A DNA stretch of 64,000 bases from Neisseriaceae bacterium TC5R-5 (GTDB lineage: Bacteria; Pseudomonadota; Gammaproteobacteria; Burkholderiales; Chromobacteriaceae): positions 1 through 64,000 of the forward strand of contig JACCFC020000004.1 of assembly GCA_020830965.2 (NCBI GenBank), in the 5' to 3' direction. The notes under the pieces were generated by a model. The model did not search any database. It had not been told where the DNA came from and saw only the letters and a program-made list of their open reading frames with translations. Position 1 is the first letter of the stretch. Each line of letters starts with the position of its first letter. A program made the translations under genes and the position numbers. Below, one piece after another: positions 1-64,000 of the stretch.

Positions 1-395
1 CTGGTTACGTGACACGCTCACAAAGCTACCAACTTGGCCAAATAGTCGGATAGACGAATTATTGCCTTTACGGGACGTGACAGCAAAATAGCCTTATCGC
101 CTAGGTGGTACCGTTGAACGCTTACGTTATTATGCGTGCCTGACACGCCCTCCTTGTCAACGTGTTCAGTGCGATCAGTATGAGTGGCCATTCGGCCTAC
201 GCACGAAAAGTGGCACTCGCTGTAAAAATATAGAAATACGCATGAGAAACAGCGTGTCTACGGTTGCCAAGACAGGTCACTCAATCCATTTCTTGCCGAA
301 AACAACAGGCTAAAGTTAAATGAATGCAAAACCGATACGGGGCGCGCTATAAAGTGGCGCTCTGTCATCAAGCGTTCATAACACGGAGCTTTTGT
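1..395. other. Left-edge stretch without a supported gene
   Basis: I see no gene I can defend here. One open frame on the plus strand runs from a stop near 89 to a stop near 312. It has no ATG or convincing Shine-Dalgarno site at its beginning, and its translation is rich in Cys, Arg and Tyr without a family I recognise. It could be the tail of a decayed gene. The last part must hold the promoter of the hydrolase that starts at 396. Confidence 0.4.
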
Positions 396-1274
396 ATGTC
401 TATTCGTTTATCCAGCGGCACCCACCGCGTCACACTCAACCAACATGCTTACCAGTTGCGACATTGGGGTGACCCTAACGCCCCCTTGCTGCTGATGTTG
501 CATGGCTGGATGGATAGTTCTGCTACTTTTCAGCTGTTGGTGGATGCATTGCCTGAGCAGTGGCATATCGTGGCGCCGGACTGGCGCGGCTTTGGGGATA
601 GTGCCTGGAATCACGGTAATTACTATGCTGCAGATTATCTGGCTGATCTGGATGCCTTATTACAACATTTGTCGCCGCAGCTGCCGGTAAATGTGCTAGG
701 CCATAGCATGGGAGCGATGATTACCGGTATTTATGCCGGGGTGCGTCCGGAGCGGGTGGCCCGGTTGATGCTAGTAGAAGGTTTTGGTTTGCCGGCTACG
801 CCAGCCACAGAGGCACCGGCCCGTTATGCGCGCTGGTTGCGTGAAATGCAGCAGCCGCCTACTTTTGCCCCCCTGCTTGGCCTGCCGGAAGTGGCTAGTA
901 AGCTGATAGAGCGTAGCCCGAATCTGCCGCTATCCGCCGCGCTCTGGCTGGCCGAGCAGCTTACCCATTGTGATGATGCCGGGCAGTTGCGCTATCGCGC
1001 CGATCCGCGCCATAAAATGAGCAATCCCATTCTGTACCGCTTGGAGGAAGCCAAAGCCTGCTGGCGGCAGATTACCGCGCCGGTACATTGGGTATTAGGC
1101 ACCGAGGAGTGGGATCATCCCATCGCCAGCACGGTGTTGAATACCCTGCCGGAACGGCGTGCCTGTTTTAAGCAATTACAGGAAACAGCGATCAGCGGGG
1201 CCGGTCATATGGTGCAGTGGGAGCAGCCGCTTAAGCTGGCGGAAGTGGTGAGTCGTTTCTTTGCACTCCGCTGA
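396..1274 (+). CDS. Alpha/beta hydrolase fold protein
   Basis: This 292-residue protein is a probable cytoplasmic serine hydrolase of the alpha/beta fold (MhpC/haloalkane-dehalogenase-like group); its substrate is unknown. An HGW oxyanion-hole motif lies near residue 36, the nucleophile elbow GHSMGA near residue 103, an acid-bearing TEEWDHP stretch near residue 236, and the catalytic His in GAGHM near residue 269. The frame is open from an ATG at 324, but the ATG at 396 is preceded by GGAG with a 7-nt spacer and gives the family's usual N-terminus, so I use it. It stands alone, about 90 bp before the efflux operon. An esterase role is inference only. Confidence 0.85.
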   Translation: MSIRLSSGTHRVTLNQHAYQLRHWGDPNAPLLLMLHGWMDSSATFQLLVDALPEQWHIVAPDWRGFGDSAWNHGNYYAADYLADLDALLQHLSPQLPVNVLGHSMGAMITGIYAGVRPERVARLMLVEGFGLPATPATEAPARYARWLREMQQPPTFAPLLGLPEVASKLIERSPNLPLSAALWLAEQLTHCDDAGQLRYRADPRHKMSNPILYRLEEAKACWRQITAPVHWVLGTEEWDHPIASTVLNTLPERRACFKQLQETAISGAGHMVQWEQPLKLAEVVSRFFALR

Positions 1275-1290
1275 AGGCGCGGGAATAGCC

Positions 1291-1329
1291 GAATATTTAT
1301 TTTACAAATGAAATATTCAGTTATAAAAT
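1291..1329 (+). promoter_or_regulatory. Efflux-operon promoter overlapped by an inverted repeat
   Basis: A perfect 8-bp inverted repeat (GAATATTT at 1291-1298, AAATATTC at 1311-1318) encloses a good -35 box, TTTACA at 1301-1306. A -10 box, TAAAAT at 1324-1329, follows after 17 bp. Each box matches the sigma-70 consensus at five of six positions. The palindrome would cover the -35 box, as expected for a repressor site, and the operon's second gene encodes a MarR repressor. Binding by that MarR protein is inferred. Confidence 0.6.
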
Positions 1330-1367
1330 ACAGCCATTATTTCGTTTGACCAGCGTCAATTCCCATC

Positions 1368-2807
1368 ATGAAACCGTTTTTTGTTGTCAGCAGCCTTAGC
1401 TTGCTGCTGGCGCTCAGTGCTTGTGCCAATTTCAGTGATATTGCTGCCCCGCAATCCCAACTAGCCGATGTCGAAACCTTGAGCGGTAGTCATGTCTTGC
1501 CGCTTGACTGGCCACAAGGTGATTGGTGGCAGCAATGGCACGATCCGCAACTCAATGCCTTGCTCAGCCAGGCGCTGCAGGATAATCCGCAATTGCAAAG
1601 TGCTGCCGCACGTTTACGTCAGGCACAGGCACAGGCGGATGTACATGCCGCCGCTCAGGCACCGCAAGTGAGGGCTGACGTTAAGCTGACACGCGAGCGC
1701 TATTCGGAAAACGATTTTATTCCGCCACCGGAAGCTGGTAATTTCGCCTGGTATAATGAGGCGGCGCTGAAAGCTAGTTATGATCTGGATTTATGGGGTA
1801 AACAAAGCGAGGTGCTGCGTGCGGCGTTGAGTGAGGCGCAAATGGTTGCGGCCGAGCAGCGGCTGGCGACGCTTAATCTGCAAACAGCGATTATTCGCAG
1901 CTATATACAGTTAGCGCTGGAATACCGGCAACTGGATCTGGTGACAGAGCAGTTGGCACAACAACAGCAGTTGCTGAAGATCAGCCGACAACGTCAACAA
2001 GCCGGACTGGCTGCCGAAGCTGAAGTGGTGCAATGGTTGGGCCGTTTGCCCGCCAGCCACGGACAATTGGAGCAGCATCAAGAACGTATTACGGTATTAC
2101 GCAATCAATTAGCGGTGCTCAGCGGCCAGCCCCCCCGTGCCGGGCAGGCGTTGCAGCGACCTCAAGTCAAGCTGGATAGCCTACCGGTCAAACCAGCACA
2201 GCTGCCGGCGCAGTTGCTTGGTTATCGTCCGGATCTGATTGCGCAGCGCTGGCGGGTGGAAGCGGAAGGGGCAAAAATCAAAGTCGCCAAAGCCGCGTTC
2301 TATCCCAATATCAATTTGACGGCTTTTGCCGGTTTTACCTCCATCGGTTTTGCCGATTTTCTTTCCGCTGCGACGGCTACTCGCGGTATCGCTCCGGCCA
2401 TCAGCCTGCCTGTTTTTGAAGGGGGGCGCTTGCGCAGCCAATTACGGGTGCAAACGGCCAGCTACGACCAGGCGGTAGATAGCTATAACGCTACTTTACT
2501 TAAGGCTTTGCGCGATACAGCCGATGCGATTACCCGTCTGCAGTCGGCCAATCAGCAATGTGCTTTTGCCCAGCAGTCGCAGCAGGCGACTCAGCGCGAA
2601 TTCAGTCTGGCACAACAGGCTTTTCGGGCTGGTTTAAGTGATCAGGGTGCGGTGTTGCAGGCGCGATTATTGCAACTGGGGGCGCAACAGCGGCTGTTAC
2701 AGAGTTATGGTCAGAATCTAGATAGCTTTGTCAGCCTGATGGCCGAGCTGGGCGGGGGCATACAGGTGCCGGGTGAAGCGCAGCTGAGCGCAGGAGCACA
2801 GCCATGA
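1368..2807 (+). CDS. NodT/OprM-family outer-membrane efflux lipoprotein
   Basis: This 479-residue outer-membrane factor forms the TolC-like exit duct of a tripartite efflux pump. It opens with a lipoprotein signal: MKP, a hydrophobic run, then a lipobox LSAC that would place the lipidated Cys at about residue 19. Two repeated OEP (outer-membrane efflux protein) halves follow, with long Gln/Ala-rich coiled-coil stretches around residues 70-110, 190-240 and 370-440. Length fits the RND outer-membrane NodT family. It is the first gene of a five-gene operon, and its stop overlaps the next start as ATGA. Substrates are unknown; the partner genes suggest aromatic acids or similar lipophilic compounds. 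Confidence 0.9.
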   Translation: MKPFFVVSSLSLLLALSACANFSDIAAPQSQLADVETLSGSHVLPLDWPQGDWWQQWHDPQLNALLSQALQDNPQLQSAAARLRQAQAQADVHAAAQAPQVRADVKLTRERYSENDFIPPPEAGNFAWYNEAALKASYDLDLWGKQSEVLRAALSEAQMVAAEQRLATLNLQTAIIRSYIQLALEYRQLDLVTEQLAQQQQLLKISRQRQQAGLAAEAEVVQWLGRLPASHGQLEQHQERITVLRNQLAVLSGQPPRAGQALQRPQVKLDSLPVKPAQLPAQLLGYRPDLIAQRWRVEAEGAKIKVAKAAFYPNINLTAFAGFTSIGFADFLSAATATRGIAPAISLPVFEGGRLRSQLRVQTASYDQAVDSYNATLLKALRDTADAITRLQSANQQCAFAQQSQQATQREFSLAQQAFRAGLSDQGAVLQARLLQLGAQQRLLQSYGQNLDSFVSLMAELGGGIQVPGEAQLSAGAQP

Positions 2808-3328
2808 GCCATTTTGCCGAAACCCGCAAACGTTTACAGACGCTGAGCACACGGGTGCCGGATTTTCCCTTGCAATTGGTTACTCTCACGCGGCTGAACT
2901 ACCATATCCAGAAGCGGATTCAGGATATTTCCAATGCCGTGCTGCGCCAGTACGGCCTGAGCGAAGTCAGCTATATCGTGCTGGCGGTGCTGTATGGCTC
3001 GGAACAGGAAAGCCTCAGTCCGGGCCAGCTGACCGAAGCGTGTTCGCAAAAACCGGCCAATATGACCCGCGTGTGCAACGAGCTGGAAAAACAGGGCCTG
3101 ATCAGCCGCAGCGCGAGTGCCGATGACCGGCGTGCTGTTGTCGTGACCCTCCGCCCGGCTGGGCGGGAGCTGATTAGCCAGGTGATGCCCGCCGTCTGGC
3201 ATAAGTTGCGCGAGCTGTTGGCGGGCTTTAGTCCCGAAGAGATACGCCAGCAGGAAGATTTCTATCAACGGCAGTTACACAATCTAAACACTCTGGCAGG
3301 CGCAGTGAATGATGAACAGCCTGAATAG
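2804..3328 (+). CDS. MarR-family transcriptional regulator
   Basis: This 174-residue regulator has a MarR winged helix: the recognition region around residues 75-100 (SQKPANMTRVCNELEKQG) and a wing containing DDRRAVVVTL near residues 105-115. MarR proteins bind DNA as dimers and release it on binding phenolic or other small ligands. It overlaps the efflux lipoprotein gene by 4 nt and the FUSC gene by 20 nt, so it is translated within the pump operon and probably represses it. The inverted repeat at 1291-1318 is the obvious candidate operator. Its placement inside, rather than divergent from, the operon suggests autorepression. Confidence 0.9.
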   Translation: MSHFAETRKRLQTLSTRVPDFPLQLVTLTRLNYHIQKRIQDISNAVLRQYGLSEVSYIVLAVLYGSEQESLSPGQLTEACSQKPANMTRVCNELEKQGLISRSASADDRRAVVVTLRPAGRELISQVMPAVWHKLRELLAGFSPEEIRQQEDFYQRQLHNLNTLAGAVNDEQPE

Positions 3329-5468
3329 TCGTACGCTGAAATGGCCGCAGCAAGTCCGCGCAAGCTGGCAGGACTGGCTCAGCACCGAGGGTGAGAATGC
3401 CATTTTTGTCATCAAGACTCTGCTGGCTGGCTTTGCCGCGCTGTGGTTGGCGTTTCGTTTTAATCTCGGTTCGCCCAGCACGGCGATGATGACGGTATTT
3501 ATCGTTAGCTTTCCACGCAGCGGCATGGTGTTGGAGAAAAGCGCCTATCGACTGTTAGGCACGCTGTTGGGCAGTGTGGCGGCACTGGTACTGATTGGCA
3601 TGATGGCCTCTGAGCCTATTTTGCTTCTGGTCGCCCTATCGTTGTGGGTGGGCTTATGCGCCAGTGGTGCCACGCTATTGCGTAACTCACGCTCTTACGG
3701 CTTTGTGCTGGCTGGCTATACCGCTTGTATCATCGCTTTGCCAGCACTTAATCACCCGCTGGCGGTATTTGATATTGCAGTAACCCGTGTAAGTGAAATC
3801 TCCTTGGGCCTGCTTTGTTGTGCCATCGTTAATGATGCGCTGTTTCCGCGCCATCAGGGAGACCTGGTGGTAGACAATGTGCGTAGCCGCTATCTGAGCT
3901 TTGTCAGCCTGTGTCAGGATGGCCTGCTGCATAAGCTTAATCCGCACCATCTGGAGCATCATCAACTGAAGTTTGCCGCCGATATCGCCGCCCTGGAGGC
4001 CGGTCGTGCCACCGCCTTTTTCGAAGCTGGCCATGTGCGCTCCCGCAGCCAGCAACTGCACGCTTTCAATGCCACGTTTATGGCGGCGCTGACCACCTTT
4101 CATACCCTGCAACGGCAAGGCAAGCGACTGCGACAGCAGCCGGACTCGCCGTTACCGGCACTATTACAAGCGCTATTCGATAGCATTGCGGCGGCCTTAA
4201 GTGATGAACAAGGGCCGGCTCGTACCGCGGCGGCGGCTAAAGGCACGGTACAGCGGCTGGCGCAATTACGTGCTGGCTGGGAACAACAGCTGGCCGTTGT
4301 GCAGCAGACCTTGCTGGATACGCCACAAGCGCAGCGCTGGCAGGTGGATTTCGACACTGCTTGTGATCTGCTGACCCGCTTTATCGAAGAAATGCACGCG
4401 TTCAGCAGTGTTTACCACGGCTTTGCCACTCAGAATCCACAACAGATTCAAGCACTGGCCAGCTACACTCCCCTCACCCCCGGGCCGATTGTGCTGGCCA
4501 GCGGCTTGCGTACCGCACTGAGCCTGTCTACGCTTTCCTTCGCCTGGTACTGGCTGGCCTGGCCCAGCGGGCTGGATGCCGTGCTGATTGCCACCATTTT
4601 TTGTGGCTTGGCGGCCTCTGCACCCAAGCCCACGGTGATGGTCAAGCAAATCCTGCAGGGGTTTATTCTGGGTGCGCCGCTGGCGTATATCTGTACCTTC
4701 CATGTGCTCAATCAGGGCGATGGCTTTGCCATGCTGGTTCTGGGTATGCTGCCCTTTTTGGCGCTGTCCTGTTATCTGAAATGCTGGCCGCGTTTTGCTG
4801 GCATGGGTTCTGGCATGGCGCTGATGGTGGTGCAGGCGGTCAATCCGGAAAACATCATGAACTATGATGTGGTGGCATTTTTGAATGGCAGCATGGCCCG
4901 CATTCTTGGCCTGGGCCTGTCGGCACTGTTCTTCATGCTTATTCTGCCCAGTCACACCATGGGCTCGCCACGTCATATCGCCGCCGAACTCTGGCGCGAA
5001 GCTCTGCGAGCCTGTCATGCCAAGCTGCCGCATCTGAAACAGCGTTATCAAAACCGTATCCGCGATCTGCTTAACCAGCTCAACAGCAGCAGCGCCGCAC
5101 AAGCGGCCCAAGTAGAGATCATCGTCGGCCAAGCCGTTACCTTGCTGGAACTAGGCTTATCGGTCATCAATCTGCGCACCCTGCAGACCCAGCCACAACT
5201 GGTGGCGTGCAATGCAGGCTTAAGCACTGCATTGCAACAACTGGCGCTGTATTTTCAAAACCCCAGCAGTCGGCAGTTACAGCTCACCATCTACGCGCTG
5301 GAACAAACTGGGCCACAATTGCGCCAGGTATTAGCGCAAGCCCAGGCTGAACAGGCGGCACAACTGCGTCAGACGCTGATCGAACTGCACCTGATCTATA
5401 CCTCGCTGCTGGACATTGCTAATCAGACTGCCGTCGTGACGACCGAAGGAAACCCTCATGCCGCGTGA
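3309..5468 (+). CDS. FUSC-family inner-membrane efflux transporter (AaeB-like)
   Basis: This 719-residue inner-membrane protein is of the fusaric-acid-resistance (FUSC)/AaeB type. Two clusters of membrane helices, about residues 35-170 and 385-545, are each followed by a long soluble helical region, which is the duplicated FUSC layout. With the HlyD-like adaptor and the outer-membrane lipoprotein it should make a tripartite exporter. AaeB in E. coli exports hydroxylated aromatic carboxylic acids; that substrate is inferred by family only. The start is ATGATG at 3309/3312, inside the end of the marR gene, with only a weak ribosome site, which suggests translational coupling. A long antisense open frame inside it is a shadow. 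Confidence 0.87.
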   Translation: MMNSLNSRTLKWPQQVRASWQDWLSTEGENAIFVIKTLLAGFAALWLAFRFNLGSPSTAMMTVFIVSFPRSGMVLEKSAYRLLGTLLGSVAALVLIGMMASEPILLLVALSLWVGLCASGATLLRNSRSYGFVLAGYTACIIALPALNHPLAVFDIAVTRVSEISLGLLCCAIVNDALFPRHQGDLVVDNVRSRYLSFVSLCQDGLLHKLNPHHLEHHQLKFAADIAALEAGRATAFFEAGHVRSRSQQLHAFNATFMAALTTFHTLQRQGKRLRQQPDSPLPALLQALFDSIAAALSDEQGPARTAAAAKGTVQRLAQLRAGWEQQLAVVQQTLLDTPQAQRWQVDFDTACDLLTRFIEEMHAFSSVYHGFATQNPQQIQALASYTPLTPGPIVLASGLRTALSLSTLSFAWYWLAWPSGLDAVLIATIFCGLAASAPKPTVMVKQILQGFILGAPLAYICTFHVLNQGDGFAMLVLGMLPFLALSCYLKCWPRFAGMGSGMALMVVQAVNPENIMNYDVVAFLNGSMARILGLGLSALFFMLILPSHTMGSPRHIAAELWREALRACHAKLPHLKQRYQNRIRDLLNQLNSSSAAQAAQVEIIVGQAVTLLELGLSVINLRTLQTQPQLVACNAGLSTALQQLALYFQNPSSRQLQLTIYALEQTGPQLRQVLAQAQAEQAAQLRQTLIELHLIYTSLLDIANQTAVVTTEGNPHAA

Positions 5469-5658
5469 AATCGCCCTACTTGGCGTGCTAATGCCGTCTT
5501 TACTCCCCATCTTTTTGTTCAGCCTGCTGCTGCAAGCGGGTTTGGACTGGTTGCTAGGTCATTTGGGTATCTACCGTCGATTATGGCATCCCGCCCTGTT
5601 TCGCCTTAGCCTGTTAGGCTGCATTTTCAGCAGTCTGGCGCTCTACGTTTATCGTTAA
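5458..5658 (+). CDS. DUF1656 small membrane protein (AaeX-like)
   Basis: This 66-residue protein has two predicted membrane helices (about residues 8-32 and 47-63) separated by a short basic loop. It matches the DUF1656/AaeX family, which almost always sits between an AaeB/FUSC pump gene and its HlyD-type adaptor, exactly as here. The start overlaps the pump gene's stop by 11 nt. The role of AaeX proteins is not established; they are thought to accompany pump assembly or function at the inner membrane. Confidence 0.85.
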   Translation: MPREIALLGVLMPSLLPIFLFSLLLQAGLDWLLGHLGIYRRLWHPALFRLSLLGCIFSSLALYVYR

Positions 5659-5677
5659 ATTCTTGCGGAAGTGTGTT

Positions 5678-6535
5678 ATGCGTTTGCAACTGCTGGTTCG
5701 TTACCTCATTACCTTATTACTGCTTGCCCTCGCCATCTGGCTGGGAAAAGCGCTCTGGGATCACTATATGTACTCGCCGTGGACGCGTGATGGTCGCGTA
5801 CGTGCTGATGTGGTCAATATCGCCGCCGATGTCTCCGGCATCGTCACTCAGGTGGCGGTGAAAGATAATCAACTGGTGCGCAAGGGCGACATCCTGTTCG
5901 TCATCGACAATAGCCGCTACATTGCCGCACTAGCCCAGGCTAATGCCAATCTGGATAACTACAAGACGGAAAAAAGCCGACGCAGCAGCGAAGCCGCGCG
6001 GCGCAATGCGGTAGATAATGCGGTGGTATCGGCAGAGAACCGCGAGACTGCTAGCTTTGCCGCTGCCAGCGCCGGCGCCCAATATCAGGCTGCATTGGCG
6101 GCCCGTGATCTGGCGCAGCTTAATCTACAGCGCACGGTGGTTCGTGCTCCGGTAGCGGGTTATGTCAGTAATTTGAATGTGCATATTGGTGATTTCGCCG
6201 CTGTTGGTGCCGCGAAGCTGGCGCTGCTCGACAGCCAGTCTTTCTATGTCGAAGGCTATTTTGAAGAAACCAAGCTGCCCTTGCTCCGCGCTGGAGCCAA
6301 GGTCGACATCATCCTGTTGAGTGGCAACACCCGTCTACAAGGTCATATCGTCAGCATTGCACGCGGCATCACTAATCGCGATGCCGGTACGGGTCGCGAA
6401 CTGCTTGCCGATGTTAATCCCACTTTCAACTGGGTGCGCCTGGCCCAACGCATCCCAGTACGCATTGCGCTGGACAAGCTACCGAGTGGGCAAATTCTGG
6501 TGGCGGGTACGACTTGTACTGTCAAAGTGCGTTAG
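5678..6535 (+). CDS. HlyD-family periplasmic adaptor (AaeA-like)
   Basis: This 285-residue membrane-fusion protein has one N-terminal membrane anchor (residues 7-24). The AaeA/EmrA-type motif YSPWTRDGRVRADV follows, then a split lipoyl/barrel-sandwich domain (VAADVSG-type half near 45-75 and RAPVAGYVS near 155) flanking a short helical hairpin, and a beta-barrel domain. It would bridge the FUSC pump and the outer-membrane lipoprotein. I use the ATG at 5678, preceded by GGAAG, rather than the TTG 15 nt upstream. It is the last gene of the operon; a palindromic repeat lies directly downstream. Confidence 0.9.
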   Translation: MRLQLLVRYLITLLLLALAIWLGKALWDHYMYSPWTRDGRVRADVVNIAADVSGIVTQVAVKDNQLVRKGDILFVIDNSRYIAALAQANANLDNYKTEKSRRSSEAARRNAVDNAVVSAENRETASFAAASAGAQYQAALAARDLAQLNLQRTVVRAPVAGYVSNLNVHIGDFAAVGAAKLALLDSQSFYVEGYFEETKLPLLRAGAKVDIILLSGNTRLQGHIVSIARGITNRDAGTGRELLADVNPTFNWVRLAQRIPVRIALDKLPSGQILVAGTTCTVKVR

Positions 6536-6550
6536 GAAAAACCGCGTCCT

Positions 6551-6634
6551 TTAAGAGCCGCTAACAGACCCCTGATCCAGCGTCGTACCACTGGTACTGT
6601 CTGCGTCGGCACGCCTGGGCTCAGGGGCTCTTCA
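6551..6634. repeat. Nested palindromic repeat element, copy 1 (right end missing)
   Basis: This is one of four related copies in the window. It keeps the left end (GCCGCTAACA near 6557) and the inner arms: CCCTGATCCAG on the left pairs with CTGGGCTCAGGG on the right around a GTACCACTGGTAC core. It lacks the right terminal arm (GGTTTTGTTAGCGGC) seen in the other copies and is about 13 bp shorter before the core. It lies between the convergent hlyD-like and alkA genes and may double as a terminator. Confidence 0.75.
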
Positions 6635-6678
6635 TTCCAATTTCAACACAGCTTCTAATCTATGCATTCAAATCAAGC

Positions 6679-7584
6679 TTAATAGCCTTCTGCCGTCTGC
6701 AGTGCCCATAGATGAGCCGCCACCAATGCTCGCCATGGGCTAAACGATAATAGCCATTGTCGCGCTTCTTCCTGAGAAATTTTGTCAGGACGCTGTAATA
6801 GACGCTGTAAATTGCGACGCACCGCCACATCGCCATCTAAAGAGCCATCCAGCCAACTATAAGCGCGCAATAGTGCGTAACTCACTGTCCAGGGGCCAAT
6901 ACCACGAAGGCTTAGCAATTGGCTGCTAATCTCAACAACCGGCACTGTCTGCAACCAGCTATCTAGTGGTAGTTGCCCACTGACGACCTGCTCGCTTAGC
7001 AACAAAATACTGGCACTTTTAGCACGGGAAAAGCCCGCCTCACCCAAGGTCTGCGGCGGTAAAGCCAGCAGCTGGGCTGCCGTCGGATAGCAATACAAAC
7101 CACTGGAGTGGCGGCATGCTACCGCCAGAATCATCTTGCGACGTAAAGAGACGGCCGCATGCACACTGATTTGTTGCCCGCTGATTGCCCATACCAGCGC
7201 TTCAAATGGGGTAGCGGTCTGGGGGACGCGCAGACCCGGCCGTTGCGCCAATAAGGGCCCCAACAGCGAGTGCTGCTGGTAGCAGCGTGCAAACTCGGCA
7301 ACTGGCTGAAGCAGGCCTAATAGGCGGATCACCATTTGTTTGAGCGCTATGGCGCTATCTTCGCTAGGCTCACCATCTAAAGCTAACTGCACATGAGCCT
7401 GGCCCGGCAGAAAGTGAATGGACAAACAAGCAGGCAAGCCTTGCCAGAGCAATCCTTTGTGTAAAGCCTGCGGCTCTACCCGTTCCGCCAGTTGTTGGGC
7501 ATCTCGACGGTGAAACACTAAGACGTCGTCTACTCGAAAATCCTCGGGCAGCGTCAGATCAAGCGATAAAGTACAACCTGACAT
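6679..7584 (-). CDS. alkA: AlkA-type DNA-3-methyladenine glycosylase
   Basis: This 301-residue DNA repair glycosylase removes alkylated bases such as 3-methyladenine by flipping them out and cutting the N-glycosidic bond. The N-terminal AlkA-N-like domain spans about residues 1-115. The helix-hairpin-helix motif, with LRGIGPWTVSYA near residue 230, is followed about 20 residues on by the catalytic Asp in DGDVAV. The start codon lies 3 nt after the alkB stop, so the two genes are probably co-transcribed and coupled. No Ada-like regulator gene is in the window. E. coli AlkA is of similar length (282 residues). Confidence 0.9.
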   Translation of the reverse strand: MSGCTLSLDLTLPEDFRVDDVLVFHRRDAQQLAERVEPQALHKGLLWQGLPACLSIHFLPGQAHVQLALDGEPSEDSAIALKQMVIRLLGLLQPVAEFARCYQQHSLLGPLLAQRPGLRVPQTATPFEALVWAISGQQISVHAAVSLRRKMILAVACRHSSGLYCYPTAAQLLALPPQTLGEAGFSRAKSASILLLSEQVVSGQLPLDSWLQTVPVVEISSQLLSLRGIGPWTVSYALLRAYSWLDGSLDGDVAVRRNLQRLLQRPDKISQEEARQWLLSFSPWRALVAAHLWALQTAEGY

Positions 7585-7587
7585 TGC

Positions 7588-8241
7588 CTAGCCTGCCTTT
7601 CGGAAAGTGAGATTAAATCGTTGGCCACCGACTAAGGGATGATTCCCCGCAGACACCGTCGCTACCCCATGGAAACGCAAGCGGGCTGGGCCACCCAAAA
7701 TCAAAACATCACCATGACTCAAGATAATCTTGCTGACTTTATCTACTCTTTGTTTACCGCCTAATAAAAATACCGCTGCCAAGCCCAATGATAAGGAAAC
7801 AATAGGCGCGCTAAAGTCCTGCTCGTCTTTATCCTGATGCAGCGACATTTTTGCCCCGGGCGTATAGCAATTAATCAGACAACTATCCGCTACAAAATCG
7901 CTAACCCCGGCTTGCTTGGCCGCCTGCTGCGCCAGCTGCACCCAAGCGGAAGGCAGCGCAGGCCAGGACAAGCCGCTTTGTGGATCATGTCGGGTATATC
8001 GATAGCCACGACGATCAGACACCCAACCCCAATGACCACAGCTGCTGCTACGTACCGACATCGCCAGCCCACCCGGGGTCACCATCTGCCGTAGTGGCGC
8101 CTGTTGCAACACGCTTGGTAATAGTTGCCAGATAGAAGATGCAGCCTCTGCGGCAAAGTGGTGCAGTAATACGCAACCCTCAGCCAAAGGTTCCGACCAG
8201 GGAGTATCAGGTTCCAACGCAGCAAATAAATCTTCCGTCAT
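7588..8241 (-). CDS. alkB: AlkB alpha-ketoglutarate-dependent DNA/RNA demethylase
   Basis: This 217-residue Fe(II)/2-oxoglutarate dioxygenase reverses 1-methyladenine and 3-methylcytosine damage by oxidative demethylation. The substrate loop RQMVTPGG, the iron ligands in HQDKDE (His-x-Asp) and a later His in RFHGV, and the 2-oxoglutarate-binding Arg pair in RFNLTFRKAG are all visible. The frame is open to 8286, but the upstream ATG lies inside the terminator hairpin of the preceding gene. The ATG at 8241 gives MTEDLFAALEP, which aligns with the start of E. coli AlkB (216 residues), and GGACAGG lies just upstream. The ATG at 8256 is an alternative. It is followed after 3 nt by alkA. Confidence 0.92.
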   Translation of the reverse strand: MTEDLFAALEPDTPWSEPLAEGCVLLHHFAAEAASSIWQLLPSVLQQAPLRQMVTPGGLAMSVRSSSCGHWGWVSDRRGYRYTRHDPQSGLSWPALPSAWVQLAQQAAKQAGVSDFVADSCLINCYTPGAKMSLHQDKDEQDFSAPIVSLSLGLAAVFLLGGKQRVDKVSKIILSHGDVLILGGPARLRFHGVATVSAGNHPLVGGQRFNLTFRKAG

Positions 8242-8256
8242 CCTGTCCGCATCCAT

Positions 8257-8289
8257 AAAAAAACGATGTGCAGCCTGGCCACACATCGT
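8257..8289 (-). terminator. Rho-independent terminator of pmbA
   Basis: On the minus strand an 8-bp perfect stem (ACGATGTG with CACATCGT, at 8282-8289 and 8263-8270) closes an 11-nt loop and is followed by seven T. It lies between the pmbA stop and the alkB start and so separates the two transcription units. It also argues against the 8286 start for alkB. Confidence 0.85.
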
Positions 8290-8326
8290 CTGTGCTGATA
8301 AGAACCGCGGCTCTAAAAGCTCTATA

Positions 8327-9670
8327 TTATTCCTCGCCCGCTACCATCATCGACCCGATTAACAGCGAACCCATCTGTTTGGCTCCGCGCACCAGCACGT
8401 CATTACCAACCGCCTCAATCTGCATGAACATCTCTCGCAAATTACCGGCAATAGTGATCTCTTCAACAGGATAAGCAATCACCCCATTCTCGACCCAAAA
8501 ACCCGCTGCCCCACGTGAATAATCACCCGTTACCATATTCACACCATGCCCCAACAACTCGGTGACCAATAGTCCACTACCCATTTTCGCCAATAATTGC
8601 GTAAAGCTTTCACCGGTAGAATGCACCATCAGATTATGCGTACCGCCAGCATTACCAGTAGTTTGCAGCCCCAGCTTACGCGCGGAATAACTTCCCAGCA
8701 CATAACCCTGTAAGACACCTTTATCTACCAATCTGCGCGCCTGGGTAGCCACCCCCTCGTTATCAAATGGGCTACTGCCTAAACCGCGTAATAAAAACGG
8801 GTCTTCATCGATAGAAACCTTGCTGGCCATCACCTGCTGACCAAGCGTATCTAACAAAAATGAAGACTGCCGATACAGGCTGCCACCACTGATGGCCGCG
8901 ATGAGATGGCCAATTAAGGAAGAAGCAACGGGAGCTTCAAATAAAACCGGATAGTGTCCAGTTTTCAACTGCCGCCCGCCCAGACGACGCACGCTACGTT
9001 CACCTGCTATCCGACCAATTGCTTCAACCGCCTCCAAATCTTCATAGTGTCGTGCTGAGGAATACCAGTAGTCGCGCTGCATATCGCCGTTGTGCTCGGC
9101 GACGACCGCCGCCGAAATACTGTGGCGGCTACTGGGGAAACCACCAATAAAACCATGGCTATTGGCATAGGCGAAGTGGCTGGCTTGCGAAGAAACCGAT
9201 GCCCCTTCCGAATTAGTGATGCGTACATCCACTGCCCGCGCGGCACTTTCGCAACGTTCAGCCAGGCTGATGGCCTGCTCCACCGAAACATCCCAGGGGT
9301 GGTATAAATCCAGGTCAAGCTGCTGGGTAGCTAATAGACGCGCATCGGCCAAACCGGCACAAGGGTCCTCTGCGGTATAGCGGGCAATATCCAATGCCGC
9401 CTGTACCGTATCTGCCAGTGCCTGCTCAGAGAAATCGGAGGTACTGGCATGACCTTTTTTCTGACCTAGGTATACCGTTACCCCGACACCCTTGTCCTGG
9501 TTGTATTCAATGGTCTCTACCTCGGCAAGCCGCACCGTCACGGTCTGCCCTAAGCCCTCGGACACTTCTGCCTCGGCCGCACTGGCTCCACGTGCCTTGG
9601 CAAGTTCAATGACACGGGAGGCAAGCGACTCCAACGTACTCTGACTAAAACTAAAGGATTTATCCGCCAT
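8327..9670 (-). CDS. pmbA: TldE/PmbA metalloprotease-complex subunit
   Basis: This 447-residue subunit of the TldD/TldE protease degrades unfolded or modified peptides, and in enterobacteria trims microcin B17 precursors and acts on CcdA. TldE lacks the HExxxH zinc motif, as here, and forms a heterodimer with TldD, which this window also encodes at 38136-39578. Family landmarks include the central SSPFDNEGVATQ stretch and the C-terminal RGAAGFWVENG. AGG sits 5 nt before the start. In many beta- and gammaproteobacteria pmbA is divergent from yjgA; here about 5.8 kb of metabolic genes separate them. Confidence 0.93.
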   Translation of the reverse strand: MADKSFSFSQSTLESLASRVIELAKARGASAAEAEVSEGLGQTVTVRLAEVETIEYNQDKGVGVTVYLGQKKGHASTSDFSEQALADTVQAALDIARYTAEDPCAGLADARLLATQQLDLDLYHPWDVSVEQAISLAERCESAARAVDVRITNSEGASVSSQASHFAYANSHGFIGGFPSSRHSISAAVVAEHNGDMQRDYWYSSARHYEDLEAVEAIGRIAGERSVRRLGGRQLKTGHYPVLFEAPVASSLIGHLIAAISGGSLYRQSSFLLDTLGQQVMASKVSIDEDPFLLRGLGSSPFDNEGVATQARRLVDKGVLQGYVLGSYSARKLGLQTTGNAGGTHNLMVHSTGESFTQLLAKMGSGLLVTELLGHGVNMVTGDYSRGAAGFWVENGVIAYPVEEITIAGNLREMFMQIEAVGNDVLVRGAKQMGSLLIGSMMVAGEE

Positions 9671-10025
9671 AAGAACCTATGTTTTTGAAATCAATGACTT
9701 AAAATCACGTTTTTCACGCTTTTTTTAAAAATATGTTAAAAACCCAGCTCAAAGATAGGATGGATTTTTCCGGTAAACTGTTTTTTCAGACCAACTAGCA
9801 TAACCTCAAGCCCTCCCCTTGTCACTTTACTCACAACGGCAGCAAACAACTGAAAAATCACTTTTTCAGCATTCTTTTTGCTGCAATCAGTTTTTACATT
9901 TATGTCAATGCCACAAATGGCCACCCACAAGCTAATTGTAGTCATTAACTGATTACAAGGACATGAGCAGAAATCTGCTTTACCCTATGTCAGTCAGCTT
10001 ATTTTTCCTACAAGGTTGAGTCATC
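9671..10025. promoter_or_regulatory. Divergent pmbA/lutA intergenic region
   Basis: These 355 bp separate two divergent genes and must carry both promoters. The left half is AT-rich with several T and A runs (for example 9711-9735). I could not settle on individual -35/-10 boxes or a LutR-type operator. A 69-codon minus-strand frame at 9736-9945 has no family resemblance and no clear ribosome site, and I do not call it. An AAGG site lies just before the lutA start. Confidence 0.4.
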
Positions 10026-10769
10026 ATGAAAGTCGCCTTATTCATTCCCTGTTTTGTCGATACATTTTCCCCAGAAGTCGGGATCGCAACCATCGAACTA
10101 CTAGAGCGGCTTGGTTGCAGCGTCGACTACCCGCTAGATCAAACCTGCTGCGGCCAGCCCATGGGTAATAGTGGGTGCGAACAGGATGCGGCAGCCACCG
10201 AAACCCTCTTTGTCAAAAACTTTACCGGATATGACTATATTGTTTCACCCAGCGGTAGCTGTGTGCATCATGTCAGAACTCATCTGACGGCGATCGAACA
10301 GACTCCCGCAGTGACGGCAGTACGTGCGAATACCTATGAACTGGTCGAGTTCATTCACGATATCCTCAAAGTAGGGGCTTTCCCGTGGGCCGAATTTCCA
10401 CACAAAGTCGGCCTGCACAATAGCTGTGGCACGCTGCGCGGACTGCATACCGCTAAGATGTCCGAAATCAATGAACCATTTTTCTCCAAGCCACTTGCCT
10501 TACTCAAAAAGGTGAACGGTATTGAGTTTGTCACACCGGAGCGGCCCGATGAGTGTTGTGGTTTTGGTGGGACCTTCTGCATCAGCGAAGAACCCATCTC
10601 GGCGAAAATGGGTATCGACAAGGTACGCGACCATAGTCGTGCGGGAGCCGAATACATTGTTTCGGCAGACCCATCATGCCTTATGCACCAAAAGGGTTGC
10701 GCCGAGCGTCTGCAACTGGGCATGAAATTCATCCATATCGCGCAGATTCTTAATGGAGCACGCACATGA
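10026..10769 (+). CDS. lutA: Lactate utilisation protein A (CCG-domain iron-sulfur protein)
   Basis: LutA is one of three subunits of the LutABC L-lactate oxidase system, which converts L-lactate to pyruvate and feeds electrons to the respiratory chain. The 247-residue protein has the two expected CCG cysteine-rich domains: DQTCCGQPMG near residue 38 and DECCGFGGTFC near residue 176, with extra Cys in CFVD (residue 10) and NSCG (residue 136). These ligate iron-sulfur centres. It is the first gene of the cluster and overlaps lutB as ATGA. The family also includes glycolate-oxidase-type subunits, but the B and C partners settle the call. Confidence 0.93.
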   Translation: MKVALFIPCFVDTFSPEVGIATIELLERLGCSVDYPLDQTCCGQPMGNSGCEQDAAATETLFVKNFTGYDYIVSPSGSCVHHVRTHLTAIEQTPAVTAVRANTYELVEFIHDILKVGAFPWAEFPHKVGLHNSCGTLRGLHTAKMSEINEPFFSKPLALLKKVNGIEFVTPERPDECCGFGGTFCISEEPISAKMGIDKVRDHSRAGAEYIVSADPSCLMHQKGCAERLQLGMKFIHIAQILNGART

Positions 10770-12151
10770 AACCTGTTGACCATGTTCGAGCTTCACGTCA
10801 ATTCATTGCTGATGAAGCGCACGAAGCGTTTCATGATAAAAGATTGTGGGCTTTACGCCAGGCGCGAGATGCCGCCGTAGCGGGCATTCCAGAATGGGAA
10901 GAGCTGCGTTCCATCGCCTCTGCCATCAAAGAACATACGCTGACCCATCTGGCTGACTATCTGGAAGAATTCGAAAGTAAAGCGACGCGCAATGGCGTCA
11001 TTGTGCATTGGGCTGCCGATGCTGCCGAACACAATCATATCGTTCATCAGATCCTCAGTAGCCACAACGCTAAAACGCTGGTCAAAAGCAAATCGATGCT
11101 GACCGATGAATGCGAAATGCGGCCCTATCTGGAAGAACGCGGTATCCAGGTAATCGAAACCGATCTGGGCGAACGGATACAGCAACTGGATCACCAACTG
11201 CCATCACACATCGTGGTACCAGCCGTGCATAAACTGGCCACTGACGTTGCACAGGTATTTGCCAAAACCATCGGTGGCGACCCGCACGAAACAAATATCC
11301 CCAAACTGGCTCAAACCCAGCGCGACAGCACCCGGCCTTACTTCATCAAGGCCGATGCGGGGATGACCGGATGCAACTTTGCTATCGCCGAAACGGGTGG
11401 TATTACCGTCTGCACCAACGAAGGCAATGCCGATCTGAGTGCCAATGTGCCACCACTGCACATCGCCTCCATTGGCATTGAAAAGCTGATTCCCAAGCTG
11501 GAACATCTGGGCGTCTTCATCCGCATGCTGTCGCGTAGTGCGCTTGGCACACCCATTACCCAATACACCTCACACTTTCGAGCACCACGTCAGGGTGGTG
11601 AGATGCACTTTATTCTGGTGGACAACGGGCGCAGTCAGCGACTAGCCATGGATGATTTCTGGTACTCCCTCAAATGTATCCGCTGCGGCGCTTGCATGAA
11701 TACCTGTCCGGTTTATCGCCGTAGTGGTGGGCTGAGTTATGGTGGTGTGTACTCCGGCCCGATCGGCGCCATCATCAATCCGAGCATGGACCTTAATAAA
11801 TACAGCACCCTGCCCTTTGCCTCAACGCTGAACGGCAGTTGCACCAATGTTTGCCCGGTACGCATCAATATCCACGAGCAGATTTACCAATGGCGCCAGA
11901 TTATTGCTGAAAAAAATCAATTACCCTTCATCAAGACAGAGGCGATGAAACTTGCCGGGAAAGTGCTCGCCTCGCCAAGCTTATATCGTGCTGCGGCCAG
12001 CGGGGTATCCGGAGCCGTTAATCACCTTCCCCGCGCCATCCTGTATAACCCGTTAAATATCTGGGGTAAGCAGCGCGAGATTCCCGCTGCTCCCAAGCAG
12101 AGCTTCCGCGAATGGTATCTGCAGAACAGGACAAAAAATGACGACCAATAA
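10766..12151 (+). CDS. lutB: Lactate utilisation iron-sulfur protein B
   Basis: This 461-residue LutB has an N-terminal LUD (DUF162) domain over about residues 60-300. A ferredoxin-like [4Fe-4S] pair follows, first CIRCGACMNTCP near residue 303, then CTNVCPV near residue 359, and then a C-terminal DUF3390-like tail. With LutA and LutC it oxidises L-lactate to pyruvate at the inner face of the membrane. The start overlaps lutA by 4 nt and the stop lies inside lutC's first codons (14-nt overlap), so the three are translationally linked. Confidence 0.95.
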   Translation: MKPVDHVRASRQFIADEAHEAFHDKRLWALRQARDAAVAGIPEWEELRSIASAIKEHTLTHLADYLEEFESKATRNGVIVHWAADAAEHNHIVHQILSSHNAKTLVKSKSMLTDECEMRPYLEERGIQVIETDLGERIQQLDHQLPSHIVVPAVHKLATDVAQVFAKTIGGDPHETNIPKLAQTQRDSTRPYFIKADAGMTGCNFAIAETGGITVCTNEGNADLSANVPPLHIASIGIEKLIPKLEHLGVFIRMLSRSALGTPITQYTSHFRAPRQGGEMHFILVDNGRSQRLAMDDFWYSLKCIRCGACMNTCPVYRRSGGLSYGGVYSGPIGAIINPSMDLNKYSTLPFASTLNGSCTNVCPVRINIHEQIYQWRQIIAEKNQLPFIKTEAMKLAGKVLASPSLYRAAASGVSGAVNHLPRAILYNPLNIWGKQREIPAAPKQSFREWYLQNRTKNDDQ

Positions 12152-12734
12152 CAGCCGAGACGCTATCCTCTCCAAGTTACGCGCAGTCCCCAGACAGCCA
12201 CGTGATCTGCCCGCTGTGCCGATGTTCGACAGCCACCTACCCCCTGCGCTGGAAACATTCAAAAGCAATTTGACTCTGATGGGCGGCCAATGGTGTGACG
12301 CGCCAGCCGATGGCGATCTTGATGCCCTTATTCAGCGTCACTTTCCTGATGCCAAAGTTATCTGCTCTGCCGTGCCGGAAGTGACTGGCACACGCCGCCT
12401 TGCCGATGTACGGCAGCCTCAGGAACTGGAAGATGTTGATGTCGGCGTTGTACGACCTGTCTTTGCCGTCGCCGAGACCGGGTCGATCTGGTTAAGCGAA
12501 ACGCAATATCAGATCAACGCACTGGGCTATCTGCCGCAGCATCTGATTGCCTTGCTCGATCCTGCCGATATTGTCGGCAATCTGCATCACGCTTACCACC
12601 GACCAGAATTTTTAAGCGCGCATTACTCGGTATTGATGACCGGCCCATCCGCCACTGCCGATATCGAAGGCGTACTGGTCAGAGGGGCACAGGGGATACG
12701 CTCACTGCTGGTAATACCAATCTGTCGAAAATAA
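12138..12734 (+). CDS. lutC: Lactate utilisation protein C (LUD domain)
   Basis: This 198-residue LutC/YkgG protein has a single LUD domain (about residues 75-196), seen in the stretch VRPVFAVAETGSIWL and the final GVRGAQGI-like and LLVIPI elements. It is the third component of the L-lactate oxidation system. It overlaps lutB by 14 nt. A 46-bp gap, with an AAAGG ribosome site for the next gene, separates it from the acetolactate synthase, and I see no terminator there. Confidence 0.92.
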   Translation: MTTNNSRDAILSKLRAVPRQPRDLPAVPMFDSHLPPALETFKSNLTLMGGQWCDAPADGDLDALIQRHFPDAKVICSAVPEVTGTRRLADVRQPQELEDVDVGVVRPVFAVAETGSIWLSETQYQINALGYLPQHLIALLDPADIVGNLHHAYHRPEFLSAHYSVLMTGPSATADIEGVLVRGAQGIRSLLVIPICRK

Positions 12735-12780
12735 ATTTGCGTGTTCTGATCACAAACCATTTTCAGTAAAGGCCCTTCCC

Positions 12781-14466
12781 ATGAATACACTGGCGAGTAA
12801 TGCAGGTAAGGGAACCGGCGCACAAGCGCTGGTTCGCATGCTGGAAGCACATGGCGTGACCCACATATTTGGTGTACCAGGAGCGAAGATCGACAGCGTA
12901 TTCATCGCCTTACTCAATTCGTCGATTCAACTGATCACCTGCCGTCATGAGCAGAATGCCGCGTTCATGGCTGCCGCGATGGGGCGTATGACTGGACGCA
13001 TCGGAGTTTGTCTGGCCACCTCCGGGCCGGGTACTACGAATCTGATCACCGGCCTGATCACTGCCACCACAGAGGGTGATCCGGTACTCGCCATCGGTGG
13101 CGAGGTTCCGGTCAATGCCCGCCTGAAACGCACCCATCAATCACTTGATGCGGTCACGATGATGCGCCCAGTGACCAAATATGCGCAGGAAGTCATGTCC
13201 ACCGACCAGCTAGCCGAGGTGCTAGGCAACGCCATTCGGGCAGCCGAAAGCGGCCGCCCGGGTGCAGCCTTCATCGGCTTGCCACAAGACATCGGCTTGG
13301 CGCAAAGCTGCGTAGATATCTCCAGACAGTTTGGACGGCGACTCCGCTATGGCTGTGCGGATGAAATGGAAATAGCACTGGCCGCCAGCACGCTGAATGC
13401 CAGTAATAAGCCCATTCTGCTGCTCGGGGAGCAGACCTCGCGCCCAGAACATGCGGCTGCGCTCAAAGCATTTATCCAAAGTAGCGGTATTCCTTATGTC
13501 GCCACTTTTCAGGGCGCAGGCCAGTGGGCGCAAGCACCCCACTTGCACCGCTACGGCGGACGAATCGGTTTGTTTCGTAATCAGCCAGGTGATCGCCTGC
13601 TAGATGAGGCCGACTGTGTGGTCACCATCGGATTTGATCCAGTCGAATATGATCCCGCTATCTGGAATACTCAACGAACCCGTCCGGTGATTGCTATCGA
13701 TCAGATCGCGATGGATCAGGACAGGGCCTTGACGCCCGTAGCCGAACTGATTGGTGACCTGAGTGCTACGCTAACACGGCTGGGGCAGCAGATCTCCATG
13801 CAAATTGATGCGGCATTTATCGATAGCGTGCGCACCGAAGCGGCTGAAATTGCCACCATCCGTGCCCAAGGTGCGCAACTGGGCGGCATTCCGGTGCATC
13901 CCTTGCGGGTGATTCATGAAATCACGCAGGTCATGACCGCAGAGACCACCGTAGCACTGGATGTGGGTTCACATTACATCTGGATGAACCGCTACCTGAA
14001 CACAGAGTTTGCACGACAAGTATTAGTCAGCAATGGTCAGCAGACGCTAGGCGTGGCTTTACCATGGGCGATTGCCGCCAATCTGGCACGCCCGGGGACA
14101 CCAGTCATTTCGGTATCGGGAGATGGTGGTTTTCTGTTCAGCGCGATGGAGCTGGAAACCGCCAAGCGCATAGGTGCACGCTTTGTACATTTAGTCTGGG
14201 ACAGTCAGTCTTACGATATGGTGTCGTTTCAGGAGGCCGCCCGCTACGATGGCAAAACAGCAGGGGTGAAACTGGGCTATTACGATATCAAAACCTATGC
14301 CGAAGCATTTGGCTGCAAAGGCATCAAGATTGCTGATGCAGAGGAGCTCGGCCCGGCACTACGTGAGGCCCTGCAAGCCGACGTGCCGGTACTGATTCAT
14401 ATCCCTATCGACTACTCGGACAATCTGCAACTGATGCAATATGTGCAACAGAACCTTATTCACTGA
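12781..14466 (+). CDS. alsS: Catabolic acetolactate synthase (AlsS/BudB type)
   Basis: This 561-residue ThDP enzyme condenses two pyruvates into 2-acetolactate and CO2. The N-terminal ThDP PYR domain includes the catalytic Glu in CRHEQNAAFMA (near residue 59). The central domain comes next, and then the C-terminal PP domain with SGDGGF (near residue 446) and a metal-binding Asp-Asn-type region. Length and motifs fit the FAD-independent catabolic AlsS group rather than anabolic IlvB: there is no regulatory ilvN gene, and acetolactate decarboxylase follows directly. Following lutC by 46 bp, it can consume the pyruvate made from lactate. Confidence 0.88.
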   Translation: MNTLASNAGKGTGAQALVRMLEAHGVTHIFGVPGAKIDSVFIALLNSSIQLITCRHEQNAAFMAAAMGRMTGRIGVCLATSGPGTTNLITGLITATTEGDPVLAIGGEVPVNARLKRTHQSLDAVTMMRPVTKYAQEVMSTDQLAEVLGNAIRAAESGRPGAAFIGLPQDIGLAQSCVDISRQFGRRLRYGCADEMEIALAASTLNASNKPILLLGEQTSRPEHAAALKAFIQSSGIPYVATFQGAGQWAQAPHLHRYGGRIGLFRNQPGDRLLDEADCVVTIGFDPVEYDPAIWNTQRTRPVIAIDQIAMDQDRALTPVAELIGDLSATLTRLGQQISMQIDAAFIDSVRTEAAEIATIRAQGAQLGGIPVHPLRVIHEITQVMTAETTVALDVGSHYIWMNRYLNTEFARQVLVSNGQQTLGVALPWAIAANLARPGTPVISVSGDGGFLFSAMELETAKRIGARFVHLVWDSQSYDMVSFQEAARYDGKTAGVKLGYYDIKTYAEAFGCKGIKIADAEELGPALREALQADVPVLIHIPIDYSDNLQLMQYVQQNLIH

Positions 14467-14485
14467 GCACACGGGATCAATACTG

Positions 14486-15340
14486 ATGACACCCTCGCTG
14501 GCAAGTAATCACGATATCAATATCCAACTATCCGACTCAGTGTGGACAGCGTTGCAACAATATTGCGCGCACACAGGGGGTAATCTGAATCATACGATTG
14601 AAACCCTGCTCGCCCGTTCGCTCGAACTTGAACAGCACACCATTTTTCAAGTCTCCACTGCCGGCGCCTTGGTAGAGGGCGTTTTTCAGGGTTGCGTTAA
14701 GGTCGCTGACATCAAACGGCATGGAGATTTCGGCTTAGGTACCTTCGATGGACTCGATGGCGAAGGGGTCTTGCTCAATGGCGAGCTGTGGCAGGTCGCC
14801 AGTGATGGCCAGGTGAACAAAGTAGCAGATGACACCCTTTCGCCATTCTGGGTATCCACCTTTTTCTGCGCGGATGCACAGCACACACTGACCGAAGCAC
14901 TGAATATGGCAACGCTCGCCAAGCGGCTTGATGCCTGGCGTTCATCGGCCAATCTTTTCGTCGCGCTACGAATCAGTGGCCAGTTTGACTGGATCAAAAC
15001 CCGGGCAGCATGCAAAGCCCAGCCCGGGGAAGGCTTGTTGGCAGCGACCAGTCATCAGGCAGAATTTGAATTCACGGCGCTACGCGGAACCCTGGTCGGC
15101 TTCTGGACACCTGATTTTGCCCGTACCATCAATGTACCAGGCTATCATCTACACTTTCTAAGCGATGATCGGCAACACGGTGGGCATCTGCTTGAATTTA
15201 GCGCAACACAGCTAGCGGTAGAACTACACACCGAATCGAACCTCTATCTGACACTGCCTGAAACAGCCGCCTTTATGCTAGCCGACCTCAGTCATGACCC
15301 TAGTGCTGATCTGAGTCAAGCAGAGAAAAACCACTCATAG
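14486..15340 (+). CDS. alsD: Acetolactate decarboxylase with an N-terminal RHH-like extension
   Basis: This 284-residue protein turns 2-acetolactate into acetoin. The AlsD/BudA core runs from about residue 55 (FQVSTAGALVEGVF) through HGDFGLGTF, the substrate Arg in LFVALRISG, and the metal-binding HxH...H set in YHLHFLSDDRQHGGH near residues 218-232. Ahead of the core lies an unusual stretch, about residues 9-48: a short strand INIQLS and two helices with a turn at AHTGGN. This looks like a ribbon-helix-helix DNA-binding fold and is not in the usual BudA. The ATG at 14486 has an ACGGGA site upstream; an in-frame ATG at 14441 lies inside alsS. The core call is firm, the RHH reading is inference. 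Confidence 0.88.
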   Translation: MTPSLASNHDINIQLSDSVWTALQQYCAHTGGNLNHTIETLLARSLELEQHTIFQVSTAGALVEGVFQGCVKVADIKRHGDFGLGTFDGLDGEGVLLNGELWQVASDGQVNKVADDTLSPFWVSTFFCADAQHTLTEALNMATLAKRLDAWRSSANLFVALRISGQFDWIKTRAACKAQPGEGLLAATSHQAEFEFTALRGTLVGFWTPDFARTINVPGYHLHFLSDDRQHGGHLLEFSATQLAVELHTESNLYLTLPETAAFMLADLSHDPSADLSQAEKNHS

Positions 15341-15446
15341 CAAGAAGCATTGCCAAGTGCAGCCATCGCGTCTTCTGCAATGGCCAAAACGGCCAACGGC
15401 CTTTTCCGGTATCATGCTAGCCTTAAAAATCGTTTGAGACTGCAAG

Positions 15447-15998
15447 ATGAGCGCCTACCAGAACAACAACCCGGATGACAGCCTAGTCAGCAAATCGCAA
15501 CGTAAGCGCGATATGGACGCCTTACAAGACTTGGGCCGCGAATTAGTGGACCTATCTAAAGAGACGCTGAAAAAAATGCAGCTCTCTGAAGATCTGCTCA
15601 CCGCCATCCTCGACTACAAGCGCTTTACCGCCCACGGTGCTTTACGACGCCAGCTGCAATACATTGGCAAACTGATGCGCGATGTCGACCCGGAACCCAT
15701 TCAACAGTATCTGCAAGTGCTCAAGGGTGAATCGGCTGAACACACGGCCTGGCAACACCTGCTGGAGCGCTGGCGCGAACGCCTGCTCGACGACGACCAA
15801 ATGCTGGCCCGCTTCGTTACAGATTTCCCCGATGCCGACCCGCAAATGCTGCGTACCCTTATCCGTAATGCACGCAAAGAAAAACTGGACAACAAGCCCC
15901 CTAAATCTTTCCGTTTACTGTATCAGGCTATCAAAGACCTGATTCCCGAACCCGGTAAACCCACCGCTCCCCACCAAGCTAGTGCTGAGGACGAATAA
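15447..15998 (+). CDS. yjgA: Ribosome-associated protein YjgA/DarP
   Basis: This 183-residue highly charged helical protein is of the YjgA (DarP) family, which binds the 50S subunit late in its assembly near the peptidyl-transferase centre. The family signature is clear: KSQRKRDMDALQDLGRELVDL near residues 17-37 and the DADPQMLRTLIRNARKEK block near residue 128. The usual neighbour pmbA is present but displaced to 9.7 kb. The mog gene starts 3 nt after its stop, so the two are probably co-transcribed. Confidence 0.93.
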   Translation: MSAYQNNNPDDSLVSKSQRKRDMDALQDLGRELVDLSKETLKKMQLSEDLLTAILDYKRFTAHGALRRQLQYIGKLMRDVDPEPIQQYLQVLKGESAEHTAWQHLLERWRERLLDDDQMLARFVTDFPDADPQMLRTLIRNARKEKLDNKPPKSFRLLYQAIKDLIPEPGKPTAPHQASAEDE

Positions 15999-16001
15999 GC
16001 C

Positions 16002-16589
16002 ATGTTAAAAATTGGTTTAGTTTCTATTTCTGATCGCGCCAGCAGCGGCGTTTACCAAGACCGGGGCCTGCCAGCACTGCAAGACTGGCTGGCCAGTGCC
16101 ATCGCCAGCCCCTACCAGTTGGAAACCCGCCTGATACCAGACGAACAGGCACAGATAGAAGCTACCCTCATCTCCTTGGTAGACGAAATGGCTTGCCAAC
16201 TGGTACTCACCACCGGCGGTACCGGCCCGGCAGCGCGTGACGTCACTCCGGATGCCACGCTAGCTGTGGCAGACCGGGAAATGCCTGGTTTTGGCGAACA
16301 AATGCGCCAAATCAGCCTGCAATTCGTCCCCACGGCGATCCTATCGCGACAGGTAGGCGTGATTCGCAAGCAATCACTCATCCTCAACCTGCCCGGCCAG
16401 CCCAAGGCGATCAAGGAAACGCTGGAAGGCTTACGCGATGCACAAGGCAATAGCAAAGTGCCTGGTATTTTTGCGGCTATACCTTATTGTCTTGACTTGC
16501 TTGGTGGCCCCTTTGTGGAAACCCATCCCGCAGTCGTTAAGGCGTTTCGTCCTAAAACTGCACAACAATCCTCCTCATCGACAGACTAA
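16002..16589 (+). CDS. mog: Molybdopterin adenylyltransferase
   Basis: This 195-residue MogA/MoaB-family enzyme adenylates molybdopterin before molybdate insertion. The MPT-binding signature TTGGTGPAARDVTPDAT is near residue 70, followed by MPGFGEQMR and the conserved LNLPGQP near residue 130. It follows yjgA after 3 nt, with a GAGGA site overlapping the yjgA end. The stop overlaps the stop of the convergent Cro-like gene by a few bases; I see no terminator hairpin between them. Confidence 0.93.
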   Translation: MLKIGLVSISDRASSGVYQDRGLPALQDWLASAIASPYQLETRLIPDEQAQIEATLISLVDEMACQLVLTTGGTGPAARDVTPDATLAVADREMPGFGEQMRQISLQFVPTAILSRQVGVIRKQSLILNLPGQPKAIKETLEGLRDAQGNSKVPGIFAAIPYCLDLLGGPFVETHPAVVKAFRPKTAQQSSSSTD

Positions 16590-16861
16590 AGTTGATCACT
16601 TATCGGCCAGATCCACTCGGCATCAGAATGCAAATCAGCAAATGAGCACACGATATTCGCGCGTTCGGCCAATGCAATAATAAATTGGCATAAAGCAGGG
16701 TCGATATTGCGGCCTTTTATCCACATGCTGATACGTTGCTGGCTGATAATGCCGTTAACGCCAGACTCTCGCAGCAACGCTGTCATCGCACGGGCAAACG
16801 CCACCTGACCACCATAAGCAGCCACTACCTGCTTTAGAATGATTCGGCTAGACGTATTCAT
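16586..16861 (-). CDS. Cro/YdaS-type small HTH repressor
   Basis: This 91-residue DNA-binding protein resembles the Cro/YdaS group: the opening LKQVVAAYGGQVAFARAM, a recognition helix around QQRISMWIKGRNIDP (residues 41-55), and the typical C-terminal DAEWIWP block. It is divergent from a CI-like gene with 80 bp between the start codons, the layout of a lambdoid lysis/lysogeny switch. The start codon falls at the predicted transcription start, so the message may be leaderless. No phage genes adjoin it, so this is a remnant or a domesticated switch. Confidence 0.75.
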   Translation of the reverse strand: MNTSSRIILKQVVAAYGGQVAFARAMTALLRESGVNGIISQQRISMWIKGRNIDPALCQFIIALAERANIVCSFADLHSDAEWIWPISDQL

Positions 16862-16867
16862 GTCATA

Positions 16868-16930
16868 AGATTACAACTTAAGTTATCGATTAACAACCAT
16901 AATTGATTGATTTCGTACAACTAACGTTGT
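16868..16930. promoter_or_regulatory. Shared cro/cI-type control region with repeated operators
   Basis: Two similar palindromes, ACAACTTAAGTTAT (16873-16886) and ACAACTAACGTTGT (16917-16930), flank a half-matching site, ACAACCATAATTGA (16893-16906). A minus-strand promoter reads TTGTTA at 16896-16891, a 17-bp spacer, then TAATCT at 16873-16868, so the first palindrome covers its spacer. Three phased sites between divergent repressor genes are what a Cro/CI switch needs. Which protein binds which site is unknown. Confidence 0.6.
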
Positions 16931-16941
16931 ATTTTTTCGTC

Positions 16942-17361
16942 ATGAACAAGTTCCTACAAATGACTGAGCCTGCCAGTCGCGTGCAATATGCCAGGTCTCT
17001 TAGCAATATGAGTCAAAATGCCTTTGCTAATGAGTGCGGGATTACCCAACAAGCGCTGAGCAAGATCGAACTCGGCAAAACCACTCTGCCCGCCGGCGGT
17101 ACCCTCAAGAAAATTGCGGCCTACACCGGTCTGAGCTTTGCCTGGTTACTAGAGGGTGGCCCCGATCCTTTCAACGGCAGTCTACAGACTGCTGCCCGTG
17201 AACCCGCCGCGGTCTATGAGTTAAATAAAGAGATTCCCGAACTCGAGACGCTAATTAGCGAATTACGCCTAGCGACGCATAGTGGGGCTTTGCCAGTCGA
17301 AGCGTTAACCAACTTTCATGATCTGCTCATGATGATGGTCACGCAGAAGAAAACACCGTAA
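16942..17361 (+). CDS. XRE-family HTH regulator (CI-like)
   Basis: This 139-residue regulator has an N-terminal XRE helix-turn-helix over about residues 8-65 (SNMSQNAFANECGITQQALSKIE, then LPAGGTLKKIAAYTG and FAWLLEG). A short helical tail of about 60 residues has no RecA-cleavable protease domain, so it is smaller than a true phage CI. I use the ATG at 16942; the frame is open 39 nt further up but lacks a ribosome site. No Shine-Dalgarno sequence precedes 16942 either, which suggests leaderless translation. It is probably the partner of the divergent Cro-like gene. Confidence 0.75.
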   Translation: MNKFLQMTEPASRVQYARSLSNMSQNAFANECGITQQALSKIELGKTTLPAGGTLKKIAAYTGLSFAWLLEGGPDPFNGSLQTAAREPAAVYELNKEIPELETLISELRLATHSGALPVEALTNFHDLLMMMVTQKKTP

Positions 17362-17485
17362 AGCCGTTTACTGGGGTGAAAGCTCTTAAAAGTGCCCACA
17401 CCCCGTTTTCAAGCAAAAGCCCGTGTAAAACCATTTGTTTACACCAGGCTAAGCAATTCTCATCACTTAACCCGATTGATACGCC

Positions 17486-17854
17486 ATGCCCCATCTAACT
17501 TTGGAATACAGCAATAATCTGTCTGATTTTTCTCCTCAGCCTGTACTGGAGGCGCTCAACCAGGCGCTGCTGCTCAGCGGTGAGTTTGCGGAGATAGATA
17601 TCAAGAGCCGTGCCATTGCTTTTGAGCATTTCCAGATCGGCACAGAAAAACAGAGGCGTGGTTTTATTCATGTCACACTAGCTATCTTCAGTGGCCGCTC
17701 CACCAAGAAAAAACAATCTATTTCCCAAAAGTTGCTACACGCCTTGCAACAGGCAGCCAAGCTTCCTGCTGACATCGAAGTGCAGCTATGCGCCGAAATT
17801 ATCGAAATTGATCGAGCGGCCTACAGCAAGACAAGTTCTGCAACAAAAGATTAA
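17486..17854 (+). CDS. 5-carboxymethyl-2-hydroxymuconate delta-isomerase family protein
   Basis: This 122-residue protein matches the CHMI family, relatives of 4-oxalocrotonate tautomerase: it begins MPHLTLEYSNNL, exposing the N-terminal Pro that serves as catalytic base after Met removal. The AFEHFQIG block near residue 51 and FIHVTLAIFSGRS near residue 64 fit the family. In aromatic degradation CHMI isomerises an intermediate of homoprotocatechuate breakdown, but no other gene of that pathway is here, so the true substrate is open. It stands alone, preceded by a small hairpin (17423-17444). Confidence 0.8.
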   Translation: MPHLTLEYSNNLSDFSPQPVLEALNQALLLSGEFAEIDIKSRAIAFEHFQIGTEKQRRGFIHVTLAIFSGRSTKKKQSISQKLLHALQQAAKLPADIEVQLCAEIIEIDRAAYSKTSSATKD

Positions 17855-18179
17855 AGCATTATTGCCAGAACCAAAAATTAGTGACTATGCATACTCAAGC
17901 ATAAGCTATGACTGGGGCCATAGTGCCAAGCGGGTCTTGGCATAACCCCAAGTCCTCACTCTTGTTTCCCCCAACTATCCTTCTCAACTCATCCCCTCAT
18001 TTTCGTCCCTCGGGTTTTTGCTTACCCGTATGATGACCTCTCCCAAATGACCGTTGACTTAATCCGGCTAAAACTCGCATTACCGATAAGGAAACCTCAT
18101 TCACCACAAATTATGCTATACAATTAGCTGGCTCACAGCCAGACCACATCTGAAATCCATCAAAAACAAGAGAGCTGAT
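17855..18179. other. Intergenic region with two hairpins
   Basis: No gene is supported in these 325 bp. Two neighbouring hairpins are visible, CTATG/CATAG at about 17906-17922 and a perfect 7-bp stem TGCCAAG/CTTGGCA at 17924-17942, but no T-run follows. A TATACAAT-like -10 near 18116-18123 may serve the next gene; I could not pick a confident -35. Confidence 0.35.
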
Positions 18180-19013
18180 ATGTCTAAAAACACCTCACGA
18201 CGCACCTTTCTCGGCCAAACGGCTAATCTGGGCTTTGCCCTAGCTGTGCAGCCAATCAGTGCAACAACCATATTGACCGAGCGGAATAGTCTGCAGGATG
18301 GCAATATCAAAATTGATATTGCCGGAGAAGCTTTACCTGCTTACTTTGTCCAACCGATCGGCAATCATGCAGCCTTACCCATCGTCCTAGTAATACAAGA
18401 GATTTTTGGGGTACACGAACATATCCGTGATATTTGTCGACGCCTAGCTCAAGAAGGGTATCTGGCGGTCGCTCCCGAGCTCTATTTCCGCCAAGGTGAT
18501 CCCAGCAAAGTGGCCAATATCGACGAATTGGTGAGCGGTATCGTCAGCCAAGTAGCAGACAGCCAGGTAAAAACAGATTTAGATGCCACCCTGAACTGGG
18601 CCGCACAGCATGCTGGCGATATCAAGCGAGCTGCTATTACTGGATTCTGCTGGGGAGGCCGTCAAGTATGGTTATATGCAGCACATAACCCTGCGCTAAA
18701 AGCTGGGGTTGCTTGGTATGGCAAACTCGAAGGGAAAGCTAGCCCCCAGACCCCCTACTACCCAATAGAATTAGCAAGCGAGTTGCAGGCTCCAGTACTC
18801 GGCCTGTACGGTGGGCAAGATAAAGGAATTTCCCTAGAGTCAGTGGATCGCATGAAAGCGGCGTTGCAGGCAACGAATAAACCATCAGAAATCATCGTCT
18901 ATCCAAATGCAGGCCATGGCTTCAATGCAGACTATCGCCCCAGCTACGATGCCACAGCAGCACAAGATGGCTGGCAGCGCATGTTAGCCTGGTTTAAGGC
19001 TAACGGTGTCTGA
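18180..19013 (+). CDS. Secreted dienelactone-hydrolase-family protein (Tat substrate)
   Basis: This 277-residue alpha/beta hydrolase has a twin-arginine signal: SRRTFLGQTA at residues 6-15 and a hydrophobic stretch to about residue 30. The mature protein has the dienelactone-hydrolase triad: nucleophile Cys in GFCWGG (near residue 156), Asp in GGQDKG (near 216) and His in NAGHGF (near 243). The family opens lactone rings; the true substrate is unknown. The Tat signal implies that folding, possibly with a cofactor or partner, happens before export. It stands alone and faces the convergent HD-GYP gene, with about 27 bp between their stops. Confidence 0.88.
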   Translation: MSKNTSRRTFLGQTANLGFALAVQPISATTILTERNSLQDGNIKIDIAGEALPAYFVQPIGNHAALPIVLVIQEIFGVHEHIRDICRRLAQEGYLAVAPELYFRQGDPSKVANIDELVSGIVSQVADSQVKTDLDATLNWAAQHAGDIKRAAITGFCWGGRQVWLYAAHNPALKAGVAWYGKLEGKASPQTPYYPIELASELQAPVLGLYGGQDKGISLESVDRMKAALQATNKPSEIIVYPNAGHGFNADYRPSYDATAAQDGWQRMLAWFKANGV

Positions 19014-19040
19014 ATAGAGAGGCGAAGCCATCAGCAAGCC

Positions 19041-20141
19041 CTACGATACATCGCTGCGAGCCTCAAGACGCGAACGGATTACTTTATTAAATGGTTCCAA
19101 CCAGTAAGTATCAAACTGCTGCTCAGAAGCATTCACTTCAGCTACCGCACGCAACATAGAGCGACGTAGTCCCTGATCGACGTGTTTGAGCATGACCGCC
19201 TCAAAAGCATCCATCAAAGCCAGAATGCGAGCGCCATGGCAAATTTGATCTATCGTCAAGCCCGCCGGATAACCTTTTCCATTAGGGGCTTCATGATGTT
19301 GCAGCACCATTTGTGCCGCGTCTTTCCAGCCAGGCATGCGCTCTAATAAACCTGCCGCCCAAGCAGGGTGTACCGCCATCATGCTGCGCTCGTCATCGCT
19401 CATACGTCCTACTTTAAGCCAGAGCGCTTCAGGCAACAGCAGCATACCAATATCATGCATATAAACAGCAACTTCCAGTTGCTCAACATCTACCAGACTA
19501 GCCATTTGCTGGTTGATCTGTAAGGCCAGAGCAAGGTTGCGTTCAGTACGACCATAAAATAGCGCCAGACGCTGCTCAAACTGTAGGGCCAGGGAACGGA
19601 AAAACAAAATATCCGCATAACGAGCACTGCGCTTACTACCCGACTCACTTTGCTGCTTAGCGGCCGGCGGTAATGCGATACCAGTCATATGAGTGACCAA
19701 AGCCTGACACTGCTCTAACAATAGTGCAGGCGTCTGTTGCTCTATTTCCTGCAAGGCCTGTAATAAAAAAGGCAGCTGCATATCTTGCACCTGCCCTTTA
19801 TCAGCCAATGTATCCAGCACCAGAATCAGCCTGTCCAGCACCAGTAAAATAATGTCACCAACAATATCCTGATACTCAAACTCTCGCTGCCGCAAGCGGG
19901 CCAGGATACCTTCCAGACTATGAACAAAAGGGCCGACAAACAATACCTGGCACATGCTGGCATCGCCCTTAATACTGTGCAACACCCGGAATAACTCGGC
20001 GATATGCTCACTTTGTTGCTCTGTGTGCCCTAATTGGCATATAAGGTTTTCTACTTTAGGAGCATGGTCTGACATGACATCCCGAAAGTCTTGAAAAGCA
20101 TCCATATCGGCAATGCCGAATGATAGATTCTCGATATCCAT
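19041..20141 (-). CDS. Hpt-like and HD-GYP domain signalling protein
   Basis: This 366-residue cytoplasmic protein has two parts. Residues 1-130 look like a histidine-phosphotransfer (Hpt) domain with the phospho-accepting His in LHSIKGDASM (about residue 55). Residues 180-355 form an HD-GYP domain, with HDIG near residue 229 and HHEAPNGKGYPAGL near residue 280, so it probably hydrolyses cyclic di-GMP. It would let a phosphorelay control c-di-GMP turnover. There is no receiver domain. The ATG at 20141 has GGAG upstream and is preferred to the in-frame TTG at 20159. It forms its own transcription unit. Confidence 0.82.
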   Translation of the reverse strand: MDIENLSFGIADMDAFQDFRDVMSDHAPKVENLICQLGHTEQQSEHIAELFRVLHSIKGDASMCQVLFVGPFVHSLEGILARLRQREFEYQDIVGDIILLVLDRLILVLDTLADKGQVQDMQLPFLLQALQEIEQQTPALLLEQCQALVTHMTGIALPPAAKQQSESGSKRSARYADILFFRSLALQFEQRLALFYGRTERNLALALQINQQMASLVDVEQLEVAVYMHDIGMLLLPEALWLKVGRMSDDERSMMAVHPAWAAGLLERMPGWKDAAQMVLQHHEAPNGKGYPAGLTIDQICHGARILALMDAFEAVMLKHVDQGLRRSMLRAVAEVNASEQQFDTYWLEPFNKVIRSRLEARSDVS

Positions 20142-20270
20142 ACCTGCTCCGCCAATCAAAGCTCACGCAGTAATCAGTATATGAAACATTTAGTTCAAAT
20201 ACAGATTATTGTCATCGCTCGCATTGTGACTTGACAGCAAACATCTAGCGCAGGCTCAAGAAAAACTAGC

Positions 20271-20969
20271 TCAGGGTCGGGTAACACCAGTATGCAACAA
20301 CTGAACCAGCAAAGCCCCTAAACCATCCCACATAATTTGTACCCCTAAGCACAGCAGGATAAAAGCAGACAAGCGTAAAAACACGACCGAACCTGTTGTG
20401 CCCAAATAGCGCAGTAATTTATCAGCATGTAAATAACATAGATACACCAGAAAACTACAGCTTAGCACCGCAGCCATCCCTGCCATTGGCGACACTGCAT
20501 ACTTCACCACTCCACGACCAGTATCAGTCAATGAGGCACCCATGGTAATCGCCACAGATATTGAGCCAGGTCCTACCGTCAACGGAAACGTCAACGGATA
20601 AAAAGCACGCTGCTTTAGGACATCTCTATTTTCAACTGGCACCGGTTCAGCAGAGGCCTGTGACTGTTCGGCTGGAGTGTCATTCAACATTCTCCAAGCA
20701 GAAAAGGTGATCAGTAAACCACCCGATACTTGAACAACTTGCAGCGATACGCCAAAAAACGACAGCACATAACCACCAACAAACATGCTGCCCAGCAGGA
20801 GCAAAGCGCAGTACATGGTCACGCGCCAAGTAAGATAGCGACGTTGCTGCTGGTTATTGCGTGCCGTCATCGAAATAAAAATAGGCACGATCCCAGGTGG
20901 ATTCATAATTGGCAGCAAAGCAGCCATCACAAACAGATACTTGGTGAGAAAAATTGTTAACAACTGCAT
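20271..20969 (-). CDS. MarC-family integral membrane protein
   Basis: This 232-residue inner-membrane protein has six predicted membrane helices and the MarC/UPF0056 landmarks LLPIMNPPGIVPIF near residue 20 and PLTVGPGSIS near residue 135. The family's function is unresolved despite the name taken from the multiple-antibiotic-resistance locus. The ATG at 20969 follows GGGGAG and AAGG sites; the open frame extends 27 nt further to a TTG that I do not use. It is separated from lysP upstream by a terminator. Confidence 0.87.
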   Translation of the reverse strand: MQLLTIFLTKYLFVMAALLPIMNPPGIVPIFISMTARNNQQQRRYLTWRVTMYCALLLLGSMFVGGYVLSFFGVSLQVVQVSGGLLITFSAWRMLNDTPAEQSQASAEPVPVENRDVLKQRAFYPLTFPLTVGPGSISVAITMGASLTDTGRGVVKYAVSPMAGMAAVLSCSFLVYLCYLHADKLLRYLGTTGSVVFLRLSAFILLCLGVQIMWDGLGALLVQLLHTGVTRP

Positions 20970-20995
20970 AGACCTTAAGCTCCCCAAAGCGGGCA

Positions 20996-21021
20996 AGTAA
21001 AACCCGTGAAATGGACACGGG
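20996..21021 (-). terminator. Terminator of lysP
   Basis: On the minus strand a 6-bp perfect stem (CCCGTG/CACGGG, arms 21016-21021 and 21003-21008) with a 7-nt loop is followed by TTTTAC. It lies between the lysP stop and the marC start. The stem is short, so termination may be partial. Confidence 0.55.
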
Positions 21022-21067
21022 CCTCAAGAAAAATTGCAAATAGAAGTTTAAGGAAACATGCTAGAAC

Positions 21068-22558
21068 TTAGCCCTTAAGCTCCTTGGCTTTTTGGTAATA
21101 CTCCGCCAAATCCACTTCTTGTAATGGCACCATTTTGGTCCGATGCTTAAATTTATAGCCTATATACAACAGTAGAAATAGCGGAATGCCAATATAGGTA
21201 GCGACAACCCCCTGCCACTCCACCTTCCCTCCCAGAAAAGCAGAATAATTTTGTCCCAACATAATCAGCAAGCAGAGCGCAAAAGCAAATAAAGGCCCTA
21301 ATGGGAACCACTTGGCACGATAAGGTAAATCATTGAGGTCGTAACCTTGCTGTACATATGCGCGACGAAAGCGGTAGTGAGTGATCGCCACGCCTAACCA
21401 AGCAATAAATCCAGTCATGCCAGAAGAATTGAGCAACCATAAATAAACCGCATTGCTTTCAAAAAATGAAGTCAGAAAGCACAACGCGGCAATCACCGTT
21501 GTGGCATACAAAGCATTACGTGGTACGCCATTATTAGACAAACGAGCAAACAGCTCGGGCGCCATTTTGCTGCGCGCCATGGTGTAAAGCATGCGGGTGG
21601 AAGCATACATGCCGGAATTACCCGCTGATAAGATAGCCGATAGAATCACGGCATTCATCAGACTGGCAGACATGGCCAAACCGGCGCGATTAAAGACCAG
21701 TGTAAAAGGACTAGCCGCCACATCCTGCATTTCATTCTTTAATAACAGCGGGTCGTTATAAGGCAGGATCAAACCGATAATCAGGATAGACAGCATATAG
21801 AACATCAAAATGCGCCAAAAAATCTGACGTACCGCACGTGGAATGGTTCGTCCTGGATTAGCCGATTCACCTGCCGCCACCCCAATCAGCTCTGTTCCCT
21901 GAAACGAAAATCCCACCACCATCGCCACACCAATAAAAGCGGTCATACCCCCAACAAATGGCCCATCACCCTGCATCATCACATTAAAACCAGGCGTTAT
22001 CTGATGTGCTTGCGGATTGGTCATGATGCCAAATATCATCAAAAAACCAAGGACAATAAAAATGACAATAGTAAAAACTTTTAGCATTGAGCACCAAAAT
22101 TCGGCTTCACCAAAACCTTTTACTGAAAAATAATTAAGTCCGAAAATAATCAAAAGAAACGCCGCACTCCACACGACACCCGGCACCGCCGGAAGCCAGT
22201 ACTGCATGATGATAGCCGCAGCCGCTAGTTCCACCGCAATCGTGATAGCCCAGTTGTACCAATAGTTCCAGCCTTGGGCAAAACCAAATGCCGGATCAAC
22301 AAAGCGCGAACCATACACTTGAAATGTGCCGGATACCGGCATAAAAGCCGCCATTTCCCCCAGGCTAGTCATCAGAAAATACACCATCAGCCCCACCAAG
22401 CCATAAGCCAGCAGGGCACCGCCAGCACCTGCCGAAGCAATGGTAGCGCCGGAAGCTAAAAACAAACCGGTGCCGATTGAGCCACCAATAGCAATCATTG
22501 ATAGGTGGCGAGTTTGCAAGGCGCGTCGTAATTCCTGAGGTGCTTGCTTTGTTTCCAT
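21068..22558 (-). CDS. lysP: Lysine-specific permease (APC family)
   Basis: This 496-residue, 12-helix amino-acid permease is strikingly like E. coli LysP: MIAIGGSIGTGLFLASGATI near residue 21, GWNYWYNWAITIAVEL near 97, GFSFQGTELIGVAAGES near 213, and a C-terminal LGQNYSAFL block. LysP imports L-lysine with protons and in E. coli also senses lysine for CadC; no cadC is present here. It lies downstream of the 5-oxoprolinase cluster on the same strand but behind a strong terminator, so it is probably a separate unit. Specificity for lysine rests on similarity recalled from memory. Confidence 0.87.
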   Translation of the reverse strand: METKQAPQELRRALQTRHLSMIAIGGSIGTGLFLASGATIASAGAGGALLAYGLVGLMVYFLMTSLGEMAAFMPVSGTFQVYGSRFVDPAFGFAQGWNYWYNWAITIAVELAAAAIIMQYWLPAVPGVVWSAAFLLIIFGLNYFSVKGFGEAEFWCSMLKVFTIVIFIVLGFLMIFGIMTNPQAHQITPGFNVMMQGDGPFVGGMTAFIGVAMVVGFSFQGTELIGVAAGESANPGRTIPRAVRQIFWRILMFYMLSILIIGLILPYNDPLLLKNEMQDVAASPFTLVFNRAGLAMSASLMNAVILSAILSAGNSGMYASTRMLYTMARSKMAPELFARLSNNGVPRNALYATTVIAALCFLTSFFESNAVYLWLLNSSGMTGFIAWLGVAITHYRFRRAYVQQGYDLNDLPYRAKWFPLGPLFAFALCLLIMLGQNYSAFLGGKVEWQGVVATYIGIPLFLLLYIGYKFKHRTKMVPLQEVDLAEYYQKAKELKG

Positions 22559-22570
22559 ACTATGTTTCTC

Positions 22571-22609
22571 TAAAAAATGAATGAGGGTTGCTAACTGCCA
22601 ACCCTCATT
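22571..22609 (-). terminator. Terminator at the end of the pxp cluster
   Basis: An 11-bp perfect stem (AATGAGGGTTG and CAACCCTCATT, at 22580-22590 and 22599-22609) with an 8-nt loop. On the minus strand it is followed by CATTTTTTAG, so it ends transcription coming through the DUF2891 gene. The plus strand also shows a short T-run. Confidence 0.85.
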
Positions 22610-22612
22610 TTG

Positions 22613-23626
22613 TTAAGGTGTTACTGCACTTAATGCCAATATTGCAAAGGTGGCCAACCAGTGTTCGCCGCTATAGTGACCACTGGCGACATGTGGCAGA
22701 CTCGCAGCCAAATGTGTATCAGCAGCGATGCTTAATAAACGCTGTAGCTCCACATCACTATCCAGCCGCACCGCCAATTGCCTATAACACCAGGCTCTAC
22801 TCAAATTGAGCCCATCAAGATGGCAAATCTTGGGGTCGCCACGATCACTGACTTGTGCTGCTTGCAATAGATTTGTCAGATTGGCCAGTTGTGGCAAGAA
22901 AGCCGCAAACCACTTAGCAAAAACCGGAGCCGCCAACACCTTGCTCATCAGCAGTGCTTCGCATAAAGCGCCCGAGAGGAAATCATCGCCATTAGGTTCA
23001 ATCTGTGCCGGGTAATTAGCATCGCTCAAATAATAACGCTCGGCAGCTTGCACAATTGAGGTCAATAGCTCTTCATCCTGAGCGTGGCGAGCATAATCTA
23101 AGCTCAGAGTCAGCGCAAATGCTGTATTAAAATGGGTACCAACACGAATCGGATAAGTTTGCAGCGGCAGAAACGCCAACCAACGCTCACGTATAGCGCT
23201 GACCAAGGGCTGCATAGCAGCACGCCACTGTCGGGCCTGTGCTAGTGGTGAAAGCTCTAGTTCATATGCCAAAGCCAGCAACCAGGCCCAACCATACGGT
23301 CGCTCAAAACTATTACGGCCGGCAACCGCAAAATAAGCGGCCTCCTGCTCAAAAGCCTCTGTTTGGAAATGGCTGGCAAACAACGCTTCTATCTGTGGCC
23401 GCGTGGCCAAATCAGGATATAAACGCGCACAGCGCGCCAACAACCAAAATCCATGTACAGCAGAGTGCCAGTCATAACAGCCATAAAATACCGGATGCAA
23501 ACAACGCGGCGAAGCAATGTCGGCAGGGCCATTCAAGACATGCATGATGTGATTAGGATACTCACGCGTTAACCCGGTCAAGGGTAAAGCAGTCAAGGCT
23601 GCTGCCTGTTGCAGAGTTAAAACCAT
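22613..23626 (-). CDS. DUF2891 family protein
   Basis: This 337-residue soluble protein is recognised as DUF2891 by its N-terminal HPVFYGCYDWHSAVHG near residue 45 and FERPYGWAWLL near residue 108, with an all-helical look typical of an alpha/alpha barrel. Its activity is not known to me; the barrel and the YDWHSAVHG motif suggest an enzyme. The gene follows DUF979 by 14 bp and ends the pxp cluster, so a role in pyroglutamate or peptide-derived substrate handling is inferred from context. ATG 23626 has AAGGAG five bases upstream. Confidence 0.8.
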   Translation of the reverse strand: MVLTLQQAAALTALPLTGLTREYPNHIMHVLNGPADIASPRCLHPVFYGCYDWHSAVHGFWLLARCARLYPDLATRPQIEALFASHFQTEAFEQEAAYFAVAGRNSFERPYGWAWLLALAYELELSPLAQARQWRAAMQPLVSAIRERWLAFLPLQTYPIRVGTHFNTAFALTLSLDYARHAQDEELLTSIVQAAERYYLSDANYPAQIEPNGDDFLSGALCEALLMSKVLAAPVFAKWFAAFLPQLANLTNLLQAAQVSDRGDPKICHLDGLNLSRAWCYRQLAVRLDSDVELQRLLSIAADTHLAASLPHVASGHYSGEHWLATFAILALSAVTP

Positions 23627-23640
23627 CACAGCTCCTTTTC

Positions 23641-24627
23641 TTAGCGGAACACAATGAAATACATCAAAAAGACATTCACAAGCAGCAATACTAAAGCGGT
23701 AGGAGCTTGTACCTTAATCACCTGATAACGATCTTTCAGCTCAAGCAAGGCGGCGGGGACAATATTGAAATTGGCTGCCATCGGTGTCATCAGCGTACCG
23801 CAATATCCTGAATACATGCCTATTGCCACCAGTGGTGCAGCATCGGCATGATGCCCAGTAATTAAAAAAGGCAAGGCAATGCCTGCCGTCATCACCGGAA
23901 ATGCAGCAAAGGCATTGCCCATCACCATGGTGAACAGTGCCATACCCACGCAATACATGACCACTAATAAAAAACGGCTGTCAGGATTAACAAATAGACT
24001 CACAAGCTCTTGTACCGACTGACCCGTTTTAGCAACCACAAAAACGCCACCCAACATAGCCAACATCTGCGGCAGAATGGCTGCCCAGCCGATAGAGTCA
24101 ATTAAACGTCTCGATTCGCGCACCGCCTGTAATGGCGTACCGCCGGTCAAGCGCCAGCTAAGCAGCAAAGCAGAAATACAGGCCAAGGCCAGTGCAGCCA
24201 AGGTGAGGTGTTTCTGATCCAGTACGTAACGCCCACCTAGCTCGACGCCTTTAAAAGCCAGCGTACAAATCACCGTCACCAGCGGGATCAGCACAGCTGG
24301 AAGAAAGACTTTATTACCCAGTTTAGTTGCTGCAGCCTGGCGCTCCTCGTCACTGCTCTGTCGATAACGGCCCACGGCCAGTTGGCCGGTGCCTGCCAGC
24401 AGGGCAATCACGATGACAATGCCGCCTACTACCTGATAAGCCAGCGTTTTACCCAAGTAAGCCACTAACAAATCACCAAACAAAAAAGTGACACCAAACA
24501 GAAACCAGAATAAAGCGGTGGTGTAACGCTTGGGGTTAGCGCGGTCACGCAAGGTCATCCCCACCAGCAGCATCACAATGATGCCTATCAGATAAAAAAT
24601 CTCATTAATATTCAACCAGCTAGTCAT
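23641..24627 (-). CDS. DUF979 membrane protein (probable 5-oxoproline transporter subunit)
   Basis: This 328-residue integral membrane protein has about nine to ten helices and the conserved MVMGNAFAAFPVMTAGI and YCGTLMTPMAANFN stretches (near residues 235 and 275). DUF979 occurs paired with DUF969, and such pairs are repeatedly found beside pxpABC, so they are believed to form the uptake permease for 5-oxoproline. Here it overlaps DUF969 by 4 nt (ATGA), so the two are translated together. The transport role is inferred from known clustering. Confidence 0.85.
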   Translation of the reverse strand: MTSWLNINEIFYLIGIIVMLLVGMTLRDRANPKRYTTALFWFLFGVTFLFGDLLVAYLGKTLAYQVVGGIVIVIALLAGTGQLAVGRYRQSSDEERQAAATKLGNKVFLPAVLIPLVTVICTLAFKGVELGGRYVLDQKHLTLAALALACISALLLSWRLTGGTPLQAVRESRRLIDSIGWAAILPQMLAMLGGVFVVAKTGQSVQELVSLFVNPDSRFLLVVMYCVGMALFTMVMGNAFAAFPVMTAGIALPFLITGHHADAAPLVAIGMYSGYCGTLMTPMAANFNIVPAALLELKDRYQVIKVQAPTALVLLLVNVFLMYFIVFR

Positions 24628-25337
24628 GACTGCTGCTCCTGATTACGCTGCCAGGCAGCCACATCACGCTGGATACTGGCATCCAGCCAGGACAAGCGAA
24701 CGAGATGAATAATCAGTGCGCTGATGGCCGTGGGAATCGCCCACAAACCAATGTGCAAAGGCTCAATGCCGTGAATGCCATTTTCTTGTAAAAAAGCGCT
24801 CATCAACAAAACGGCACCAAAGGCGATAAAGATATCTTCGCCAAAAAATACAGCGATATTGTCACAAGCAGCAGCATGCGCCCGGATACGATCACGAATG
24901 GATGGTGGCAGCGGGCCGTATTGATTGCTTGCAGCGCCCTCGGCCATTGGCGCCAACAAGGGGCGCACTGTCTGTGCGTGTCCACCAAGATAAATCAGCC
25001 CCAGTGCCGCAGTGGCCTCACGTACCACAAAATACAACATCAGAATACGCGCAGTAGTCGCGCTTCTGATCCCCGCAATCCAAGCCTGGGCACGCTCTTT
25101 CAAGCCATAGCGCTCCAATAAACCAATCACGGGCAAAATCAGTATGAAAGTCGCTAGTTGGCGACTATTCAAGAACTTTTCTCCAAACGTTTCCAGCAAA
25201 GCAGGAATGTCCATTCCGACCGCCAAACCGGTCGCTAAGCCAGCCACCGTGACCACAATCAGAGGATTAAACTTGAAAGCAAATCCCAGTACCACGACAG
25301 GGATGCCAAGCAATGGCAACCATGAAGCCATCTCCAT
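24624..25337 (-). CDS. DUF969 membrane protein (probable 5-oxoproline transporter subunit)
   Basis: This 237-residue membrane protein has about six helices. Conserved features are LPVIGLLERYGLKERAQ (near residue 71) and AHAAACDNIAVFFGEDIFIAFGA (near residue 150). It pairs with DUF979. The frame is open to 25535, but that extension runs through the palindromic repeat. The ATG at 25337 has AAGGAG seven bases upstream and gives the family N-terminus. A gap of about 200 bp containing repeat copy 2 separates it from pxpA, which may modulate expression of the transporter part. Confidence 0.85.
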   Translation of the reverse strand: MEMASWLPLLGIPVVVLGFAFKFNPLIVVTVAGLATGLAVGMDIPALLETFGEKFLNSRQLATFILILPVIGLLERYGLKERAQAWIAGIRSATTARILMLYFVVREATAALGLIYLGGHAQTVRPLLAPMAEGAASNQYGPLPPSIRDRIRAHAAACDNIAVFFGEDIFIAFGAVLLMSAFLQENGIHGIEPLHIGLWAIPTAISALIIHLVRLSWLDASIQRDVAAWQRNQEQQS

Positions 25338-25378
25338 GCGATTACTCCTTGAAAAATAAAAATGGGTAACAGACCAAA

Positions 25379-25497
25379 TAAGAACCGCGAACAAAACCCC
25401 TGACCCAGCGTTGCGCCTCCTTGCCATACTACTTGTACCGTCTGCGTCGGGGCGCCTTGGTTCAGAGACTCTTCGGGGATTTGTCAGCGGCTGTAAG
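25379..25497. repeat. Nested palindromic repeat element, copy 2
   Basis: About 119 bp, full length but with mismatches in the terminal arms (AACCGCGAACAAAACCCC on the left, GGGGATTTGTCAGCGG on the right). The inner sequence TGACCCAGCGTTGCGCC matches copy 3 closely. It sits between the co-directional genes pxpA and DUF969, so it is probably transcribed and would form a long hairpin in the mRNA. Confidence 0.8.
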
Positions 25498-25535
25498 AAT
25501 AGGCAGTTGGCATCAAAGCCCAACATCACCAGCAA

Positions 25536-26276
25536 TTAGACAACAGCGCGGATACTGACACCCTGCGCCAATAAGCTTTGCTTCAGTGCCCGCGCAAAAT
25601 CCAAGGCATGTACCCCATCACCATGCAAACACACGCTCTGGGCATGGATAGCCAGCATGGTGCCATCCTGTGCCTGTACCGTTGCGGTACTGAGCATTTG
25701 CCAGGTCTGGGCCAGACATTGTTCTCTATCCTCTATCACTGCCCCGGCCTGGCCGCGTGGCACCAAACTACCATCGGCCTGATAAGCGCGATCAGCAAAT
25801 ACCTCGGCGATGGGCGTTAAGCCGTGCTCCTTGGCCGCACGGATCAACTCACTACCCGCCAGCCCCATCAGCTTAAGGTGCGGATCAAACGCCGCCACCG
25901 CCGCGGCAATAGCCGCTGCCAGCACTGGCTCACACGCAGCCTGATTATATAAAGCGCCATGCGGCTTAACATGACTTAACTGACCACCGGCAGCACGCAC
26001 AATGGCAGCCAGAGCGCCTACCTGATATAACACATCGCTATAAACTAGACGGGGGTCACGTTGCATGGGACTACGCCCAAAGTTCTCACGGTCAGGAAAA
26101 CTAGGATGTGCCCCTATCGCTACGCCTCGCTGTAAAGCTGCAGACACCGCCTGCTGCATAACAGCAGCTTCTCCGGCATGCCAGCCACAAGCGATATTGG
26201 CAGAGCTCACACAATCGAGAATGGCTATATCATCACCACAACCTTCCCCGAGGTCAGCATTCAAATCAATTTGCAT
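25536..26276 (-). CDS. pxpA: 5-oxoprolinase subunit A (LamB/YcsF family)
   Basis: This 246-residue subunit of the ATP-dependent 5-oxoprolinase PxpABC cleaves pyroglutamate to glutamate. Family signatures are the N-terminal [26 protein letters not shown] (residue ~25), [14 protein letters not shown] (~57) and [12 protein letters not shown] (~100). The gene overlaps pxpC by 11 nt. All three subunit genes are contiguous in the order pxpB-pxpC-pxpA, so the enzyme should be complete. The older name LamB/YcsF refers to sequence family only. Confidence 0.94.
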
Positions 26277-27192
26277 AGAAAGTCCAATCTAATTGCTGCA
26301 ATAAGCGCTGCTGCTGTAAACGTGCTTGCTTGGCTTCAGCTGGTTTTACCGCAAGAAACCGCAACTTGGTACCTGGACGTGCCTGCGCCAACTTCCACAA
26401 ATCCGCTTCAATCACACAGGCAATACGCGGATAGCCACCGGTAGTTTGAGCATCTGCCAATAGCACGATGGGCTGACCGGCTGGTGGTACCTGTACCACA
26501 CCGGGCAACACCCCATGGGACAATAGATCTTCACTTTGTTCACGCTCAAGCATCGCCCCCGTCAGACGATAACCCATACGATTACTTTGTGTCGAAACCG
26601 TCCATTCTCCTGCCCAGAATGCCGCATGGGCTGCAGCTGAGAACTGCTCATACTCGGGGCCAGGCAAGGCGCGTAACTGTGGAGACCAGAGTAGTGAGCG
26701 CCAGCCCAAACGACCAGATAGCGCCTTCCCCTCACCAATGGGCAAACGATCACCAATCTGTAAAGCGCGCCCCTGCCAACCACCAAATCCCCCCTTCAAA
26801 TCGGTGGCCCTTGCCCCCAGCGTCAATGGTACGGCGATACCACCCGCTACCGCCAGATACACCCGCATGCCATGACGACAGCCATTCAACAACAACTCCT
26901 GACCTGCCCGCACCGGGTAACGCCAGCCACTCCATACCGCCTCGCCATCTAATGTAGCCGCGAAATCCGCTCCCATCAGCGCAAACCAGGTATCACATAA
27001 AAACCGTACCTTGAATGGCCCTAATGCCACCTCAATCGCAGCAGCATCCACCGCATTACCCAATAGCTTGTTGGCCATCAATAAGGCAGGAGTATCCAGG
27101 GCGCCAGCCTGGGCGACACCAAGATGACGCCAACCCTGACGACCTAAATCCTGTATTGTGCTTTGTATTCCGGCCTGCAAAATCTCAAGCAT
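26266..27192 (-). CDS. pxpC: 5-oxoprolinase subunit C (biotin-dependent carboxyltransferase-like family)
   Basis: This 308-residue PxpC/KipA-family protein begins with the family block [23 protein letters not shown], followed by GALD near residue 31 and the late [15 protein letters not shown] (near residue 245). The family is related by sequence to the carboxyltransferase domain of urea amidolyase but takes part in 5-oxoproline cleavage. It overlaps pxpB by 8 nt and pxpA by 11 nt, so the three are tightly coupled. Length is normal. Confidence 0.94.
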
Positions 27193-27859
27193 TCCCCTCT
27201 CCTAACGCAACAAACCGCACTCGATCACCGGGTAATAATAAAGATGGCTGTGGTTTTTCTGGATCAAATAGTTGGATATCGGTACGGCCAATAATCTGCC
27301 ACCCACCCGGCGATACGGCAGGATAAATACCCGTCTGACTGCCTCCTATCCCAACCGAGCCAGCTGGCACAGCTAATCTAGGCTCAGAGCGACGGGGAGT
27401 AAACAACGGCTCCGGCAAGCCACCCAAGTAAGCAAAGCCTGGTTGAAATCCGAGGAAAAACACAATGTACTCGGCCTGGACATGCAGCTCTGTGACCTGC
27501 GAGGGAGTCAAGCCTGCATGTTTAGCAACATCCTGTAGGTCAGGCCCGCCTTCACCGCCATAACGCACCGGAATTTCCACCTCTCTTTGCACCAAGGCTA
27601 TTTCTGCCGAATGCTGCCAATCACGCCTTAATTTAGCTAACCAATGCTTCCCATCACTCAGCAGTGGATCAAAAATCAAGGTCAGGTTGTTCATCCCCGG
27701 TACCACATCCAAAAGGGTAGCTTTGCTACGTAACTCTTCGGCCAAATACCAGATTCGTCGCTGACAAGCCAAATTTGCCGGGCCAGGTATTGTCAATACG
27801 GCTGCCCGTTCACCTAATAAATAAAACTCTGCTTTTACCTGTGGCACACCTATCCCCAT
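27185..27859 (-). CDS. pxpB: 5-oxoprolinase subunit B (KipI family)
   Basis: This 224-residue PxpB/KipI protein has the family features GERAAVLTI at the N-terminus, YGGEGGPDLQDVAKHAGL near residue 110, FQPGFAYLGGLP near residue 142 and VGIGGSQTGIYP near residue 177. It is the first gene of the cluster. The frame is open to 27895; I prefer the ATG at 27859 because it has a GGA site and gives the usual N-terminus. In Bacillus the homologue KipI inhibits a sporulation kinase, but in this context the oxoprolinase role is the sound reading. Confidence 0.9.
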   Translation of the reverse strand: MGIGVPQVKAEFYLLGERAAVLTIPGPANLACQRRIWYLAEELRSKATLLDVVPGMNNLTLIFDPLLSDGKHWLAKLRRDWQHSAEIALVQREVEIPVRYGGEGGPDLQDVAKHAGLTPSQVTELHVQAEYIVFFLGFQPGFAYLGGLPEPLFTPRRSEPRLAVPAGSVGIGGSQTGIYPAVSPGGWQIIGRTDIQLFDPEKPQPSLLLPGDRVRFVALGEGNA

Positions 27860-28280
27860 GAGAATTCCGTAGTACCGCATTGAAAGAAGTTTCAATAAAC
27901 GAATTTATTACGGCAAGGACGATCAAAAAATAAAAACCATCTAAAACGTAAAAATATATTTCAGGCATTTAAAGACTATCAATTTATCTGTTACTTTCTT
28001 ATCAGCAACCCTACTTCATGCCCTACCTTAACTCAGTCAGAACTGTACCTTTTATCAGTTTCGATTTAATTGCGTCCAAAAAGCCGTAAACTCTACGGCA
28101 GATGGATACTGAGCAGCTTTCAAAAAAACATGATAAGGTTATTTTCATATTTAATTTCCATCAATATTCATGCAAATTTCATATGTTTATTTTTAATTGA
28201 AAAGCTTATAAAATCAGTCTTTATCAAAAACACTTAAGCCAAGAAAACGTTAACTTAATTTTCGGGAAACAACATTCAGC
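27860..28280. promoter_or_regulatory. AT-rich divergent promoter region of pxpB and the GGDEF/EAL gene
   Basis: These 421 bp separate divergent genes and are markedly AT-rich, especially 28130-28260. Several TATAAA-like and TTTACA-like hexamers occur, so specific promoters cannot be chosen with confidence. No small gene or strong terminator hairpin is evident. Confidence 0.4.
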
Positions 28281-30725
28281 ATGAGGTCTCAAACCAATAA
28301 CCGGCAACTTATACTCACCATTATTCCTTTCCTCATTATTGTTCTTGTGCAAGTCAGCTTGAGTACATTTAGCCTGTATACAGTTTCTACTGCACGAACC
28401 TATATTACAGGGGAAAGCTCATGGTCAAAATCTCAAAAAGACGCTATTTACTATCTGTCAAATTATGCACAGACCCAATCATTAGAGGCTTACAAAAATT
28501 ATCAGGCCGCCCTGGCCATTCAGGACGGTGATCGTCGAGCGCGTCTGGCACTGCAACAAGAACCTCCTGATATCAATGCTGCCCGCAATGGTTTGCTTCA
28601 AGGCGGCAACCATCCTGACGACATAGAAAATACCATACGAGGCTTTTTATGGTTTCACCATATTAGTTCAGTAGAAGAAACAATAAACTTATGGGGAATT
28701 GGTGATGACTACATGCAGCAATTGCAGAACATTGGCAAGCAACTACATCAAGGTATCAGCAATAACAGCATTACTGCTGATGAAATTGCTGCCCTTTCAC
28801 TGGAAATTAACCATATTAACGAACGCATTCGCCCGGCAGCACAAGGATTCTCTGATGCTCTGAATAGTTTTTCTCGTAAAATCAGTACCATTGCTTGGAT
28901 AACCAATCTTGTCGTCGCCTCTTTGCTCTTGCTACTTACCGTACGACAAATCCGTAAATTGATACAAGTATCCAGTGATTACAAGGCTGCACTGTATGCA
29001 GAAAAAGAACGAGTGGAAACCACTTTAAAATCCATAGGTGAAGCTGTCATCACCTTCAATATGGAAGGTTTACTACTCTATATGAACCCTAATGCAGAGC
29101 TACTACTCAGCCACCAAAAATGGGATGGTCAGACGCAATCCTTTGATCAGCTGTTTCAACTGATCAATACCAATAAAGCAGGCAATGATCGCATCATCAC
29201 CTTTCAAGAATTAGTTCAACAAAAAGATGGTCGCTCGACTTATCCCAGTTTACAAATGATGCGCCCCGACAAACCTCCTTTATCACTTACCCTGGTGGCG
29301 GCTCCCGTACGCAATAGCCAAGGGGAACAATATGGCATGGTACTGATACTTCACGATAACACCATAGAGCAACAATACATTAACGATCTGTCCTGGCAGG
29401 CCAGCCATGATGCGCTAACTGGCCTAGTGAATCGCCGGGAGTTTGAAACCCGTGCGGTTAAACTGCTCAACCAATTGGGTGATGATGAATCATCAGTCAC
29501 CCTAATGTTCATTGATTTGGATCAGTTCAAACTGATTAATGATACCCACGGCCATGCGGCCGGCGATGAGTTGCTATGTCAGATTAGCCGTACCGTACGT
29601 AGTCGTTTACGCCCCAGTGATACATTAGCTCGACTTGGTGGCGACGAATTTGGCGTACTGCTAGTCAACAGTACCATAGAGGGATCGGTCAGCAAGGCAA
29701 ACAATCTACGCCAAGCTATCATTGATAATCGCTTTGAATGGGAGGGCGAGTCTTTCTCAATCAGCGCCAGCATCGGCCTGACTCGTATCACTGACCCCAA
29801 TATCCCGCTGGCAGAAGTTATGCGCTCTGCTGATATCGCTTGCTATATGGCAAAGGAAAAAGGACGTAACCGCATACAGTTACACATGGCCCAGGATTCT
29901 GAAATCTCTGCTCGCTTTCATGAAATGGACTGGGTGCAACGCTTACGTCGTGCGATACAAGAAGGCGAGTTTCGCCTGTTCGCACAAGAAATTGTTCCAC
30001 TCAATGAGAACCATGAAGGTGGCCGCTACGTTGAAATATTGCTACGCCTGCAGACGGAAAATAGCAACTTGGTTCTGCCAAGCGACTTTATCCCAGCCGC
30101 AGAACGTTACGGCCTGATGCAGGAAATCGATCGTTTTGTTGTTTCCAAAACCTTTACTGAACTCACACTCATGCGCGAGCAGGGCGACAACAGCATTACA
30201 CATTGTGCGATTAATCTTTCCGGTAGCACCCTAAACGATGATGGTTTTCTGGAGTTTATCCATGAGCAATTCAGTCGGACAAAAATTCCTGCTGAAACCA
30301 TCTGCTTTGAAATCACAGAAACCAATGCCATTGCTAATTTAGAAGCAGCACAACATCTGATTAAAGCATTACGCCAACTAGGCTGTCGGTTCTCGCTAGA
30401 TGACTTTGGCGCCGGCATGTCGTCTTTTGCTTACCTCAAGCACCTACCCGTCGACTACTTAAAAATAGATGGCAGTTTTGTCAGGAATATGGAGCATGAC
30501 TCCATCGACTACGCGATGGTAGAAATGATTCATCAGATTGGCCATCTAACCGGTAAACGCACGATCGCCGAATTTGTGAGCAGCGCAAATACAGTTAAGG
30601 AATTACAAGAAATTGGAGTGGACTACGCTCAAGGTTTTTACTTGGCGCAACCTGCTCCTTTTAATAGCCAATTGAAGACAAAGCAGGATGCTCAAGCATC
30701 TTCGCAGAAACTGATTGGCTATTGA
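28281..30725 (+). CDS. Membrane PAS-GGDEF-EAL cyclic-di-GMP protein
   Basis: This 814-residue inner-membrane signalling protein has an N-terminal helix (residues 10-32), a periplasmic helical sensor region to about 205, and a second helix (207-229). A PAS domain follows (about 248-370), then GGDEF (RLGGDEFG near 450) preceded by an RPSD inhibitory site five residues before it, then an EAL domain. The EAL signature is EILLR (near 582) instead of EALLR; DDFGAG (near 707), the Lys in YLKIDG and the Glu in FEITET are retained. Both diguanylate cyclase and phosphodiesterase activity are possible. An UndA-like gene follows 114 bp later. Confidence 0.92.
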   Translation: MRSQTNNRQLILTIIPFLIIVLVQVSLSTFSLYTVSTARTYITGESSWSKSQKDAIYYLSNYAQTQSLEAYKNYQAALAIQDGDRRARLALQQEPPDINAARNGLLQGGNHPDDIENTIRGFLWFHHISSVEETINLWGIGDDYMQQLQNIGKQLHQGISNNSITADEIAALSLEINHINERIRPAAQGFSDALNSFSRKISTIAWITNLVVASLLLLLTVRQIRKLIQVSSDYKAALYAEKERVETTLKSIGEAVITFNMEGLLLYMNPNAELLLSHQKWDGQTQSFDQLFQLINTNKAGNDRIITFQELVQQKDGRSTYPSLQMMRPDKPPLSLTLVAAPVRNSQGEQYGMVLILHDNTIEQQYINDLSWQASHDALTGLVNRREFETRAVKLLNQLGDDESSVTLMFIDLDQFKLINDTHGHAAGDELLCQISRTVRSRLRPSDTLARLGGDEFGVLLVNSTIEGSVSKANNLRQAIIDNRFEWEGESFSISASIGLTRITDPNIPLAEVMRSADIACYMAKEKGRNRIQLHMAQDSEISARFHEMDWVQRLRRAIQEGEFRLFAQEIVPLNENHEGGRYVEILLRLQTENSNLVLPSDFIPAAERYGLMQEIDRFVVSKTFTELTLMREQGDNSITHCAINLSGSTLNDDGFLEFIHEQFSRTKIPAETICFEITETNAIANLEAAQHLIKALRQLGCRFSLDDFGAGMSSFAYLKHLPVDYLKIDGSFVRNMEHDSIDYAMVEMIHQIGHLTGKRTIAEFVSSANTVKELQEIGVDYAQGFYLAQPAPFNSQLKTKQDAQASSQKLIGY

Positions 30726-30784
30726 TAACGATGCAACAAACTCAGACATCAATCCAAAGATATAACAAACAGATGATGAAGATT

Positions 30785-30814
30785 TTGTCAGTGTCGGCAA
30801 TGCCAAAATATTAA
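30785..30814 (+). promoter_or_regulatory. undA: Possible promoter of the undA-like gene
   Basis: TTGTCA at 30785-30790 is followed after 18 bp by TATTAA at 30809-30814 (or ATATTA after 17 bp). The downstream gene has a strong AAGGAG site eight bases before its ATG. This would allow expression independent of the GGDEF/EAL gene. Confidence 0.5.
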
Positions 30815-30839
30815 TTTCAGTAAAATAAGGAGATGAACC

Positions 30840-31637
30840 ATGAACAAAGAAAATACTTTCGTCAGGTCCGGCCCATTAATGGACATCAGCAGCTATCCAA
30901 AATGGACGCAGGAAGTTGTAGAACATTGCAATGAGTACAAACGCCAAGTAGTGGAACACAAGTTATTTGCACAAATGCGTGATGGTACCTTGCACAGAGA
31001 CATTCACAAGGCGTTTCTGATTGGTGGCTGGCCAGTGATAGAGCAGTTCCCTCAATATATGGCCCGCAATCTGCTAAAAGTTCGCTACGGCGAAAACCGT
31101 GGTCATGATATGGCCAGACGCTACCTGATTCGGAATATTCGAGTAGAGCAAAATCACGCCGACCACTGGGTCAATTGGTCGCTTGCCTCCGATATCAACC
31201 TAAATGAATTGCTCAATAACCACTCCGCACTGGAAACGCTTAATCTCAGCCATTGGTGCGGCCAGGTCTGCGAGAAAAACTCCCTAGAGGTGGCTATGGC
31301 AGCCACTAACTACGCCATTGAAGGTGCTACTGGGGAGTGGTGTGCGCTAGTTTGCTCACGAGATATTTACGAACAACAGTTTCCCAAGGAAAAACGTGCT
31401 AAAGCGATGAAGTGGCTGGCCCTGCATGCTCACTACGACGATGAGCACCCATGGGAAGCTCTCGATATTATTGTCACTCTAGTTGGCACCAACCCATCCA
31501 ATAAGCAAACAGCGGAACTCAGTCATGCTATCTGCCAAAGTCACCGCTATATGAAATTATTGCTTGATCATTATATGAGCCGGGGCCCTCAGGCGACAGG
31601 GCAATCCACGCGCAGTACCGAGTCGGCACTGGCCTAA
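30840..31637 (+). CDS. undA: UndA-like non-heme iron fatty-acid decarboxylase (1-alkene forming)
   Basis: This 265-residue protein has the haem-oxygenase-like (TenA/HDO) fold. UndA of Pseudomonas oxidatively decarboxylates medium-chain fatty acids to terminal alkenes, chiefly 1-undecene. As I recall, its metal ligands are E101, H104, E159 and H194; here E103, H106 (VEQNH), E161 (AIEGATGEW) and H196 (HAHYDDEH) keep exactly the same spacing. D200 and H203 lie close to the second metal site. The RSGPLM and YPKWTQ opening and the IGGWPV block also fit my memory of UndA, and length matches (261). A perfect terminator follows, so it ends its unit. Without a search, a related HDO oxygenase remains the alternative. 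Confidence 0.82.
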   Translation: MNKENTFVRSGPLMDISSYPKWTQEVVEHCNEYKRQVVEHKLFAQMRDGTLHRDIHKAFLIGGWPVIEQFPQYMARNLLKVRYGENRGHDMARRYLIRNIRVEQNHADHWVNWSLASDINLNELLNNHSALETLNLSHWCGQVCEKNSLEVAMAATNYAIEGATGEWCALVCSRDIYEQQFPKEKRAKAMKWLALHAHYDDEHPWEALDIIVTLVGTNPSNKQTAELSHAICQSHRYMKLLLDHYMSRGPQATGQSTRSTESALA

Positions 31638-31650
31638 GCGATAGACTCTG

Positions 31651-31674
31651 GACCCACTTCCTGTGGGTCTTTTA
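31651..31674 (+). terminator. Rho-independent terminator after undA
   Basis: A perfect 7-bp stem, GACCCAC (31651-31657) with GTGGGTC (31663-31669), has a 5-nt loop and is followed by TTTTAT. It lies 14 bp past the undA stop. Confidence 0.9.
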
Positions 31675-31816
31675 TCTGACACACCGACTATTGCAATGGC
31701 ATTGTTGCTGCCAAACAGGTAATGTCTAATCTCCTAGTAAAATTAGACAAAACAACGATGCCCGCGTAGTCTCCGGCCTCACCGCAGACAACAGGCTGCC
31801 ATGACAAGCTCTCATC

Positions 31817-32416
31817 ATGCCAATACCAGACGACACACTCCCCAATACCCCAGTAGCTGCGGTGAATGTACCCAGCACCCGCCAACTTTTTTTCGGTTTC
31901 CTCCATCTTGGCATGACGGCCTTCGGTGGCGCTTTGCCATTAGCGCACCGGATGATAGTAGAACGCCAACGTTGGCTAAACGAAACTCAATTTGTCGAAT
32001 TGTTGGGCTTATGTCAGTTCCTGCCAGGCGGCAATGTGATTAATTTAGCGGTAGCGCTGGGAATGCGCTTCCGTGGTGTAGCTGGCGCACTGGCGGCACT
32101 CCTAGGCTTGATTGCCGTACCCTCTGTAGTGGTCATATTGTTGGGCACCTTGTATCAGCACTATCAAGCAGATCCACACATCAAGCATTTGTTTGCCGGA
32201 CTTGCAGCGGCAGCCGCCGGTTTGTTAATCCAAATGGCTATAAAAATTGTGCTGCCCTTACGCAAACATCTGGTACTGGCTGGATTGGCTGGCCTTTGCT
32301 TTATCGCCATTGCTTGGTTACGCCTCCCACTGCTGTGGACCATGCTGGTGCTGACACCAATTAGCATACTGATCACAGCAAAACTGCCTATCACTCGTCC
32401 CGGGAATAAACCATGA
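31817..32416 (+). CDS. chrA: Chromate transporter ChrA, N-terminal-type half
   Basis: This 199-residue inner-membrane protein of the short-chain CHR family has FLHLGMTAFGGALPLAHRM near residue 29 and the conserved CQFLPGGNVINLAVALG near residue 66, with about six helices. Short CHR proteins are encoded as adjacent pairs that together correspond to one long ChrA; the second half overlaps here as ATGA. The pair expels chromate or transports sulfate-like anions. An upstream TTG/ATG in another frame near 31801 is a shadow. Confidence 0.88.
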   Translation: MPIPDDTLPNTPVAAVNVPSTRQLFFGFLHLGMTAFGGALPLAHRMIVERQRWLNETQFVELLGLCQFLPGGNVINLAVALGMRFRGVAGALAALLGLIAVPSVVVILLGTLYQHYQADPHIKHLFAGLAAAAAGLLIQMAIKIVLPLRKHLVLAGLAGLCFIAIAWLRLPLLWTMLVLTPISILITAKLPITRPGNKP

Positions 32417-32937
32417 TCCAGACCCTGCTTGCCCTGGCCTTGATTTTTTCTGAGCTCTCTCTCTTGGCCTTCGGTGGCGGCAATACCATTTTGCCGGAGA
32501 TGCAGCGCCAGGTAGTGGAAGTACATCGCTGGATGAGTGCGGAAGACTTCAACGCACTGTTCGCGCTGGGGCAGGCGGCCCCCGGCCCTAATCTGATGAT
32601 CGTCACACTCGTTGGCTGGCATGTAGCGGGCTTCTACGGCATGGTGGTTACCACACTCGCCAAGTTCGGCCCCTCTTCCTTGCTAACCATCGCCATGCTA
32701 CACGTGTGGGAACGCTTCAAGGACAAACCCTGGCGACGACATGTACAGGCCGGTTTGCTACCGATCACAGCCGGGCTGGTAGCGGCCAGCGCCGCACTGA
32801 TTGCACAGGCATCAATCAGCAATGGTGTGCTGGCTATCATTACCGCGCTCACCGTTGCGCTCTCACTGAAGACCAAACTGCATCCTTTGTACTTACTAGC
32901 TGGCGGCGCACTAGCAGGCTTGCTGCTGTTGAGCTAA
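32413..32937 (+). CDS. chrA: Chromate transporter ChrA, C-terminal-type half
   Basis: This 174-residue partner of the preceding gene has the homologous signature LLAFGGGNTILPEM near residue 17 and ALGQAAPGPNLMIVTLVGW near residue 51, with about five helices. The 4-nt overlap with its partner indicates coupled translation and a heteromeric transporter. Chromate efflux is the family role; the physiological substrate here is unproven. No chrB-like regulator adjoins. Confidence 0.88.
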   Translation: MIQTLLALALIFSELSLLAFGGGNTILPEMQRQVVEVHRWMSAEDFNALFALGQAAPGPNLMIVTLVGWHVAGFYGMVVTTLAKFGPSSLLTIAMLHVWERFKDKPWRRHVQAGLLPITAGLVAASAALIAQASISNGVLAIITALTVALSLKTKLHPLYLLAGGALAGLLLLS

Positions 32938-32974
32938 TACCCCTATTTCGTCATTCATCACTGACTCACTAACC

Positions 32975-34438
32975 ATGACCTCTCATACTTTTTTCTGGCA
33001 CGATTACGAAACCTTTGGCGTCCAACCACGCCAAGACCGCCCTTCGCAGTTTGCGGGGATCCGTACCGATAGTGAATTGCAGGAAATAGGCGAGCCCATC
33101 ATGCTGTACTGCCGCCCCGCCCCAGATTATCTACCTTCGCCAGCGGCCTGCCTGCTAACAGGCATTACCCCACAGTTGTGCCAGCAGCAAGGCGTAGCTG
33201 AACACGAATTTGCCCGCATTATCGAAGCCGAACTTGCACAAAGTGCCACCATAGGCGTGGGCTATAACTCGATACGATTTGATGATGAAGTTACACGCTT
33301 TTTATTCTGGCGTAATCTCATCGACCCCTATGCCCGCGAATGGCAACATCAATGCGGACGCTGGGATTTGCTAGACTTGGTACGTGCGACTTATGCGCTA
33401 CGCCCAAGCGGCATTAATTGGCCACAACATGAAGACGGCAGCGTCAGCTTCAAACTGGAACACCTTTCTACAGCCAATGGGCTTAGTCACGAACAGGCTC
33501 ACGATGCTTTATCCGATGTACGAGCCACCATTGCACTAGCACGCCTGATTAAACAACAACACCCACGCCTATTTAACTTCTATCTATCGTTGCGCAAAAA
33601 AGAGGCGGTCAAAGAGCAACTCGCCTTACACCGTCCGTCCCCACTACTACATATCTCCGGTATGTATGGCGTAGAACGCGGCAATATGGCCATCGTCTGG
33701 CCCTTGGCTGCGCATCCCTCTAACAGTAATGAAGTGATTGTCTGGGACTTGGCTCATGACCCACGTCAACTGGCAGAACTGCAAGCAGACACCATACGCG
33801 AGCGCTTATTCAGTCGCAGCGAACAACTGCCCGAAGGCGTCACACGTCTACCACTCAAAACCATTCATATCAACAAATCCCCCTTTGTCGTCGCCAATTT
33901 GAAAGTTTTGAGCGAAGAGCGCGCCGCGCACTGGCAGCTCGACTTAGCAAAAATCGACCGCCATGCCCGCTATGCACAAGCCTTACCCGATATGAAAGCT
34001 ACTTGGCGTCAGGTATACCAGCGCGACAATCTGCTGATACCCGATGTAGATGAAAACCTATATGGCGGCTTTGTTTCCAATCACGACCGCCGACTCTTGA
34101 ACGACTTACGCCAAATGTCGGCAGCACAACTCGGTCAGAGCGCACCGCTATTTGAAGATAAGCAGCTCAAGGAATTACTGTTCCGCTACCGTGCCCGCAA
34201 CTTTGCAGACTCATTAACACCAGCAGAACAACAACGCTGGCAACAGCACTGCCAAGCCAAATTAACAGACGAGACAAGCAACACTCGCCATTATGGGCAA
34301 TTTCAGCAAGAACTAGTCGAACTCAATAACCATCCGCTGGATGCAACAGGCAAAGCTGTTCTATCCGAACTGAGCACTTATGCGCAGTTCATTATTTCTT
34401 TATGCGGCCTGCCGTACAGAACGCCTCATGACTTTTGA
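32975..34438 (+). CDS. sbcB: Exodeoxyribonuclease I
   Basis: This 487-residue DEDDh exonuclease degrades single-stranded DNA 3' to 5' in recombination and mismatch repair. The exonuclease core is at the N-terminus: Asp and Glu in HDYETFG (residues 9-15), GYNSIRFDDE near residue 95, and HDALSDVRATIAL near residue 173. The SH3-like and C-terminal helical domains follow, including LYGGFVSNHDR near residue 361. Length matches E. coli SbcB (475). It starts 37 bp after chrA; co-transcription is possible but not functionally obvious. Confidence 0.95.
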   Translation: MTSHTFFWHDYETFGVQPRQDRPSQFAGIRTDSELQEIGEPIMLYCRPAPDYLPSPAACLLTGITPQLCQQQGVAEHEFARIIEAELAQSATIGVGYNSIRFDDEVTRFLFWRNLIDPYAREWQHQCGRWDLLDLVRATYALRPSGINWPQHEDGSVSFKLEHLSTANGLSHEQAHDALSDVRATIALARLIKQQHPRLFNFYLSLRKKEAVKEQLALHRPSPLLHISGMYGVERGNMAIVWPLAAHPSNSNEVIVWDLAHDPRQLAELQADTIRERLFSRSEQLPEGVTRLPLKTIHINKSPFVVANLKVLSEERAAHWQLDLAKIDRHARYAQALPDMKATWRQVYQRDNLLIPDVDENLYGGFVSNHDRRLLNDLRQMSAAQLGQSAPLFEDKQLKELLFRYRARNFADSLTPAEQQRWQQHCQAKLTDETSNTRHYGQFQQELVELNNHPLDATGKAVLSELSTYAQFIISLCGLPYRTPHDF

Positions 34439-34478
34439 TTATTGTCAGCTTTCCACTCATTGATATGGGAAGTACATC

Positions 34479-35129
34479 ATGAATACAGATGCTGAATTAC
34501 AACGCGATGTGATAGCAGAGTTAAATTGGAGTCCTTCTATTAATGCGACTCATATTGGCGTTGAAGTTGATGAGGGCGTCGTCACATTATCCGGGCATGT
34601 TGCCAGTTACGTGGAAAAATGGAATGCAGAGCGGGCGGCACTACGGGTGAGAAACGTGAAAGCCTTAGCGGTGAATATCGAAGTTAAACTTCCCAGCCTC
34701 AGCCAACGCGATGATACCGACATTTCCAAATCTATCTCCAGCGTTCTGCAACACATGACGCAACTGCATGATAGCCACATCAAGATCATCGTAGAGAAAG
34801 GTTGGGTCACACTCACAGGTGAAGTTGAGTGGGACTATCAAAGACAAGCAGCTACCCGCATGGTTCGTCACATGATGGGCGTCACCGGAGCCAGCAACAA
34901 TATTGCCATCAAACCTAAAGTGTCGATGAGCACCGTCAAGGAGAGTATTGATACCGCCATTAAACGCCGTGCTCTCAACGATATGCACAGCATCTCCGTA
35001 GCCGTGCTTGGAGCAGATGTCACACTTAGCGGAAAAGTACACAGCTGGTCAGAACGGGAATTAGCCCGTCACGCCGCCTGGTGCATACCAGGTGTTCATC
35101 AGGTTATTGATAAAATTACGGTGATTTAG
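34479..35129 (+). CDS. Triple BON-domain protein (OsmY-like)
   Basis: This 216-residue protein consists of three BON domains, about residues 4-72, 78-146 and 149-215, each with the GxVxSxxE-like core (VTLSGHVASYVEKW, VTLTGEVEWDYQR, VTLSGKVHSWSER). BON domains bind membranes, phospholipid or other proteins, and such proteins rise under stress. No signal peptide is visible, unlike OsmY, so this one is cytoplasmic or uses another route. It has a good GGGAAG site before the ATG. Repeat copy 3 lies directly after it, and a Crp/Fnr gene converges. Confidence 0.85.
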   Translation: MNTDAELQRDVIAELNWSPSINATHIGVEVDEGVVTLSGHVASYVEKWNAERAALRVRNVKALAVNIEVKLPSLSQRDDTDISKSISSVLQHMTQLHDSHIKIIVEKGWVTLTGEVEWDYQRQAATRMVRHMMGVTGASNNIAIKPKVSMSTVKESIDTAIKRRALNDMHSISVAVLGADVTLSGKVHSWSERELARHAAWCIPGVHQVIDKITVI

Positions 35130-35175
35130 TCAGCCTGGTTTTATCAGTCCGCTCCCTGTCCAGCAAGGAGCGGAC

Positions 35176-35293
35176 TTAAAGCCGCTAACAAAACCCCCGA
35201 CCCAGCATTGCGCCTCTTTGCCGTACTACTGGCACTGTCTGTGTCGACGCGCCCTGACTCAGGGGCTCTTCGAGGTTTTGTTAGCGGCTTTAA
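35176..35293. repeat. Nested palindromic repeat element, copy 3 (most complete)
   Basis: This 118-bp element is bounded by a perfect 20-bp inverted repeat: the left arm, 35176-35195, starts TTAAAGCCGCTAAC and the right arm, 35274-35293, ends GTTAGCGGCTTTAA. Inside lie weaker nested arms. It sits between the converging BON and crp-like genes and its right end covers the crp-like stop codon. It is the best reference copy of the family. Confidence 0.9.
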
Positions 35294-36009
35294 ACGGCTA
35301 AGGCATTCGGTAACAAGCGTTCATATTCCCTTTTAACCACGGCATAACATTCACAAGTACGTAGCTCAAGTCCGGCACGATCCAGCACCGTTATTTTACC
35401 CCGAGCATATTGAATCAGCCCTTCACGTTGTAACTTCAACGCTGCCTCAGTCACGCCCTCGCGACGTACGCCCAGCATATTGGCGATCAGCTCCTGCGTC
35501 ATCACTAGGTCATTACCAGACAAGCGATCCAGGCTTAGCAATAGCCAGCGACATAACTGCTGATCCAAGGTGTGATGGCGGTTACAGGCCGCAGTTTGTG
35601 CCATCTGCGCAATCAAGGCCTGAATATAGCGCAGCATTAAATGAAGTACCGGGCCCAGTTGATTAAACTCTTTTTTCATACTGGCTGCCTTCAAACGAAA
35701 GCCATAACCCGCACTCTGCACGACCGCACGACTAGGAGTAGACTCCCCCCCCATAAACAGAGAAACACCTACAACTCCATCATTGCCGATAACCGCAATT
35801 TCTGTAGAGGCACCATTCTCCATCACATACAACAAAGAAACGATGGCCGTGGTGGGAAAATAAACATGGCTGAGCATACAACCAGACTCGCAAAGCACCT
35901 GCCCCAAGGGCATCTCGACAAACTCCAACTGTGGCAACCAGCGCAGCCATATCTCTTCTGGCAATGCCGCCAACAAATGATTCTGTTTCGGATCTGCTGA
36001 CTTGACCAT
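35290..36009 (-). CDS. Crp/Fnr-family transcriptional regulator
   Basis: This 239-residue regulator has an N-terminal cyclic-nucleotide-binding-like beta barrel (about residues 20-130) and a C-terminal Crp-type winged helix: MTQELIANMLGVRREGVTEAALKLQREGLI near residues 170-200. It lacks the Fnr cysteine cluster and the full cAMP-binding RxS set, so the ligand is unknown. Similar stand-alone regulators often sit near BON or stress genes. Its last codons are covered by the palindromic repeat, so the final residues (NALAV) may derive from that insertion. Confidence 0.87.
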   Translation of the reverse strand: MVKSADPKQNHLLAALPEEIWLRWLPQLEFVEMPLGQVLCESGCMLSHVYFPTTAIVSLLYVMENGASTEIAVIGNDGVVGVSLFMGGESTPSRAVVQSAGYGFRLKAASMKKEFNQLGPVLHLMLRYIQALIAQMAQTAACNRHHTLDQQLCRWLLLSLDRLSGNDLVMTQELIANMLGVRREGVTEAALKLQREGLIQYARGKITVLDRAGLELRTCECYAVVKREYERLLPNALAV

Positions 36010-36160
36010 GACCGCCTTGCGTAAGGATTAAATTTTGGCACTCAGTATAAGCAACTTATCCATTGTTGTTATGTTCGCCATCGCACATACTTGCCGATAT
36101 CGCTCGCAAGGCTAAAGCCACTTCCACTTATCCCCTAAGCAATGACACTGCAAGTACAAC

Positions 36161-36240
36161 TAAGAGCTGCTAACAAACCCGCTGATCCAGCGTTGCGCCT
36201 CGGCTCAGGGACTCTTCGAGGTTTTGTCAGCGGCTCTAAG
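36161..36240. repeat. Nested palindromic repeat element, copy 4 (core deleted)
   Basis: This 80-bp copy keeps both terminal arms (AGAGCTGCTAACAAACC and GGTTTTGTCAGCGGCTCT) and the flanking inner arms but lacks about 36 bp of the core around the GTAC palindrome. It lies between the crp-like start and the dsbB stop, 16 bp after dsbB in the direction of transcription, so it could end the dsbB message. Confidence 0.85.
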
Positions 36241-36256
36241 TCGATTGCCATTATCC

Positions 36257-36745
36257 TCAGGCTTTACGCGCTAGCAAATAGGCTGTAAAGCCAATCACCC
36301 CAGCAAAAAATACCGCCGTCCAAAATGGCATGGCCATGCCGAGAAAAGTCCAATCCACATTGGCACATTCACCGCTGCCTTTTAACACCTTGGAAAAAAC
36401 ATCCCATAATGGCGATGTTTCCATTAAAAAATCTAAGCCTGGGCCACAAGCAGGCACTTGTTCAGCAGGTAAACTCTGCAACCATAACTGGCGCAACGAT
36501 ACGGCCCCCCCCGCCATAGCAGCTAAAATAAGCAAGCCACCCCACAGACGATAGCCGGTACCGCCTGGATTATGTATCAAGGCCAGCAAAGCCAAGACAC
36601 CCGCCGCGATGACAGCAACACGCTGAAAAATACATAAGGGGCAGGGTTCCAGATACAACTGGTACTGTGCATACAAAGCAAAGGCCATCGCCCCGATACA
36701 AGCCAGCACAATCAGCAAGTATCCTTGTCTATTGCTTATCGCCAT
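36257..36745 (-). CDS. dsbB: Disulfide bond formation protein B
   Basis: This 162-residue inner-membrane protein has four helices and reoxidises DsbA by passing electrons to quinone. The first Cys pair is in EPCPLCIFQR (near residues 34-37) and the second is Cys in PACGPG (near 99) and GECAN (near 126). An Arg follows the first pair, as required for quinone interaction. No dsbA lies in the window. It ends next to repeat copy 4. Confidence 0.93.
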   Translation of the reverse strand: MAISNRQGYLLIVLACIGAMAFALYAQYQLYLEPCPLCIFQRVAVIAAGVLALLALIHNPGGTGYRLWGGLLILAAMAGGAVSLRQLWLQSLPAEQVPACGPGLDFLMETSPLWDVFSKVLKGSGECANVDWTFLGMAMPFWTAVFFAGVIGFTAYLLARKA

Positions 36746-36837
36746 ATTTTTCTTAGTTCCTTATCTTTAGAGACGCTAAATGATTTTGTCTGCGGCATTT
36801 TGCCACAAGCAAGGTCACTAAGAACTAAGTCTGCACT

Positions 36838-37977
36838 CTAAAGTTCCAGAAACTGCTTGATCTGATCTTTTTGACGCATGGCATCATGATAGCCCAGCGC
36901 CATCAACTCTCTGGTATAGCCAGGCTCAAACAATAGATAAGTAGCTAAAGCTGTACCACGATGTCGGGTAGCGCCAGTGCCTTGCATGAGGAAACGTAGC
37001 AATGGGGGGAATAAATGAGTATGTTTGTAGGCAATCCCTTCGAGCGATTGACTAGGGTTGAGGATAAAGGTTTCTACCTTGCGCAACTGGGTTTTGCCGG
37101 CCAGTTCAGCATGCGTTTGCAACAAAGAAACTGTGTGATTAATACGGGTAAGCCGCTCCATATCCATAGACATACTGTCGATAAACACGCTATTAAGCAG
37201 GTGGCCAAAAATCTGCGCTGGCGATGGATAAGGCCCGGATTGACGACGCTCGATGGTATCTGGCCGCTGACTGGCCAAACCCACAATAAATAATTTCTCT
37301 GCACCTAAATGCAGGGCTGAAGATAAGGGCGAAAGCTGCCTTACCGCACCATCGCAATAGAATTTATCGCCGATTTTAACCGAAGGGAAAATCAGCGGAA
37401 TGGCAGAGGTGGCCATCATATGATCCAGGCCAATAGGCTCGCGCAAACCAACTCTTTTATAGCGATCCCACTCTTCCACCCCCTCCTCCCCCTGAAAAAA
37501 GGTGACTGACATCCCAGTGGTGTAACAGGAAGCCGTCAGCGCCAGTGCCTCCAGCGAACCTTGCTTAATCGCATGATCTACACCTTCAAACACCATGGTT
37601 CTTGCTAATAATTCGCGTAGCGGCGCATTGTTCAGGAAGCTTTGCGGATTACGCCACAGACGCCCCCCGCTGACGATGGACAAACCAAAATGCAAGAAGG
37701 TCTTGAGGAAATACCAGGAACTGGCATCGTACACATTATTGATATGCAGTTGTTTCCACACCTGTGCCAGGTTGGTAATAGCATATTGAAAATTGCCGGC
37801 ACCGGAAGCTAGCGCCACGGCATTAATCGCCCCAGCAGAGGTGCCGCAGATAATGGGAAAAGGATTGAGCTTAGGGTCGGGCAGAATACGTGCTATCCCC
37901 ATCAATACCCCTACCTGATAAGCTGCCCGCGCCCCGCCTCCCGACAGCACCAGCCCGATATGAGCTTGCCTGGCCAT
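36838..37977 (-). CDS. Patatin-like phospholipase family protein
   Basis: This 379-residue protein has a patatin domain at its N-terminus: the oxyanion hole GGGARAAYQVG at residues 12-22, the nucleophile Ser in GTSAGAINA near residue 45, and the catalytic Asp in DGAVRQ near residue 210. These make a Ser-Asp dyad lipid acyl hydrolase. No signal peptide or barrel domain is present, so it is cytoplasmic or membrane-associated, unlike PlpD. Substrate is unknown. AAAGG precedes the ATG. It forms its own unit between dsbB and tldD. Confidence 0.88.
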   Translation of the reverse strand: MARQAHIGLVLSGGGARAAYQVGVLMGIARILPDPKLNPFPIICGTSAGAINAVALASGAGNFQYAITNLAQVWKQLHINNVYDASSWYFLKTFLHFGLSIVSGGRLWRNPQSFLNNAPLRELLARTMVFEGVDHAIKQGSLEALALTASCYTTGMSVTFFQGEEGVEEWDRYKRVGLREPIGLDHMMATSAIPLIFPSVKIGDKFYCDGAVRQLSPLSSALHLGAEKLFIVGLASQRPDTIERRQSGPYPSPAQIFGHLLNSVFIDSMSMDMERLTRINHTVSLLQTHAELAGKTQLRKVETFILNPSQSLEGIAYKHTHLFPPLLRFLMQGTGATRHRGTALATYLLFEPGYTRELMALGYHDAMRQKDQIKQFLEL

Positions 37978-38094
37978 AGAACACCTTTATTTTGGTAAAT
38001 GGCGTGATTCTATTTAGGCATAGTCAAGCAACGACCTGACAGGCAAGAAAGAGATATTAAATTAGCACTTAATGTAAGTTGAATCGCTAATTGC

Positions 38095-38118
38095 AGGCCA
38101 ACTCTATAAAGTTGGCCT
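38095..38118. terminator. Hairpin after tldD
   Basis: A perfect 8-bp stem AGGCCAAC/GTTGGCCT with an 8-nt loop lies just beyond the tldD stop. The T-run that follows it (TTTGGTTT) is on the plus strand, whereas tldD runs on the minus strand, so intrinsic termination of tldD is not certain. Confidence 0.4.
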
Positions 38119-38135
38119 TTGGTTTCACTTCAGGA

Positions 38136-39578
38136 TCAGCCGCCGGTTCCACCCACCGTCAAGCCACCATCAATACGCAAAGTTGGCTGCCCTACTCCAA
38201 CAGGTACACTTTGCCCCTCCTTGCCACAGACACCGACGCCCTGATCCAGTTGTAAGTCGTTGCCTATCATCGACACATAATTGAGCACATCCGGCCCATT
38301 ACCTATCAAGGTGGCGCCTTTGACCGGATAAGTCAGTTTACCATTCTCGATACGCCAGGCTTCAGAGGCGGAAAATACGAACTTACCGCTGGTAATATCC
38401 ACTTGGCCACCACCGAAATTCACCGCATACAGCCCATCTTGTACCGAGGCAATGATGGCTTGCGGGTCGTGATCACCAGCCAGCATATAAGTATTGGTCA
38501 TGCGTGGCATCGGAATATGGGCATAGGATTCACGACGACCATTACCAGTAGGTGCCACCTGCATCAACCGGGCATTCATCGCATCCTGCATATAGCCCTT
38601 GAGAATGCCGTTCTCAATCAACACTGTACGCTGGGTAGGATTGCCCTCATCATCTATCGCCAATGAGCCCCGCCGCTGTTCGATAATGCCGTCATCCACC
38701 ACAGTGACACCGGCAGCAGCGACGCGCTGTCCGATTTTGCCGGAAAACGCCGAAGTGCCTTTGCGATTAAAATCACCTTCTAAACCATGACCAATCGCTT
38801 CATGCAGCAGCACTCCCGGCCAACCAGGGCCAAGTACCACGGTCATTTGTCCAGCCGGAGCCGGGCGGGCCTCCAGATTGGTCAGCGCCTGAGCAACCGC
38901 TTGGCGCGCATAGTTTTCTATGATTTGCTCGTCGAAATAATGCAGGTCGAAGCGGCCACCACCACCACTGGAACCTTGTTCACGCCGTCCCTGCTGTTCG
39001 GCGATCACCGTCACTGAGAGACGCACTAGCGGACGCACATCTGCTGCCCGCACGCCGTCATGGCGCGCGATATAAACTACATCGTACTCACAGGACATTC
39101 CTGCCATCACTTGAATCACACGCGGGTCTAACGCCCGTGCCATTTTTTCCACCTTTTCCAGCAAAGCCACTTTGGCCGCCGCATCCAGACTATGCGAAGG
39201 ATCAAGTACCGGATAGAGCAGCTTGGCTCCTACCCGCTGTGACTTGCCGGCAACACCGCTACCACCACTTTGTCCGATGGCGCGCACGGCATCGGCAGAA
39301 CGTTGCAAAGCCTCTAGGCTGATATCGTCAGAATACGCGAAGGCCGTTTTATCGCCGGCCACTGCACGCACACCCACTCCCTGATCAATATTGAAGCTAC
39401 CTGACTTTACAATCCCCTCTTCCAGGCTCCACGCCTCACTACGCGTGTATTGAAAGTAAAGATCGGCATAGTCAATAGCATGGTGATGCATACGCGCCAG
39501 CGTGCTTTCCAGTGCAGCTTCATCCAGACCATAAGGGGTTAATAATTGTTGCTGGGCAATGATGAGGGTATCTTGCAT
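38136..39578 (-). CDS. tldD: Metalloprotease TldD
   Basis: This 480-residue catalytic subunit of the TldD/TldE protease carries the zinc motif [12 protein letters not shown] near residue 258 (HExxxH) and the third ligand Cys in GVCGKEGQ near residue 452. It acts as a heterodimer with PmbA/TldE, encoded on the same strand about 29 kb away. It is the last gene of the yhdP-nit-tldD cluster, a common arrangement in proteobacteria. Start ATG 39578 lies 11 bp after the nit stop. Confidence 0.95.
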
Positions 39579-39589
39579 ATCGGTCTCTT

Positions 39590-40399
39590 TCAGCCAAGAA
39601 CACGGTGCGCCAACGCTGGTAAGCGATTGCGTACCGACTGGGTCAATATCGGGTCAATTTCGGCGAGGATAACACCTTCGCCCTGGTCTAGCTCAGCAAC
39701 GATGCGTCCCCAAGGGTCAATAATCATTGAATGACCATGAGTCTTGCGACCATTCTGATGGGTACCGCCTTGTGCCGAAGCCAGTACATAGCTCTGGTTT
39801 TCAATTGCTCGAGCACGCAATAGCGGCTCCCAGTGCGCCTGTCCGGTCGTCGCGGTAAAAGCAGCAGGTAAAATCATCAGGTCAAACGGTGCCAATTGAC
39901 GAAACAACTCAGGAAAACGTAAGTCATAACAAATACCAAATGCGACTTCGACAAAATCCAGATCCACTTTGACGGGCTCATGACCGGCCTGGATGGTATC
40001 GGATTCACAATAACTCTCCCCCAGGCCAGAAAAACCGAATAGATGTATTTTGTCATAACGCGCGGCGACCTCGCCCTGCGGGCTGTACAGCAAAGTGGCA
40101 TTTAGTACTTTAGCCGGATCGGCACAGCTCAACGGCACCGTACCGGCTACCAGCCAAAGCCCAGCATCGCGGGCCATCTGAGCTAGTGCTTGCTGTATCG
40201 GGCCCTGTCCGTAGGCTTCGCATTTGCCCACTTTATCGCTGTCTTTCTCACCCATCAGACAAAAATATTCTGGCAGAACTGCCAGGCGAGCACCTTTGGC
40301 AGCCGCTTCCGCCACTAAATCAGCAGCCCGCGCCAGGTTATCCGCCACCTGGCTACCAGACACCATCTGAATAGCAGCAGCACAGAATTTCTCTTTCAT
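39590..40399 (-). CDS. Nitrilase-family amidase (deaminated glutathione amidase type)
   Basis: This 269-residue carbon-nitrogen hydrolase has the Glu-Lys-Cys triad: Glu in LPEYFC near residue 41, Lys in YDKIHLFG near residue 109 and Cys in [12 protein letters not shown] near residue 147. This Nit1-like group repairs deaminated glutathione made by transaminase side reactions. AAGGAGG lies 5 nt before the ATG at 40399; the frame is open 30 nt further but that part overlaps the end of yhdP. It lies between yhdP and tldD, as in many proteobacteria. Confidence 0.88.
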
Positions 40400-40409
40400 T
40401 TTCTCCTCC

Positions 40410-43400
40410 TTAGTACCGGGTAGCAGCATTAGGTAAATTTGTCACATCCGGCTCAAGCAAAGGCCCTTTGATACGGTAGTTAAAGCTTAAGGCTCTGCCT
40501 ATCGGATTTTTCAATACACGTTGTACGATAAATGTAGCCAGTCCCGCCAATGGATTGAGTAAAGCAGCACCGGTGAGTACCGTCACGCTATCTGTCATAT
40601 ATGGCACGATTTGCACCTGTAAATCCTGCTGTTCACGCCTTAAATCAACTTGCCCAGCAATCTGTATATCCGCCACCGGGCTGCGGATTTGCAGCTTATC
40701 GGTAGAGAACACGCCCTGCTTCAGCATCGCCTCACCACGAAACGTGTCGAAAGCAAAACCAGGTGTGAAGATATCACTAAAATCGAGACGAAGCCGCCGG
40801 GGAATCGCTCGCAGACTAAGTACACTCAACAGCCTGGCGGCAGAAGAGTCCACCTGAGTGAAACGACCATTTTTGAAATCCAGACTAACTTGACCGGACA
40901 GCCTTGCCAAATCAAAGTCAGCCAAACCACCAGGCCAACCCAAGTTGCCGCTCAACACGCCTTGCCCATCACGAAACACCTCTTTTTCGCCCAGACGGGC
41001 CAGTAGTTTTCCTGCATTGCTGGTATGCAGTTCAAACTGGCCCTCTACCGCAGTTTTGCCTTGCAAGCTGAGCTTGAGAGAGCTATTAAGTGTTGCTTCC
41101 GGCACCGTCACACGTAGCGGATCAACGCGCCAGAACGGGCCATCCTGGCGTGCGGCCATCTCGACATGCCCCAGTGACCTGCCTTGCAATAAGAAGTCAT
41201 CGATTTCCACTTTCAACGCTGGCAGCGTCTCAATGGGCAATGAAGCCGTAGATGCGGCTTGATCGGAGCTCCCGGACTTGACTAAAGGCAGTGGCAGATC
41301 AACACGTTGAAAATGAGCTTGTAGCAGACCTTTATCTCCCGCCAGATAAGACAATTGTCCCTGCACCTCATCCGACATCAGCTTGGCCTGCCAGGGAGCA
41401 TTAATGGTGGTCTTATCTAAGGTTGCGAAGAACTGATGTAACGATAAACCGGGTAAAACCAGCTTAGGTGTTTGCAACTCAAGCTGAAACGGCAACCAGT
41501 TCGCCGTCTTATTTTCAGTCATAGGCTGCGCGCTTTGCTGTTCCAATAAATGCTGCCACTCACTCCATACCAAGCTGGGCAGCTTGAGCTTAAGGCGCAA
41601 ACCACTCTTAGGCAAAGGTGCTGGTTCAGCCTGCACACTAAGCGTCCCCGCTAGCATTTCACCCTGCTCTGACAGACTAAATTTACCAGCCAACAGCGAT
41701 CCAGCCTTGAATTCAAGCAATTCTGGTGTCCCCTCCCGGCTATTAAATTCCCGTAAATGCAGCTCCAATGGCAGGCTGGCCACAGCAGGTTTATTGAGCG
41801 GCAAGGGCAAGCCCAAACTCATGCCTTGTAGATCCGAGTTAAGTTGCAGACTTTGCAGCCCATCCTGTAAGACAAACTGTAGTCGATAGCCAAAGCGCCC
41901 ATCCACATGGGGCGCCAATCTTGGCAGATACTGCTGGAACACCTGACGGGCATTCGCATCGGCGACGATATTGAAATGCATGCGCTTATCCACGGCGGTA
42001 CTGGCCTTCATAACACCAGCGCCACCCAGCGCCTGCAAACGCAAACCAGGGATGTTCACCCCATGCTCAGTAAACGTGATGGAGCCTTGCAACTGATTCA
42101 AACTGGGAATAGTCGGATAAGAAGCAAAGCGTAGCTGGTTATTATTCAGTTGCAGATCGCCACGCACACTAGCCGGCTTAGGCCCGTCCAATGGAATATT
42201 CAAATGCAAATCCAGAACCGCCTTGCCACTAGCCCGCAAACGACCGGTAAAACCATTCAACCAGCCATCCACCGGGCTCTGTGTAGTAAATGCCAATAAA
42301 CGGCTCAATTGGTCGCTCGCCCTACCATCAATAGTCAGCAACGGCTCATCGGCTCCCAAATGATCGATAATGGCAGTCACCTTAGTCAGCGGTGTCCCTA
42401 AGGTGCTCGCACTACGCGCCTTCACCTCCATCCGCTCATTATGAAACAGCAACTGCGCTTCAATATCATCCAGTTTTGGCCATTCCGAGTCATAACGTAA
42501 AACGGCCTTGCTTAGCTGCGCCTCAACCCGAAACTCACCACCTTTGCCTCCCACAAACGGAAATTGCATAGGATCGCCGCTTAAATGCATAGTGACTTGC
42601 TTTGCCTCCCCACCCAGCAAGGCTTTGCGTAACCAGGACAAGGTTTCTTTCCCCACCTGATAGGGCAAATAGTCCGGCACCTTTACCGCCTTGATCTCAT
42701 CAATGCCGGCAGTGAAATCCATTTTGCTACTGCCTTGCCGAGCATAATCGTAACGGCCTTGCAGCCAACCATTCAGATCAGCATTGGCAAATTTAAGCGT
42801 TGTAAAGTCGAGTACCAGCCGACCAGCCTGCTGTTGCCACGATACATCTGCCTGTAAGCGATCAAAGCTCAATGGCTGGGCAAAAATCTCGGGATAACTC
42901 ACTTGTGAGACACCATTATTCAATTGCAGCCGCCCACTTTGCTCATCAAAGCTGATGGTGCCAGACACGCCAGCTACCCCCGGTAACTCTCCCACCGCCT
43001 GCCAGGCTAATTGCCGGAAACGGGTCGTCACTTTAAAACTCTTTGGTGCCGCCACCGGCCCCTGCCAGCTCACACTCAGCCCATCTAGACTTCCACTGGG
43101 CGCAAACTTGGCGAACAAAGGATTGCGGTCCACCCCTAAGGCACGAATAAAAGGAACAAGGTGATTCAGATTGACTTTGTCTAATAGCAGCTTGCCACCA
43201 CCTTGCGCCCCCGACGTCCACTCCCCACTAATGGCAGAATTATCAAAAGCCAAACCCGTCACGCTAGCTAGCCTTAATTTACTGGCTTTGATCTGATAAT
43301 GACCGGCTCCCTGTCGCTCAAGCTGCACTCTCCCTTCAAACTGCGGCAACACCAGTTCACGGGCATCCGGTGGGGTATAAGCAGCATCACGCACACTCAC

Positions 43401-44270
43401 ATCCACCAGCAGGCTCTCAATCGCGCCATCGGCAAAACTCAACTCCATCGTCCCGCTGCCTTCGCCGCGATGTAACACCCCCAATTGCTGTAAATAAGCA
43501 GACAAACGCCCCATTCTGGCCCCGTTCAAAGCCACTCGTAATGAGCCCGTCCACTGTTGCCACTGATTAACATCATTGCCCCGCCAACTCGCCAGCAATT
43601 CGATTTTGTTACCCAGACTGGCCGCGGGCTTGCCGGAAACAGCCAAGGTATGCTTAAACCAGCCATCGGTCAGTAATAACTGCCCACGCTGCACATCCAA
43701 GCGTGGCAAGCCAAGCAATTGATCCTGCCAACTAAGACTGGCATCACGAACTTCCAGACGGGACTGTTGTAATAACCAGTTTCCCAAATGGTTATCGCTA
43801 GCCCCGCCACTATTCAGCGGCAGCCCGTTCAGGTAGATGATATTTTTATCGCTACGTATCAGCTCTATCGCTGGCCCCTGAATCAACAAGCTGGCCAGTC
43901 GTGGCTGCCATACCAGCAGCGATGTCCAAGAAGGCACAATGGAAAGCGATTGCAAAGTCAGCGGCTGACCATTCTGAGAATTGGCAATGAACACACCAGA
44001 CAAATCAAACTGCGGAGCCAACTGCGCCCAATGCCCGGATAAAGCCCGTATTTGCACCGGGCGGCCCACACTTTCACTCAGATAACGCTCAAGAGCGGGA
44101 CGGTATTGGTCAAGATTCGGCAGGACATAAAAAGTGAACCCCAAAAAAACCAAGGTCAACATCAGTCCGCAAATGACAACAAGAGAAGCAATGATTACCA
44201 GTAAACGCTTGACAGCATGCAGCACGCGTATACCGGATAAGTAGGAGAAAAGTATTTTCAAATGCGGCAA
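40410..44270 (-). CDS. yhdP: YhdP/AsmA-like inter-membrane protein
   Basis: This very long protein (about 1286 residues) has one N-terminal membrane helix (about residues 22-50) and then a long periplasmic region of beta-rich AsmA-like repeats, ending with the family's C-terminal domain (FNYRIKGPLLEPDVTNLP). YhdP bridges the periplasm and helps carry phospholipid to the outer membrane. The start is uncertain: the frame begins at a TTG (44270) without a clear ribosome site; later TTG or GTG codons before the helix are possible. It is divergent from glnE, with about 50 bp between the starts. Confidence 0.9.
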   Translation of the reverse strand: MPHLKILFSYLSGIRVLHAVKRLLVIIASLVVICGLMLTLVFLGFTFYVLPNLDQYRPALERYLSESVGRPVQIRALSGHWAQLAPQFDLSGVFIANSQNGQPLTLQSLSIVPSWTSLLVWQPRLASLLIQGPAIELIRSDKNIIYLNGLPLNSGGASDNHLGNWLLQQSRLEVRDASLSWQDQLLGLPRLDVQRGQLLLTDGWFKHTLAVSGKPAASLGNKIELLASWRGNDVNQWQQWTGSLRVALNGARMGRLSAYLQQLGVLHRGEGSGTMELSFADGAIESLLVDVSVRDAAYTPPDARELVLPQFEGRVQLERQGAGHYQIKASKLRLASVTGLAFDNSAISGEWTSGAQGGGKLLLDKVNLNHLVPFIRALGVDRNPLFAKFAPSGSLDGLSVSWQGPVAAPKSFKVTTRFRQLAWQAVGELPGVAGVSGTISFDEQSGRLQLNNGVSQVSYPEIFAQPLSFDRLQADVSWQQQAGRLVLDFTTLKFANADLNGWLQGRYDYARQGSSKMDFTAGIDEIKAVKVPDYLPYQVGKETLSWLRKALLGGEAKQVTMHLSGDPMQFPFVGGKGGEFRVEAQLSKAVLRYDSEWPKLDDIEAQLLFHNERMEVKARSASTLGTPLTKVTAIIDHLGADEPLLTIDGRASDQLSRLLAFTTQSPVDGWLNGFTGRLRASGKAVLDLHLNIPLDGPKPASVRGDLQLNNNQLRFASYPTIPSLNQLQGSITFTEHGVNIPGLRLQALGGAGVMKASTAVDKRMHFNIVADANARQVFQQYLPRLAPHVDGRFGYRLQFVLQDGLQSLQLNSDLQGMSLGLPLPLNKPAVASLPLELHLREFNSREGTPELLEFKAGSLLAGKFSLSEQGEMLAGTLSVQAEPAPLPKSGLRLKLKLPSLVWSEWQHLLEQQSAQPMTENKTANWLPFQLELQTPKLVLPGLSLHQFFATLDKTTINAPWQAKLMSDEVQGQLSYLAGDKGLLQAHFQRVDLPLPLVKSGSSDQAASTASLPIETLPALKVEIDDFLLQGRSLGHVEMAARQDGPFWRVDPLRVTVPEATLNSSLKLSLQGKTAVEGQFELHTSNAGKLLARLGEKEVFRDGQGVLSGNLGWPGGLADFDLARLSGQVSLDFKNGRFTQVDSSAARLLSVLSLRAIPRRLRLDFSDIFTPGFAFDTFRGEAMLKQGVFSTDKLQIRSPVADIQIAGQVDLRREQQDLQVQIVPYMTDSVTVLTGAALLNPLAGLATFIVQRVLKNPIGRALSFNYRIKGPLLEPDVTNLPNAATRY

Positions 44271-44320
44271 ACCATTACAATGTGGCGATCAAGAATTGAT
44301 ATGCCGTATGGAGTCATTAT

Positions 44321-47002
44321 ATGTCAGCCAGCACAGACACTACCATTAGCAAAAGCAGCGAGTTCTCACATTATCTCTCTCGGCTGCTCCAAGCTAAGCC
44401 AGCACAACGTCAAATACTGGACGAGCAACTAGAACAAGCCTTCAGCCTTGACGAAATGGTCGCCTATGCCGAGTGGGCCAATTTAAGCACCCCGCAACAA
44501 CTGGCTCCTGTCTTACGCCAACTACGGCAAGCCGTGATGGCGCGTTTGATTTGCCGCGACCTCAGCGCGAGAGCCGACCTAGACGAAGTGGTCAGCACTA
44601 TTAGCCAGTTCGCCGAATTTGTCATCAAGCAAGCACTGACTTGCGCAACTCTGGCACTGCAACATTACGGCGAACCAATAGGGGAAGACAGCACGGAAGT
44701 ACAGCAACTGATCGTGGTTGGCATGGGTAAGCTGGGTGGGGGGGAACTGAATGTCAGTTCGGACATTGACCTGATTTTTATTTACCCGGAAGACGGTTAC
44801 ACCAACGGCCAGCGTAAGACTAGCAACCATGAATACTTCACCCAATTAGGCAAAAAAATTATTGCTTTGATTGATGACATCACTGCCGATGGTCAAGTCT
44901 TCCGCGTTGATATGCGCTTGCGCCCCTATGGTGACTCCGGGCCCCTAGCCATGAGCTTTGCCGCATTGGAAAACTACCTACTGACACAAGGCCGCGAATG
45001 GGAACGCTATGCCTGGATCAAAGCCAAGGCCTTGAGCGGTGACAGCCACGACCTCACTGAACTGGTAAGGCCGTTTATCTATCGCAAATACTTGGATTAC
45101 GGCGCCTACGGCGCCATGCGCGAACTGCATAGTCAAATCCGACGCGAGGTGGCACGGCGCGATATGGCAGAAAATATCAAGCTCGGCCCCGGCGGCATTC
45201 GCGAAATCGAATTCATCGCCCAGGTATTTCAATTGATTCGCGGCGGGCGCGATAGCAGCCTACAGCAACGCTCTACCCGCAGCACGCTGCAACGCCTGGC
45301 AGAACTTGGCCTGCTGGAAAGCTCAGCAGTAACTGAATTACTCGACGCTTACACCTTCTTGCGGCAGTTAGAGCATCGCCTGCAATACCTGGATGACCAA
45401 CAAACACAAACGCTGCCCAGTAACGAAGAAACCCGTCAGAAAATTGCCAGCAGTATGGGTTGTGCCGACTGGGAAAGCTTCAGCAATCAACTCAATCACG
45501 AACGCCGCAAAGTCACCCGTCACTTTGAACAAGTCTTCATTCTGCCAACCGAAAGCGCACCGGATCACCCGTTAACCGAACTTTGGCTAGACATAGCGGC
45601 AGCACAAGCAGAAACCAATCAGCAGTTACATGACCTAGGCTTTCACGATGCCGCGCAGGTTACTCACCAGCTACAAGGCTTGGCGAGTAGCCAGCGCTAT
45701 CAACAAATGCCGCAGGCCAGCCGTAAAAAATTTGACCAGCTCATGCCGGCCCTGATCGAAGTCGCGGCACAATTCAGTAATCCCGACACCACCTTGGCGC
45801 GCATTATTCATTTAATGGAAACGATCAGCCGCCGCTCCTCCTACCTCTCCTTGCTAAGTGAATACCCACAAACGCTGCAGCGGCTCGCCTCACTCTACTC
45901 CTCCAGTGCCTGGGCCTCTGTCTACCTAACCCGTCATCCCATCCTGCTGGACGAACTGCTGGATGCGCGCGTGCTCTATGCCACGCCAGACTGGTCGCAA
46001 CTCAGCACTCAACTGGAGCAACGCCTACAGCAGGCAGCAGGGGATGTGGAAGCGAAAATGGACGTACTGAGGCATTTTCAGCACGCGCAATCTTTCCGTC
46101 TACTGGCACAAGATCTGGCCGGTATGTGGACGGTAGAAGCACTGTCTGATCAACTCTCCTTACTTGCCGACACCGTACTGGCCGCCACCCTTCAACACGC
46201 CTGGCAGGACATCCCGACCCGGCATTGCCCACACCCCCGCTTCGCCATCATTGGCTACGGCAAACTCGGCGGCAAAGAACTGGGCTACGCCTCCGATCTC
46301 GACATCATTTTTCTTTATGACGACGAACACCCGGACGCCCCCGAGCTCTACTCGCGGTTGGCCCGCAAAATGTCCACCTGGCTTACCAGTGCTACCACTG
46401 CTGGCACGCTCTACGATATTGATCTGCGGCTACGCCCTAATGGCAGCAGCGGTTTGCTGGTCAGCTCGATCACCGCTTTCTGCCAATACCAGCAAAGCGA
46501 AGCCTGGATATGGGAACACCAGGCGCTCACCCGCGCCCGCTATGTTGCTGGCGATGCGGAAATCGGCCAACAGTTTGAACAGCAACGTCACCATATTCTG
46601 ACCCAGGTGCGTGAATCGAGCACACTACGCCAGGAAGTGCTGGCCATGCGGCAACGCATGCTGGATAGTCACCCCGCTCACGACAAGGACGTCAAAAATG
46701 CACGTGGCGGCATTATCGACATTGAGTTCATCGTGCAATACCTGATTCTGGCCCATGCACACCAACTCCCGGCGCTCACCGGCAATTACGGCAATATCGC
46801 CCTACTGGCACAAGCCGCCGAAGCCGGCCTGATCGACCCACAACTGGCCGAGCATGCGCGTGGAGCCTATCGGCGCTATCGGCGCCTGCAACACGCCGCC
46901 CGCCTCAATGACAAGCAAGGCATAGAAGTGGACGCCCAGCTACAGGACGACTACCGGCAAAGCCGCCAATTATGGCAACAAGTCTTTGCAGAAAGCAGCT
47001 GA
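44321..47002 (+). CDS. glnE: Bifunctional glutamine synthetase adenylyltransferase/deadenylase
   Basis: This 893-residue enzyme switches glutamine synthetase off and on by adding or removing AMP. Two nucleotidyltransferase domains are visible: the deadenylylase at [18 protein letters not shown] (near residue 133) and the adenylylase at [18 protein letters not shown] (near residue 645), each followed by a GlnE helical region such as [13 protein letters not shown] near 798. The ATG has GGAG eight bases upstream. Its partner, the uridylyltransferase GlnD, is also encoded here at 57519. Confidence 0.96.
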
Positions 47003-47082
47003 CTTTAACGGCCAGCAGTTCCCAAGCAAGGGCGCTCCGATATAAACTGCCGACTGAAAAACACAACCTTGGAGAATTCTTG

Positions 47083-48006
47083 ATGTCGATGGCTGATCGT
47101 GATGGTTATATTTGGTATGACGGTAAGCTGGTGGACTGGCGTGATGCCACCACACATGTACTCACCCATACCCTGCACTATGGCATGGGCGTTTTTGAAG
47201 GCGTCCGTGCTTATGAAACGGCCAAAGGCCCTGCTATCTTCCGCTTGCAAGACCACACCGAACGACTCTTTCGTTCCGCCAAAATTCTCGGTATTGCACT
47301 ACCCTTCACCCCAGAGCAAATCAACCAAGCTCATCTGGACGTGATCAAAGCGAATAAATTGCAATCCTGCTACTTCCGCCCAATGGCCTTCTATGGTTCC
47401 GGTAAATTAGGGGTTGCGCCACTAAAAGACGATGTCAACGTGATCGTTGCCGCCTGGCCATGGGGAGCCTACCTCGGCAGCGATGGCCTGGAAAAAGGTA
47501 TTCGCGTTAAAACCTCTTCATTTTCCCGCCATCATGTCAACATCACCATGTGCAAAGCCAAGGCCAATGGCAACTACATGAACTCCATCCTGGCCAATAA
47601 TGAAGCAACAGCCGATGGTTACGATGAAGCATTACTACTGGATGTCGATGGCTTCGTCGCCGAAGGCTCCGGTGAAAATATCTTCATCATCCGCAAAGGC
47701 AAACTCTACACCCCCGATCTGACCAGCGCGCTGGAAGGCATTACTCGCGACACCGTGGTACATATCTCCAAAGAAATGGGGCTGGAACTGATCGAAAAAC
47801 GTATCACCCGTGATGAAGTCTATAGCGCCGACGAAGCCTTCTTCACCGGCACCGCCGCCGAGATTACGCCAATTCGTGAGCTGGATCGCCGCGACATTGG
47901 TAACGGCACGCGTGGCCCGATCACTACCGAGATTCAAAAACGTTATTTTGATATCGTCAAAGGCGTAGATAGCAAGTATGAGCACTGGCTAAGCTACGTT
48001 AAATAA
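47083..48006 (+). CDS. ilvE: Branched-chain amino acid aminotransferase
   Basis: This 307-residue class IV PLP aminotransferase performs the last step of leucine, isoleucine and valine synthesis. It has GVFEGVRAY near residue 36, the PLP Lys in the [12 protein letters not shown] region near residue 165, and the EGSGENIF block near 194. The frame is open from 46972 inside glnE, but the ATG at 47083 has TTGGAGAA upstream and matches the family N-terminus. In related genomes the next genes are a small zinc-finger protein and waaF; here an AT-rich insertion intervenes. Confidence 0.95.
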
Positions 48007-48259
48007 AGTAGCAGGCTTATAGACTTTCCGCTGGCGTAGATCGTAACTACGCCATGCGTAGAGTCTCTGGCAACGTTCGCAAATTTCCGAACTATCATGC
48101 TCTAGCATGAGCAATCACTTATATAAGCAAGCAGTCTCATCACACTTAGTTGGAGTGTTTTTTACTTAAAATATTGATTTATTGAAAAAAAAAGCACAAT
48201 CACTCCAATTTAGTTTATTTTACTCACTCAGGAGGAAACATGGCATTCGATGAGGAAAC
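48007..48259. other. AT-rich intergenic stretch with several inverted repeats
   Basis: This region holds no gene. A perfect 8-bp hairpin, TGGCGTAG/CTACGCCA (48032-48039, 48047-48054), may be part of the ilvE 3' end but lacks a T-run. A second palindrome, TCATGCT/AGCATGA, is at 48095-48110. A larger inverted repeat, TTGGAGTG (48150-48157) and CACTCCAA (48201-48208), encloses a very AT-rich segment with a run of nine A. It probably carries the promoter of the broken gene that follows. Confidence 0.5.
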
Positions 48260-48271
48260 ATGGCATTCGAT
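48232..48271 (+). repeat. 20-bp perfect tandem duplication of a ribosome site and start codon
   Basis: The unit GAGGAAACATGGCATTCGAT occurs twice in direct succession, at 48232-48251 and 48252-48271. Each copy contains a Shine-Dalgarno core and an ATG (48240 and 48260). The first ATG opens only an 11-codon frame that stops at 48275; the second opens the frame of the pseudogene. Confidence 0.95.
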
Positions 48272-48975
48272 ATAGCTTACTTAGTTGATGTAACAACAGC
48301 TTTAGGGCGAGGTGTTTATTCTGTTGGTGAAGACTTAGTCTATGGAATTCAACGAACTGGGCAAGGGCTATACTTAAGTGGCCCTAATCGGGTTTCTGAA
48401 ATAGATTATGAAAATAAAGCAATCCTTCTTTGAATTAACACAAAAAGCATTTGGAAGCAACATTACCAACTCAAGCCATCCGCTGAACAAAGAAATAACT
48501 ATTATATTAAAAAAACTACTATAATAATTTCCCTGAAAAAGCAATTGATTATTTAGCACAACAAGCAGGATTAGTTGCAGCAAAACAAGCGGGGCGCTCA
48601 CTAGTTGGCACTGCATTATTGAAACAAGTAGTTAATAAAGTAGTTAATAAAATTGCTATTACCATTGCAGGAACTGCTGCTTTTAAACAACTAGCAACGA
48701 AACTTGGTGTTTCTGTAGGAACAAGCGCCACAGGAGTAGGCATTCCAATTGCATTAGTATTAATTCAGGGAACTTTGCAACGCTCATCTTTAGCTGCACA
48801 ACGGCTAAAGCGTAAAAACGCTACTCTTTACAGTTTTCTGCAACAAGAAAATTTACAATATCTATATTTTCTGTTAGAAAAACCAATGGAGAAATATATT
48901 GACGCAGCAAATTTAGCAGAACAAAACCTTCCATTATTTCAACAAAGCATTCTAAATCTCTATAAGTTAAATTAA
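48260..48975 (+). pseudogene. Twice-frameshifted gene for an unknown glycine-rich, possibly membrane-active protein
   Basis: Three overlapping frames follow one another: 48260-48433, then a frame through about 48408-48520, then 48511-48975. Removing one A near 48411-48418 and one A from the seven-A run at 48509-48515 restores a single frame of 237 codons. The repaired protein begins MAFDIAYLVDVTTALGRG, has a hydrophobic, glycine-rich centre (KIAITIAGTAAF and GTSATGVGIPIALVL) and a basic then helical tail. I recognise no family. A two-helix membrane protein gene follows after 30 bp, an arrangement seen in toxin-immunity pairs. The AT-rich base content is unlike the neighbours. The shifts could be decay, sequencing error or slippage. 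Confidence 0.7.
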
Positions 48976-49005
48976 AAGAATGCTTTATGACTTAGGAGGT
49001 GCTAC

Positions 49006-49227
49006 ATGTTAAAGTTTATTTTCATTCTTAGAAAATTTTTATTTCTTGATGAAATATTAACATTTGCTTATTGCTCTTTGGCAATATGGGGTATTTGGAT
49101 AATATTTGACACTATTACTAACAGATTAATTTTAATTATCACCATTGTTTTATACGTGGTTTTTTTTATTTTCTTCGGTTTTTTTGCCAGCAAAAAACTG
49201 GCAGAGTACTTTAATCACAAAAAATAA
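49006..49227 (+). CDS. Small two-helix membrane protein (possible immunity protein)
   Basis: This 73-residue protein consists of a short basic N-terminus, two membrane helices (about residues 18-36 and 41-63) and a Lys-rich tail (FASKKLAEYFNHKK). It has a strong AGGAGGT site five bases before the ATG, so it looks intact and expressed. It is very AT-rich, like the pseudogene 30 bp upstream. Small membrane proteins directly after a toxin-like gene are often immunity proteins; that role is inference. I recognise no family. Confidence 0.65.
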   Translation: MLKFIFILRKFLFLDEILTFAYCSLAIWGIWIIFDTITNRLILIITIVLYVVFFIFFGFFASKKLAEYFNHKK

Positions 49228-49246
49228 TAAATCCAAGGATCATGTT

Positions 49247-49447
49247 ATGTCCGAATTAAAAGAAAATACCCAACGCTCTATTGATGTAACCCAACATGAC
49301 CTACCCTTACACTGCCCGATGTCGGACATGGTCTCTTGGAACTCACACCCGCGTGTTTTTCTGCCAATACAAAAAACCGGCACCGCCCTCTGCCCATACT
49401 GTGGCACCCACTACCAACTGACCGGCCCAGTCAGCAACCACCACTAA
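49247..49447 (+). CDS. CHCC-type zinc-finger domain protein
   Basis: This 66-residue protein ends in a small zinc-finger domain with Cys/His ligands: HCPM near residue 22, a His in SHPRVFL near residue 34 and CPYCGTHY near residue 49. The family (zf-CHCC) resembles the mitochondrial NDUFS6-type finger; its bacterial role is unsettled. The ATG at 49247 has AAGGA upstream. The gene normally lies between ilvE and waaF in betaproteobacteria, which places the AT-rich insertion just before it. Confidence 0.85.
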   Translation: MSELKENTQRSIDVTQHDLPLHCPMSDMVSWNSHPRVFLPIQKTGTALCPYCGTHYQLTGPVSNHH

Positions 49448-49524
49448 GAACAGCTAAGCAAAAGCCCTGCAAGGTGCGGCACTGCCCGCGCCTGTACCAT
49501 GCAATTGCTCACTGAAATACGGTA

Positions 49525-50550
49525 ATGAAGAAAAAAATCCTAGTCATTGGCCCATCCTGGGTAGGCGACAGCATCATGGCGCAACCTTTGTACCGCCGCC
49601 TGCACCAACGACATACAGAGCTCGAACTGCACGTTTTTTCACCGCAATGGACGCTGCCTTTGCTCGCACGGATGCCGGAAGTGGCGCAAACGCATCTGAA
49701 CCCATTCGGACATGGTGCTTTACGTCTGCTTGAACGCTGGAAAGTGGCACGACAATTACGCCAGCAAGGCTTTGACCAAGCAATTGTATTGCCCAACTCA
49801 CTTAAATCAGCCCTGATTCCCTTTATGGCCGGCATCCCTGTCCGTACCGGCTTCGTTGGCGAGTCCCGCTACGGGCTTCTCAACGATGCCCGTCAACTGG
49901 ATGAACTAGCACTGCCACTGATGGTAGAACGTTTTTCTGCTCTGGCTGAAGATAAAAACAAGACACCGACTTCCGCAACAGAATACCCACAACTCAGCAT
50001 CAATCGCCGCAGCCAGCTAGAGACAATGGCACGCTTACAACTCAAAATTGATCAACCGGTTATCGCTTTTTGCCCCGGTGCAGAATATGGCCCGGCCAAG
50101 CGCTGGCCAGCCAGACACTTTGCGCAACTGGCCCAACGCTTTGCCCAGGCCGGCTACGCCATATGGATATTTGGTTCGGAGAAAGACCAGGAAATCGGTA
50201 AACAGATTCAGCAACTTGCTCATGGCGTCTGCCATAATCTATGTGGCGCAACCGGCCTAGCCGAAGCCATAGACCTATTAGCCCTGACACAACTGGTCAT
50301 CTGTAACGACTCAGGTCTCATGCACGTCGCGGCAGCCCTGAACAAACCACTGCTGGCTCTTTACGGCTCCTCCAGCCCGGACTTTACCCCGCCACTTTCA
50401 GATACTGCCACCATCGTGTCGCTGAATTTGGACTGTAGTCCTTGCTTCGAGCGCGTTTGCCCTTACCAGCACACCCACTGTCTGGAGAACATGCAGCCAG
50501 ATAGCGTCTGGCAAGCTGCACAAGATTTTTTAACACCACTCACAACGTGA
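49525..50550 (+). CDS. waaF: ADP-heptose:LPS heptosyltransferase II
   Basis: This 341-residue GT9 glycosyltransferase adds the second heptose to the LPS inner core. The N-terminal GPSWVGDSIMAQPLYRRL (residues 8-25), the central CPGAEYGPAKRWP near residue 184, and the NDSGLMHVAAALNKPLLALYG block near residue 256 match WaaF. The protein acts at the cytoplasmic face of the inner membrane. Only a weak GGT-type ribosome site precedes the ATG. It stands 77 bp after the zinc-finger gene. Confidence 0.93.
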   Translation: MKKKILVIGPSWVGDSIMAQPLYRRLHQRHTELELHVFSPQWTLPLLARMPEVAQTHLNPFGHGALRLLERWKVARQLRQQGFDQAIVLPNSLKSALIPFMAGIPVRTGFVGESRYGLLNDARQLDELALPLMVERFSALAEDKNKTPTSATEYPQLSINRRSQLETMARLQLKIDQPVIAFCPGAEYGPAKRWPARHFAQLAQRFAQAGYAIWIFGSEKDQEIGKQIQQLAHGVCHNLCGATGLAEAIDLLALTQLVICNDSGLMHVAAALNKPLLALYGSSSPDFTPPLSDTATIVSLNLDCSPCFERVCPYQHTHCLENMQPDSVWQAAQDFLTPLTT

Positions 50551-50636
50551 AAAATAAGGCAGACAGATGCTGAAAACTATTCTAGAATCAGCGATATAGG
50601 ATGATTCTACTCAAGCAAGCCTTTTAGGAGCAAACC

Positions 50637-51155
50637 ATGGCAAGCACGAACAATATCGGCAGCCTCAATGCACTCTCCCCTTTGCCGCCACTACAGGCAA
50701 GCAGACAGCAGAATGCAGCACCGAATGAGCAAGCAGCTGCGCCTGCGGCAGAGTCAGCACCAAATGTCAGTCAGGCGGCGGTGCGCCAGAATCCGGACAC
50801 CGCCAGAGTGGAACAGCAACTGCGCCAACAACTTAGTGCCACTCAGGCACAAGCCTTGCAGCAAAATCAAGCGGCCACAGGCAATGTCAGCGCATCACAG
50901 AGCAATCAAAACACTGGCAATACCACGAGCGCAAATACTGCCAATAACAATCAGCAGCAATCAACAGACAATACAACGGCAACAAACAGCACGACCGTCA
51001 ACAATAACGAACTAACCAATAGACAGGCAACTGCGGCACTAACCCGAACACAGCAGCAAAACGATAGTGGGCAATTGGCGGTAACGCAATATCAAACCAA
51101 TCAGTCACTGCTGCAACCGAGTACATCGCGTCCAAGAATTGCCGAAGTAGCCTAA
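50637..51155 (+). CDS. Q/N/T/A-rich disordered protein of unknown function
   Basis: I do not recognise this 172-residue protein. It is almost entirely low complexity: Ala and Gln in the first half, then Asn, Thr and Gln (residues 85-125), with no hydrophobic segment, signal peptide or Cys. A good AGGAG site precedes the ATG and a terminator hairpin follows, which supports a real gene. Base composition and codon use look like the neighbours. Such a sequence could be a linker-like or secreted disordered protein; nothing more can be said. Confidence 0.7.
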   Translation: MASTNNIGSLNALSPLPPLQASRQQNAAPNEQAAAPAAESAPNVSQAAVRQNPDTARVEQQLRQQLSATQAQALQQNQAATGNVSASQSNQNTGNTTSANTANNNQQQSTDNTTATNSTTVNNNELTNRQATAALTRTQQQNDSGQLAVTQYQTNQSLLQPSTSRPRIAEVA

Positions 51156-51178
51156 TAAATAGCGAGTCAACAACTAAT

Positions 51179-51207
51179 AAGCCGGGATTCAACCCGGCTT
51201 ACGTTTT
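51179..51207 (+). terminator. Terminator between convergent genes
   Basis: A perfect 8-bp stem AAGCCGGG (51179-51186) with CCCGGCTT (51193-51200) and a 6-nt loop is followed on the plus strand by ACGTTTT. It lies after the Q/N-rich gene and overlaps the last codons of the convergent adenosyltransferase gene. Confidence 0.65.
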
Positions 51208-51743
51208 GGGCGCCACATCACATCTGTCACACCCAATTGCTGATTAAAATAACGCGCCAATACAAAAAGCAGGTCTGAGAGTCTATTCAGATAACAGCCG
51301 CTCATCGTAGTCACAGCCCCCTCCTTTGCCAATGCCACGACCGCTCGCTCAGCACGGCGACACACTGCTCGCGTCTGGTGTGCCAATGCAGCTACTCGCG
51401 AGCCACCCGGCAAAATAAACTCCTTCAGCGGCGACAAACCGTCATTGATAAACACAACCAGCGCATCCAGGCCCTGCACATGCTCTGCCGTGAGCGCACA
51501 ATAACCAGGTACGGCTAACTCCGAACCCAGATCAAATAAGTCATGCTGCACGTCCTGTAACCAGGGAATCACCTCCTCTGGTAAGGCTTCGGTTAACAAC
51601 ACCCCCAATACCGAATTAAGCTCATCCACTTCGCCCAGCGCAATGATACGCAAGCTGTCTTTGCTGACTCTGCTGCCATCACCCAAACCAGTGCTACCAT
51701 CATCACCAGTACGCGTCACGATACAAGACAAACGATCAGTCAC
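51189..51743 (-). CDS. Cob(I)yrinic acid a,c-diamide adenosyltransferase (PduO type)
   Basis: This 184-residue ATP:cob(I)alamin adenosyltransferase makes the 5'-deoxyadenosyl form of vitamin B12. The PduO/MMAB signature is present: TRTGDDGSTGLGDG at residues 10-23, then GEVDELNS near residue 37 and the Arg-rich AVCRRAERAV near residue 130. No other cobalamin gene is in the window. It overlaps the upstream acidic-protein gene by 8 nt and is thus the last gene of the pepA-holC unit. Confidence 0.92.
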   Translation of the reverse strand: MTDRLSCIVTRTGDDGSTGLGDGSRVSKDSLRIIALGEVDELNSVLGVLLTEALPEEVIPWLQDVQHDLFDLGSELAVPGYCALTAEHVQGLDALVVFINDGLSPLKEFILPGGSRVAALAHQTRAVCRRAERAVVALAKEGAVTTMSGCYLNRLSDLLFVLARYFNQQLGVTDVMWRPKRKPG

Positions 51744-53148
51744 GCGGCGTATCCTCGCGTTCGGCTTTACCCAAAGACTGTAAGGTCTGACGCAGACTTT
51801 CTTTTAAAGCTTCTCCAAACAACATTTCGTAATCTTCCTTAATCTGATCCATCACGCCGGTAAGCATCTGCTTGGTCTGCAAGTTCAGAGCATCCTGCAA
51901 CCACAGCATCAACTCTTCTTTCATCTGCGGTAAAACTTTTTCATACAGCGAGTCCAATAAAGCCTGCTCATCCAGTACGGTAACAGCACCCTGCCTGCCT
52001 GCCATGCTTGATACCATCATCGCGGCAGAGGCCGCCGTAGCTACGGCGGCAATATTGATCACTTCAACCGTTTTAGCCGGCGATGTCTGAGCAGAAGCAT
52101 TGTCTGCTGACTCCCGCGTTGGTGGCACCGCCACCACACTGTTTGTTACAAGCTCATCTTGCGCAAACACTTCCGCGCTATCAGCTAAGTGCTCACTTAG
52201 TACCTGCTCGTCAACGACTTCAATCAAGGACGGTTCCAGTTGCTGAGGGGAAAGTGTCGATAAACTGTCGGCTACTATCTCATCAGACAAGTGCACAGAG
52301 TCTAAATCTGCAGCACCAGCAGCTTCGACCATCACGTTACTCTGCACCAAGCCCACTTGTGGATTGACTTGAGGTGCTTCACCTGGAACTTGCTCAGCTA
52401 GTCCCGACACAGATGACGCCAAGAACTCTGTGGCTAAATCCGCTTCCGCTTGCCCGGCCAAACCAAGCCCACCACCCAATACACCGGTCGGCAGGCTGTC
52501 CAGTGGAATGGAAGTAAAAGATGGCGCGGAAGCAGCAGAGCTTGGTTCCGGCACAGCCATTTCAGCAAAAGCAGCGGTGTCAGGTATCGTCTCTAGTGGT
52601 TCACTGGCAGGCAAAGCTTCAAATTCCTTCAACTGAGCAACTTCTCCCGCCTCCCCCACTGGTATATCAGCCAAAATCTTAGGCTCTTCCACCAAGTCAG
52701 CAACAGAAGGTTCCGATTCCGCAGACTCGGTAGCTGGCTCTGCTGGCTCTAAAGAAAAATCAAACGCCTGCTCCGACTCATCGGCCTCGGTTACCGCTTC
52801 CGGCAACAACTGTGCCAAAGACAGATCAGGCACGACTTGTTCATTAAGGTCTAAGGAAGGTAAAGACTGTAAATCCAACAACTCCGCCTGCTGCAAGTCA
52901 TCTGGCAGGATTTCTTCACCCTCTTCTAGCAATAAATCAGGAATCTCCAAGGCTGTCGACCCCGAGTTGGGGTCAAGCACTGCCAACTCAGTTTCAATGG
53001 CATTCAGCTCACTGGAAAAATCAAAATAGGGAACATCCACCACCTCATCAGCCAAGGTAGGGACAGGTGACACATCCACCACCTCAGTCAATACCGGCAG
53101 ATTCAGGGTATCCCAAACGGGATCATGGAGTTTGGCCGACTCAGTCAT
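51736..53148 (-). CDS. Acidic low-complexity protein with a conserved-looking helical C-terminus
   Basis: I do not recognise this 470-residue protein. Residues 1-380 are strongly acidic and rich in Glu, Asp, Ala, Pro, Ser and Val with no membrane segment, probably disordered. Residues 390-460 form an amphipathic helical region (LLDSLYEKVLPQMKEELMLW, then MLTGVMDQIKEDYEMLFGEAL) that looks like the folded, interaction-bearing part. It starts 2 nt after holC and overlaps the adenosyltransferase gene by 8 nt, so it is embedded in a conserved operon. A scaffold or adaptor role is only a guess. Confidence 0.78.
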   Translation of the reverse strand: MTESAKLHDPVWDTLNLPVLTEVVDVSPVPTLADEVVDVPYFDFSSELNAIETELAVLDPNSGSTALEIPDLLLEEGEEILPDDLQQAELLDLQSLPSLDLNEQVVPDLSLAQLLPEAVTEADESEQAFDFSLEPAEPATESAESEPSVADLVEEPKILADIPVGEAGEVAQLKEFEALPASEPLETIPDTAAFAEMAVPEPSSAASAPSFTSIPLDSLPTGVLGGGLGLAGQAEADLATEFLASSVSGLAEQVPGEAPQVNPQVGLVQSNVMVEAAGAADLDSVHLSDEIVADSLSTLSPQQLEPSLIEVVDEQVLSEHLADSAEVFAQDELVTNSVVAVPPTRESADNASAQTSPAKTVEVINIAAVATAASAAMMVSSMAGRQGAVTVLDEQALLDSLYEKVLPQMKEELMLWLQDALNLQTKQMLTGVMDQIKEDYEMLFGEALKESLRQTLQSLGKAEREDTPRD

Positions 53149-53150
53149 TA

Positions 53151-53579
53151 TTACTTATTGCTCATATCATGATGTTCAATTGCATAACCACGTAAGCGAT
53201 AAACTTTAAAACGCTCACGAGCCGTATCTAAAGAAACTTCGTCACGTCCAACAATTTCCAGAATTCGATCAAACCTCTCCAGTGAAGCAGGCAGTTCCCG
53301 AGCCAGATTCAACATTACCGGGTGATGCTGCAAACTATCAGGCAAATCATGCGTCAACCAGATCGGCGTATCGTATTGTTCTGGCGCCCCTAAACGACAA
53401 TGCGGAACAAAACGGGTATCACCAAAACTCCATAAACGGTTGCTGAAAACCTCTAATTCGCGTTCGTTGTCTAAACAGATCAGCAAACGTTCTTTCTTCT
53501 GCAGTACCTTCACAGCCAACAGACAGGCAAATGCCTGTGGGTCAGCCACCTTGGTATAAAAATCAATCCTGCTCATCAT
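53151..53579 (-). CDS. holC: DNA polymerase III subunit chi
   Basis: This 142-residue chi subunit links the clamp-loader complex (through psi) to SSB. It shows the family pattern: MSRIDFYTKV at the start, CLLAVKVLQKKERLLICLDNE near residue 20, LWSFGDTRFVPHC near residue 48 and PIWLT near 72. The ATG lies inside the 3' end of pepA (overlap of 17 nt), so translation is coupled; ATG 53576 is an equally good start. pepA-holC neighbourhood is common in proteobacteria. Confidence 0.93.
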   Translation of the reverse strand: MMSRIDFYTKVADPQAFACLLAVKVLQKKERLLICLDNERELEVFSNRLWSFGDTRFVPHCRLGAPEQYDTPIWLTHDLPDSLQHHPVMLNLARELPASLERFDRILEIVGRDEVSLDTARERFKVYRLRGYAIEHHDMSNK

Positions 53580-55128
53580 CTACCGCTTCTGAAAGCTCAC
53601 GCCGTGGACGCCCACGCCGCACAACATTGCCCATGGCAATATCAGCCCTATCTTGCAGGAACTGCACCAACAAAGGCACCGGCCGCGCGGTAGCACCTTT
53701 ATCCTTACCACCCTTCCAAGCAGTACCGGCAATATCCAGATGAGCCCAATCATAAGCCTTAGCAAAGCGCGACAAGAAACAAGCTGCCGTGATGCTGCCA
53801 CCCGGACGCCCACCAATATTCGCCATATCGGCAAAGGGGCTCTTTAACTGCTCCTGATAATCGTCCCATAAAGGCATGTGCCAGGCACGATCGGCCACCT
53901 CATCACCAGCAGCAAGCAACTCACGTGCCAAGTGCTCCTGATTGCTGTACAGAGCGGTAGCAATATGCCCCAGTGCGATGATACACGCACCGGTTAAGGT
54001 GGCAACATCAATCACAGTCGCCGGATTGAAGCGCTCGGCATAGGTGAGGGCATCACATAAAATCAAACGACCTTCTGCATCGGTATTCAGAACTTCTATA
54101 GTCTGACCCGACATCGATGTAACAATATCGCCAGGCTTGAGTGCATTACCGTTGGGCATATTCTCACAAGTAGGCACCACTACCACTAGATTAATGGGCA
54201 GTTTCATCTCCAGCACTGCGCGAAAGGTTCCTAGCACCGTAGCCGCACCGCACATGTCGTACTTCATTTCATCCATAGCCTCGCCAGGCTTTAATGAAAT
54301 ACCACCAGAATCAAAGGTAATTCCCTTGCCAACCAGCACAATCGGTCTGTCCTGTGCGTCTTTGGCTCCATGATAATGCAGCACCAGTAAACGCGGCTCT
54401 TCCACACTCCCCTTGGCCACCGCTAAAAATGATTGCATACCGAGGGTCACAATTTCTTCAGGCCCGAAGATTTCCGCCTTGGCACCAAAATGAGCAGCTA
54501 AGTCGGCAGCCTGCTGACCCAGGTAGCTGGGAGTACAGACATTACCTGGCAGATTGCCCAGGTCTTTAGCCAACTTCATCCCATTACCAATCGCCAAGCC
54601 GCGAGATAAGCCCTTTTCCCCCTCCACCAGCTGATTGCGCCGTGGCACCGCCAGCGTCAGTTTACGCGGTTCGCGTGTGGCTTCATCCTTCTTGCTCTTG
54701 AACATATCGAAACGGTAAAACACATCCATAGTGACAACCACGGCCTGCTCTACCATCCACTCAACGTCATGTTTTTTGACCAGCACTTCGGACAAATAAC
54801 TCACTGCTTCCAGCGCGGAAGTCGATGCCAAGGCCTTGCTGGAGGCACGTATCACCTCACGATACTCTTTGGCCCTGAAATCGCGCTCTTTGCCCAAGCC
54901 CACCAGCATCACCCGCTGGCACACCGTATGAGGTACCGAGTGCAAGACCAATGTACTACCGAGCTTGCCCTCCATATCACCATGGCGCATCACCTCACTG
55001 ATGAAGCCATTGGAGATGCGATCCAATAGATCCGCTGCCAAAGTCAGCTTGCGAGACTCGTAGACACCCACAATTACGCACTCAACGCGCTGCTTTTCCG
55101 GGCTGCCACTTTTTATGTTAAATTCCAT
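53563..55128 (-). CDS. pepA: Leucyl aminopeptidase (cytosol aminopeptidase)
   Basis: This 521-residue M17 aminopeptidase is a hexameric two-metal enzyme releasing N-terminal residues, especially Leu; in E. coli it also binds DNA in Xer recombination. The metal site is in VGKGITFDSGGISLKPG near residue 259, and the NTDAEGRLILCD signature lies near residue 350. The ATG at 55128 has GGAG about 10 nt upstream and gives MEFNIKSG, the family start; the open frame reaches 55182. It is divergent from lptF with about 200 bp between. Confidence 0.95.
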   Translation of the reverse strand: MEFNIKSGSPEKQRVECVIVGVYESRKLTLAADLLDRISNGFISEVMRHGDMEGKLGSTLVLHSVPHTVCQRVMLVGLGKERDFRAKEYREVIRASSKALASTSALEAVSYLSEVLVKKHDVEWMVEQAVVVTMDVFYRFDMFKSKKDEATREPRKLTLAVPRRNQLVEGEKGLSRGLAIGNGMKLAKDLGNLPGNVCTPSYLGQQAADLAAHFGAKAEIFGPEEIVTLGMQSFLAVAKGSVEEPRLLVLHYHGAKDAQDRPIVLVGKGITFDSGGISLKPGEAMDEMKYDMCGAATVLGTFRAVLEMKLPINLVVVVPTCENMPNGNALKPGDIVTSMSGQTIEVLNTDAEGRLILCDALTYAERFNPATVIDVATLTGACIIALGHIATALYSNQEHLARELLAAGDEVADRAWHMPLWDDYQEQLKSPFADMANIGGRPGGSITAACFLSRFAKAYDWAHLDIAGTAWKGGKDKGATARPVPLLVQFLQDRADIAMGNVVRRGRPRRELSEAVDDEQD

Positions 55129-55334
55129 ACCTGCTGTACTCCTGCGCAAAGCGAATAACTCGTGACCTCGTACCTTAAGCAAGCCTCTCTGGCACGGACA
55201 AAACAGACAGTTTGCTCTTCAGGTTTAGGCACAAAACAATGAATTGGCCCAGAAATAAAAAACTTTAGCATTTCAGGGTGATTACCTAATTATCACAATG
55301 CTTTTCGCAAAAAGTCAAAAAGGCTCTAAAACAA

Positions 55335-56435
55335 ATGGTTTTCCAAAAAAGCCTAACCCGTGAATTTACCTTCACTGCCCTAGGTGTCTTTACCATCCTA
55401 CTAGCCGTCATCGCCTCCACCCAAGCAATCAATATGCTGGGACGTGCCAGCGAAGGACTGATTGCCAATGAGGCCATCTCCGCGCTAATTGGTTTCTGGA
55501 CCTTGGGCTTTTTCCCGCTGCTCATGATTCTGACGGTCTTTGTCAGCATTTTGGTGGTCTTGACCCGCCTATGGCGCGAGTACGAAATGGTGGTCTGGCT
55601 AAGTTCAGGCCTCTCGCTCAACAGTTGGGTGTGGCCTATTCTGCGTTTTACCATCCCACTCGCGCTGCTCATTGCCGGCGTGACGCTCTTTGTTGGGCCT
55701 TGGGCTGATCAGCGTAGTAAAGACTATGCCGAAATCATCAAACGCCGCGAAGAGATTTCCGCCATTGCCCCCGGCGTGTTCAAGGAGTCAGCCTCCTCCA
55801 GCAAAGTGTATTTCATTGAGGGCTATTCTGGTCAAAATAGCGCCGCCAATAATATTTTTATGCAGGAAGTCAGTGACGGTAAAGTCGCCACCATCTTTGC
55901 CAAAAACGGCTATATCAGCACACGTCAAAATGGCGAACGCATGGTTGTTCTGGAAAACGGTGCCCGCTACATTGGCACGCCAGGCAACGCAGATTATGAA
56001 ATAGCCGAATTCAAACGCTATACAGTCAGCATAGGTGAAAGCCAGATTCACACCGAGCAATCAAGTGCCCGCCAATCTATCCCTTCGGCACAATTGCTCG
56101 GCAGTCATGAACCAGAATATCGCGCAGAGCTGATGTGGCGCTTATCAATGCCGCTTAGCTGCATCATCCTGGCACTACTGGCACTGCCTTTATCCTATGT
56201 CAATCCACGCAGCGGCCAAAACTATAATCTGCTGCTGGCCTTATTGGTTTTCTTTGTTTACCAGAATGGCTTAACCATTACCCGTAACTGGGTGGCACAA
56301 GGTAAAACCGGTATCTGGGCGATGCTTTTAGTGCATCTTTTGATGCTGGGCTTTGCCTTCTTGCTGCTGAAGTATCGCAACCGGCCGGCTACCCCGTTTA
56401 GTCAGTTCCTGACCCAGCTGTTTCGGAAATCCTGA
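55335..56435 (+). CDS. lptF: LPS export permease LptF
   Basis: This 366-residue inner-membrane subunit of the LptB2FGC machine extracts LPS from the inner membrane. It has six helices in two groups (residues 10-120 and 265-355) around a periplasmic beta-jellyroll domain (about 130-260), as in the family. The LptF-type N-terminal RxFTFTALGVFTIL and the cytosolic coupling region WREYEMVVWLSSG near residue 78 are clear. AAAGG precedes the start. lptG follows after 5 nt. Confidence 0.93.
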   Translation: MVFQKSLTREFTFTALGVFTILLAVIASTQAINMLGRASEGLIANEAISALIGFWTLGFFPLLMILTVFVSILVVLTRLWREYEMVVWLSSGLSLNSWVWPILRFTIPLALLIAGVTLFVGPWADQRSKDYAEIIKRREEISAIAPGVFKESASSSKVYFIEGYSGQNSAANNIFMQEVSDGKVATIFAKNGYISTRQNGERMVVLENGARYIGTPGNADYEIAEFKRYTVSIGESQIHTEQSSARQSIPSAQLLGSHEPEYRAELMWRLSMPLSCIILALLALPLSYVNPRSGQNYNLLLALLVFFVYQNGLTITRNWVAQGKTGIWAMLLVHLLMLGFAFLLLKYRNRPATPFSQFLTQLFRKS

Positions 56436-56440
56436 TTGTC

Positions 56441-57517
56441 ATGAAACTTATTTATCGCTACCTCATCTCGACCCTGAGTCTGGCTACCCTATTCTCACTG
56501 CTATCCTTGCTGGGGCTTTATGCTTTTTTTGATCTGCTAAGCGAAGTACCCAATATTGGCAAAGGGTATTACAACTTCAGAATCGCCTTGGGCTATGTTG
56601 CGCTGCTGACACCCGGCCATGCCTATGAGTTAATGCCCTTAGCCGTATTGATTGGCGGCATGGTGGCCATGACTCAGTTAGCCAGCTCCAGCGAATACAC
56701 CATTATTCGTACCTCAGGCATTTCGCTGGCACAAATTGCCAGCACCCTGTTCAAGTTCGGCTTGATATTTGCTGTACTGACCGTCGTGCTGGGTGAGCTC
56801 CTTGCCCCCTATACCGATCAGCAGGCACAAAGAATGAAACTTTCCGCCACGCATTCGATGGTGGCACAAGAGTTCCGTTCCGGCATCTGGATTAAAGACA
56901 ATCAAAACTTTATCAATGTGCATGAAATGCTGCCGGATACCACCCTGCTCGGCATCCGCATCTACACTTACGACCAGAACTTTCGTTTAACGCAAACCCG
57001 CTTGGCCGAACGCGCGACTTTCTCGAAAAAAAACAAGGCCTGGTTATTGCAGAATGTGCAGGAAACCACGCTGGCAGCCGACCACACCTCCGTGCGCAGT
57101 ATGGCTGAGCTCCCCTGGAAATCCATCATTGAGCCGGGCATTCTATCCGTCCTGCTAGTCGTACCGGAACAAATGTCCGCACTGAATCTGCTGACCTATA
57201 TCGAACACCTCCGAAAGAATAAACAACAGACACAGCGCTATGAAATTGCACTGTGGAGCAAGCTGTTCTATCCACTGGCCTGTATCTCGATGGCCCTGGT
57301 CGCTCTGGCCTTCACACCACAGCAACGTCGTCATGGCCAGCTCGGTATCAGGCTATTTGCCGGCATCTTCCTGGGGGTGGGCTTTCACTTCACCAACCGT
57401 TTGTTTGCCTACCTAGGGCTATTGCATGAATGGAACCCGGTCTTGTCGGCCACCGTCCCCACTGTGCTGTTTTTATTGATTGGGGTAAGCATCATCCTCA
57501 GACAGGAAAGGCGTTAG
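56441..57517 (+). CDS. lptG: LPS export permease LptG
   Basis: This 358-residue partner of LptF has the same layout of six helices and a periplasmic jellyroll. Family features are YLISTLSLATLFSLLSLL at residues 7-24, the coupling-helix region SSSEYTIIRTSGISL near residue 81, and GVGFHFTNRLFAYLGLL near residue 311. It receives LPS and, with LptF, hands it to LptC. glnD starts 1 nt after its stop, so the three genes are probably one transcript. Confidence 0.93.
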   Translation: MKLIYRYLISTLSLATLFSLLSLLGLYAFFDLLSEVPNIGKGYYNFRIALGYVALLTPGHAYELMPLAVLIGGMVAMTQLASSSEYTIIRTSGISLAQIASTLFKFGLIFAVLTVVLGELLAPYTDQQAQRMKLSATHSMVAQEFRSGIWIKDNQNFINVHEMLPDTTLLGIRIYTYDQNFRLTQTRLAERATFSKKNKAWLLQNVQETTLAADHTSVRSMAELPWKSIIEPGILSVLLVVPEQMSALNLLTYIEHLRKNKQQTQRYEIALWSKLFYPLACISMALVALAFTPQQRRHGQLGIRLFAGIFLGVGFHFTNRLFAYLGLLHEWNPVLSATVPTVLFLLIGVSIILRQERR

Positions 57518-57518
57518 C

Positions 57519-60092
57519 ATGACACTGCCCGATGTTGACTCCATAAATCAATGGCGCCAGCAGCTAGCGGCGAAGCGTCAACAACTGGCAGAAAGCTATC
57601 TGCGGGAACCCCACCCGCAGCACTATCTCAAACAACACAGCAAGCTGATAGACACAATCTTGGGCAGCTTGTGGCAACACTTTGCTCTGACAGAACAAGC
57701 CAGCCTGATCGCGGTTGGCGGCTATGGCCGGGCACAACTCTTCCCCCATTCCGATATAGACCTACTCATTTTGCTACCGGCTAGCCCAAACACCGATCTG
57801 GCAGAACAAATCAGCCGCTTTGTCGGCCTGTTATGGGATATCGGCCTGGAAATCGGTCATAGCGTACGCACGCTACCGGAATGCCTCAGCGCTGCCCGCA
57901 GCGATATCACCATCACCACCACCTTACTGGAAAATCGCTTCATCAGCGGTGATGCGGCACACTGGCAGCAACTCAATATTCTGCTAGAGCAACAACTAGA
58001 ACCGCTCTCCTTCTACGAAGCCAAAATTCAAGAACAACAACAGCGCCACAACCGTTATTTTGGTGTCAGCAATAATCTAGAACCCAATCTCAAAGAAAGC
58101 CCGGGAGGTCTGCGCGACCTACACACCATACTCTGGGTCAGCAAAGCGATCGGGCTGGGCCAGCAATGGGATGCCTTGGCACAGCGCCACATCCTCACTC
58201 GCTCAGAAGCACGCCTGATCAAACACAGCGAACAACAACTGCAACGATTACGCATCAATTTGCATCTACTGGCTAGGCGTCACGAAGACCGGCTGATTTT
58301 CGATCTGCAACAGCAAATCGCCCTAGCCTGGGGGCTGGCAGACAGCCCAGCCAAACGTGCCAGCGAACAAGTGATGCAGATCTACTACCGTGCGGCCAAA
58401 ACCATTAACCAGCTCAACGGCATTCTGCTACCAAACCTGCTCGCCCGCCTCTACTCGCAAATACCGCGCTGTACTGAAAACATCAACCAACACTTTTATG
58501 CGGTCAATGGCATGCTGGGTATTTATCAGGCCGATGTTTTCGACAAACACCCGGCAGCCATTCTGGAAGCATTTTTAATGCTGCAACGCCAGCCACAACT
58601 GAGCGGCTTTGCCCCACGCATGCTGCGCGCGCTCTGGCATGCACGTCGCCATATCAATGAGCGTTTCCGCCAAAATCCACAGCACCGGGCCCTGTTTCTG
58701 CAAATATTCCGCGAACCGCATGGCCTGACTCGCAGCCTGCGACGCATGAATCTTTACGGTGTGCTCGGCAAATATCTACCCAGTTTCGGCCAGATTGTCG
58801 GACAAATGCAGCATGATCTGTTCCACGTCTATACCGTCGACGAACACATCCTGATGGTAGTGCGCAATCTGCGTCGCTTTGCCAACAACATCTTCAGTCA
58901 TGAATACCCATTCATGTCCCACCTGATGAGCGATTTTGAACGCCCGGAAGTACTCTACCTGGCCGGTTTGTTTCACGACATCGCCAAAGGACGCGGTGGC
59001 GATCACTCCAGCCTGGGCCAACTGGACGCTATCGACTTTTGCCAGCAACACGCGCTCTCGACCGAAGACAGCGAACTGATTGGCTGGCTGGTAGCCGAAC
59101 ACCTGACCATGTCTAATACCGCCCAGAAAAAAGATATTTATGATCCAAGCGTGATACAACGCTTTGCTGAGCAAGTCATCACCCCCAGACGACTCACCGC
59201 CCTCTATCTGCTTACCGTTGCCGACATTCGCGGTACCAGCCCGAAAGTCTGGAACAGCTGGAAAGCCAAATTACTGGAAGAGCTCTATCACGCCACCCTG
59301 CGCCTGCTCAAACGCGGTGGACAAGTAGATGTCGCCTCTGAACTGGAAGAACGCAAACAGCAAGCACAAGCGCTGCTACGGCTGCACACCTTGGCTGAAG
59401 GTGCAGAAAAGGAACTATGGGCACAACTGGATAGCCTGTACTTTGTGCGCCATGATGCCAAGGAAATCGCCTGGCATGCCACACACTTATACCAGCGGGT
59501 CAATAACAGCCAAGCCACCGTCAAAGCCAGGCTGGCCGACGACCGTGTCGGTATTCAAGTCCTAGTCTATACCCGTGATCAATTAGAACTGTTCACCCGC
59601 ATCTGTGCCTTTTTCGGGCGCACTAACTACAGCATCGCCGATGCCAAGGTCTACACCACCCGTCATGGCTACGCGCTGGATACCTTCCATATATTTATCC
59701 CAGAGCACCACCAAGGCGACTATCGGGACATGATCAACTTCATCGAATTTGAACTGGCCGCCAGCCTGCAAGCACAACAGACCATTCAGCTCCCCAAGGC
59801 CGGACGCATCAGCCGTCACCTCAAGCACTTCCCTATCACCCCGCAAGTGCTGATACGACCCGATGATAAAGATCACTTCTTCGTTCTCTCCATCGTCGCA
59901 GGCGATCGCACCGGCTTACTGGCCCACATCGCCAAAGTGCTGTCCGACTTCAGACTCAATGTACAATCCGCCAAAATCATGACACTAGGCAGCCGCGCCG
60001 AAGACTTTTTCCTGATCAGCGGGCCAGCACTGGAAGACAACAAAACCGTGCTAGCGCTGGAAAGCGCACTGATGAACACGCTACGCCTGTAA
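57519..60092 (+). CDS. glnD: PII uridylyltransferase/uridylyl-removing enzyme
   Basis: This 857-residue nitrogen sensor uridylylates PII when glutamine is low and reverses this when glutamine is high. Domains in order: nucleotidyltransferase with GGYGRAQLFPHSDIDLLIL near residue 67, a helical linker, an HD hydrolase domain with LFHDIAKGRGGDHS near residue 482, and two ACT domains near residues 675 and 788 (the latter IVAGDRTGLLAHIAKVL). AGGAAAGG lies before the start. It controls the GlnE enzyme encoded 13 kb upstream through PII. Confidence 0.96.
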   Translation: MTLPDVDSINQWRQQLAAKRQQLAESYLREPHPQHYLKQHSKLIDTILGSLWQHFALTEQASLIAVGGYGRAQLFPHSDIDLLILLPASPNTDLAEQISRFVGLLWDIGLEIGHSVRTLPECLSAARSDITITTTLLENRFISGDAAHWQQLNILLEQQLEPLSFYEAKIQEQQQRHNRYFGVSNNLEPNLKESPGGLRDLHTILWVSKAIGLGQQWDALAQRHILTRSEARLIKHSEQQLQRLRINLHLLARRHEDRLIFDLQQQIALAWGLADSPAKRASEQVMQIYYRAAKTINQLNGILLPNLLARLYSQIPRCTENINQHFYAVNGMLGIYQADVFDKHPAAILEAFLMLQRQPQLSGFAPRMLRALWHARRHINERFRQNPQHRALFLQIFREPHGLTRSLRRMNLYGVLGKYLPSFGQIVGQMQHDLFHVYTVDEHILMVVRNLRRFANNIFSHEYPFMSHLMSDFERPEVLYLAGLFHDIAKGRGGDHSSLGQLDAIDFCQQHALSTEDSELIGWLVAEHLTMSNTAQKKDIYDPSVIQRFAEQVITPRRLTALYLLTVADIRGTSPKVWNSWKAKLLEELYHATLRLLKRGGQVDVASELEERKQQAQALLRLHTLAEGAEKELWAQLDSLYFVRHDAKEIAWHATHLYQRVNNSQATVKARLADDRVGIQVLVYTRDQLELFTRICAFFGRTNYSIADAKVYTTRHGYALDTFHIFIPEHHQGDYRDMINFIEFELAASLQAQQTIQLPKAGRISRHLKHFPITPQVLIRPDDKDHFFVLSIVAGDRTGLLAHIAKVLSDFRLNVQSAKIMTLGSRAEDFFLISGPALEDNKTVLALESALMNTLRL

Positions 60093-60181
60093 CAACGAGC
60101 ACAAACGCTGCGCTAGCTAAGGCCAACTCTCCTGCCGCCTAATCACCGGCACAACTTTCCACGCCATTGCCATCAGGCAGG

Positions 60182-60221
60182 CAATAAAAAATGCCGCTCA
60201 CTCCGAAGAGTGAGCGGCATT
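60182..60221 (-). terminator. Strong terminator of the autotransporter gene
   Basis: A perfect 14-bp stem (AATGCCGCTCACTC at 60190-60203 with GAGTGAGCGGCATT at 60208-60221) and a 4-nt loop CGAA. On the minus strand it runs into TTTTTTATTG. It lies about 45 bp past the autotransporter stop and also faces glnD, which it may help to end. Confidence 0.93.
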
Positions 60222-60266
60222 CGCTTGAGCGTAATCAGCCTGATTTAAGCGCTGATCAAACCAAGA

Positions 60267-63200
60267 TCAGAACAACCAGTTAACATGAGCAGTAAAGCCA
60301 TTCTCACGTGAACGGCCACTGTATAGACCATAGTAGGAGAAGCTGAACGTGGTCTGACGGCTGAGCTTGACTTCCGCGCCCAGTTCCAGGATGCCACTAT
60401 CTTTGGCAATCGGCGTCCCCTCAGTGGTAAAGCTACTACCCCCAGCCAAACGCTGCGTGGATTCCGGCGTGGTATCACCAAACGCATGGCGCCAGCCCAA
60501 CTGCCCTTTCAGACTGATGGGTGTACTGGTTTCCAGTGCTTGGCTTAAACGTAGACCCAGCGTGCTGAAGCTGACATTGGTAGTTTGCGAATCGGCCTGC
60601 AATGCAGCTTCCTGGCCAATCTCACCAAAGCCCTTGGTACGCAGATTGATATGCGTCACATTAACAAATGGTTCTGCTGCTACCTTGCCCCACTGCTGTG
60701 GCAAGCCCAGTTCACCAAATACTTGCAAGCTATTGGCTTTGTAAGAGCTACTGACCGACTCACTGTAATTGGGGAAGAGCACACTGCGATTAACGCTCAG
60801 ATCATGCCAGTTGTAGATGATGCCGGAACGGAACAAGACTTTCTCCAACTGCGTACCGGCATAAAAACCGAGATGGTAATTATCACTATCTGCCTTAGCG
60901 TTACGTGCATCCACTTCCATATTGGACTTACTGTAACCACCGAGCAGGCCTAAACGCCAGTTGGCAACTGGCAAGTCGCTACCGAATACCACCCCACCCA
61001 GGTCACGCGTCATCTTGGCGCTATTGTCATTACCATCCAAGCTACCCCAGGCACCAAAGCCACGCAGCCAGAACACCTGATCCGGGCTGTTCACCGCCAC
61101 TTGCTGACCCTGTGCATTGTAAGCCTTATCGCCTGGCGCACCGCTAAAGCCAGAACGCAAACGATCATTCGCTGCATCACGGATAAAGTGGTTGTCTTCG
61201 ATCAGTGCTGATTTGAGCGAGGCGTAGATCTCACCGGAAACCTGGTCGAGGGCAAATTGATAAGCCGCTTCATCTAACTGAACAAGCATTGCCTTACTTA
61301 GGCGGTTATTTACCGACAAGCTATCCACGGAATCGCCTGCTGCACGCTGATTAGGTGTTTTTCCAAAGTTGCGGATTGGGGGAGCATCTTTGTTCGCTGA
61401 CAGCGTCAAATATACATTGTTAGCATCGTATACAAGCCCTAGCGTCAACAGAGGATAGATATTTGGCAGCAAACTTAAGCCTGCTTGTGTCACGCCTTGA
61501 TCCGCACTGATGATTTTGTACGTATAGTCACGTGTTGAATAATCGCCAGGAACAACTACAGGAGAAACCGTACTGTTAGCGAAGGCAGCCTTACCAGCAC
61601 TTTGCCATAAATCAGATGCCTCACTATTATTCACCTGCACCTTATACATAGCATTGTTCAGCGTTATATCACCTGCCACCGTCAGTGTATTGATCTGACC
61701 ACCAGCACTGCTCCTACCCCCACGCTGTGCAATCACCGGGCGAACAATCTCCAGCGTGGCACCATTACTCACTTCCAGCGCACCACCCAGGCTGCCACCG
61801 GCCTTAAACTCCCCGCCGTTCACTGTCAGCTTGCCGCTCAAACCACTGGCACCGTTCACCAGATCCAGATTACCCATGCCATTTTTGGTGAGGTTACCAC
61901 TGCCACTCAACACGCCATTGATCGCAAAAGTACCACCATCCACCTGCAAGGTACCGCCACCATCGGCCACGTTAATGGCACGACTGCTGGCAAACCCTGT
62001 TGTTGCCTGCAAAGTACCCCCATTGAAGTTCAGCGCGCCGGCGACATCGCCCAGATTCTCATCCCTGAACGCTTGCAGCGTACCGCCGTTAATCGTGGTA
62101 CCACCGGTGTAGGTGTTGATAGCCGATAACACTAGCAAACCGTCACCGTTCTTGATCAGATTACCTCCAGCGCTACTCGCGATCACACCGCTAAAAGTGG
62201 TATCAATGCTGTTATTCGCTGTCAGGCTGTTGCTACCCAGTAATACGCTACCGGCACCAGACAGATTATTCGCCGTTTGGTCGAAACCACCCAAGTTGAG
62301 GGTAGCGTTCTGGCTGACCGTCACATTGGCACTCTTGGCAAAAGCATCCTTCACACCACCTTGCAATGTACCTGTGTTGATCAGGGTATCGCCGCTATAG
62401 GTATTCGCCGCATTAGCCAGAATCAATGTACCGCTGCCAGCCTTGCTAAGATTGCCGGTACCGCTAAGCACACCTGTCACATTCAAATCGCCGGTCACAT
62501 CAAATGTGCCGCCGTTTGTCCCCAGCGTTACCGCACGTGCCGTGCCAAAACTGCTAGTCGTCTGCAGGGTACCGCCATCAAAGCTTAGCGCGCCTGCGGC
62601 ATCGCCCAGATTGTTATTGGCCGCTACTTGCAGAATCCCGCCATTAAGCTTGGTACCGCCGGTATAGGTATTGACTGCTGATAACACCAGCGTACCCGCA
62701 CCATTCTTGGTCAGGGTCTTGCCATCCCAACCCGTAGCGGTAAAAGGCCCGGTTTGATCGGCCAGCGCCACATCCACATTAAACGCCGTACCTTCTGCCA
62801 GCGTAAAGCTACCAGTAGCCTTATCAAGTGAGCTTTGGTTCCAGGCCAGCTTGAAGCCAACGCTGTAGTTCTGACGATCACGATCAACCGAGCCTTCGGT
62901 GATCAGATAATCGAGGCCGGAATTCCCTAGCGTTGGGTTTGCCGTCACAAAATCACCACTAATACCATCTGCTGCTGCAGTATGAATCACCACATAATTC
63001 TGGCCTTCAATATCCGTGGCTTTTCGAATCGAAGCATTATCAAAGGTCTTAGCAAAACCAAGCAGATTCAGTGTACCGTTCAGACTGGCGGTATTCGCTA
63101 CGACCGCAGGCGCACTACCCAGTGCCACATTCAGCACAGAGTTTGCTTCCTGAGTAAACACACCGCCGACATTCAGCGAACCGGTATCCGTACTAATTGT

Positions 63201-64000
63201 GGTGCTAGCCCCATCCTTCGTGGTGTAGTTACCTAATGTGGTCAACGCCCCACTCTGATTCAGGCTTAAAGTACCCCCACTCACCGTAACCGAACCCAAA
63301 GAGTTGCTATTACTGGTCAGGTTGAAAGTGCCAGTGCCGGTTTTGTTCAGCGAGCTGCTGCCGGTGCCGGTAAGCTTGCCAGCAAATGCGGTGTCGGCAA
63401 CAATCTGTGCGGTTAAAGCCCCACTAGTACCCAAGGTGATAGTACTGTCTGCGGTACCGGAGAGCTGCTTTGCTGTTTGGCTAGTATTATTCAGGTTTAA
63501 GGTCGCATCACCGGCAACGGTGACTGCTGCGCTCTGAGCAAAGACGCTATTCGCACCAGCTTGCAGCGTGCCAGCATTGATATTGGTGTTGCCGGTATAG
63601 GTATTGGTGCCGGTCAGAATCAGCGTACCCGTGCCCGCCTGCGTCAAACTGCCAGCTCCACTAACAACGCCATCATAAGTCAGCGCATTGCTACGCTTAA
63701 ACAGTAAAGAGGCCTTCTCGGCAATACTGATATCGCCTGCTACTGAACCGACCGTACCACCATTACCAATCTGTAGAGTGCCTGCACTCACAGTAGTTGT
63801 ACCGGTGTAGCTATTGTCGGCAGACAGAATCAAGGTGCCCGCGCCCAATTTAGTCAGGCTATTACCGTCCCAAGCTGTGCCGGAAACATCTGTTCGACGA
63901 GCCAGTGCAACATCCACCTCAAAGCTATCAGTTGGTGCCGTTAGCGTGAAATTGCCGGTGCTAGCGCCGGTGCTAGCCTCGGTATTGGCATTGCCATTGG
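60267..64000 (-). CDS. Type V autotransporter with PATR repeats (5' end outside the window)
   Basis: About 1243 residues are visible; the frame stays open to the right edge, so signal peptide and start are missing. The passenger is a beta-helix rich in Gly, Thr, Ser, Asn and Leu with at least five autotransporter-associated repeats of the type GTLxLSAxNTYTGxTxxxxGTL. The last 275 residues are the outer-membrane barrel, beginning about FWLRGFGAWGSLDG and ending in VNWLF with the terminal Phe required for BAM-dependent insertion. No catalytic motif is visible, so it is more likely an adhesin or aggregation factor than a protease. It has a strong terminator after it. Confidence 0.93.
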   Translation of the reverse strand, partial: NGNANTEASTGASTGNFTLTAPTDSFEVDVALARRTDVSGTAWDGNSLTKLGAGTLILSADNSYTGTTTVSAGTLQIGNGGTVGSVAGDISIAEKASLLFKRSNALTYDGVVSGAGSLTQAGTGTLILTGTNTYTGNTNINAGTLQAGANSVFAQSAAVTVAGDATLNLNNTSQTAKQLSGTADSTITLGTSGALTAQIVADTAFAGKLTGTGSSSLNKTGTGTFNLTSNSNSLGSVTVSGGTLSLNQSGALTTLGNYTTKDGASTTISTDTGSLNVGGVFTQEANSVLNVALGSAPAVVANTASLNGTLNLLGFAKTFDNASIRKATDIEGQNYVVIHTAAADGISGDFVTANPTLGNSGLDYLITEGSVDRDRQNYSVGFKLAWNQSSLDKATGSFTLAEGTAFNVDVALADQTGPFTATGWDGKTLTKNGAGTLVLSAVNTYTGGTKLNGGILQVAANNNLGDAAGALSFDGGTLQTTSSFGTARAVTLGTNGGTFDVTGDLNVTGVLSGTGNLSKAGSGTLILANAANTYSGDTLINTGTLQGGVKDAFAKSANVTVSQNATLNLGGFDQTANNLSGAGSVLLGSNSLTANNSIDTTFSGVIASSAGGNLIKNGDGLLVLSAINTYTGGTTINGGTLQAFRDENLGDVAGALNFNGGTLQATTGFASSRAINVADGGGTLQVDGGTFAINGVLSGSGNLTKNGMGNLDLVNGASGLSGKLTVNGGEFKAGGSLGGALEVSNGATLEIVRPVIAQRGGRSSAGGQINTLTVAGDITLNNAMYKVQVNNSEASDLWQSAGKAAFANSTVSPVVVPGDYSTRDYTYKIISADQGVTQAGLSLLPNIYPLLTLGLVYDANNVYLTLSANKDAPPIRNFGKTPNQRAAGDSVDSLSVNNRLSKAMLVQLDEAAYQFALDQVSGEIYASLKSALIEDNHFIRDAANDRLRSGFSGAPGDKAYNAQGQQVAVNSPDQVFWLRGFGAWGSLDGNDNSAKMTRDLGGVVFGSDLPVANWRLGLLGGYSKSNMEVDARNAKADSDNYHLGFYAGTQLEKVLFRSGIIYNWHDLSVNRSVLFPNYSESVSSSYKANSLQVFGELGLPQQWGKVAAEPFVNVTHINLRTKGFGEIGQEAALQADSQTTNVSFSTLGLRLSQALETSTPISLKGQLGWRHAFGDTTPESTQRLAGGSSFTTEGTPIAKDSGILELGAEVKLSRQTTFSFSYYGLYSGRSRENGFTAHVNWLF

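Follow-up and report, generated by a model that had tools for sequence, protein, structure and literature searches.

The rbdA-undA locus

The window, by which we mean the whole stretch of 64,000 nucleotides analysed, carries on its forward strand at 30840..31637 an open reading frame of 265 aa with an ATG start, seven bases ahead of which lies the sequence AAGGAG (30827-30832). Judged from its sequence the frame is UndA, a heme-oxygenase-like diiron (HDO) fatty-acid decarboxylase with all six metal ligands, to which the CADD-type enzymes come as a distant second; it is the sole match in the genome. In a phmmer search against the PDB, the UndA chain 4wwj aligns with residues 5-251 without a gap (E 1.8e-93), the UndA-type chains 6p5q (2.9e-93) and 3oql (1.1e-92) are matched as well, and the matches with E <= 1 are UndA-type chains only, each ungapped over 241-247 residues. 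Since the alignment to the UndA chain is ungapped, the ligand spacing in the window protein is of the UndA type. In fact the residues E103, H106, E161, W192, H196, D200 and H203 are all carried, together with the RSGPLM and IGGWPV blocks, and the first-pass annotation, which had proposed a UndA-like protein with exactly these coordinates, ligands, spacing and blocks, is thereby confirmed. We take the six residues other than W192 to be the metal ligands, and presumably the numbering in Pseudomonas UndA (E101, H104, E159 and H194) is offset by two residues, by which W192 would stand at the W190 position. For HDO enzymes a ligand rule of three histidines and three carboxylates has been described, and for UndA a radical step at W190 (PMC13108848).

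The closeness of the protein to UndA as against CADD or PqqC, which the same annotation had marked for checking, was borne out in sequence terms. A UndA profile of 21 rows finds UndA in the PDB at 1e-119, and next the CADD structure 1rcw and the 4-aminobenzoate synthase 8va9 at about 4e-6. Moreover, the protein passes PF14518 (36.4 bits against a cut-off of 28.9) and reaches neither the TenA/PqqC model PF03070 (19.2 bits against 22) nor the CADD model TIGR04305 (25.7 bits against 200); an identity as CADD, PqqC or TenA was rejected for these missed cut-offs and the far weaker profile match. A phage gene was rejected too, as the two phage records that match do so at only 31%. In the ligand survey, to which 116 loci were given and in which 112 had a match, all seven letters (the six ligands and the tryptophan) are kept in 108, and three of the others are fragments. 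The UndA relative at L162:5431-6216, from the genome G034, carries A at position 103 and P at position 203 and misses one residue near the third helix motif, a pattern that resembles decay or a new function.

Upstream on the same strand, at 28281..30725, lies a gene of 814 aa with the layout TM-periplasmic-TM-PAS-GGDEF-EAL, shared with RbdA (PA0861), the biofilm-dispersal phosphodiesterase of P. aeruginosa, of which the neighbour is identified as an orthologue. PA0861/RbdA is also its closest solved relative (5xgb; E 8.8e-175, residues 235-797), and the P. protegens protein is 49% identical over residues 9-796. Pfam reports EAL at 2.5e-65, GGDEF at 3.8e-41 and PAS_9 at 5.3e-4; the PAS_9 score of 20.7 bits is under the Pfam cut-off of 27, nevertheless the 5xgb match spans the PAS region. 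The GGDEF domain (aa 374-531; 29400..29873) has an intact GGDEF motif with RxxD five residues upstream, while in the EAL phosphodiesterase domain (aa 553-791; 29937..30653) EIL, INLS, TET, DDFG, KIDG and AEFV are present, which we take to include the catalytic motifs. The periplasmic sensor region together with both TM helices occupies aa 1-235 (28281..28985), with hydrophobic segments at 10-28 and 201-219 by hydropathy, and no Pfam model reaches its cut-off within these 235 residues. The PAS-GGDEF-EAL neighbour, mentioned in passing by the first-pass annotation, is therefore real, with its PAS match below the cut-off, and is the usual partner of UndA and not an incidental one.

The gap between the two genes (30726..30839, 114 nt) holds at 30785-30812 its sole promoter-like match on the forward strand (9/12). 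As this site is at chance level, with 6 promoter-like sites found against 7.8 in shuffles, a separate undA promoter was rejected, and of the promoter and terminator of its own formerly ascribed to undA only the second part stands. It is a terminator-like hairpin at 31650..31670 on the forward strand with an 8-bp stem and the tail TTTATCTGAC; the scan is a lenient one (13 sites of this kind in 4.1 kb against 3.4 in shuffles), and this hairpin has the most G-C pairs among the 13. The rbdA-undA unit would probably end here. The G+C content is 45% in rbdA, 49% in undA and 51% in the window. Further downstream, at 31817-32937, are two consecutive short membrane-protein frames, which presumably resemble a split chromate-transporter pair.

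Distribution and descent of UndA

The genus of the window is Chromobacterium in the GTDB sense. Among the best 80 of at least 581 matches, the UndA proteins of C. haemolyticum, C. alkanivorans and C. aquaticum are 75-76% identical to the window copy, those of Aquitalea 64-67%, of Neisseriaceae JH1-16 63%, of Crenobacter 58%, of Methylibium 56-60% and of Pseudomonas 53-58%. At the genome level, UndA is present in 6 of the 19 genomes of the window genus and in 25 of the 61 genomes of the family, while HDO proteins are found in 26 of 399 genomes in the order sample, distant ones of about 30% identity included, and in 4 of 369 (G000, G655, G704 and G756) in the class-wide sample. The first-pass annotation regarded a betaproteobacterial UndA as notable; the copy is real, but with such an occurrence in the family it is not isolated.

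A tree was made from 54 of the 113 rows, with no CADD, PqqC or TenA row among them, and here the window copy groups with other UndA proteins, as the annotation would have it. Its sister group is formed by the Chromobacterium copies (99/90), and both belong to a group of Chromobacterium and Aquitalea (100/100); the Pseudomonas copies with one P. aeruginosa plasmid copy form a clade of their own (99/98) in the same part of the tree, and the distant HDOs lie on a long separate branch. This position fits inheritance within the family, that is, an ordinary descent of the window undA. The loci of C. haemolyticum and C. alkanivorans have the same three genes upstream of rbdA-undA as the window, presumably pxpA-C; in C. 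aquaticum the contig breaks off within the first of the three. A recent foreign acquisition was rejected on account of the tree position and of these common upstream genes.

It might be supposed that the window protein belongs to the UndA clade and yet acts on another substrate, either of other chain length or not a fatty acid at all. UndA turns dodecanoic acid into 1-undecene by decarboxylation, and the substrates of the HDO family are many (PMC13108848); such a shift would be compatible with an identity of 53-58% to Pseudomonas UndA among the best 80 of at least 581 matches, and of 56% to the P. protegens protein, the comparison proposed earlier. However, the alignment to the UndA structures is ungapped, and long invariant blocks run through the 21 non-Pseudomonas UndA rows of alignment A1, which are 21 of the rows found by the genome searches. 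We consider this supposition quite improbable.

Plasmids gave 12 UndA or HDO matches, namely five Caballeronia records (50-51% in four, one fragment), one of Burkholderia ambifaria (45%), one of P. aeruginosa (55%), a Methylibium fragment and four of Acinetobacter (about 31%), and the gene context was opened for three of the 12. For instance, the conjugative plasmid NZ_CP086300.1 of B. ambifaria (L140:1-11135) has an rbdA-HDO pair, with the HDO of 45%, which is flanked by a Crp/Fnr regulator before and a LysR-type gene after it, and which is situated between transposition genes (Mu-type transposase, TniB, TniQ) and two recombinases. Apparently this pair is mobile as one unit.

Conservation and variation of the pair

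In the named loci, again the best 80 of at least 581 matches, rbdA lies directly upstream of undA on the same strand in 75, comprising 61 of 61 in Pseudomonas and 14 of 19 in other groups, and the five unpaired loci are four of Methylibium and L069. Of the 75 paired loci, 73 have a gap between -4 and 96 nt, against 114 nt in the window; as outlying cases L098 has 293 nt, because its rbdA frame ends early, and L107 about 63 nt by the ORF listing. According to Rui 2014 (cited in PMC10614000), the undA of Pseudomonas genomes is always found in association with rbdA, and our sample of 149 Pseudomonas genomes agrees: UndA is found in 121 and the sensor domain in 129, both occur in all 121 UndA genomes, and 120 of these have the two genes side by side in the same order, while in the last they are split over two contigs. 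In the family, UndA is present in 25 genomes, the sensor in 28 and both in 24, the single genome with UndA but no sensor match being G034, whose copy has the changed ligands. In the order sample (n=399) the sensor occurs in 26 of 26 HDO genomes versus 23 of the 373 others, 49 sensor genomes altogether. The Fisher P values for co-occurrence in these three samples, 1e-18, 8e-12 and 1e-27, are only a guide because related genomes are treated as independent. Class-wide, the sensor is found in 12 of 355 genomes; G000 and G704 are in both lists, and neither G655 nor G756 turns up with a sensor match in this sample, which is smaller than the HDO sample (369) and may omit either of them. In G655 a distant HDO (33%) stands behind a GGDEF-EAL gene without the RbdA-type sensor, and in G756 a piece of UndA without an upstream sensor is cut off on its other side by the contig end.

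When ten window genes were compared with 14 paired loci outside the genus (seven Aquitalea, JH1-16, Crenobacter, Pseudogulbenkiania, P. protegens and three plasmids; flanks up to 8 kb), rbdA and undA alone recur in 13, and the fourteenth, L140, adds a Crp match of 33%. Moreover, the groups in a tree of RbdA echo those of the UndA tree: the window with Chromobacterium and then Aquitalea, Crenobacter with JH1-16, and Pseudomonas, and the plasmid copies of Caballeronia and B. ambifaria also group in both trees. The RbdA tree was made by a quick method from 57 chosen rows, one of them short, and its congruence with the UndA tree was judged by eye. At the level of sequence, the identity of both proteins, their intact catalytic residues and the conserved pairing may be regarded as established, and the adjacency in Pseudomonas as well as in several further bacteria suggests a joint function of enzyme and sensor.

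The pairing could also reflect shared regulation only, UndA and RbdA being made under the same conditions, such as biofilm exit or O2, with neither substrate nor product in contact with RbdA. The tight same-strand spacing suggests co-transcription, and sensor genomes with no HDO match number 23 of 49 in the order sample, 8 of 129 among the sampled Pseudomonas genomes and 4 of 28 for the family; therefore the sensor can work without UndA. In 24 sensor-only loci, some cut by contig ends, a profile search of the frames found no HDO, and a fixed replacement enzyme beside these sensors was rejected as the neighbours, listed by crude ORF picking for 20 of the 24, vary. Against shared regulation speaks the locus L069:7953-11434, where UndA is followed after about 38 nt by a hybrid histidine kinase of 865 aa, in reversed gene order, which has the same sensor domain and the layout sensor-PAS-PAS-HisKA-HATPase-receiver, with no c-di-GMP domains. 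Co-transcription alone gives no explanation for a partner that shares just the sensor domain, nor does it account for the distant HDOs, beside which an RbdA-like gene is retained even in the 3 loci with a divergent arrangement. We hold shared regulation for a plausible account with clearly less than an even chance of being the whole story.

The L069 case comes from one metagenome-assembled genome, and its UndA is sister to a Methylibium copy, whereas the eight best matches of its sensor domain include none from Methylibium. The four Methylibium loci themselves have UndA without an adjacent sensor gene, and each of these genomes has a sensor gene elsewhere.

As for the distant HDOs (28-33%), 17 loci have an RbdA-like gene 11-559 nt upstream in the same orientation; one of them, L154, is cut before the sensor part. 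The genomes G200 (L149, L150) and G205 (L143, L144) have two distant HDOs each, every one with its own RbdA-like neighbour, and L144 with L149 makes a separate branch in both trees. The partner architectures vary, with one PAS, two PAS (L143, L065), no PAS match (L144) and one hybrid histidine kinase; as far as domain matches tell, the periplasmic sensor domain is the part common to the partners of UndA-like enzymes. This domain (window 28281-28985; L163-L166, L175-L194) is an input module for which Pfam has no model, and the outputs seen behind the RbdA-type sensor domain are GGDEF-EAL, GGDEF alone (L176) and histidine kinase (L182, L069). Among the 57 rows of the RbdA tree, the proteins beside distant HDOs are one group (support 85), while the UndA-linked rows fall into more than one group (at least 6-7 changes), with HDO-less rows in between. 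The sensor positions D54, A90 and A101 differ between the UndA-linked and the distant-HDO-linked groups, the short row excluded, which shared descent may also explain.

A possible enzyme and sensor circuit

Our main reading, to which we give a probability of roughly 0.8, is that the window gene is UndA and the second gene of an rbdA-undA unit, in which a fatty-acid decarboxylase is coupled to a membrane sensor. By analogy with relatives, from which both the UndA reaction and the dispersal role of RbdA are taken, UndA would be an O2-using diiron enzyme that takes the carboxyl group off medium-chain free fatty acids. The periplasmic domain of RbdA would sense a molecule, PAS, GGDEF and EAL would relay the signal, and the output would be a lowered cyclic-di-GMP level and the release of cells from the biofilm. 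As to the molecule, the product of UndA or its fatty-acid substrate may be the ligand of the periplasmic domain, an enzyme with its own sensor, on the plan of RpfF, the synthase of the fatty-acid signal BDSF, and RpfR, its PAS-GGDEF-EAL receptor. We give this proposal not quite an even chance.

For the reading as a whole speak the conserved pair and the sensor domain common to the partners; against it count the sensors found with no HDO match, the unpaired Methylibium loci, G655 and G756, and the place of the UndA-linked rows in the RbdA tree. Several reports bear on it as well. In its favour, the periplasmic domain of RbdA has been modelled with a large cavity whose lining consists of small aliphatic residues, its ligand unknown, and undA goes unmentioned in the text on this model (PMC11372557). 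Against it, Mn2+ stimulates RbdA and was proposed as its signal (PMC10294637). In P. fluorescens PF07, total c-di-GMP was not significantly raised by deletion of rbdA (PMC13101488), and therefore a bulk c-di-GMP read-out may miss an effect of RbdA. Also in favour of the reading, deletion of undA in P. fluorescens MFE01 impairs biofilm maturation and airborne 1-undecene restores it, and the authors suppose dedicated 1-undecene receptors, the receptor being unknown, with work on RbdA planned (PMC10614000). Since RbdA drives dispersal and 1-undecene in MFE01 is tied to biofilm build-up, the sign of the effect does not follow simply.

It is also conceivable that the circuit serves to clear a signal, with RbdA sensing a free fatty acid that UndA destroys and 1-undecene being mainly a by-product. 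A C12 fatty acid is what UndA consumes (PMC13108848), the PAS domain of RpfR binds C12:0 as an inactive ligand (PMC6361424), and dispersal by cis-2-decenoic acid requires RbdA (PMC10746223). However, the reported sensor of cis-2-decenoic acid is DspS (PMC10746223), and pure airborne 1-undecene restores the biofilm maturation of the undA mutant (PMC10614000); therefore the product itself acts, and clearing of a signal seems unlikely to us.

Returning to the enzyme with its own sensor, we may extend it into a more general scenario: the UndA-family oxidases and the RbdA-type periplasmic domain would form an old enzyme-sensor module for fatty-acid-derived hydrocarbons, RbdA (in L069 the histidine kinase) would perceive 1-undecene from the air or its precursor, and the HDOs of about 30% would make another ligand for their own branch of sensors. 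This is put forward tentatively, and we would sooner expect it to fail in some part than to hold. It matches two orphans, 1-undecene without a known receptor and the modelled hydrophobic pocket of RbdA without a known ligand; that the pair is conserved outside Pseudomonas as well, and that L069 keeps the sensor without the c-di-GMP output, points these two at each other. If it were true, bacterial airborne signalling would gain a new type of circuit, with a c-di-GMP enzyme as the sensor of a volatile hydrocarbon.

In the literature searched, which lacks most subscription papers, so that absence counts for little, no statement was found on the betaproteobacterial spread of the pair, on the distant-HDO pairs or on the histidine-kinase case. 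A single paper there names RbdA together with UndA, and it is also the one that names RbdA together with 1-undecene. The same literature gave neither 1-undecene together with 'diguanylate cyclase' nor PA0861 together with PA0862, and among the papers listed for 1-undecene and Chromobacterium no title or abstract start is about such production; 1-undecene and Methylibium both occur in PMC13188866.

Compared with known systems, the window UndA shares with Pseudomonas UndA (4wwj, 4wwz, 4wx0, 6p5q; relative 3oql) the ungapped residues 5-251, the six ligands, the relay tryptophan and the rbdA-undA gene order, but it is 56% identical to the P. protegens protein, lies in a betaproteobacterial lineage outside the Pseudomonas clade and has a gap of 114 nt to rbdA. 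CADD and 4-aminobenzoate synthase (1rcw, 8va9) are likewise of the heme-oxygenase-like diiron family, whereas their match to the UndA profile is weak and partial (E about 4e-6). The undA-rbdA pairing already in print (Rui et al. 2014, via PMC10614000) concerns Pseudomonas genomes; here the pair is found in the Chromobacteriaceae lineage, and in Crenobacter, Caballeronia and Burkholderia, partly on plasmids, together with distant UndA-like enzymes of about 30% that have RbdA-like partners and, in one genome, UndA followed by a sensor-domain histidine kinase. With RpfF/RpfR there is in common a fatty-acid enzyme gene beside the gene of a PAS-GGDEF-EAL receptor. The enzyme family and chemistry are nevertheless unlike those of UndA, rpfF and rpfR are convergent, and RpfR senses by its PAS domain (PMC6361424), whereas what the partners of UndA-like enzymes share is the periplasmic domain.
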